Shown here: positions 1-64,000 of the stretch, in pieces
How positions within the stretch are numbered: position 1 is the first letter of the stretch
Layout: each line of letters opens with the position of its first letter
From: Tubulanus polymorphus
Taxonomy: Eukaryota; Nemertea; Palaeonemertea; Tubulaniformes; Tubulanidae
Assembly: GCF_964204645.1 (NCBI RefSeq)
Contig: NC_134029.1
Location: 3,481,001 to 3,545,000, forward strand
DNA: 64,000 nt
Reading direction: 5' to 3'
Notes under the pieces: generated by a model
Databases searched by the model: none
What the model was told of the DNA's origin: nothing
The model's input: the letters and a program-made list of their open reading frames with translations, nothing else
Translations under genes and position numbers: made by a program

Positions 1-82
1 GTAGATTGCGTCAATCACGAGAGGTGCGGATTTGCACTTTTACCGATTTATGCTTTGATTTACTGTTATTATCAGCTGTCAG

Positions 83-235
83 ATAGTTACTTACCGGATG
101 AGAACCGATAGGCAGCACCAGAGAATAGTTGAAATCCAGAAATTAAGAGCTCAATTAGAAATGGTAAAACCCAGACAGGAAAGCTACCAACGGAATTCCA
201 CTCTCGGGAAATTCTACCTCGCCCGAAGCGTATGA
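83..235 (+). CDS. Terminal coding exon of an unidentified gene entering from the left edge
   Basis: A reading frame follows a plausible acceptor (pyrimidine-rich stretch, then CAG at 80-82) and runs 50 codons to TGA at 233-235. The peptide is charged and helix-like, with a segment rich in Glu, Gln, Arg and Leu (RIVEIQKLRAQLEMVKPRQE) and the end FYLARSV. I do not recognise the family. The other strand of the same bases is open but encodes a hydrophobic peptide, as expected for the antisense of a charged helix, so plus is preferred. A good donor-like GTAAGT exists on the minus strand near 87-96, leaving a minus-strand first exon possible. Upstream exons lie outside the window. Confidence 0.4.
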   Translation: MVTYRMRTDRQHQRIVEIQKLRAQLEMVKPRQESYQRNSTLGKFYLARSV

Positions 236-1182
236 ATTTCCCTATTCGATTACACATCAGGGTACGTGTTCTCCGGAATGATTGAGCCCTCCCATAAACG
301 GGCGACACATACGTGGCAATCATACGGCATAGTCCACTCAATATCCATTATAGGGAGCGTTAACCCTTTCTTCTGCCGTACATTCACCAACGCACAACGC
401 ATAACGCATTCATTTAGACTACAAAAGTTTATTTATGTAACGAAAAAAGAAACCAACAGGAACAACAGAAAAAGTAATTTTCGAAATATTTCATACACAT
501 TAGCAAATTGTATTAAACCAAATCGATGATGATTTTACAGAATACTGAATAAGTGACTGAGCAAAGTCTGGAATCTCGATAAGACTTCGTGAAACTGGAC
601 CCAAAAGACAAATGCTTTTTGAAGCGTTTATTACTACAGTAGATAATATGAAATTCGATAGAATTTCTTATCTCAAATACTGAGTTTTCAAAGTTGATAG
701 CTCCTTTGAGAATAGCACTGATTGAAGTTTTAACCAAAAACAATGGGCAAGTGTCATTTTCACTCGAGTGAAACAAATCCTAAGAAAACTATATTGGATA
801 GTACAACAAGAAAGAGAAAAAGAAACAGAAAACAGAAAGATAGAATTAATTCAAAACTAAATGGTGAGAAATAAAAAAGAATGTCCCTAGTTCCCCAGAC
901 AAGAAATGTTTAGACAGGATGGCCACTTACGCATGTTTCAAAGGGTCGTTGAAATCTAAAATCAAATTTGTACATACACCACAACATATTATAAAACCTT
1001 TTTTAACTATTTACACTGACATTAGTTGTTAAAATTCTTCTGCAAAAGTAAAAATTTATGTTGCTTTCGAGCAAAAACAAAGATATCTTAACTTCACGAA
1101 ATTACTTCACTATGGCCACCCAGTAGATAGAAATTGATGACAAATTGATTGTGGTATTCTAATATAAAATCATAGGTTAAGA
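236..1182. other. Spacer or 3' UTR, no gene seen
   Basis: No exon with protein-like composition and splice sites was found. The first part may be 3' UTR of the exon ending at 235. TTTATT at 627-632 reads AATAAA on the minus strand and could serve the ADPGK transcript. Bases near 895-935 resemble the end of a dispersed repeat (GGATGGCCACTTAC) seen elsewhere in the window. Confidence 0.5.
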
Positions 1183-4100
1183 TCAACTGTTTATGTATTG
1201 GGAATAGAGTAAACCAGTCGCTGATATTGCATCTCCTAAGCCTACTGTCTTTATAGGATGTTTACAAACTAATACAGGGCTAAAAACAAATTCATATATT
1301 CCATTTGTCCACGAATATACCGGGTTCGTAACGTTGAAAATGAAGTCCTTCCGATTGTTGTGCATGTCAAACTTCTCCGGAATTTTCAGTTTCACTTTAT
1401 AAGGGTCTAAAGTCTGTAAGTCACATGCTTGAAGACCGGCCATTCGAGTTCCACTTGCCACAGCTGATTCTGAATTAGTCCATTTTGCTGATACCGTCGC
1501 GATGACGTGGAAAGTCAATGAATGGAAATGCAGACGCGTTAGTCGGCTTTCCGGTAATATATCAGAATGTCCGTAAGTTTTCAGCAACCAAAGCATAGAA
1601 TCAGTAATTCTATCGATTGCTAAAATTCCTTCAGTTGTTTTAAGGCTGGTGTGCGGTCCGTTGCCGATGTTCGACATGAATTTCAATTCTTGCTCATTAA
1701 ATCCCAGAGATGTCACATGAGGTATAACCTGACAAAAGACAAAAAAAATTCTCAATGATGTTTCTTTCACATCAGTTCTCAAGTTCTACAGTTCTGAGTT
1801 TAGATTTGAGTCGGAGTTAACTCATCGAAAATGAACTAATTACCAACTAAGATTTATATATCGGACTCATAACAACTGTGGAACTGGATCCATAAATTTT
1901 CATTAATTTCGAACAATTATCATACAAACCTTTTCTAAACTTTCTTGCATTAGGTCATGATTAGCCATACTAGCAAGTTCTAGATGTAAAGCAGTGTTTT
2001 GCGGAATGACTGATAGATGGCGACTGAGTAAATCCATTCTCTCCAGCCATACAGATTTTGGTTGAGACTCGAGCATATGTATCCCTGGAAGGAAATCAAT
2101 AAGGTATTAGAACGATTAAAATACCGATCCAGTGACTAAGCTTTATGAAACCCATGATAATTTATACAACTCGATGTTTAAATACATCCATAAAATCTCA
2201 TAGAACATGCAAAAATATAACATGTCATGCATAATTCTGGTGATTTTAGTCATATGCTTTGACAGCTGTCACCAGAAAGTCAATACTCCTGAAACTAGAA
2301 TATATAAGTCTTCAAATCTAAAATTGTACCATATATATATAAACATTGTATATATCATATATACCAGATTCAAAGACACGTTGTTATACAACACAATAGT
2401 AGCATTTTTGCATCTTTGTCACTGTTCACAACATCCTATTCTGAATGTGTAAATTGGAAGTGACAGATAATAAAATCCTCACCACCGAATATTTAACAAA
2501 TCTGATATCAAAATATTACAAACCTACAATTAAAAATTTAATTCAAGGAAAAATGCTGAAAGTTATTTTAATATATTTTATCTCAAATGCTAGAGCCATT
2601 TAGAAGATTGAAAACATTTCTTATGGAAAACAATTTCAACTTGCAGTTTCTAAACATTATTTTAGAATTCACTAGGACATAGGTCTTTCATAACCACGGT
2701 ATAGAAGAAAATATTTCATCATCACCAATATCAGTTTTAAAACTGAAATTGAGTTCATTTCTCGTATATGAAGATAGACAGAACTTGTCCCTTGAAAGAC
2801 TAATAACGAACCTGATAATACAACTAAATCCGGTTTAAATTCATCGACGCTTTTAAAAAACGCGTCTATGAGCGTCATATGAGAATTACTGACGTCGTGC
2901 GAAGTGATGAATCTATTCGCGCACGACGCTGTATGTGGACCCCATTTCTGTTGAGACTTGTACTCCATGATGAGATGAACCTCGTCTTCTGAGGAGATGC
3001 TGTATACCGGTACATGTATACGCTGATGTAAAAGATTCTTCAGTCGAGGTCCAACTGGGCCTACCAGTTGTACCTGCAAAAACGTACAACGAATTACAAA
3101 TACAGTGAGTCAATCAGATAAAATTTAGACCCCCACCCAAGAAATTTGAGATAAACAGAGTCTTCTACCATAAAAAGAGTTTTAATTACTAAGCTCATGC
3201 ATCTGCCATGAGACCCTCGTCTCGCTAATTGAACTGAAAGTATTAATTAATTACCTGAGCATTATCAGAAAGGGAGACTATTTTCTGAGCAATAAGAGCA
3301 GCATTTCCTCCTATATACCACTGAAAATATATCAAATACATTGTTTATTTTCTGGGCCTAGTTTCACAAAAAATTTACAGCCGACTCATTTTACTATCAG
3401 TTGCATATTTTTGAAGGCTCTGATTCTTCATTATCTATGTGAAAATAATCTCTACTTACGAACGTTTTCTCAAGACCCGAAGCAGCATCGATCACTTGAC
3501 GGAATAATTGCTCATTCGTAAACGGACGTTCGATTGCAGCACCAGTCGATAGCGAGAATGAAAACGTCTCTTGTAAATGTTTCAACGTTTGAAGTTGGAG
3601 ATGATTTTCGACTGTTTCACTCGGTTCAATCGATAATGACTTCAATAATTCACTTCCGCTTACAATCAAATCAACACAAGCATTGATCCTGAAAATAATA
3701 ATCAATTCATACATTTACATTATAATTGTATGACTATTTTCAAAAATTGATTATTCTTTATGAAGAAGATCTAATGATCGAATCTTTTAAAGTTATTAAA
3801 AATAGAAGCGCAATGCAATAGGGGTGTTTCACCACAGGGAAAAGGGGTAAAAACCAATAACCTAGGATATGCATTTATACCAAAAAGGCAAACTTTTTTT
3901 CCTTGGTCTATATTATATTACGATAGCTTGGCTATGTAACAAGGAGATCCCAGACCTGTCCACTGTCTGACAGAAATTACTAATTGTCGCGGTGAACCGT
4001 GGTTTAATTTTAAATTTTTTCAGATGACATTCTTTTTAAAACTTCAACGCCAAACTGATGGTGCAATGGAAGGGAGATAGAAAAGGGGATACGCTACAGT

Positions 4101-4357
4101 ATGGTGCAGGAAGGGTAAATTTGGGGAATGGAATAGGGATTAGAATTTGGAACGTGGAACTTCTGATTTGGATTTGTCTTGATTTACCCGACTGCAACTT
4201 TAGTAAAACTTCTATCAGGTAGTTTAATATGTTGATTCCAGTAATCAATCACGTTCATCTCATTTCTAACTGACTTCTCCGCGTTCCATTTCGAATACCA
4301 ATAAGCGATGATGATCGCTAGCAGGGCAAAAAATAATGTTTTACTGAAATTCAACAT
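1183..4357 (-). CDS. ADPGK: ADP-dependent glucokinase
   Basis: Phosphorylates glucose with ADP as donor; the vertebrate enzyme sits at the ER membrane. Six coding exons: 4188-4357, 3460-3688, 3255-3320, 2812-3073, 1930-2084, 1183-1728, together about 475 aa (human 497). The start is the first ATG of the open frame, followed by a hydrophobic anchor (TLFFALLAIIIAYWY, residues about 6-20). Family motifs in order: NACVD near the fold start, WYIGGNAALI, QLVGPVGP, PDLVVLSG, the metal-binding HLELAS, NEQEL, and C-terminal VGLGDAISATG, whose Asp is the catalytic base. All exon phases join without a frame break. The gene is divergent from the CCPG1-like gene, with 0.94 kb between starts. TTTATT at 627-632 may be its poly(A) signal. 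Confidence 0.95.
1783..1895. repeat. MITE-like element with GGATCCAGTTCCACA ends, in ADPGK intron
   Basis: A short AT-rich segment starts with TCTACAGTTCTGAG and ends in TGTGGAACTGGATCC. The same ends, inverted, bracket a similar segment at 61350-61470, and a diverged copy lies near 38885-38960. This fits a small non-autonomous inverted-repeat element. No coding capacity. Confidence 0.5.
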
Positions 4358-5301
4358 TTTGCATAGTGAAAAGTGACAAGTGTCAAACTTTCTACACACC
4401 GTCTACTGGCGCAACCTAGCGACCCAATTCTGTTAATCGTCAAAAGCGAACCGCTGATACGATAAAATCATATATATTCAGATGAACTAATCATCAAAGG
4501 AAGACAATCCAATTTCTTAGTGAAGCAGCACAAGTGTGGATTTTTCAATATTTCTTAATTTGTTTTTTGTGGTATTTCTTATATATTTATGAGAAATACA
4601 TTTCCGACGTTACTTATCGGAGTTTTCATTTTTTATTCAACCTAATGTATGTAAACATAAACATTGGCATTTCGCCTAAATTTCAGTGAATTGCACCAGC
4701 AAAATCGAGGTATATTGCATTCCGTCAGTTATTTATAGCGCATAGCTACTGTGTGTTAGAAGCGTATATATCAAGGCTGACGTGTTAACTGTTTTGTATT
4801 ACGTGTTAAGGTAAGATTTTGGAAAAAACTCACTTCAAAATTATGAAATGTGAAATGTGTGTTTCCAGTTTTCCAGGTTGTCCCCAGCTCCCTCCTTGCC
4901 TATCTCTCTTTAGTCTCTGTCTGTCATGGTGTCAAAACAGTCATGATGATTGATGTACAATGTCCTTCGTCTCGAGGATCACTCAGTTGTTGTAACAGTT
5001 TGAAAATTTATAATTTTAAAAGAGTGCTTGAGGATTGTAGGCCTACCTACGATGGCATTCACATTGTAAAGATATTTTTGCTTGCTGATGTCGGTGGGGC
5101 GCCCTACCTCCAACCCTAGTTTCTGTTCATGTGCGGCCATTTGGTTATGAATTGCAATGAAATTATGTTCGCTCAAATTGCACCAAGAAAGTAGAATTGT
5201 GAATGAACATCGCTATCTTTTAATTCATGCTCTTCTATTGATCTATTTTTAGCTACCCTTGCTTGCTGTGTGTGTTTAGAATATTATGTGAATAAGTGTT
5301 G
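4358..5301. promoter_or_regulatory. Divergent promoter region of ADPGK and CCPG1-like gene, with CCPG1 leader exon
   Basis: This lies between the ADPGK start (minus) and the CCPG1-like start (plus), so it should hold both promoters. A donor (TTAAG|GTAAGA, intron from 4811) and an acceptor (CTATTTTTAG, exon from about 5253) on the plus strand suggest a noncoding leader exon ending at 4810 spliced to the first coding exon. No TATA box stands out clearly. Small open frames here look non-coding. Confidence 0.55.
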
Positions 5302-8300
5302 ATGATGTCGGGCTCCGACAGTGATACAAGTATATCTGACTGGACAGTCGTAAATCGGGTCGGTGAAATTGAGGTAATACGCAGAAGCTTTTCACAAGAT
5401 AGTTTAGAGATAATCATCAGAAAAATGGATCAACGTGGTCCAGTTATAAAGACCTGTTCATTTACGATACCAGTGGGCAGATATCCAGCAGCTGTCCAGG
5501 GGGACTTGTAGAGTTCCTCATATCTTGGTGTGCCTGAAAATAACTCAAAAGGGCACTTAAGTTTTCAGTATGGAAAGGCAAAATATCAATGCCTTTTGTG
5601 CCACTTTTAGTGAGAAGTATCCCTAGATGGTCTTTCAAAGAAGTTCTTTCAAAAAAAAAAAGTTCTTTCACCCGGCATCTGTTTGTCCCTATTTTATTCA
5701 GAACCGAACTGATGATGCTAATAATGAAAGTGGACAGAGCAGTGGTTCAGAATTCGTCAATATCGATGCTGAACTGGCGTTATATCATCGAATCAGGAAT
5801 CCAGCATCGCAGGAAATCAGCGATATTGAAGCGAACAACGCACAGATTGATAGTGAAGAAAATAATGCTGTTGCTGTTGCTGACGCTGTTCAACAAAATC
5901 CAGGTAAATTAATATCCTCAGTTCGTTATTTTCAATCAGAAATTGATCATTATGTTTAGGTTTTATAGCAAGTTAAAAGTACATGGACGAACTCTGTTGA
6001 GGTTTAATGTTCGGTGATAATGTTTCATTATTTTATCGTAGATATAACGGCTGAATCACCGATAGAAGATGTTTCTAATGATACAACTCTAGTGGAAGAA
6101 GACCAACAACCAGAGTTACAAGTCAAGACGACCACTGATGTAAGTTGTTTGAATGTGTAACTGAGAGGGCAATATTTCTATCCCCATTCAATTTACAAAA
6201 TACAGTCAAACTTGGTAAAATTCGTCATTAAATAAGTCGTCACATCACTTAAATCTTCTCTATTTTTGAGTCATCACCGTAATGATCATCCCAGCTATGA
6301 TTTAAGCGAGTTTGACTTGTTTTTTACCCGCAATACACGGATTTCCAATAAACTTCGATGTATTTTAAACTGGTTCTGCATTTAAAAAAATCTACTTTCA
6401 TTGCAGGAAGAACGAGCTGAATCAATAATACCTGCTGAGGGTATCAAACCAGAACTCGACAAAATTTCGATTAAAACATTATCATTGGAAACTCCGGTTC
6501 AAACGATTGAATACCTGCTCGAGACCCGCGATACGGAAACATTCCCATCTCCGGGGTCGTCTTTCGATATTCCTGAAGTCGACCCAATTATTACGTTGTC
6601 TCGGGATACAACTGATAAAGAATCTTCACCGGAGATTGATGATGAGGGAGTTGATTGGACGAAAGATCCTAAAAAACAAGTAATTACATTCTCTCAAAAT
6701 CAACTGCATAGAAAATCTAAAACTCTCTCCATTTCTGGTGGTGGCTTGTTTTTTTAGGATATATCTGTAACAGCTGTGAATGAGAAAGATTCTGATGAAA
6801 TTAAAGAAGATGAAAAAGACCCGAAATATGAGAATTTTCCACCTTTGCCGGCTGAAAATGAGTTGTTAGATTCTGTTAAATCACCTGATACAGGTATATT
6901 TATCAAGGTTCTTACATTACAGCTGGGATATCAGGGAATTCGGGGGTTCATTTTTCTGTGCTTGGAAATTCAGGGAATTCTGAACTCTTTCTTGAAAATT
7001 AAGGAATTTCAATTTTCAGTGTTGTTTTCTTGCTGGTAATGAGTGGCACCTCCTGGTCACCCACTGATTGAGGATAAATCTTATAATTTAATGGAGTTAA
7101 CATGAAATCCCAATGATTCTATTCATCCATTGTAATGAATTATCTGCACTGAACTGAAGGTGGTATTTTGATTAATTCAAGATTCGGATGTTGAACAGAT
7201 TGAGAACGATGCAGCTGCAGTTGAAAAGGAACCAGGTGAAGCTGGAGATGTCGTCCATCCTTTACCGGATTTGATGCAATCGTCTCGGTCATCAATTAGC
7301 TCCAGATTCAGTTTCATTCAACATCGCGATGGTAAGTGGTCACAACAACCCTGCCATCTATCAAGAAACTGTCCAACTAAACATCTTCTTTTGAAACAGA
7401 TGAAGAATCTTTACCAGAAAGTGATATCTCATTAATGAATGACAGCGATGCCGTAGACGATGAAGGGGACATAACATCAGCAAAAACATTGAAGAATCGT
7501 CAGTACCTTCATAAACCAAACCCAGATCTGAACTGGAGTCTCAATATTGTTTTGTCATTGGTTGTTGCTCTCGCCCTAGGACTCGGAATCGGCCATGCAA
7601 TTGGTAGGTATCGCAATATTCAAACATGTCGCGGATCAGGTTACCAAGATGGTTAAGCACTTTATTCAACTTTTCTTCATACTTCATTCAGGGAGCGCCC
7701 GAGAAGCCCGAAACTTGGCAAATGCTCCACATGTCAATAATCTACGTGATGAATTATCCATTTGCCTAAGAAAGAGGGCAATCGTTGAAAATCAGCTGCA
7801 TGACTATAGACAGGTGGGCATTGTATGAAACAAGATGTACCCGGTATATTTCTGTTAAAAAAATGACGGAAAAAACATCCTTTTCGTTACATCAATCAAT
7901 TTCTGTTTTCAGGGAGAGATAAAGCAACAGTTGGAAAGTTTGACGAGCAAACTCGGGTGGTTGTCAAGTGAACGAGACTGGCTGAGAACGGAATTGAAAA
8001 ATCGCAGCGACATGATCGATGCATTATACACGGAGAAGAATTCGATGCAACTAGAAATCAAACAACTGCAAGAAGATACGTCGCAGCTGAACGGGAAACT
8101 GGGCGTCATGGAAGCGCAAAAGAGAACACTTCTGAAAGAAAACGAGAATCTGAAGACTCAACTCGAGTTGATAAAAAGTGAAACTGGAAAATCGAGACAT
8201 GTCGAAAATCAAGTTAAACAGGTATTATTCATGTATCACTTGAAATTACAATATTGATCGTGATGTAGTGATGAAATGTTAAAAGGTCACAATTGTAAAT

Positions 8301-10858
8301 GACTTATAAGTTTACAAAATATTGAATGTACTGGTTCATAAGATCCACCCCTCCTCAGTCTCTCTAGAATGATAGGTCATCAAAGGGTGATAGCAACCAA
8401 CCAAAATATTTCAAATAGATTATTCTTTTTGTCAATTTACAATTGTGGGACTTTAACATGACTTTTACATGGTATTTACCGTCATAAGATGTAAATCTGC
8501 AATATCAATCAATACGCATATACTTATACCGCATAAATATCTTTACAGCTTCAGCAGGACACGGCAAACTTAAATTTACGCATCGTGGATCTAGGATCAG
8601 AGAAGAAGCATCTCATGAGTTTGAACCTGAAGTTGAAAACTGATACAGACAATTTGAAAGCCGCGAATCAGGAACTTCTCAGGCAGAAATTACTCCTCGT
8701 GGAGAAAGACCAAACGTGGAAGACCTACTACGACAAGATGACGATGAAAGTCGACCAGATCGAAGCTGAGAAAGCAGAACTACAGAGACAGATTCAACAG
8801 AAAAAAGTCACGCAGCCGGAATTCGACGTGAAGCTGATTAATCCTAATATTCATTCCGAGAAAAGTAAGACTTTAAGTAAAACGGTGTTGAACTGATGTA
8901 ATCTAGCGATCTATTTTCAAAACTAAATTTCTCATATGTAACTTTTCCATCAGTGGTCGAGCCGGCAAATACAGTGGTCATGGAACAACAACAACAACAT
9001 GCTGATGCCGAATTCAAAGATGAAATAAACGAACTTCGTTTCGAAAATGAACATTTAAAACTAGAGTTAGCCAAACATCGCTACGGACAAGCGACTACTT
9101 GTAAAGCTGATAAAACTGATGGTAAGAAATCTAGATGTCTAATATTCGGCATAACTATATTTCATTGGATATTCATTTCGATTTGCGCCATGTACTTTTC
9201 TTGCAGAAGAATTCTCGCAGGATCCAAGATATCTGAAACTGGTCGAGAAAATCGGTAAATTAGAGAATGATTATATATACGCCGCGGCAAACTGCTCATT
9301 ATGGAAATGTCTCTTCACGTCTGCCATGATGAACCAATGGGAGCTTATAGCTAATCTCACCAACTCTGGGCAATTTCGCAGTTTCATCAGCTCGGTCCAA
9401 AATGTTGGACGGGCAACGGAACCGGTCATCAACGGCGTGTATGATTACTGGGTCGAAATGATGAAATCGTTACCGAAAAAATTCGAGAATTTTCAAGACG
9501 TGTCAAAAGATGCGTGGAATTATATAAACGGTTCACCTGAGGTTAATGAGTACATTGAGAAAACTAAACGCAAAGTAAATGACATCAGCGAACAAATTCA
9601 TTTCGGTTTCCTCAAATTCGGGGATGTTTTAGGAAATATGTTCGATGGTAAGAATGGTCGGGAAGAAAATGATGAAAAAACAACAGTAAACTGGGATGAA
9701 GATGAGAGTGATGTCAATGTAGATATTGATCAGGAAGAAAGTTCAGAAAGTGAGTCGGATACTGAAAATATGAGGAAAAACGATAAGACAAACAAACAAA
9801 AAAATGTTAAGAAGAAAAAGACAACTGGAGATTCTAGTGACGAGAAAATTCTGAAAAAGTATCCCGAACCTGAGGAAAAAGAAATTAAAGACAAACACAA
9901 TGAAGAAAAGAAGAGAAAAAAGGGTGAAATTAATGATGAAACTGTGAAACAATATCCTGAATCTCAGAAAAAGTGGAAATATGATGCTAAAGAGGGGCGT
10001 GGGGATAAATTCAAAATGGAAGGTCGAAGAAAAAATGACAGAGATAATAAAAGCAAGAAAGAAAAACCAACAACCGAAAAAACGGAGAAGAAAAATGATG
10101 ATGAAGATGATAAGGAGTCTAAAAGTTTCTTTGATCGGTTTAAACCGAGCAAGATTCTAAAGAAGCTGAAGGAAAAAGTTCGTAAACTGAATAGGAAAAA
10201 GTGGTTTTCCATGGATTTTGACGACAAAGAAGACGTGTGGGAAGAGTTCACCGATTTCCAACATGAGCACGCTGATTATCTCGGTTCTCAGGACAAAAAC
10301 TGGTTAAACTGTCAGATGGAATGGTGGAAGTGTGTGTTCCATGTCGGTAGGTCGGTGGAAGACGACTGTTGGGAAAGGCTGTTACCGTGGCAGCGACATG
10401 TCCTGAAGAAATGGAAGCGGAAAAAAACATCGCAGAAGAAGCGTCGAACGTGGAAGCAAAAAACGAATGACGGATTCCAGTCGGATGAAGCGGAAACCAA
10501 ACACACAGAAACCAAACCCGAAAATGATGATAAAAATTCCACGACAGCGGAAGCAACTGCGGAATCACGAGGTAAAACAAACTGGTACATTCGACGTGGA
10601 GAGGACAGAGAAGATGGCCGCCACGATAGCAGTTGGTATTTCCGGCGAGCGGAAGATCGCGAAGATTCGAGACGCGACGATATTAACTGGGTTTTCAAGA
10701 GGGCATCCGATCGCGAGAAGATGCACAATGACCAGGAACATTATACGACTGATTCGCTGAAATTCAACGGTCAACCGCAACAAGAAACAGATCATCGGTT
10801 TGACGAACATTTCTGGAGAGATGAATACGAGAATGATAATTACGATCATAATGATTAA
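5302..10858 (+). CDS. CCPG1: CCPG1/PBXIP1-type ER-phagy receptor
   Basis: Best match is cell cycle progression protein 1, a single-pass ER receptor that brings ER into autophagosomes. Twelve coding exons are modelled: 5302-5373, 5702-5903, 6042-6139, 6407-6679, 6758-6893, 7182-7331, 7400-7603, 7692-7813, 7913-8221, 8549-8864, 8954-9121, 9207-10858, about 1233 aa (human about 757). The N-terminus (SGSDSDTSISDWTVVNR) matches the human start; W14-T-V-V17 is the LC3-interacting core at the same residue number as in human. Next come an acidic disordered cytosolic region, one membrane helix in exon 7 (NIVLSLVVALALGLGIG), luminal coiled coil (exons 8-11), and a long Lys/Glu-rich tail ending in three WYxRR-type repeats (about 10580-10730). 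The exon 1 donor after GEIE is the least certain junction. CCPG1 versus its paralogue PBXIP1 is undecided; the gene may predate that split. Confidence 0.85.
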
Positions 10859-11869
10859 TCCTCAAATAACCCATGTACATGTATGCATAACCCATATTCC
10901 TCACATCAATGTGCTACATTTTCACGAAAGACTTGGGTTCCACCAAGTCAAATTCTTAGTTTATAATTCTTTGTGTTACTTATCGAAATTTCAGTCTCTC
11001 ACTTAGTCTCTCAGTCATCATTTAGCATATGCAGCGTATGTTATGCTTTCATATATACATAGTAATTAACAGCAAATTAACCCGAAGCCCGAGGTTTATT
11101 CATTCATTTATTGCTAAAAGTAAATTAACTGCAATATTATTCATGTAAACAAGCTCTTAATTTATTAACTATTCATACACAATCCAGATATAATGCAATA
11201 GTACAAGTTAGTTAATGATGGTTTTTGTTTTGTTTCTTATCTTATGTTACAATAGTGGTATTTGTAAACAATCTTTTCTTTGAGGAATCGTTGAATTAAT
11301 ATCATTTAGGACATATCAGTCGAAAGCTACTCGTCAGAAGTTCTTGCCTATCTGTCTCAAAACACGGCCAATCCTTTTGAAATTTCCTGTGATACCAACA
11401 TGAAGTGTTATAAGTAGAATTGTAATATATATATGTTATTGTTTCCACCAGTGTAATGTGGTTTGAGGTTATCAAATCTTTGCTTCAAATAAATTTTACT
11501 CCAGCAATTTATTTGTTAGATATTGTTCTCGAGTATCAATATAAGAGCGGTTGTCTATTCAAGAGGCCGGCCATCGACAAGGCTTTAAGCAGGTATCACC
11601 CTGCTAACTGGACCGCCAATTTCAAATCATCAAAGCTACACATGTTGAGGACTCGTCTCAGGATAAGGATATATTTAATTGAAAATGAACAATCAAAAAA
11701 CCAGACATTTCCTTAGTACTTTCAAGATCAAGACTACATTACAACAGTCTGAAGTTTCCTGGATGCAGCAATACCTGCATCAACGAGTGCATGATTTGAA
11801 AGTTCTCGGCACGGTCAGCTATCTGGAAATCCACAGCAGTGAGTCATGAGTCAGGATTTACATACCAGA

Positions 11870-11990
11870 GGCCAGTTCCACAGTCGAGACTTAAGTCCAT
11901 AAGTGGACTTAAGTCTTAAGATTGGTCCTAAGTTGTTAGATTGGCTATAGAACTAACATGGTCTTAAGTTAAGCCAAGCCTATGGAACCG
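11870..11990. repeat. Dispersed short repeat (TAAGTTGTTAGATTGGCTATA family)
   Basis: This segment shares a long stretch (AGTTGTTAGATTGGCTATAG, then AACTAA and GGTCTTA) with 43400-43495 and, more diverged, 59035-59130. The outer part has alternating AAGTC/GACTTAAG palindromes and ends near GTTCCACAG and GGAACCGG, suggesting a small inverted-repeat element. No coding potential. Confidence 0.55.
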
Positions 11991-12440
11991 GCACCTGAGG
12001 TTAAAAATCTCCAATCATAAACACAAGTATTGTATTAAACTAACAAAATTTTTTTATTTCAAAATATTTGCCAGTAAAATCTTGCTCATTAAGATTTCTA
12101 ATCTCAATTACAAGGTGGGAAGTATGCTGGAAAACTCAAACTAGGAAGTATGAACTGTCTTAATGGATAGTAAGACTCGACCTACCTCAGTATTTCTAAA
12201 AACAAATTCTGTTTAGCTCGCCAAGATCTGACTTCAGTAGAGCTATTTAAACTAAATTGACTATTTACACTTTAATAAGTAACTTTTTTCTAAGGTACGC
12301 CGGGTCTACTGTGCTAGAGGACCTTTTAAACAACACAGCCATGACTAGTTCTTCAAGGATTTGTTCACCAAAATTAGCTTTAACTAATACAATTTAAACA
12401 ACTGGACCTAAAGTCAATTTTTTTCTGGGATTGATTTGTT

Positions 12441-12459
12441 GGGGGGGGGGGGGGGGGGG
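12441..12459 (+). repeat. Homopolymer run of 19 G
   Basis: Uninterrupted G19 directly after GATTTGTT in the spacer downstream of AKAP17A. Such runs are prone to sequencing or assembly length error and could form G-quadruplexes. Confidence 0.9.
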
Positions 12460-12700
12460 TATTTTTCTTATTTTTTTTAAACAAAAACCCTAAAGAAGAC
12501 CTTTTAGTAATCCTTCAATACATCGCAAAATAGAGATAAAACGATTACTGCACAGTTTCACTGGTGAAATGGCAAATTGAGGTATGCGTTCAAAAAATTA
12601 AGGGATATCCCAAAAAAATCCAGCCCAGACAAACAATAGACTTTAGATGTTGAATACTATTTTACAAATGCAGTGACATTGGGTCCTCTAGAAATGCTCT

Positions 12701-12922
12701 TCAGTTTTGAGTGTTTATTTCCACAGTGTTATTTTCACTATCACTACTAGTCATACACTCGATGTGAACCTCAGTATCCGCCGTCCATTCCCATGGATCT
12801 TCCTCCGTTTCGCTTGTTTCCCCGCATAAAATCTTCTCGACCGTCCGATCGTTATAGAATCGCGTTTCACCGGTTTGTTCGACTGTCTCCACCTGCCGTT
12901 CTTTCTCCACCTCTTCTAGTCA
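12701..12922 (-). other. AKAP17A: Candidate stop-codon readthrough extension of AKAP17A
   Basis: The AKAP17A frame stops at TGA (12920-12922), immediately followed by CTAG, the UGA-CUA-G context known to favour readthrough in animal mRNAs. The same frame then stays open for 72 codons to a second stop at 12701-12703. The extension is acidic (EEVEKERQVETVEQTGE at its start, later SETEEDPWEW). An AATAAA on the minus strand overlaps codons near its end (12714-12719), so the extension covers essentially the whole predicted 3' UTR. That neither proves nor excludes translation. Confidence 0.45.
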
Positions 12923-15406
12923 TCTGTTCAAAATGACGGCGCTTTTTAGTTTCGTTTTGCCGCGGATTTTCTTCCGAAGTTCTTCGCGCTGAGTTTCGGC
13001 TTTTTTCTCCTCGATCGCTTTCATTCGCAGGAGAATCTTATCGCGTAATTCTTTCTCCTGTTTTTCGAGTTTTTCTTTTTTACGTTTTTGAGTGTCTAAT
13101 TTACGTTTTTCGTCGGCAAGTTTTTTCAGCCTTTCCTCTTCGACTTGTTTGCGACGAATTTCTTCGATTTCTTTCTCTTTACGAACGAGATCTTCTTGGA
13201 CTTTAACAACCTATAATACAATGATCAAAATAAATCGAAATAACTAATGATATTTTTGAGATTTATCCTGTCTTGGTGCTGAAGCTGTAAACAGCGTTTT
13301 GTCATATTCAGGGTTCGTTCAAAATCAGGGAATTCAAAATCCCTAATATTTCCCTTGACCAAAAATTCCCTGATTAGACTACAAGACATCATCAGTGACA
13401 TCAAATCCAGTACTCCCTGATTTCCCTGATCTCAGAAAAACCCTGATATCAGTAAAAGAAACATGACTTACTTTAACTCTATTCAACAGTTCAGTAAGAA
13501 GATGAATACTCTCAAGTTGTCGTTTAGCGATCAATAATTTACGTTCTTCCATCGCGATTTTCAACGCCATTTTTCGTTCGTCTTCTCGGTTTTTCTCCTC
13601 TTGTTTGCGAATCTTTCTCTTTTCTTCTCGCTCTTTCATGCGTTTTTCTCGTTTTCGTAGTTTTTCCTCTCGTTTTCTCTCGCGTTCTCGATCTTCCTCT
13701 TCCTGTCGTATTCTATCGGTGAAAAATAATATCGATCGATCATCAACAGAAACGTACTATAAAAATTCAAGGTTTCATTCCAACTGGAGCAGAGTCTGCT
13801 ATAATATAAATTCTGCGGCCAAATATTTTGATGAATTACCTCTCCAGCTCTTGTTTCTTTTTCTCATCCTCTCTTTCCAGGCGAACTTTCTCCTCCCTCA
13901 ATCTTTCGAGTTCCATCAGTTTCTCGCGTTCCTTTCTTCGTCTTGCGATCGCCTTGTCCGTTAAATGCCGCGTCCGATCGAAATCAACCTGAAAAACAAA
14001 AACCCAACCAAAAAATTGATATACGATTCCAAGAGCGGGTTCATATTCTGTATATACTATACAAACTCTGATTGAATATCTCAGCCCTGACATTTCACGC
14101 GGAAAAAGCCAACAACTACAGTGAATGAACTTGACATGAATAAAAGACTTTGTGTGAACAGTAATAATTTGTCAATACGGATGTTTGATGTTTTTATCAT
14201 AACTCAAAAGCAGATGACAAATTTTCCATATATAACATATGATATATGATATATCAGCAATGGAACCAGTACAAGCTTTCTATTGACATTTGCTCCAGGT
14301 CAGGATCTTATTTAACTAAAGTTAACCGATAGATTTTCCAATGCTGTGGAATCATCTGCCTAATGGACATATTACCCAGTTCACCTATTCCCTTAATTCC
14401 CCTGTTCCTTGAATACACAAAAACTTAAAACTTAAACTGTTATCCTCAGAGGGGGCCGTTTTTTTCTCGAGAGGTTCATTGTGCCAAGACAAAGACACAA
14501 AAATTCTAATTCCCCGATTTGAAGAAGAGCCAGAATTCCCTGCCCAGTATTAAATGAGGCGGAATTCCCTGATTCCCGTGATCTGTAAGAAGGACCCTGG
14601 ATCACCGCCACTAACATCATATCGTTTGAGATATTAACCTTTACGGACGCAGAAGAAGCTTTTCCATCTTCACCGATATGCATCATTTTCATACCACGTA
14701 ATGTATCCATAGCTTTTACGAAACTGATATACTCCTTGAACTGTACGTAGGCCGAAAACGTTAAATGCTGCCCGAACGAAAATGTCTGAATAACGCCGGG
14801 GTAAACCTCTTCACGATACGGATCCAACATCGGGATATCGGCGCAGCGAATTTCGCCGAATTGCTCGAAAACCTTCCGCAAGATGAACTCGCTCGGTTTG
14901 TCGACGCGTTCTTTGTCTTTTTCGCGTCGGTTCGCGAACCAACGACACGGAACGTCTTTCAGGAATATCGTGTCGGGACGTTCGCCGGCGCGCATCTCGT
15001 TCATGTGTTTCGCGTCGCGGAAATACGAGTCCCAATCGTGACGAGTCGGGAAGATGACTTTAGCTTCGGCCGCGCGAACTTTCAGAACGTCCGGAAACCC
15101 GCTCAATTTTATCGTCTTAGCGTCCAATTTCGCGATGCAGTTTTTGATCAATGACTTGTTCTCGATTTCGCCCTCGAAGCGCAAGAATTCGAGAGTGCTT
15201 TTGATAATTTTCAACGATATGAACGAATCAGGTTTGATCATAGTTTTCACTTTTTCCATCACCTCCCAGTTCGATATCGATTTTCCGGCTAGTTTTAAAA
15301 GAGGCAGTTGAACGCATACGTTCAGTTTTGCGATTGGTTTCAGGTACAGATTCTGCGGTTCGAAGAACTCAACTGCGTCTGATGTATCGTTACACGCGCT
15401 CGCCAT
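12920..15406 (-). CDS. AKAP17A: A-kinase anchor protein 17A (splicing-associated)
   Basis: AKAP17A (XE7) is a nuclear speckle protein that binds protein kinase A and influences pre-mRNA splicing. Four coding exons, 14639-15406, 13840-13988, 13472-13712 and 12920-13210, give about 482 aa (human 695). The first exon carries the conserved N-terminal half: NLYLKPIAKLNV, GKSISNWEVMEK, FEGEIENKSL, KTIKLSGFPDVLKVRAAE, FPTRHDWDSYFRDAK and MLDPYREE, covering the RRM-like region. The rest is highly charged Glu/Lys/Arg coiled coil, including RKMALKIAMEERKLLIAKRQ, the segment corresponding to the human helical repeats. The Arg/Ser-rich human tail is absent. The start ATG has 5' UTR just upstream after an acceptor near 15420, so a leader exon exists further out. 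Repeat copies occupy its introns (13315-13440, 14450-14600). Confidence 0.93.
13315..13440. repeat. Copy of the dispersed GGGAATTC-rich repeat
   Basis: Contains repeated CAGGGAATT / CCCTGATT units (forms of AGGGAATTC on either strand). Other copies of the family lie at about 6925-7000, 14450-14600, 25085-25130, 29990-30110, 38225-38500, 39000-39085 and 53830-54040, mostly inside introns. Several copies include CTGATCTGTAAGAA or GGCCACCCTG ends. Confidence 0.6.
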
Positions 15407-15654
15407 TTCCTCCCTCAATCTGAAATTAATGAACATTGAAAATTCAATACAATCCACCACGAAGACAATTCATCTCTCACTGTTCATCCACGCCATATTT
15501 GGATACAGCGGCGTCATATAATACAGAAACAGCAGGTAGACATATATTAGTCATATAATGTTCTTCAAGATAATCCATCATTTAGTAGACATTGATTCAG
15601 CAGACTATCTGAAACTGGTGAAAGTCATACCATGATCTCCCCACAATATAAGGT

Positions 15655-16060
15655 ATCTTCCCCTACTCTACATCGACAGACCTCGTAGCATACTTTGGAA
15701 TTCATTACCAGCCACAGTCTCGCTGAGGCTCACTCTTTAGCATCCTTTCAGAGTGGGTTATCAAACCTGACCTTCTAAGGGGATCCCAATCCCAGACCCA
15801 GGTACAATCTACTCATCTAGCTAGCAATAGCATCCCACTAGTGATGGACGGACTCGAGCTGTGTCAGCGAGGTTTTGCAAACTGTCAGTGTCACCACTGC
15901 ACCACGCAAGCCAAACTGGTCGTCCTGAGGGTGTGAACACGTACCTCCGAATTTTTTTTTCAGCGCACCGTCTCAGGATTGTCAAGTTGTGACAGAGTGA
16001 CGTACCAATATATGTGTAGATGCAGAACCACAACCACCAGATCCAGATGTAAATAATTTG
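15655..16060 (+). mobile_element. Decayed 3' end of a non-LTR retrotransposon
   Basis: One plus-strand frame reads RPRSILWNSLPATV, resembling the WNSLP motif near the C-terminal end of LINE reverse-transcriptase ORFs, with stop codons interrupting it. The segment ends in a TTGAATTGAATTG tail typical of LINE 3' ends. A related tail is at 25925-25965. Non-functional relic. Confidence 0.45.
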
Positions 16061-16939
16061 AATTGAATTGAGACTTCAAATATATCATTCTATTCAGAGA
16101 GCATCAAACGAATAAAGTCACAGACAGGCAGCCTACCTGGGACGTGTTTACCAACGAAATTAACATTTATTCCACACAATTATATTCTGTCGTCTTTTCG
16201 TTTAAAAGAAAAGTGTAATTATTTCATTTTTTCTCACATCAACCAACCCGGAAGTGATTGAATTTGCCGTGCAGAGGTTACTTCGCAAACTGCGGCAACC
16301 GGTGTGTCAAGATAAAATTTTGGGTTCGAATCCACGATAAATGTTGCTGATATACCGTATCCGATTAATTTATCGTACTGCAAGTCTTAGACATGAACTG
16401 TTCATTAAGGATCATTACTTGATTTACCTGCCAAGACTATTAAATAGGCTGTGCGTTCGCTACGCAATCACTCCCCCAATAGATGGATTCACTCAGTCAC
16501 TGCTCTCTAAGTGAAGTGACGCAATAACATAATTTCGCTTGAAATAAAATATAAAGAATGTAATCTATTCAGAAAAAATTTATTTTGTTGTTTTTAAACG
16601 TTGATTTACATTACATCATCAGCTGTTTGAAACCAGCTGTATTTGACAATTGCACATCTCTATTGAACATTGTCCTTCACTTGTTAAGTAGAAACAACCC
16701 GTTACCAGTTTGACTGGAACCATTTAAAAAATCTAGAAATAATCTTTACATTTAAAAAGGTTCTTTTTAGAGTTCAATAAATATAATGCAATAACGTGCA
16801 CAGGAGGGCAGCATCACCAGGCACCTGTGTGTACCGGTATATTCAGCAGCACAATTGAGGAATGATTGTTGTTGTTCATACATGATTGATATAAAATGTG
16901 CAGACAAATTTCCTCGAACTGATTAAATACATAAGAATA

Positions 16940-17235
16940 TTTCCATTTTCTGATTATGAACTATGCAAAATTATGACCTCAAAATAAGGTTGTTTAAGAT
17001 ATCGTAAGTAGAACGAAAATCGATGGAAAGAATTGAATTCCTTTTAAATACATACATAAATAGAAATAGAACAAATACAGAAGAAGCGATTAAATATATT
17101 ACAATATTTCCATTACCTAACTTTGATGAACAAGCATGCAAAAATATGAGCTTCAAATCAAGTTGCTTTAGATACCGTCAGTAGTGGATGGAAAGAATTC
17201 AATTCTTTTAAACATTTAAATAGTGAATAAATTAT
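16940..17235. repeat. Diverged tandem duplication downstream of the NAGA-like gene
   Basis: Two units of roughly 150 bases share order and wording: TTCCATT, AAGCATGCAAAA-type, ATATGAGCTTCAAATCA / TTATGACCTCAAAATAA, GTTG/CTTTAGATA, then GGAAAGAATT-AATTC-TTTTAAA. The second unit starts near 17105. Probably part of the 3' UTR or downstream DNA; no coding function seen. Confidence 0.5.
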
Positions 17236-17302
17236 TTCATCAAATCATAAAAATCTATATAAACAAACACATGAAACTGATTTGTTCTTACTGAATATGA
17301 TT

Positions 17303-20300
17303 TTAAGGTTGGATAATTTGAGGTTTGAAGTATAATTTGCGAGCGCTTCTTCGGTTAAACTTGACGAAGCAAACTCCAGACGGATTGACGTCGCACATGA
17401 ACGTATCGCTCGGTTTCAAAGTGCCGCGAGACCGGTTCTCGAAAACGTCGACAATTGAATAGGTGCCGCTAGTAGTCTTAGTGATGCTGCTCACTCGCAA
17501 AGACACTCGTTGAGGTGTTCCACCAGTTCCCGTGTTCATTATAGCCACGGCAAAGCTACCTTTCGGCAGTATGGGTCTAGTCCAAACTTCAATGTTACCA
17601 TTCTGAAAGTGGAGGAAAAACAACATGAAACTCATCTTTGAAATAGACTTGATTTTGGCTGTATCCTGGCTTTCTGAGGCCAGTGTTATTTTTTTTATGT
17701 ACAAATTGAAATGAAACTATCCTGACAGGATCCAAAAATTTCTGATTTCCGTCATTAGAGGATGTTTAATTAAATCTTTTGCTGTGTTTTCTTGATTACA
17801 AACTTAATTCAAAGGCAAAATGGGATAACAAGCTTTGACATGAGATACTGACAATGGAGGATCCAGTATCCCTTGACAATTCTCTCTGGAAATGTATGTA
17901 ATAGATAACAATTTTTCATCTTCACGACAGGACAATTTTGGTAATGCCTGCACACTATAAGCAGAGCTCTTCTATTGAGCAGTAAGTTCATTACAAATGC
18001 TCAAACATTTCATGACAGTAGTTGTGTCAACGAACCTTCTGAATTCGGTTGCCTTGAATTCCCAGTGCATCCTGATTGATAGCGATTGCATGTTCATTCA
18101 ACAGTAAATCCTTCGACGAGTCGCGTATTGTTCGTAGATCAGTCGACATTATCAACGGCGATGCCATCACCGCCCACAGCGCCATCTGCACTCGCTCTTG
18201 ATCATTACTCAGTCCGAAATTACCGATAATCAACTGAAAATGGACAAAACTCGTTATAATTTTTCTTTTCTTGATTGCGATATGAAATTTTATATTGATG
18301 TAACTCACCTCATCCGGATCATTCCAAGATCCTGGTTTCGCAAATGAGCTGAAATTGTATTTATTTTGGCCGTAGAATTCGATAATGCTCGAGACACTCG
18401 CCCATGAATCCTGAATATCATTATAATTCCGCCACAGATTACAGTGTTTACTGATTGAGGCGTAATCCGGCTGAAACGTTAAAAATATTTTAGATTTTGC
18501 CATTATCAGACTGTAACATGTTTTGATGTTTCATGCTTTGAAAACGATTGTTAAGAAGTTAAAGTTTAGCAGATTATGATGAAGATGATGATGGTTTTAG
18601 TAAAGAAATTCCTGGTTTTGCATGCAGAGGAATGAATGATGGGACAAACCTGCATTTTTCCTTCATACGCTGGCCAGCTACATGAATACACTATAGGTCG
18701 ACCAGTTCTATTGAGAAATTTTCCTAATATCGGATATCCTAACATGATAAAAATCACACAGAAATTTAGATTAAATTAATCAATCAAATGTTGGGAGTGC
18801 AGCGTGCATAGAGTAGAGCTAGAAAGAAATCAGCTCAATCGAACCCTAAAAATTTTGAAAACTATATCAAAAATTTTAGGACTTGTGTCTTTTCTCTCTA
18901 TTTTCTGGTATTGGAGTCATTAAAACAAACAACAGAATCATGAAATCAGAGCAAGCTGTTGCAAATTTCATATAAATTTTTGCCAGTTAGGATGCACAGC
19001 TCATCATCATCATCATCATCATCATAATCATTCTCTCGAAATAATCCAGTTACCTTATCACGATTATAAACTGGATTTTCACAAGAGAATAGAATAGGAC
19101 GACCGGTCTTATTCAGAAAAAACTGCATTACAGCAACACCTAGATTTAAAGAAGTTATTGTTGTTAAAGGTTGTGATAACGACACGACTTAGTAGACTCC
19201 ACCATACTTTTCATTTTAGTTTATTTTCTTTTTCACTTTAGTAGACTCCACCGTACATCCAGTCCATCCAAAATGAATTCGAACATTAATAGTAGGAAGG
19301 TATCTACCATAGTGTTATTAGCATTTTTACTTCGAACAAATCCCTTCAACCACAGAGTTTTGAGCGTATGCAAGTTGTCAATTTCATTTAAAGTACAGAT
19401 TGGTGGAAATCATTATAACTTGTCAAATGATGTGGAAATTCGCAATACAACGTGAATATTGACACTAGTGTTTTAAAAAATTTTGGATTTTCATTGTGGT
19501 TTTGATACTGTCTGTAGCCGAATGGGGTCTGATTATGTTGAGAGTCAAACTATATTTTTTCTATAGTACCTTGATCCATCTGAGAAACGTCTGAATTGCA
19601 ACCATCAAATTTCACATAATCTACGCCCCATTTAGCGAATGTGTCTGCGTCTAGTTCCATATAGAACTCACTACCGGGATAACCAGCGCACGTCTTAGTA
19701 CCAAAATCTTCGTAGATTCCAAATTTCAATCCAAGCGAATGGACCTACATTAAAATAATGAAAAATTGTAAATAAGTTTGTTATATTAAATCTTATAAGA
19801 GTCTGTCCCAGTTCCTCAGTTGCGAGTTAGACTAAATTGTGGATACAAATTTGGGTTGAAAGTTCTCTAAATCATTTACCAAAAATCCCCAGCAACACAG
19901 AAATGTAGTATAACTTACATAATCAGCAAGGTGTTTAATGCCATTCGGGAATCGAACTGGATCTGGTCTGAGGCTCCCGTCTGGTGCACGGGTATGATCT
20001 AACCAACAATCATCAATTATGATATACTGATAACCCGCTGCTAGGTAACCATCAGATTTCATCTTCTGCGCTTGTTCTTTGATCAATTTCTCTCTGCAAG
20101 AAAATTAAAAAATAGAAAATGATGATAGCGAATAACACTGTTTGCATCAACGGTGAATCTAAGCTAAAATAGCCATAAAATTCTATTTAAGTTGACTTTT
20201 AGGTTAATTTGTTACATTTAGTAAGCTTATATAGGCCTACAGGCAAACTAATTTTTTTGCTGCAGCAGTATCAAGTAGCTGAAGTTACATTTAGTAAGCT

Positions 20301-20656
20301 TATATACAGGTAGTTAGTTAGCTAATAGTTGGTGGTAGGCTTTTTTTAATCGGATGAGCTTGTGAAAATATCCGATTGTGTAACTAAACCACATACACGT
20401 TACTGACTAATATACAGGCAAACTAATTTTTTTGCTGCAGCAGCATCAAACATGACAGGCCCGAGTAGCTGAAGAGGGTTGCAGGGACGGAGACTTACGA
20501 AATGCAAGTGTCAGGGAATGACTTGCAGTCTGTGACACATCTAAAGCGTTGCCACGTTAACCAACCCATTGGTGGGGTCCGTGCAAGTCCATTATCCAGT
20601 CCATCGATTACGGACACTGCACTAGCGACTACGAGCAACAGCACAAATATCTTCAT
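17303..20656 (-). CDS. NAGA: Lysosomal alpha-N-acetylgalactosaminidase / alpha-galactosidase (GH27)
   Basis: A glycoside hydrolase family 27 enzyme that removes terminal alpha-linked GalNAc or Gal in the lysosome. Exons: 20499-20656, 19919-20093, 19570-19744, then either 19054-19139 (4a) or 18650-18738 (4b), then 18309-18470, 18036-18233, 17303-17602; 417 or 418 aa (human NAGA 411). A signal peptide ([18 protein letters not shown]) precedes [13 protein letters not shown]. Conserved: DDCW, nucleophile Asp in VKFDGC, acid/base Asp in [38 protein letters not shown] and [10 protein letters not shown]. Exon 3 ends in phase 1 and exon 5 starts in phase 0; both versions of exon 4 bridge exactly that, so one and only one fits. 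Similarity favours NAGA over GLA for the shared exons. Head-to-head with MITD1. Confidence 0.93.
18650..18738 (-). other. NAGA: Alternative exon 4b: NAGA-type recognition loop
   Basis: An 89-nt exon (2 nt + 29 codons) flanked by TTAG acceptor and GTTTGT donor. It encodes [20 protein letters not shown] followed by [10 protein letters not shown]. The loop Ser and Ala (SCSWPAY) correspond to the human NAGA recognition residues Ser188 and Ala191. It keeps the N-R-T glycosylation sequon. If read after exon 4a the frame shifts and hits TAG after four codons. Confidence 0.85.
19001..19025. repeat. TCA trinucleotide microsatellite between the alternative exons
   Basis: About eight TCA/ATC units starting at 19001, immediately downstream (in gene direction) of alternative exon 4a of the NAGA-like gene. 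Its length may vary between individuals and could influence exon choice, though nothing in the sequence shows that it does. Confidence 0.85.
19054..19139 (-). other. NAGA: Alternative exon 4a: alpha-galactosidase-like recognition loop
   Basis: An 86-nt exon (2 nt + 28 codons) with TCTAG acceptor and GATAAG|GTAACT donor. It encodes [20 protein letters not shown] followed by ENPVYNRDK. Aligned with exon 4b, the specificity positions are Glu and Val (SCENPVY); human alpha-galactosidase A has Glu203 and Leu206 (SCEWPLY) there. The core NxTGRPI-SC and N-glycosylation sequon are kept, and splice phase is identical to 4b, so it looks selected rather than decayed. Confidence 0.82.
20230..20475. repeat. 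Local direct repeats in intron 1 of the NAGA-like gene
   Basis: CAGGCAAACTAATTTTTTTG plus CTGCAGCAG occurs near 20240 and again near 20415, each followed by GTAGCTGAAG; TTACATTTAGTAAGCTTATA also occurs twice (about 20212 and 20285). This suggests recent local duplication. Confidence 0.6.
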
Positions 20657-21459
20657 TTTCCCTCTTCTACAGCGCTTGCTTTCAGGTAATCTAGAATTAA
20701 AAACACGGTATAGAATCAGAGGCCTACCCACTTGCCCTTAAAGCTTATGATCATAATTTACAATTTCCCAAATTCTAATTCTAAATGCACCGCCAGTTGT
20801 ACACTACAAAAATACTACACTAATAACTTTTAGGCACACTGTCAAAACTTCTACTTGAACATGTTGAAGATGCAATTTGAAACTTTTAGCCTGATGGCTG
20901 ATTTCTTACCACACAGGAGAGTTCAGCATGAATTTGAAATACGGTTGATTGATACAGAATCTACAACAATAGTAGGAGACCTAGCAGTCTTGAGAAGCTT
21001 GTTGTGGGCTCTTCAGTCCCTGTGACAGGCACATGACTGTCATGTGACAGGGTCGATTCTCGGCGTGATCGGTGTGTGACGGACTTAAACTTTTGACTGT
21101 GGTTCATAATTGAACTGAGGTAAGAGATCGTTCAGATCCGGCACAGATCGATATGATTCAAAAGGGAGCCGTCGCCGATTCTTGGTTGTCCCCGAATAAA
21201 AACGGGAAAGGGCTAAACGAAAAGACAAATCCATTACTGCACCAAAAATCAGGTAATCATTCCTGAGTACTTTCTTTTGAAGGTGTACAAAGGTATTGTG
21301 AGTTAAGCAAGTTAAGGCTAGCCAGGTCGTCTTCATTGTTGGAGTAGTTTGTTTTGGTTGTTTTTTTTACTGTCACTGTACTGACACTGACTCATTGACG
21401 ACACTAGTCAGTTGAATATCATCAGATCATTATCCTCTTTAGGCAACTGTTAATAAGAA
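20657..21459. promoter_or_regulatory. Divergent promoter region of NAGA-like gene and MITD1
   Basis: Separates two starts on opposite strands by about 0.8 kb. An acceptor-like CTCTTTAG just before the MITD1 ATG (about 21436-21443) suggests a spliced MITD1 leader. A B-box-like GGTCGATTC near 21049 looks like a tRNA-derived repeat fragment. No clear core promoter motif was seen. Confidence 0.45.
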
Positions 21460-23189
21460 ATGGCAGATGAAAGAACGCTACAAGGGGTCGAATCATCTGC
21501 TATTGGACTTCTCCATAGAGCTGTTGAAATGGACCAGAAAGAACGTTTTACAGAAGCTGTGTTCTGTTACAGCGAGGGTATTAAACTTCTCCTTGATGTC
21601 GTAAAAGGTACATTCACACTTCATAATCAATTTTGGGCTATTCAAAATGTTTCAACCCCCTTGCCGCATACTCAATTTTAAGCATTACGCGATGAAGGGG
21701 AAATGGCTGATATTTGTAATGAGCAATTTTGATTCTGATTTCTTTAAGCTACAACTGATGAAAAGAAAAAGCAACATTTGAGAAAAAATATAGCCAGCTA
21801 CATGGACAGGGCTGAGACGATAAAGAAATCTGTTGAAAAATTGAAGGAGTGTAAGACTGATTACATTCCGCTTACATCTGTAGGTCGAAACGATTAAGAC
21901 TGATATTCATTGATTGAATTAATTTTAGCTGGAAAATACCACGAACAGATCAAAATAGAATCCAATTCTGTTGGTCATTCTTACGAGAAAATATTTGGGA
22001 GTTACATGGATGAGGCATTGACTACTGTTGAAATAGAAGATCCATATATTAGAAATGTGCATCAGGTTTGTTAAATGTTTGTGGTGCTGTCGGTGAGAGA
22101 TTAATCCATTTTTTTCAGCCTATGAGAAAATTTCCTTATTCTGATACGTCAATTTTCAGATTTACAATTTGCTACGCTTTTGTGAACTTTTAGTGAAGCA
22201 CAATCAAGATAAAAGGTAAGTTAGTACCGGTAGTACAGTCTAAGTCTCACCGTGTAAGTTGTCAGATTCCTAAAGTAATCCGTTTTTGGAGTGCATTTCT
22301 AAAAAAATCTTCTAAGTGTAACAGTGTTGTCATCTCCATATGCTGGATTTTTTACGGGGCTGCATTCATCGATGGCCACCTTTTGCCTCGATCTTTGTGG
22401 CATTCTCTGTGGTCTGTATTAATCTTGAAATTTGCCCTAAAACTGATGGATTAAAATACCGGTATGTCTGATTCCCAACTCTCATTTCAGAGGTAATGTC
22501 AAAATGATCAGACTTCTTACGGGCTTAGAATCTGATACAGTAAGTTTGTCACAGTGAACTAACAGTAGTTGGTCACTCTAGCGCAGCAAGTGTGTAAATG
22601 TGTGTTGTTGATCATTCCAGGGACAGGTAGATTCACAGAAAAATAAATTGTTTCAAATCAAATCCAGTCTTCAAAAATTCAACATCAATTTGACGATAGA
22701 ATTTTCTCCTACTTTACACGACCGTGAAATAAGGTACGCGCAGCGAATTTTGATTGGAGTACCACGAGGTGAATCTGATCGGTTTTGAAACTGACACCGT
22801 CAATTTTGGCAATCAGAAGTCGTCATCAACCTGTGATGAAACAAAGTGGAAACTAATTCACTGTCCTGGCTAGATGGATCCTACTTTGCCACAAGCAGAA
22901 TCTTCAATTGCTATAGTTCCCTCAATAAAACTGCTTATGGGAATAGCCATGTTAATTTTGGGACTGAATAGAAATGTCAGTTGACTCAAAAAATGATGAT
23001 CCCTATTATATCTTTCCGTATTTCAGATTCAATAATGGTTGGATTATCAAAATAGGACGAGGATTAGACATCTATAAACCAACCGAGACAAAATTTTCCA
23101 TCGGAAGCTGTGATTTCTCTTTGAGACATTGTCATGAAACGACAATTGATATATTTCACAGAAAACACACGAAAACTGATACCGGATGA
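21460..23189 (+). CDS. MITD1: MIT domain-containing protein 1
   Basis: MITD1 binds ESCRT-III proteins and helps coordinate late cytokinesis at the midbody. Seven coding exons: 21460-21607, 21749-21850, 21929-22065, 22160-22215, 22491-22539, 22621-22733, 23027-23189; 255 aa (human 249). The MIT helix bundle spans residues about 10-85 ([32 protein letters not shown]). The rest is the phospholipase D-like domain: [59 protein letters not shown] and the C-terminal [14 protein letters not shown]. Exon 2 ends at GAGT|GTAAGA, the only donor that keeps the ESGKYH frame. Tail-to-tail with Gemin8. Confidence 0.95.
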
Positions 23190-23648
23190 TGACCTTTACA
23201 CGAAGCCCGATGATATTAGAATGACTGTGATTCATGGCACAACAGCGGCCATGTTAAAATAATAGCCGTTCGATCAATATCTGTAAACTTCAACTTGATT
23301 AATGGGGCCCATTTCATAGCCTTAGGCAAAATTTCAGCTTTTCGTGGTTTCTCATTATTTTCATGTGGTTTATGCAGTAAACTCCACTCAAGTTGGAGTC
23401 GAATGAATCAGAGATCACTGTTTATACCTTAAATATGTAACTCGAATATACTCGCGAGTTTGTTCAAAAAGTTTGAAACAATTTTCACACTGCCTAAAAG
23501 TCGTACTTAAGTAGAGTCTACAATACATCCAATGTTAATCGTTTATTCCAAGTGATCTAACTTAAACGCTCAATCTCTGTCTCCATGAAACAAACCTTTT
23601 CGAGTTTAATTGTTGTACATACCATTGATTCAAAAATTATTTTTACGA

Positions 23649-23693
23649 AATAAATCCTTTTAATGAAAGATACAATTTTATCGGTACTTTATT
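23649..23693. terminator. Back-to-back poly(A) signals of MITD1 and Gemin8
   Basis: AATAAA on the plus strand at 23649-23654 serves MITD1; TTTATT at 23688-23693 is AATAAA for Gemin8 on the minus strand. Cleavage 10-30 bases beyond each signal makes the two mRNA ends abut or overlap slightly. Confidence 0.6.
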
Positions 23694-23741
23694 TAAAAAT
23701 ATTGGTTTAAAATTCACATGAGTTCGTGAAAGCGACATATT

Positions 23742-25000
23742 TCAATCGAATTTTATATGTAAAGGCATGTGTGGCCACATTTTCGGTTGTCGAATGTCGC
23801 AGTTGCGATCGAAAGTCAGTTGCATAGCGGTTTCCATGCCGTGAATCATAGCCGCTCCTCGACCATAAAGAATCTTCATTTCATTGGTTCTCCTGGCACC
23901 GGGACGTTCTCTTGGAGCTTTAGACGAGATGTTCGCTTGTCCTTTTTGAGTGTTAACTAAGAAAAGGAAGAATATCGTACAATAGAAGAGTAAACTGACT
24001 CGTCGTGCAGATCATTGAGGAACCACAACACCAGCTATCTCGCCAGCAAGCGTGACGAACACTCGCGTCTAATTTATGTCAAATTAGTTCATTTTCAATC
24101 AACTAAATTTCCATACATCATCACAAAACTTGCCAAATATACATTAAATTCAGTAAACTCTACTCGGCGATTGGAACAGCAAGAAGCTTTCTTTGTTAAT
24201 TGATTTGGTATTAAAGAGAAAGGTTCATTCGATTTTAACTGAACTGAGGAAAGGATCGAACATAAAAGATTGACTAGCAGCTAGCGACATCTAATGGAGC
24301 CTTGCTTGCCATTAGCGCAATCCTGAATGGTCACAGTATGTTGGAAGCTCCCCATAAATGATTAAACACCTTGTCAACAAGTTGCATGTATTCAGGACTA
24401 TTATTCTCACCTGCTTCAATATTGATGTATTTATCGTCCTCTGTTTCTGTGTCATCCGTGTTTTGTGCCTTCTCTTTTTTCCCTATAAATGAAAGTCACA
24501 CTGTTATACATCAACAATGCGAACGAATAAAACATTACCGGTACCTTTAAATATATCATTACGGTGAAAACTTTACTTTTTTCTTCTTTGTGTTTTTTCG
24601 ATATCGAAAAGAAATTCATCATTTCTTCAGTGATTTCCATTTCATACGAATCCTCGTCACTTTCATCTTTCGGTATCTCCTCTACTGCAGTCTGGTTCCG
24701 CCTGCTCTTCCTGGCGGAACCCTTCTTGCGTTTTTTCCGCCCGGTGCGTTGACTATATTGCTGGAATGATTTAGAAGTTGTTTCTCTAAGTGCAGCATCA
24801 TTCCTAGGCCATATTTGTTGATGTTGTAAAGTTCGTAAAGTTTCACGCTGCTGATGACACCACGACATCACGTAGTTATAATGCGCCCAGTACCGACTGA
24901 AATTTGGGTTTTCGTACCAGTGGCCAGAAAACGAAGAAAACAAATTCAATCCAGCAGTTCTGTTGCCTTTGGCATCTTCCTCTTTTTGATGCGCAACCAT
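23742..25000 (-). CDS. GEMIN8: Gemin8, SMN complex subunit
   Basis: Gemin8 links SMN with the Gemin6/7 pair in the complex that assembles spliceosomal snRNPs. Three exons: 24577-25000, 24411-24482, 23742-23956; about 236 aa (human 242). Matching blocks: [20 protein letters not shown] at the N-terminus, [20 protein letters not shown] mid-protein, and a C-terminal block with [30 protein letters not shown] and [11 protein letters not shown]. The middle carries a Lys/Arg-rich patch ([17 protein letters not shown]). An acceptor (TTTGCAG) sits two bases before the ATG, so an upstream leader exon is expected. Phases join cleanly. Confidence 0.92.
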
Positions 25001-28000
25001 GACTGCAAATACAAAAAGACATGATTAGTAGGCAACTAACTAAATAGAGGCTAAACTATTACTATCTCAGTCTCAGGACTTAATTTTTTTGTCAGGAGAG
25101 TTATTTGAATTTCAGGGAAATTATCGATGGATGTGGTCTAAGAAAGTTTTTGAAGTAAATATTTTCTCACCTAACAGAGACTTCAAATGATGCTGGAAAT
25201 ACTACTCAAAACAAAATCAGTTTTGAAGAATGGATCAGATAGCCTTTTGAAATATAATCAAATTGAATTGATAAATTCTGTGGAGTCATCCGGCGATATG
25301 TCAAAAATGTCAGGAAATATCACTTTAAATCACGTTTAATGATCTAGAGAACGGAGCAGTGTTTGGAGAATCAAGGTAAATGATAACTCAGTTTATATAT
25401 TGTTCTTTCTGTCTCAGACATTTATCGAATTCATCTATTTTAAACTCGGGAAGACGCGCTGTTACCCTGATAGTCGCACTATTTACCGACCTTAACCCGA
25501 CAATCGTCACAGTTGACTGCTTACACAAAATTGAGTTAGGTTTCACGAAGTCACTAACCTGACTGTGGTTTAGTTTCACGATTATATATTTTCACAAACC
25601 ACATATACATTGGTATAAGCCCATGTGCTTATAAAAAAGCTTACAACCAACGCAACGATTAGGTATAATCACGAGGACCAGATGATAATTAGGTTCAAGT
25701 GGAATCATAACTGGTAATTAGTATTTTTGGTTTACCCCAGGACCTGGTTGATCGACGTGCTAAGTTACCAATACTGCCAAAAATTGTTTGGCCTATATTC
25801 TGTCTGTTCTTTGAGCATCTCTAAATTTCAATAGTTACTGGCTTCAATTAGAGTAACCCGTGGAAGGGGGTTGGCTAGGGGGGTGGAGGCCTCCTGCTGA
25901 TTCATCACGACTGCCGAACTATTGATATATTGTGGTGCAATAAAGATAACATTGAATTGAATTGCAGTTTCAAATAATAAAGGTTAATAGGTTTTTCACT
26001 TGTACTTTTGCTATTTTATTTTTCGATTAAAAGTTGTGATCGAAAACACTCGTGAGAATGTCTTATTTTGTCTGTGGTCTCTCATTAGAAAATCAATAGT
26101 TCCAACTTTGGCATGTGTCTAATCAAAGGGGGTGGAGGGGGTTAAACGAATTAGACAATTATTTTAATTGACAATATTGAAATTTTGAGATGCTCCCTCA
26201 AGTTTCAGCTTGAGGCTAGCAGGAATTCTGTTGGCGATAATCTGCCAGGATCGCTAGTGGCACTGGGTTACCACGCTTCAATTACCTTCTAAATTTCAAT
26301 TAGATTCGAATCAACTTTTCTCATTAGTAAATCAATTCTCAGTGAAATCAATACCATATAAACTGAGTGAAAAAGGGAATTTTATCGAGTTAAAAAATTA
26401 ACTGATTTTCACTATGAATAACCCAGTGTTTTGTTGTGCCATCTGGTGCGTGCCGGTATCCCGTAACCAGGGTATAATATGTCTGAATAAGGCCATAGCT
26501 TGATTCATGCTTCATACCGATATCATCAGAGTGAAATCTTTAAAACTTTTTTCCATTTTATTGGTTATTGTTATCACCATAGAGACTAGTGCGTGTATTA
26601 TAGCATAGGCCTATAGACAATTGAGGTACGGTTATGACTGATGACAGATTAAGCAATGAAAACATGTTCCAGTTAAATAATTATCTAATGATGATGGGAA
26701 TATTTTCACTACTGAGTTGATATCAAAGCTATTAGAGATGATCATTGTACATGTCTGTGTGAATACATGCTGAGTTCTAAAATCGATATAGCGACTCTTG
26801 TTATAGGCCTACATTGCTGGGTATATCATAATTCTACATTCTGTTAAATGCAATCTTATCAGATTCAATCAGTACATTTTATCCTGCTGGTCTGATCCCA
26901 GCCTGTTAGATGCCTTTACTCGGTGGATACTGCTACTACTGGTTATTACGCACATGCTGAAAATGGTTTGTGTAGTTTTTTCTTTTAATTTTCATTGTTT
27001 CAAACGGTATAATTTTCATTAACAATCGCTAACAATTTTTGTTGTGGTTTTTGTTGATAATTTTGTTAATTTGGTGCTTTTAAGATTCATTGAATATGCT
27101 CAAGTTAATCCTTATGTATTGCAATTAATATATATGTAACTCTATATATGTAACTCAAGTTACACTTTTTATGTCCCTGTGGCTCAACTTGTAAATCTCA
27201 TGTTTATGAAATTTATTTACAGCAGGGGAGGTTTAGTATAGTGACCTAATTGTTATATAACTCAATTCAATAATAAATCCCAGCAACTCCATAAAGAACG
27301 TAAACTTTCTAGGGTTAGATATGTTGTTAAAGAGACTGTATCAGACAGGCATAGAAAACTCAACAAAGATAGTTTCCTGACTCCTGGCTTGTGAAATGAG
27401 CATAAAACTAAACCACAGTTTCGTCGTGTCAAGATTGTAAAACCTAGGCTTACAGTATGTAAAAAGATTTCGAACTAACAGAAATTAATTTCCATCATAA
27501 TAAATCGATAAGTCTTCGATACAGTTCAATCATACGCAAGTTTAGTTTCAAGTGTCAACAGGTGGTTTACAACATATTTATTTCGCTTCATCGAAGCAAT
27601 GTGGATGGCAGGCATGGAATATTATGTCCAGGTATAAGATTGAATAGTGAAGTGAATGGACTCTTGAGTTCGAAACTAACATAGGGACTCGTTAATCTCC
27701 ACTTGGGCTTAATCTTTCAAATCTCAGTTTATCAGTGATTATTCAAAGATATTGGTGATAAGTGAGTTAAAACCCATTTGTGCTTTCATCGCAGTTTTCA
27801 ATTTGGCTAAGTTCTACAATTTATGAATTTAGTTATTATTGTAATGAATTTTTCATTCATATCGGGAATAGTCGTCGGATGGATTATCCGATGTTAATAC
27901 CGTGTATTACAGGAAAATCTCACCTTTACCCAAAACAAACGAGTGTCGCGTTTATTTCGGAGGGGAAAACACCGTCTTCAAATAGAATGAGATAGTTTAA

Positions 28001-28261
28001 CAATTGAAACGAAATTCAAATAGCTCTAGGTCTTGAATGAAAATCGCAATCCTTTCAAAAGAGATTGTTTGTTCACTCAAAACCTCTGGCATTTTTGTAT
28101 ATGCCAGGGGCCTGTGGTTTTAGAATATTTTATTTATAACCCATGAGTTAAATTGAAAGTGTGACGATATACTATTTTTACATCTATATATATATATGTA
28201 CATTATCTATACGTATCTACGGTTTGTATTTCAGATTCATCAAAGGAACGATCCATTTATC
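25001..28261. other. Repeat-containing spacer between Gemin8 and UGDH
   Basis: No conserved exon found. Contains a copy of the GGGAATT repeat (about 25085-25130), a LINE 3' tail (25855-25970), and TA-rich stretches (near 28181). UGDH's leader splices in at an acceptor near 28234 (GTATTTCAG), so its first noncoding exon and promoter lie somewhere here. Confidence 0.5.
25855..25970 (+). mobile_element. LINE 3' tail relic
   Basis: Ends in a stretch with TATTGTGGTGCAATAAAG followed by ACATTGAATTGAATTG, a tail wording typical of decayed non-LTR retrotransposon 3' ends and similar to the end of the 15655-16060 relic. Confidence 0.4.
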
Positions 28262-31200
28262 ATGCCTATCAAACGTATATGTTGTATGGGCGCTGGGTAC
28301 GTGGGCGGCCCGACTTGTAGCGTGATCGCCCAACAGTGCCCGGAAATTATCGTCACCGTCGTGGATCTCAGTATAACGAGAATCGCTCAGTGGAATTCAA
28401 ACAATCTTCCAATATTCGAGGTACATAAAACCATATCATTTTATATATATATAGTATAGTAATAGAGTATAGTCGATACTCTATTATTCATTATATCATA
28501 TACAATTAAAGAGGTTTGATTATAATATTGTATTGATATATTGTTAATGTATCGGATTATTAATCATAATTACCTTGATATTATATTATCTTCGTCTTTC
28601 TCATTTGCTTATTGTTAATATCAGATTGTTAGATCACGCATAAAATCAAACAGTTTCTATCTATGTCTTACCTGTGACCAATCATCTCAACTTAAGATGA
28701 TTGCTCGTTGGTCTTACGTATTTGACTGCGTTAAAAGACCACTGGCCACTGCGTCAAAATGGCCACCCTGTTAAAAATAGTGTAATCATTAAAAAAATGT
28801 ATAAATGTTTGTCGTTTAAAAAGGAGATAAATCTATATATATTATTCACATTGTTATTCATGGTTAAAACTATTGATGGAAAAAGAAATTTTAGCATAAT
28901 TTGTTCGTATCATATTGATGAGGATGATTGGTATGTTTCTTCAGCCCGGTTTAGATGAGGTCGTGTCTGAATGTCGCGGTCGAAATTTATTCTTCTCAAA
29001 CGATATCGATAAAGCTGTTACGGAAGCAGATCTGATTTTTATCTCAGTCAATACTCCTACAAAAACATTCGGCTTAGGCAAGGTAAGCTTACCTATTGAA
29101 TTGTTGGGCCTTTTATTTCATTATTTAGAGTAGTGATTTTTTAATGAAAGTGGGAGGGCGAAGGGAAAGAGCTAAAAAATATAAAAAATAATTTTCCATT
29201 ACAGATGTTTAAAAGGGGAAGGGAAGAAATTTTTTGCTAACACTGATACCTCCTTATTAGGAATACATTTTGTTTTCAGGGAAGAGCTCCTGATCTGAAA
29301 TATATCGAGGCAGCCGCCCGCAGAATCGCGACCGTTTCACAGAGTTCGAAAATAGTTGTCGAGAAAAGCACAGTACCGGTGCGTGCTGCGGAAAGTATAA
29401 CGAACATTCTACGAGCAAATCTCAAACCAGGAATCAAATTCACAGTAAGTTTCGCAATGATCTACCATTCTTATATCAGAGTTCATCTCAAGCTGATAAG
29501 GGCTTATTTTTAAGCTGGGGTCAGATTGCTATGAAAAATGTGAATAATTGTGAAAAATTTGAGAAAATCATGAAAATGTATGAAAAATTTAAAAAGTCTC
29601 TGTAATGATATTTTGATCCCTATTTAAGCAACATACTGTGGAAAAATTTTTTAGTCTTGTTCACCTGGCCATCCCTGATTAATGTATGACAAATTACAAT
29701 TTTTTTAACCCTCTGATTACACTCGTTGTAGGTTTTGTCAAATCCTGAATTTTTGGCTGAGGGTACGGCGATTAGAGATCTGTTAAACCCTGATCGAGTG
29801 TTAATCGGTGGTGAAAAAACAGAAGAAGGTCAACGAGCGGTGAAATTACTCGGCAGTATTTACGAACATTGGATTCCTCAAGAGAAAATCATCACAATGA
29901 ATACCTGGTCATCTGAATTATCAAAATTAGTTAGTTTTCATCAGTAATTCTCTGTTCTGCACATATTTTATAGTTGAAACAGGATGGCAGGATGGATTTT
30001 GACAAGTTTTGAAAAAAATCTGGAAAACTCAGGGAATTCTGATATTCTATTAACCATATTGACTCTTTTTTTTGTTATCGCATGGGAAAAACTTAGGGAA
30101 TTTGTAATGGATGGAAAGTTACCACACTATAGAATAAATATTATTTTGATAGCCCCTCTAACTGATATTTGGTTGGTTGATAATTATTTCAGGCTGCGAA
30201 TGCATTTTTAGCTCAGCGAATCTCAAGTATAAACGCGATGTCAGCAGTTTGTGAGATTACCGGTGCTGACGTTAGTGAAGTCGCCAACGCAATCGGTACT
30301 GATTCACGAATAGGACCAAAGTTTTTACAAGCTAGTGTCGGTAAGTATGCAATGAATCCAACTGTAAAAACATTTTCTTCTGGTTTTTCAAGATCTGTTT
30401 TACTGAGCACTACATGAAATTATTAAATTTTTTCAAAAATGTTGTGCCTTCAACTGCAAATAGATTGATTAAGTATACCTTCTATATACAGTTTAAATGT
30501 ATATATCAATATGGTTTGTTTCTATTTCTGTAGGATTTGGCGGAAGTTGTTTTCAGAAGGATGTCCTGAACTTGGTGTATTTATGCGAGTGTCTGAATCT
30601 ACCTGAAGTAGCTGAATACTGGCAACAGGTTAGTATTTGAAACTCTCATCAGGCACATTGAAAGCAATTGTTGATTGCCGCGGTTAATTGTCGATCTTTG
30701 ACAGGTTTTGATATTGCTTTCACACTGCAGTCCCTACAGTTTCAACGCATGGTTACTATGGCTGCATCTACAAATGTTTTATGATATTTGTCAATCCTAA
30801 GCAAACACAGTTTTCAAACAACTCAAAGATGAATCTATCATCACACTATCTGGTGTCTCATCAACAAATATTGCGAACATTTTCAATATCATTTCAATGG
30901 TAAAGTAACAGTCTCTCTCAATCACACCTAACTGGTTTGTAGTATATGTAAGCATTTATACATACAGTGTATAGTGTAAATACGTGTATCGCATAAAAGT
31001 TACATTATCGGTGTATCAAATAAAAATATCGTTCATCATTTTGATCGCAGCTGTTTGGTTTATTGAATTATTGATAATTTGTACATCATTAGACACGTGA
31101 GCATTGTTGTCACATCTTCAGTCAACAGCTGAATTTACCACATTATATTTGGATGACAACTTCACACAGCTGGTTATACCACATACATTCATTATTAAAC

Positions 31201-33613
31201 GGTCATTTCGATACAAAAGTAATTGATTGATCTATTTGTAATTAGGTTTAGTTAATATCTTTAACACTTGATTAAAAGATGGCTCGTCTGTCTTTGCAGG
31301 TCATACAAATCAACGAATGGCAAAGAAGACGTTTTGCCAGTCGGATCATCGAAGCCTTGTTTAACACCGTTACTAACAAGAAAATTGCGATTTTAGGATT
31401 TGCATTTAAGAAAGATACGGGTGATACAAGGTACACTTTGTGTCTCATTCAATTCCTCAACTCAAATGAAAAAAATATGACAAAATGTTCAATGTGGGCT
31501 TGTTGGATTATTTTACATTAGTTTTAAACCCAAGGGCTCATTTTCATTATGGACTGTCCTATGAATATCCATACAAAAGAATTAAGATCTGTACTAAGAT
31601 TTTTAAGACGACTGTGCAATTGGCCTTGGTAGGGTTTATTGAGTCTATAAAAATATTTGAAAAGTTCATTTACAGTTTTAAGTGTGTGGTTTGTTGGGTT
31701 CGATAAACGTTCTGTTTGTGTAGTACATGTATTGTATATAGGGATCTTTACAGGAGAAAGAATTGTCCTAAGTGTCATTGTAATTGTAACATGAAACCCA
31801 TGTCAAGGTACTCATTAGGCCCATTTACTCATTTATGGATTTACCTGTACTCTTCTAAGAAAACTCTCTTCAAAGAGAATATTTACAAATCTCCATGAAA
31901 AATAATATTCCCCACATGTGTCTATTTGGTTATTTATGAAAGAGTGGTTTCTTAGAGTTTGTCATTCCTTCGAATGAAGTTGCTTCAATACCAGTTTGCA
32001 TTTTTCACTATTATTACGGGGTATTTCAACATATTCGGGTGTTTTTCAGTGATGGATTTTAGTCGTAGAGGTAAAAAAACATTCAAACAATTCGCTATGG
32101 TAGATCATTTTAAAGTTGAGAAATGTGTGGCTTAATTTCGATACATTGGGGCTAAACTGCAGTAATTTTTCAGTCATTCATTCATTACTTTTACCCTATG
32201 AATTAAAAATGAAATGCAGCACTCAGTGTTGCCGCTATTCAATCCAGGCATGTGGTCCGTTGCATAAAAACCTGGAGAAAAATCTTTTTGAAAAAAAAAA
32301 TACAAATTTCTATTTATGTGTTATTATATTGCGTGATTCTTACTTCATCTTTTGTTTGAATGCTTCGTTTAGATTTTGTTTAAATCTTCGCTTTTTATCG
32401 CCTGATATTTTGACCTTTTTCATTGTGATGTTTTCTTTGGTTTCATGTATAAACTTCATTCAGTTTTTTGCTTGAAATCCTTGGTATTTATTTTTGAAAT
32501 GGCAAATACCCTACATAGTTTTGAGTAATGATAACTCCTGGGTTTAGCTTAAAGTTTTTGAAATGAAGGCTCACTCATTTTGGGAAGTGATGTTCCTTGA
32601 CTCAATTTTCAAAGCAATCAACCAAGCTGCATGTATGTTTCTTAGAGATGTTTCATTGTTTCTCCTCTTTTCAGAGAATCTGCCAGCATATACGTCAGTA
32701 AGTACTTACTCGAAGAAGGTGCTAATCTTACCATATACGACCCTAAAGTGGAACATGATCAGATTATATGGTAGGTTTACATGAGTATAATTGATGCCAA
32801 GAGTAATCGAACTGTATTTAAGATTTGCGTAGTACTCATAATCATTTCATGTTGCAGTGAGTTAACCCATCCTTCATTGTGCGATGATCCTGAAAGAGGT
32901 ATGATTGTTGGTTCTGAATTAGTTTGCCATTAAAATCTGTAGAATATAGATGTTCTTGAGATGAAATAACTACCTCTACAATATTTCATTTTTTCAGTGA
33001 ATAAACTAGTAACAGTTGAAAGTGATGTATACACTGCAACAGAGAATGCCCACTGTATTGTTATTGGCACTGAATGGGATATGTTCAAGGTAAATATATA
33101 CCAGGCAGAGATGGATCCAGGATTTTCAAGGTGGGGGTGCTGTGCTCTGGTCATCTTCGAGAAAATTTTGACAAATTAGTCCCATTTTCATGCATTCTGA
33201 GCATTTTATGCACTGCTAAATCATCTTACATATTTAAAATGTGCCTTGAACTTTGAAATATAGCATTGAAAAACTGAAAATGAATGATATGAGGTGCTCA
33301 AGCACCCAAAGCATTCCAATCCACACTTGCCAGGAAATTGCTTCACATAATTCACCATGATGGGGTCCAGTTTCATTCAACTCAAGTACAGTTGAAATAA
33401 TTTCATGTGACTGAAACACTTCTTTATTAATTTCCATTTCAGTCTTTAGATTTTCAGCGGATTTACAATAATATGATGAAACCTGCATTTATCTTCGACG
33501 GTCGAATGATTCTCAACCACGAAAAACTAGTTGAAATGGGATTCCATGTTGAGACAATCGGCAAGCGTATCGCACGTAAAGAAATTACTCGACCATTCGC
33601 GTTAACCATGTGA
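28262..33613 (+). CDS. UGDH: UDP-glucose 6-dehydrogenase
   Basis: Oxidises UDP-glucose twice with NAD+ to UDP-glucuronate, the precursor for glycosaminoglycans and glucuronidation; cytosolic hexamer. Eleven coding exons: 28262-28420, 28945-29082, 29280-29444, 29732-29929, 30193-30340, 30534-30628, 31300-31430, 32675-32770, 32858-32898, 32998-33089, 33443-33613; 477 aa (human 494, the shortfall being the disordered tail). Dinucleotide site [11 protein letters not shown], then [46 protein letters not shown], catalytic Cys in [19 protein letters not shown], and FKKDTGDTR. The second nucleotide domain ends in GTEWDMFK and FIFDGR. The start follows an in-exon leader. Intron 4 holds a GGGAATT repeat copy. 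AATAAA at 34331-34336 is a likely poly(A) signal. Confidence 0.97.
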
Positions 33614-35121
33614 ATTTTTATAAAAAACGTCCATAAACAATAAGATAAACAGTAGACTATAGTCCGTGGTCTGTGCGAACCTGCTTATGGTTTTCACAGT
33701 GTTCAACATAATATCAAAAGGATCGTCATTGGCAAAAATGTTGGTCGCAATAAATAGTCGCAATTGTGAAGAAAACTTAACACTGCCTATATGTGAATAT
33801 AAAATTACACTGTATTCCAGAGATAAAGTGCATGTGAATTGAGTGAGATCGGGACCAAGTAGATTACTTATCAATTTTTTTACAAAGCCGTGTCAATTGC
33901 CTGGAGCTTACAGATATATTTCTAGGTAAATATTTTGTTTTTCTGCCAAAAATATTGTGAATGCATATGATTCTCAAGAACATTGCTTTGAAAAGAAGCT
34001 GCCTACATAGTCTAGGAGTTAGGCGTATGTTCTTCAGTAATAATCTGACCTCATATCGGTGCTATTATATAGGACAGTATGATACTGAAATAAGAAGTAA
34101 AAGTTATTTTCTGATCAGCTCTCAATGATTTATTTTATATCTATACCTGGTAATTTAGTCATTTCCGGTGGTATGTTATTTGTCAGTTGATCAGAAGATG
34201 TATGTATTCCAGAATTGTTTGTAATTGTGAAGTCACATTTATTGGGCAGAATTATTTGTTCCCTATTTAAAAATGTATGCTATCAAAGAGACAATTTTGT
34301 ATAATTAACTGGTGTGTCAGAAGGAGCTTAAATAAATTCAAACGAATCTATTTGAAATTAATAGCTTGTTCCCGTTGTTGTTGGCTCCCATCGTTTATCT
34401 TTTGCAATTTCTAACTTATTTCAAATAATTGCGCCTGTGCAAGCAGTTTAGCTAAATTGTGGGATTCGAACGTAATGCCACTGTGAATTCAACATTTGGC
34501 ATGTGAGTTTATCACTGCACTGCCGCTTTACCGATACGATAGCTGACAAAGGAGTTCTTAGGAGAAACTTAGAAATCTATCTAAACGCAAATTCTCCTTT
34601 GAAAAACTTAACAAATGAAAATTTTTGTTGGATACTAGACTGGTTACCGGTCTCTATCTTCAATTAGAATATTGAATGGGACAGGCAACCAGTCTAGTTG
34701 GATACGATATTCTTATTACTCGCATGCCATAGTAAGAAAATCGATCTGCGCCAGTTCTTTGCGCTCAGGTGCTGCCCCTATATAATTCGATAGCGGGAAA
34801 TACATGAACTAATTTACTACTCGCTTGCCATATTTTCGAAAGGCCTTGAGTGGCGCATAACCCGTGATAGTGATTGTAACATCGCAATAACATGATGTGA
34901 AAATCTATGAAACTAATCTGTCACAGTAAACCTCCCGTTTATATCAAATCCACAAATATAATATGAAGTTATTTTCGAAAAATATCCAAGCTGAAGTAAA
35001 TTCCATGACAAATTGAAACGCCACACCCGAAACAGTGCCAGATTTTTGCAGTACACAGTCCAGGGCTGATAAACGAAAGAACCCCTAACATTGGCATTAA
35101 TACATAGTGAGTCGCGTCTTT
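33614..35121. other. UGDH 3' UTR and NEDD4-like promoter region
   Basis: AATAAA at 34331-34336 likely ends UGDH. A minus-strand tRNA-like B box (GTTCGAATCCC, plus coordinates about 34461-34471) suggests a SINE fragment. A short inverted pair (GACTGGTTACCGG / CAACCAGTCTAG) lies near 34640-34700. The NEDD4-like start codon at 35122 has no obvious core promoter motif. Confidence 0.45.
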
Positions 35122-49395
<14,274 letters not shown>

Positions 49396-51683
49396 TCGTT
49401 GAACAACGTTAACCAGAGTTCATCATGTGAATTGAGTGTAGTAACATTTGGTTTTATCGATTATACATTTATGTTAATACAATATGAATCATTAAAGGTG
49501 TTTTGTTGAAATTTTAATAAGTACGAAAGTAAGTAGAGCTAGTGTGACGACTGGCTGCCATACGGGATCAAAGTATTGAAGTATATGCATCTCCAACAGT
49601 TCAATGTTGGCTGTGAAGGTCTTTAGGTTCCATTCACTGTTATTGTTATTCGACACAATTAAGAATAGATTAGTTTTAATTCCTCCCTCGCCGTCGTAGA
49701 ATCACGATTCAATGTGTTTATTTTCATTTTCAATTCATATAACAGTTGATAAATCAAGAATGTAGTTTGCATATAATGGTACTCACAGCACCAAATTGTA
49801 GTAAGCTATGGAGTAATGAATAGTATGCTGGGTAAATTCAAGCATCAAATCTAACTCACGGAATTGGATTCCATAGTTTACTTACTGTACTATAACTTTA
49901 GATATCTCCACATACATCCCTTGCTAATGCACTCGTTCGTTTTATGCAACTGTCAATCTGCAGTCCGTACCTACAACTCTCGGACTATTACCATCCTCAC
50001 AAAAACCGGTACTCAAAACTTTTGTCACTCGGACCCAAAACATTTTCTATCAAAATTATTTAGTTGTCATGAAGGTTTTATCATATCGAAAATCAGATCG
50101 TGATAGTCTGAGAGCATGCAGGGTACAGAGAACAGATTGATACCTGCCTGAATTTGAATCACCTGACTGTAAACTAACTCCTTTTATGCAACTGAAAAAT
50201 ATGGGTTAATGATGTTTTTCATAAGGTACCATTGAGGAAGCAATGTAAGAACTTATGTAAGTTCCAGATGTCTGATTTTGAATCTGTTGATTTGTTTACT
50301 CGAAGCAAATTTAGTTTAAAAAATACATAAACGCTTTTTACCTCTAGCAGGCAATCAGTAAGTTTTGTATATACATGTGCATACTAGAAATGTGATAAAA
50401 TCTTTTTTTGGTTTGTTTTTTGATAATGATAGTCTGTATGATAATATCTATTAGTAATTATCATGATAATAATAGTAACAATAATATTAATGATATTAAT
50501 TATATTGATAGATGTCAGTATTTTATATGGCAACACTAAGTGTTGAGAGGTGTGTCTATTTTGTAAATAATGATGTTTCTACTTCTGAATGTTGTAACGT
50601 AACTTACTTCCTTCTATACTGTACTGATTTATACGTTTTACCCGCTGTTGTTAACTGAGTGTAACTTATTATTATAGAGCTTTTATAAATTGGATATGAA
50701 TATTTCGTTATCAAAGAAGAAACGAATCGTGCAACGCAAAGGTTTTTTCTTTTTAGAAAACTGAATCCTTATTCGTGCTCTTTACAATGAAAGTACGTTG
50801 GTGCTAGGAGCACTTTTGTTGAAGCATAAATTTGAAGTATTCGATAAGTCAGATATAAGTTTCATGTGCGATGAGGTACTAGAAGACATTATTTCGACTT
50901 ACATCTAATCACTTTGGTTGTTTTCGTTATAGCTATTTGTAAAATTTTGAGTTACATCTAGTAAGTAGTCATATTTTGATTTAGAATATCCCCTATGCTC
51001 TTTAGATGTGAGGTCAGTAGCGTGTTTGTTGTGAGTAGTTTTAATTCCCTTGGTACCCCACTTGACGCCAAATGAAAGCTGCAATCTGTATCCATTAAAT
51101 ATATTATGATAATGAAACCTTCTTAATTTAGTTTCCTTTACTAAATTACACGATCTATACTGTTGAGACTCGATGGTGTGATGCACTGTAAGCTCCTCTG
51201 TTGTGCTCGTGTATTATGCTTATTGGTGCACACTGCAAAATCCCCTTGAAAAAACCTTTGCATGAGTCAAAAATATGTTTATCAAATATGAAATATTAAT
51301 TTTTACTATAACATTGTCTTCGTTCGTTTATTGGGTTGCAAGGCTCTAGTTTTAAAGTTTCTACCCCAAGAATGGTTTTATTTGATGTTCCAGCAGGGTC
51401 CCAAAGACCCGAACTTCTATAAAATGGAAAATGCTTTTAAGGATGCTTGAAACTCTGATTTGGGTAAATGCCTGAAACTCCTTGAAATCTCGCCCAGTAA
51501 AAATAATAGCGATCTAGTGTTGCCCCTATGCATAACGATAGTGCAAAAATATGAAAAAATCTTAACTTAAGGAAACCCTGAGAGAAATAAACTAACATCT
51601 CGCAAGCAATTGCTTCCATCCTACCACAGGTAGCATAATTTATTCAATAAGACATAGAATTTTAAGAAACTTGTCCCCCTTGT
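49396..51683. other. NEDD4 3' UTR, AT-rich spacer, HARS 3' end
   Basis: Convergent spacer. Contains a TAATAAT/ATGATA-rich low-complexity stretch (about 50440-50515). TTTATT at 51639-51644 is a likely AATAAA for HARS, 40 bases past its stop. No conserved exon; the open frames at 49864 and 50905 lack splice context or protein-like composition. Confidence 0.5.
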
Positions 51684-55503
<3,820 letters not shown>

Positions 55504-55947
55504 TTTGTAAGTGTGCAACAGTTTCTGTCGACAAATAGTAATTTGGAATGGGTTCCTCGATTTAGATATTCTCGGAGCAGTCCGCGATTCAGTTCAATTC
55601 AATTTAAATTTAATCAAAGTTATTTAATTAAATTTAATTAAAGTTATTGGACAGGCGATAGGCACCGGTGGCATCAGATATGAAATATCTGAATCTTCAA
55701 CGAATTTCAATTATCTTTTGCACATCAATAAATAATTAATATATGAAGGTATTCAGGCTTAGACCTTGACTATTCTTATATCCTGTAACATGTACTCACT
55801 GATCGAAAAAAGTGCCGGGCCGCGTTTAGACTTTTTAGTTTCAACGTTTTTATTCGGTGAATAGTACGACATTTGACTTCGCGCTAGACGGCGCCTTCTT
55901 CGATTTTACTTCCGGGTCTATTTTCTGAAAAATAAAGAAATCCGAAC
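55504..55947. promoter_or_regulatory. Bidirectional promoter of HARS and CCDC22
   Basis: Only 444 bases separate the two ATGs, which point away from each other, so both promoters and 5' UTRs share this interval. AATTTAATTAAAG-type repeats lie near 55610-55640. GC content rises toward the CCDC22 start, with several CG dinucleotides at 55815-55915. Confidence 0.65.
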
Positions 55948-58900
55948 ATGGATGAAGTTGACGGCATAATTATCCATTCTTTACGCTCAGTCGGGTGGTA
56001 AGTTATGATAATACGTTACACAATCTAGGAAGCAATGATTTTTACAAACTGTCATTACGCTTAATCGCTGTGCTGTGCGTGTTGTAGAGTCAAGCAAGTT
56101 GACATATGAGACGAGTACCTCCCCTCTGGACTGTGTGGTCCATTTTAGTATATATCTACCATTGTAGGATTGATGTTAATGACTACCCTCCCCATTGTAT
56201 CAATGGTTGCAAGTTTGTCCTGATGAGACACTTGGCAACGGGGAGGAGAGCGTTGGGTGTTTAATCAGTAAATTATTTTATTTTATCTTTTTCTGTTGGT
56301 CTTAACTCTTAACCAGTAAATGAAATTGATTTTTTCTTTTAGTACAATTCAAGAGAATGTGGAGAGCATTCAACAGTTTGACACAGAGCTGATCATTGAG
56401 GCGACTGTCAGATGTTTGCGAGTTATCAATTCATCTTTAGAGTTGCCTCATCACAAACTACCTCCGAGCATGTCTGCTAGATTCAGAGTCGGTACAAGTC
56501 TTGCTCAAGCGTGTACTGTAAGTAATGGATTGACTCAAACTTAGTTATCAGGTGTTGTATTTGGGTTCTTCATTAGACCTCACAAAACCCTATTACTAAG
56601 ACTGATGACATATAATGTTACAAGACCATTGATAATTAAACCATCTTTATTGTCCTTCACATGTGCATCACTACCTCTGTCACGTGACCTTACATCATTT
56701 GTCTTACATTCAAGAACGATACAAAGTAACTATATTACACTGGTCCAAATTCTGTTTAGATTTGTTGAATGTGTTATTTTAGGATCTAGGTTACAGAGGT
56801 GAAGTTGGTTACCAGACGTTTCTGTACAGTAATGAACAGGATATACGCAGAGTATTCCTGTTTTTATGCGAGAAACTGCCGAAAGAAAGTGTTGAGACCA
56901 CCGAGGAAGCTTTGGGTAAGCTATACATGACATATCAGTTGTATCGAGTACAAGAGCTCAATTTCTGTCTCTTTCAGTTAAGGCAGGGAGAGGGGAGGCT
57001 TTAGCTATCAATACTAACAGGTAACAGGTATGGAGAAGGGTTGAGTGAGGGTGAACGTAGGTCACAACACCTCCACCCATTGTAGGGCAAAAAAGGTCCA
57101 TGCACGTAAGACCACATATGTCTGTGCACACAGGACAAGAAAAGTCCATGGGAACAGGACAGAAAGTTCATCATGTTCAGTTTTTAAATCTTTTCATAAT
57201 TTATCTCCATGTTTCAGGTGCATCTGCTTTACTACAGCGAGCTGTATCAGCAAAATTAGCTAGGAGCTTGAAATCTCCATGGTTACCAGCTTATTGTAAG
57301 AGAAAAGGACTTTGTCGAAGAGGTGATCCACCGACTTGGGTCAGAGAGGTGAGTTCAGAGAAAACGGAAGTAACAAATGACTCTGATTCTGATGAAATCA
57401 TCCTCTGAGATGAGGTTTATCATGTGTTGCATATTTTCACAGGGTTGCGCTGGTGTTCATATTTATCATTCCTGTAATTTGACTGCTCCCCAAGGAACTA
57501 CTGACTTGACAAAGAAAATATCGAAAGGTTGGTTTGTTTAGAGTAATTTGCTTTCCTTCCATTCAGAGAAAAGGATATTGACAGTATTAATCGCAGTTCT
57601 TTTGGAATTGCACTGGTTACCTATCTTGAAACAAGATTATTGGTACACGGGCACTGATTACTGTAGAGAGGTCAGGTGTTCAGGAGGCTCTTTTAGGAAA
57701 AAGTTTGTTATTGTACTTGCGTTTATTCTCATGTATTCGTTTTTTAGGACTGCGGCAGTATTATAAGAATGACATGAAATACGTACACGAACAACCGATA
57801 CATTCCCACGATTTAGCTTCTTCCCTGTTTGAAATGAACGCATTGGCTTTAACCGCTCAACAAGATAAAGAAAACGAGTGGAATCATCACGGCCTCGCGT
57901 CGCATCTATCGCCGGACGAATACAAGGCGAGGAAACGTCAGCGCGTTGATAAGAAAATCTCGGAAATCATTCGTCACAGCGTTCAACAGAGCGAATTAGC
58001 ATCGGCTGCCGGTGCCGATTTGATGTCGGTGATGAACGCGATTAGCGACCGAGCTGGAACTGGCTTAAAAACTAAAGGCTCAAGATTCACACACGCTGAA
58101 AAATTACAATTTGCTCAGGTTCGTTTCGCTTCTGATGCCCCTGATTTAGTGACAATCTGATTCATTAAATAAATCCTGATAATATCTAACCATACTTGCT
58201 GGTATGTAACTATTGTCAAGTTTTTGGTTCAAAGCAGCTACTCTGGCCTGTCCTGCATTTTTAGATACTTAAGAAAATACTTTCGTATAGTATAGACTTC
58301 ACTTCCTTCAGATCTCGCGGGACCAATAAATCTTCTCATCATAGGTACACAATTCTGATGTAGTTGTAGCAGGGATGGTTCATTATCGCAATGAATCAGA
58401 GTAAGAAAATCTGTTGTACACACAATTGTCTTGAGCACAGGATAATCCAAGGGAATCAACACTGGGGTTAAATAGAATCTACTTTGTTTACACTGAAATG
58501 GTCGAAATTGTCTCATTTTAGGATGAAGATAAGACTGCAGCACAGATAGGAATCGGCGAAGGTCCACGTAAAGACACCGAACAAGAACTGATCGAGAAAC
58601 AAGAGAAAGAGTTACAGGATTTACGCGACGATCTCGCGACCGTTACATCAAAACTCGAAAATATGGAACTTGATATACGAAAGTTCACTGCTGGAATCAA
58701 ACAAGTAACTGCTTACCGGAATAGATACAAACTCTCCTTTTTTCAGTCAAGTCGAGATTATTCCAATCATTGTTGTTGTTTTCAGATGGAAGAACAAACA
58801 TCAACAGTTAAACGAAGCTGCGAAGAAAAAGAACGCAGTTACAAAGTGAAGAAACGTACGATTGATTTACTTCCAGATGCTGAGAATAACATCGCTAAAT

Positions 58901-60767
58901 TACAGGTACGAGGATATATCCCTGCATGATTGGAACATCAGCTCAATCTCAAAGTTACAACTTTAATGATTCATGTTAATGATCAGCTTTCTTCAAAGCT
59001 TTGAGCAGAGTCATGACTAAAGTCCAAACTTTGTCTTCCTTAAGACTGGTGGTTGTAAGTTAGGTTCGTTATAGAACTAAGTTGGTCTTAGACTGTTCTC
59101 CAATTTAAGCCATAACTATGCTGCTGGCCCCTGCATCTCCATTCAATTATTTGAAAACATTGATATCTGCAATTAGTTCTTCTCATAGTTTGCCAAATTA
59201 GGGCAACATCTACTCATGACAGAGATTTGATTTTGAAATCGTTAATTTCAGTACAGATATAGTTGTGTGATCGGCTGTTGAATTTACCAAATCTTTTGTT
59301 TAAATCGAAGTGTGGAAAATTGGTTCCAGTTCATTCAAACAATCACCCAACCAGCCTGGTTAGTAGTTTCAGCCCGTGGTTCATTTGTATTTTTCAGGCT
59401 GTTGTGGATAGTAGCGCGCAACGTCTAGTGAAATTAGGAGAGCAATGGGAGAAACACAGAGCACCTCTTATCGATCAGATTCGAGAATTGAAAATGTTGA
59501 ATGAGAACAAAATGGTGAGTAAGATGACAGTATAGGATGAGAGGTGGTTTAAGGGTTTTACTTACTGTTCGATATGATTTGCTCTCATCTAGTCCGAGGC
59601 GCAAAAGAAATTAGAAGAAATAAAGGAATTGCGTCAGAAAATGAAAGAATTGGCGGAAGAAACTCGAAACAAGGAAATATTGCAGAAACAGTTGGTATGT
59701 ATGGGATTGAAAAGTCCTAAGTTATTGCTTTAAAGCTTTGCTGCTACTGAGCGAAGATTCAGAAATGAATACAGGTTCACAGGTTCTCTTAGGACAATCA
59801 TTATTGAAAATGAACAGAATTTAATTCACAAAGGATCAATGATTTAATGTATTTGGAGTTTTCTTTTAATTTCTTTTTTATGTGGTTTAGATGTCAGAAT
59901 ATGAACGTATGACGAAAGACGTCAACAGATCGGCTTACACACGTAGAATACTAGAAATAATCGGCAATATTCGCAAACAGAAAGATGGTATTGATAGAGT
60001 ACGTTGCATAAATAATTAATAATAAATACCTGAATATTTTTCATACATTTGACAATCTAATCAGGCAGTTACTATTTTCCTACATATTTCTCTCTCTCAC
60101 TCTGATCAACAGGTGTTGATTGATACTAAAGCCATACAGAAAGAGATTAATCAACTATCCGGTAAATTAGATAGAACGTTTACGGTGACAGACGAACTCA
60201 TATTCAGGGTAATTGATATCTCTCGCAATTAATGCATATCAAATAGCAAAAAGCATAGCAAATTTTCTTTTTCATTTATATAGGATGCCAAGAAAGACGA
60301 ATCAGTTCGTAAAGCGTATAAATATTTAGCTGCTTTACACGAGGTAAAAATACAGTCAATTATCGAATATTTCGGGTATTCTGACATAACTGGGCCTTCC
60401 GTTCCTTCATTATGTGGTTTCCTTTTATATATCTATTAAAAGTTCCTTTAGGAGCCATCGATTCATTACATGAATAAAAAGATCACTTTTAGTAAAAAAA
60501 TATAATCACTTTCTCTTCATGAAATATGTATGAAATAAACCGTTGACACAGAATTCATTATTCGTGTTTCAGAATTGCGACATGTTGATTAAAACGGTCG
60601 AAGAGACGGGGATCTACATGAGAGAGATCCGCGAACTCGAGGATCAGATCGAAAACGAAAACAGTAAAAAAGTCGCCGCGAATCTCGAACGTATCTCCAA
60701 CGATTTACTGCAGATGAAGAAGGAAAACGCGACGCTGATAACGAAAATAAAATCGAAATCTTCCTAA
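55948..60767 (+). CDS. CCDC22: CCDC22, Commander complex subunit
   Basis: CCDC22 pairs with CCDC93 and COMMD proteins in the Commander/CCC complex, which recycles endosomal membrane proteins. Fourteen exons: 55948-55997, 56343-56517, 56783-56915, 57218-57348, 57443-57527, 57748-58118, 58522-58704, 58786-58905, 59398-59514, 59593-59694, 59891-59998, 60113-60208, 60284-60343, 60573-60767; 641 aa (human 627). The N-terminal calponin-homology-like domain is clear (IIIHSLRS, EATVRCLRVINSSLELP, PPSMSARFRVGTSLAQAC, DLGYRGEVGYQTFLY). A variable linker leads to GSRFTHAEKLQF. Coiled coils fill the rest, with LGEQWEKHRAPLIDQIRELK, AYTRRILEIIGNIRKQKDGI, QLSGKLDRTFTVTDELIF and DESVRKAYKYLAALHENC. AATAAA at 61611-61616 probably ends the mRNA. 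Confidence 0.96.
57540..57625 (+). mobile_element. LINE reverse-transcriptase relic in CCDC22 intron 5
   Basis: A plus-strand frame reads LIAVLLELHWLPILKQ, like the LxxLHWLPI-R segment near the end of many LINE reverse-transcriptase ORFs. It is short and lies between exons 57443-57527 and 57748-58118. Confidence 0.45.
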
Positions 60768-63700
60768 CGTCAGCTGCTGTTAGAAAAACCGACGAATATT
60801 TGATAGTAGTTCCGTTCAGGAGTAAATATGATACTAGATTTAGATGTAGGAAGTGATATAGATTTAGAAGATGAACTAAGAATATGATCGACATCTTAAA
60901 TGTACTTAAACTTGCGCCTACGCTGTAATTGGAAATAAGATTTTTATTAAGAATTATGTGGCTCATTTTAAGCTAAGATTGTCTGCTACTGTCAATGAAA
61001 TATAGTTTTGAATGTTGCCTAATCTGCTCAAAAGTGAAGTTATTTTTATTGATTTGAGATTGTTTGTGAGACTGTTCATTTATTAATCAAATGTGCTTCG
61101 TCGAAAATAGATGAATACATGTATAGATAAATATCATATATAACGTAATATATTTAATATATATAAATGTAATGATTCGGATGCTTAGTGGCTAAACAAA
61201 CCTATACAACTGATGTTAATTTTACTACCAAATTTTCTTTGATAAGTTACTATTCCCAGTTTACACGAAGCTGATCGGGAATAATTTTGAATTTATTGAA
61301 ATGTGATAACAGCTAAAATTAAAACTCAATGATTTCTATTCCATAAAACGCTATCAGGATCCAGTTCCATAATTGTGAGTTGACTCGGAGTTAAAACCTT
61401 TATATTTCCAATGTTTTATTTTCATTTAATTTCAACGTAGATCTGTGGAACTGGATCCATGAGTATGAATCGAGCCTCCAGTGTACATTTATCTATCTAG
61501 TCATAATTCTGTTCAATTCCCGTTAAACATGTACAATGTAATTTATCAACGAATTGTGCTCGTAATCAAATAAGTATTTATACCTGTGTAAAATGATGAA
61601 CGATAACGCAAATAAAATTTGTGTCAGAATGAATTCATTTTGTCGGGTTCGTTACTGACTGGTGTTATTCCATCCACAGCGGAATCTTATTAGAAGGTGG
61701 TGACATTGAGAAATAATTCAGTGGCGAATTGTGACACTAAACCATAAACCGTGGTACAATAAAATAGATGATGGAAATAATATTAGGCCGAGCTAAGATT
61801 TAAGACCGGTCTCCGACCCTCGCATGCTTAAGTCTGGTTGGGCAGCTCCGATCCTCGTTTGCCATAATTGGTTGACTATGAATTTAGGGTTTAGGTATCA
61901 GGCTTTCAGCAATACACTGATTATAAATGAAATACGCCATTGTCTCACTACTACATGTAACTTGTACAGATCTTATTTAGAGCGCCTGTAAAAGTATCGT
62001 ACTTCTATTTCCTATGAGGCGACGATTACTGCCGATGGCTGATTTGATCCAAAGAAAATCAAATATATTAAATTGATTTTCCTTGGAATGTACCATTCGT
62101 CGTTTTATGGGTTGTGAACTAACGACCACACACCGCCGAGTAATATTGAAACGAATTCCTCGTCATAAAAATAACAAACACAAACACATATCTATATATA
62201 AAGACATCCATTTATTACAAGTAAAAAGCATAGCACAGGTTTATAAAATATTATGCAAACGCATTGAAATAAAATTGTACAACATTGGTTTACTTGCAGT
62301 ATGTACTGATATTTAGTTTGGGCAGGCTTCACCACTTTGTATATAATAAACATCGTGTCGCAGAAGACACAACACGACTTACTTTTATACTTTGAACATA
62401 TCTGTCGGTTATCTAGTTATGGATAGCATATCAAATGTATTTGCAAGCGAAGATCGAACTTAATTTTCTGTGTTTTCGATGAAACGAAACGCTTTATCTT
62501 ATTGCGAAGTGTATTGTTTTTTTACAGATCGACTGCCCTTCTAGAAACTCGCATACTTTCTTCCGGTATCGCTTTTTTTTATTTTGCGCGGTCGAAGCCT
62601 TTCTCTTTGATCTGTACCAATGAAAAGTGTTGTTGTTGTATCTAATGTAATAACCATAACACGAACTATTTTACCATTTAAAATGATTACACATCAAAAG
62701 CTGGTATTATTGGTTTAGTATGCGCTTTATGAAATTCACTAAAAATCTTAAAATCTTCAATTTTATTTCAATGGTTTGTACGTATATGTATAACAGTGAA
62801 AAATTAAAATCCTGTGCTTTTCTGTTTATCATCATTCTTCGTCAAACAATTAATCGTAATATTTTTATCATTATCATCATTCGAAATATATAATATGATA
62901 TACGCTTATGAAATATATGATCCCCATTTTAATAGCAGGCTTCCAAAAAGCATATCGTTAGAGGCTTAACTACTACTATAGCACTGGTAAATAAACATAT
63001 TCGTGCGACCTAGTGTTTTACTATACTTATTGCACTATCAATTGAATCAAATAAATCAAATGAGATTGCTTCTCCACTTTAAGCTTCAATGTCGCGCCTA
63101 GCGTTAATTTGGTTACAATTTCTTCGACGACGAGGGGCGAGAAAAAACACTTGAATGACTTCTTTCCGAACAAAGTACAATTTCAGAAACTGCATTCTTG
63201 TTTATCCGCTCGTCTGTTGCCAGTGGCGACGAACACGGCAGGTGATCATTAATAGTTCAAATCAAAATTTACCGTTGCGATTAAGAGCAATAGCTTTCAT
63301 CCTGGAAAAGGCAATTAACCAGTAACTACCTGACAAATGATGCAATGAACGTTTATTTTTTCGACGAATGCTTCAGTGATAGGCGGAGCGCTGATTAGAT
63401 CTTTCATCCAGAGAACGTATATACCTTTTTGTTGTCGAATGTATGTGGTCGAATGTATGTTTAGGAAATTGATAATGCGTAGAATGCAGCTTTCTAATTT
63501 GATTTACATTGAACAGAAATTGAATTCACTATTTTCTCCGAACCCCCGCCGCCGCGTGAACCGGTGTTACACCGTAAAATACATACATCCTATAAGAGCA
63601 TATAGCTGCTACATATATCATGTCTAAAACAATCATCAAATTACGCTCGAATTTCATCCATTATCATAGATAATAGGGTCCCATCAAACATCTTATTCAA

Positions 63701-63885
63701 ATCTAAAGAAGAAACAGAGAAGCTGATGATGCAGAAATGATGGCAATGAAGGTAAACGCCTAAAACGCTGCAGCTTAAGAAACCTGATCACTTTTTAGTA
63801 TTTATACATCGATTACACACGTACAACACTTTAGACGATCGTTAGTTATATTTTGATAATGATGATAATAATAACGATAACTATT
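60768..63885. other. CCDC22 3' UTR and long gene-free stretch
   Basis: CCDC22 3' UTR probably runs to about 61630. A copy of the GGATCCAGTTCC-ended element lies at 61350-61470. From about 62200 the DNA is AT-rich, with TTTATT motifs, consistent with a long 3' UTR of the minus-strand gene that ends at 63886, but this cannot be shown from sequence alone. Confidence 0.5.
61350..61470. repeat. MITE-like element with GGATCCAGTTCCA ends
   Basis: Begins AGGATCCAGTTCCATAATTG and ends TGTGGAACTGGATCC, inverted copies of each other. Same family as 1783-1895. Lies in the CCDC22 3' UTR, just before its likely poly(A) signal. Confidence 0.55.
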
Positions 63886-64000
63886 TCACCCACGCTTGCC
63901 AGGGCCGGATGGCGGAGTGTTTTCCGCGACCTGAATTGTGTATATCTTGAGATCCGTGTCGTCTGCTTTGAAATAAGGCGGCCCTGGTGAGCTAGGATGA
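63886..64000 (-). CDS. Terminal exon of an unidentified gene running in from the right edge
   Basis: On the minus strand a frame open from the window edge reads SSPGPPYFKADDTDLKIYTI, then QVAENTPPSGPGKRG, and stops at TGA (63886-63888). Composition is protein-like: structured first half, Pro/Gly-rich end. I do not recognise the family. The other frames are broken or less convincing. Upstream exons lie outside the window. Confidence 0.45.
   Translation of the reverse strand, partial: HPSSPGPPYFKADDTDLKIYTIQVAENTPPSGPGKRG

Follow-up and report, generated by a model that had tools for sequence, protein, structure and literature searches.

The window, by which we mean the whole 64-kb stretch of Tubulanus polymorphus DNA analysed here, carries on its minus strand a seven-exon GH27 gene (~17.3–20.66 kb) whose start codon lies at 20656 and which extends to about 17306, with GT-AG at all exon borders and with exon 4 present in two versions, 4a and 4b. 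Exon 1 (20499..20656, minus strand like all others; 158 nt) encodes the signal peptide and the start of the GH27 domain, the match to 1ktb beginning at residue 20. It is followed by exon 2 (19919..20093, 175 nt) and by exon 3 (19570..19744, 175 nt), which supplies the catalytic nucleophile Asp in KFDGC and ends in phase 1 within a Gly codon. Exon 4a (19054..19139, 86 nt) encodes the loop SCENPVY, and exon 4b (18650..18738, 89 nt) the loop SCSWPAY, that is, the canonical NAGA loop. Downstream thereof lie exon 5 (18309..18470, 162 nt) with the acid/base Asp in RNYND, exon 6 (18036..18233, 198 nt) and exon 7 (17306..17602), which encodes the C-terminal β-sandwich domain (PF17450) and whose coding part ends near 17306. 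We regard this exon structure as nearly certain; it yields a product of 418 aa with 4b (isoform B) and of 417 aa with 4a (isoform A). Head-to-head with the GH27 gene, and with ~0.8 kb between the two starts, the plus strand carries at ~21460–23190 a gene which we named MITD1-like (MIT domain) by eye from its translation.

Judged by its sequence, the gene is a member of the NAGA type of GH27. The best solved relative of isoform B is chicken α-N-acetylgalactosaminidase (1KTB; full-length match, E 4.7e-130), followed by human GLA and NAGA, and over their full length both isoforms match Melibiase_2 (PF16499; 439.4 bits for isoform B, 425 bits for isoform A) as well as the C-terminal domain (PF17450; 54.9 bits in isoform B). 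With animal NAGA (chicken 1KTB, human 3H53), isoform B thus shares (i) the full-length match, (ii) the C-terminal β domain, (iii) both catalytic Asp residues and (iv) the loop of type S-x-x-A-Y, with KFDGC, RNYND and SCSWPAY all being aligned with chicken NAGA. SCSWPAY is the canonical loop for recognition of the N-acetyl group, comprising S172, A175 and Y176 in the chicken enzyme (PMC548690, PMC5445309). In contrast to animal NAGA, however, the present gene possesses two versions of exon 4 and, in the part shared by the isoforms, Glu replaces the Met of NDPDM: the last codon of exon 5 (18309–18311, minus strand) encodes Glu (NDPDE) in both isoforms, whereas GLA and chicken NAGA have Met, as do 79 of the 80 bacterial relatives. 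At the position following NDPD, which in GLA is held by the pocket residue M267, Met or another hydrophobic residue would be expected of the NAGA type. Since it is absent from the 13 active-site residues given for NAGA (PMC5445309), we do not take the Glu to exclude NAGA membership.

The two versions of exon 4 are homologous, adjoin each other, and have the same phases (1 to 0), with exon 3 ending in phase 1 and both 4a and 4b ending in phase 0. Exon 4a is flanked by the acceptor ...AAATCTAG/GTGTTG and the donor GATAAG/GTAACT, and exon 4b by the acceptor ...CATGTTAG/GATATC and the donor ATGCAG/GTTTGT; the U1 pairing and the pyrimidine content of both lie inside the range of the constitutive exons of the gene. 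The original prediction had described tandem exons of 86 and 89 nt with intact splice sites and identical phases, for which the exact exon ends and GT-AG sites provide confirmation, and it had likewise correctly anticipated an early stop, after four codons, if both exons are included and a frame shift if neither is. With 4a and 4b together the transcript reads ...NRDK DIRY before a stop located 74 nt upstream of the 4b/5 junction, and with both skipped it reads ...MDQ AGLRLNQ before a stop located 139 nt upstream of the 5/6 junction; stops at such distances before the next junction are expected to lead to NMD. The frame by itself would filter wrong splice products. We infer that both isoforms are made and that they are mutually exclusive. 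One may argue that the pair serves as a productivity switch, in which double inclusion or double skipping creates NMD targets that set the enzyme level and the difference between the loops is secondary. Both wrong combinations do give NMD-competent stops, but such stops are expected of any frame-shifting mutually exclusive pair, and constraint on 4a at the level of the protein, as described below, is left unexplained, so that we consider a productivity switch quite improbable.

The duplicated exon has a counterpart in the human gene. Exon 3 of human GLA ends at c.547/G183, exon 4 comprises 92 bp (c.548–639; r.548–639), Met267 is the last residue encoded by exon 5, which stops at c.801, and skipping of exon 4, as encountered with Fabry splice variants, results in p.Gly183Alafs*18 (PMC10432374). 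As exon 3 of the present gene ends in the Gly codon corresponding to GLA G183, and as the length of its exon 5 (162 nt) equals that of human GLA exon 5, the duplicated exon is homologous, by position as well as by phase, to exon 4 of human GLA. Human exon 4 is the sole exon that contains both GLA 203 and GLA 206, the residues separating GLA from NAGA.

Over 25 ungapped codons, 4a and 4b share 13 residues and differ at 33 of 75 nt, third positions accounting for 16 of these differences; pS amounts to 0.73 (saturated), pN to 0.35 and dN/dS to ~0.17. When random change of the same size was simulated neutrally from either exon, at least 13 residues were kept in 0.04–0.09% of the trials (P 0.0004–0.0009), an outcome which is compatible also with past constraint and then recent decay. 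Neutral substitution in 4a, proposed along with the original prediction as a point to be checked, is thus rejected by the combination of saturated synonymous sites and 13 of 25 residues kept. The PF16499 profile yields 190.6 bits with 4a, 204.8 bits with 4b and 139.8 bits with exon 4 deleted, that is, a gain of ~51 bits from 4a, and 4a retains the N-glycosylation sequon (NKT/NRT), TGRP, the Ser-Cys pair, the Pro and the Tyr. Taken together, the constraint test and the 51-bit profile gain rule out that 4a is a chance open frame. When the whole genome was searched with a 48-aa query around 4b, 4a was the sole other exon-4-like match (E 0.010), and the search of the whole assembly revealed no third copy of exon 4. 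The saturation at synonymous sites implies that the duplication is old, and that relatives should hence carry 4a; a single viral_contigs scan returned no relatives of the exon pair.

An old duplicate might also be a relic, that is, an exon once used and now rarely or never spliced in, and the fact that 4a departs from the family consensus at two conserved residues would be in line with such a fate. The open frame, both splice sites and the phase of 4a are intact, however, and the protein sequence has been retained in spite of saturated synonymous sites, which makes a relic improbable in our view. We consider it instead highly probable that 4a is functional and used as one member of a mutually exclusive pair.

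The loops encoded by 4b and 4a differ at three functional positions, namely S/E, W/N and A/V. The positions determining specificity (Ser/Glu and Ala/Leu) had been rightly identified beforehand, with 4b carrying S and A and 4a carrying E and V; the count of two differences held for these, and the third, W/N, had been missed. Isoform A (SCENPVY) shares with human GLA the Glu of E203, but has Asn at W204 and, at L206, Val, which is bulkier than Ala and smaller than Leu; moreover, the protein as a whole is closest to NAGA (1ktb). In human NAGA, the exchange S188E/A191L raises kcat/Km for α-Gal ~4-fold (PMC5478728), and PDB entry 3lx9 represents GLA carrying SCSWPAY. Glu together with the bulkier aliphatic residue should exclude GalNAc in isoform A, and, given that this isoform is made, it is likely to reject GalNAc. 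Most likely, 4a and 4b are genuinely mutually exclusive exons by which the N-acetyl recognition loop is altered, with isoform A losing acceptance of GalNAc.

The exchange of the Trp bears on what isoform A may do beyond rejecting GalNAc. Of 80 bacterial GH27 proteins, 79 have Trp and one has Tyr where GLA has W204, and the Pfam profile favours Trp over Asn at this position by ~6 bits. W204C is among the causal Fabry variants (PMC10671142), W204G has been reported as pathogenic in Fabry disease (PMC7448968), and in starfish α-GalNAcase I the equivalent residue, W173, was tied to α-Gal activity by chemical modification and modelling, not by mutagenesis (PMC5445309). Exon 4a also replaces with Val a Tyr that is conserved elsewhere (GLA Y184). 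Isoform A agrees with GLA in one loop feature out of three and is not to be classed as an α-galactosidase; with Asn at a near-invariant Trp and Val at a conserved Tyr, it may be weak or inactive. A rival reading is that isoform A folds but has little or no catalytic activity (a decoy, a lectin-like protein or a dimer-poisoning subunit), through which splicing would lower activity without redirecting specificity. The replacements W→N and Y→V at conserved positions in 4a point this way, and schistosome GH27 paralogues without full sets of ligand-binding residues do exist (PMC8791529). On the other hand, constitutive exons supply the two catalytic Asp residues and almost all of the other pocket residues that are shared, which therefore remain, and the changes to E and V point towards GLA; we consider a poor or dead isoform A possible, though rather unlikely.

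Searches of the assembly (267.8 Mb, 77 contigs), which has gaps and withheld stretches, by Pfam profile and with the full protein retrieved, exon by exon, only the present gene as a member of GH27, and no PF02065 melibiase was detected in the assembly. A separate GLA gene, for which a search had been recommended with the original prediction, was not found in the assembly by either profile or protein search. The match at C11:7300448 was considered as a second GH27 gene, and was taken as noise in view of its E-value of 0.008 and two stops in its N-terminal end. Human NAGA possesses some α-Gal activity (PMC5478728), and in C. elegans both activities are present in homogenates and fall on RNAi of gana-1 (PMC548690). 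Since NAGA-type enzymes thus have α-Gal side activity, isoform B alone may cover both jobs.

With these findings at hand, one can weigh the scenario of a clean switch, in which isoform B is an α-GalNAcase and isoform A a true α-galactosidase, so that splicing would replace the vertebrate GLA/NAGA gene pair. A clean switch from GalNAc to Gal is plausible insofar as isoform A combines E at 203 with a bulkier aliphatic residue at 206, positions whose swapping shifts specificity in the human enzymes, and insofar as the assembly revealed no further GH27 or PF02065 gene. It is, however, at odds with Asn in place of a Trp204 that is kept in 79 of 80 relatives and changed in Fabry patients, and with Val instead of Leu at 206; moreover, NAGA-type enzymes already cleave α-Gal, and there is no obvious need for such a switch. 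We thus hold it to be possible but hardly probable, and doubt in particular that isoform A is a true α-galactosidase. The original claim that one gene makes both activities by splicing accordingly stands with regard to the exon pair, the frame logic, the constraint on 4a and the single GH27 gene in the assembly; its assignment of isoform A as an α-galactosidase is not supported as stated, given Asn at W204, Val at 206, and the Fabry variants W204C and W204G. That one animal gene gives rise to both a lysosomal α-GalNAcase and an α-galactosidase by mutually exclusive splicing of a specificity-loop exon, with an α-Gal loop (E-N-V) unlike that of the compared α-galactosidases, is a suggestion which we can advance but tentatively.

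The explanation that we prefer, and consider reasonably probable as a whole, is that of a single NAGA-type GH27 gene with a duplicated, mutually exclusive exon 4 and with an isoform A that rejects GalNAc. An old tandem duplication has affected exon 4, which encodes the loop for N-acetyl recognition along with a strand of the barrel. The exons 4a and 4b would now be spliced mutually exclusively; transcripts with both or neither are shifted in frame and probably degraded through NMD. Isoform B (SCSWPAY) would be an α-N-acetylgalactosaminidase with a side activity as α-galactosidase. Isoform A (SCENPVY) keeps the catalytic Asp residues, the disulfide Cys, the N-glycosylation site and the Tyr while presenting Glu and Val at the N-acetyl site; it would reject α-GalNAc and take a substrate without the 2-acetamido group, most simply α-Gal, with unusual kinetics arising from the exchange of Trp for Asn.

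In GLA and NAGA, specificity has been divided by gene duplication in textbook fashion, and swapping the two residues between the human proteins offers protein engineers a way towards treating Fabry disease. If the preferred explanation is true, evolution has used splicing to vary the exact loop that vertebrates split between the GLA and NAGA genes, and E-N-V would be a naturally selected third loop type, suited for probing the role of the near-invariant Trp. C. elegans gana-1 is likewise a single GH27 gene standing for GLA and NAGA, but has only the S and A loop residues and exhibited no alternative splicing in RT-PCR (PMC548690); that it is nevertheless associated with both activities speaks against the preferred explanation. 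Starfish α-GalNAcase occurs in two enzyme forms which differ in the same loop (SCSWPAY and SGSAPAY), the Trp position included, and which differ also in their N-terminal sequences (PMC5445309); for the latter reason, the starfish forms probably represent separate genes rather than splice forms of the present kind. Another instance of mutually exclusive homologous exons rebuilding the substrate site of an enzyme is provided by exons 6a and 6e of coq-2 in helminths, annelids and molluscs (PMC7434440). There, however, the enzyme is unrelated, the exons are of equal length, and their use was demonstrated by RNA-seq and exon deletion (PMC7434440). If our reading is true, the short list of enzymes whose substrate pocket is remodelled by splicing gains one more member beside coq-2. 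The open-access literature, which omits most subscription papers, yielded no earlier report of an alternative exon 4 in GH27.

As to how the exons might exclude each other, an intron too short to be spliced is unlikely because the 4a–4b intron comprises 315 nt, and U2/U12 incompatibility because all introns are GT-AG. A GAT/ATG-rich arm of 22 nt lies in the 4a–4b intron (19008..19029, minus strand), 25–46 nt downstream of exon 4a, and its partner, the CATCATCATCTTCATCATAATC arm, in the 4b–5 intron (18572..18593, minus strand). The two arms are complementary at 21 of 22 positions and would enclose 4b in a loop of 414 nt on the transcript, so that looping out of 4b by this pairing is a candidate route to 4b skipping. 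The window contains few long ATG/CAT tracts, although microsatellites are not random sequence, and duplex energies of the whole introns were no better than those of dinucleotide shuffles; in view of both points, we regard the pairing as a lead only. Upstream of 4a, two 19-nt direct repeats (19189–19207 and 19238–19256, minus strand), each reading GTAYGGTGGAGTCTACTAA on the transcript and containing a branch-point-like TACTAA, are a possible regulatory element.

Elsewhere in the window, a perfect 43-nt inverted repeat (45531–45573 and 45662–45704) with a spacer of 88 nt resembles a hairpin or a MITE-like element. A (CAG)11 tract at 41789–41821 is read as a stretch of poly-alanine which separates WW domains in a plus-strand, NEDD4-like multi-WW gene, again named by eye. 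The assembly contains no COX1, and searches for hemerythrin and for molluscan haemocyanin yielded no match, although neither of these two results proves absence. In the assembly at large, mir-2 family microRNAs, a sign of a protostome genome, are clustered, with 12 places in all (C3:4553143-4554909, C2:21716367-21717689 and C4:25613847).
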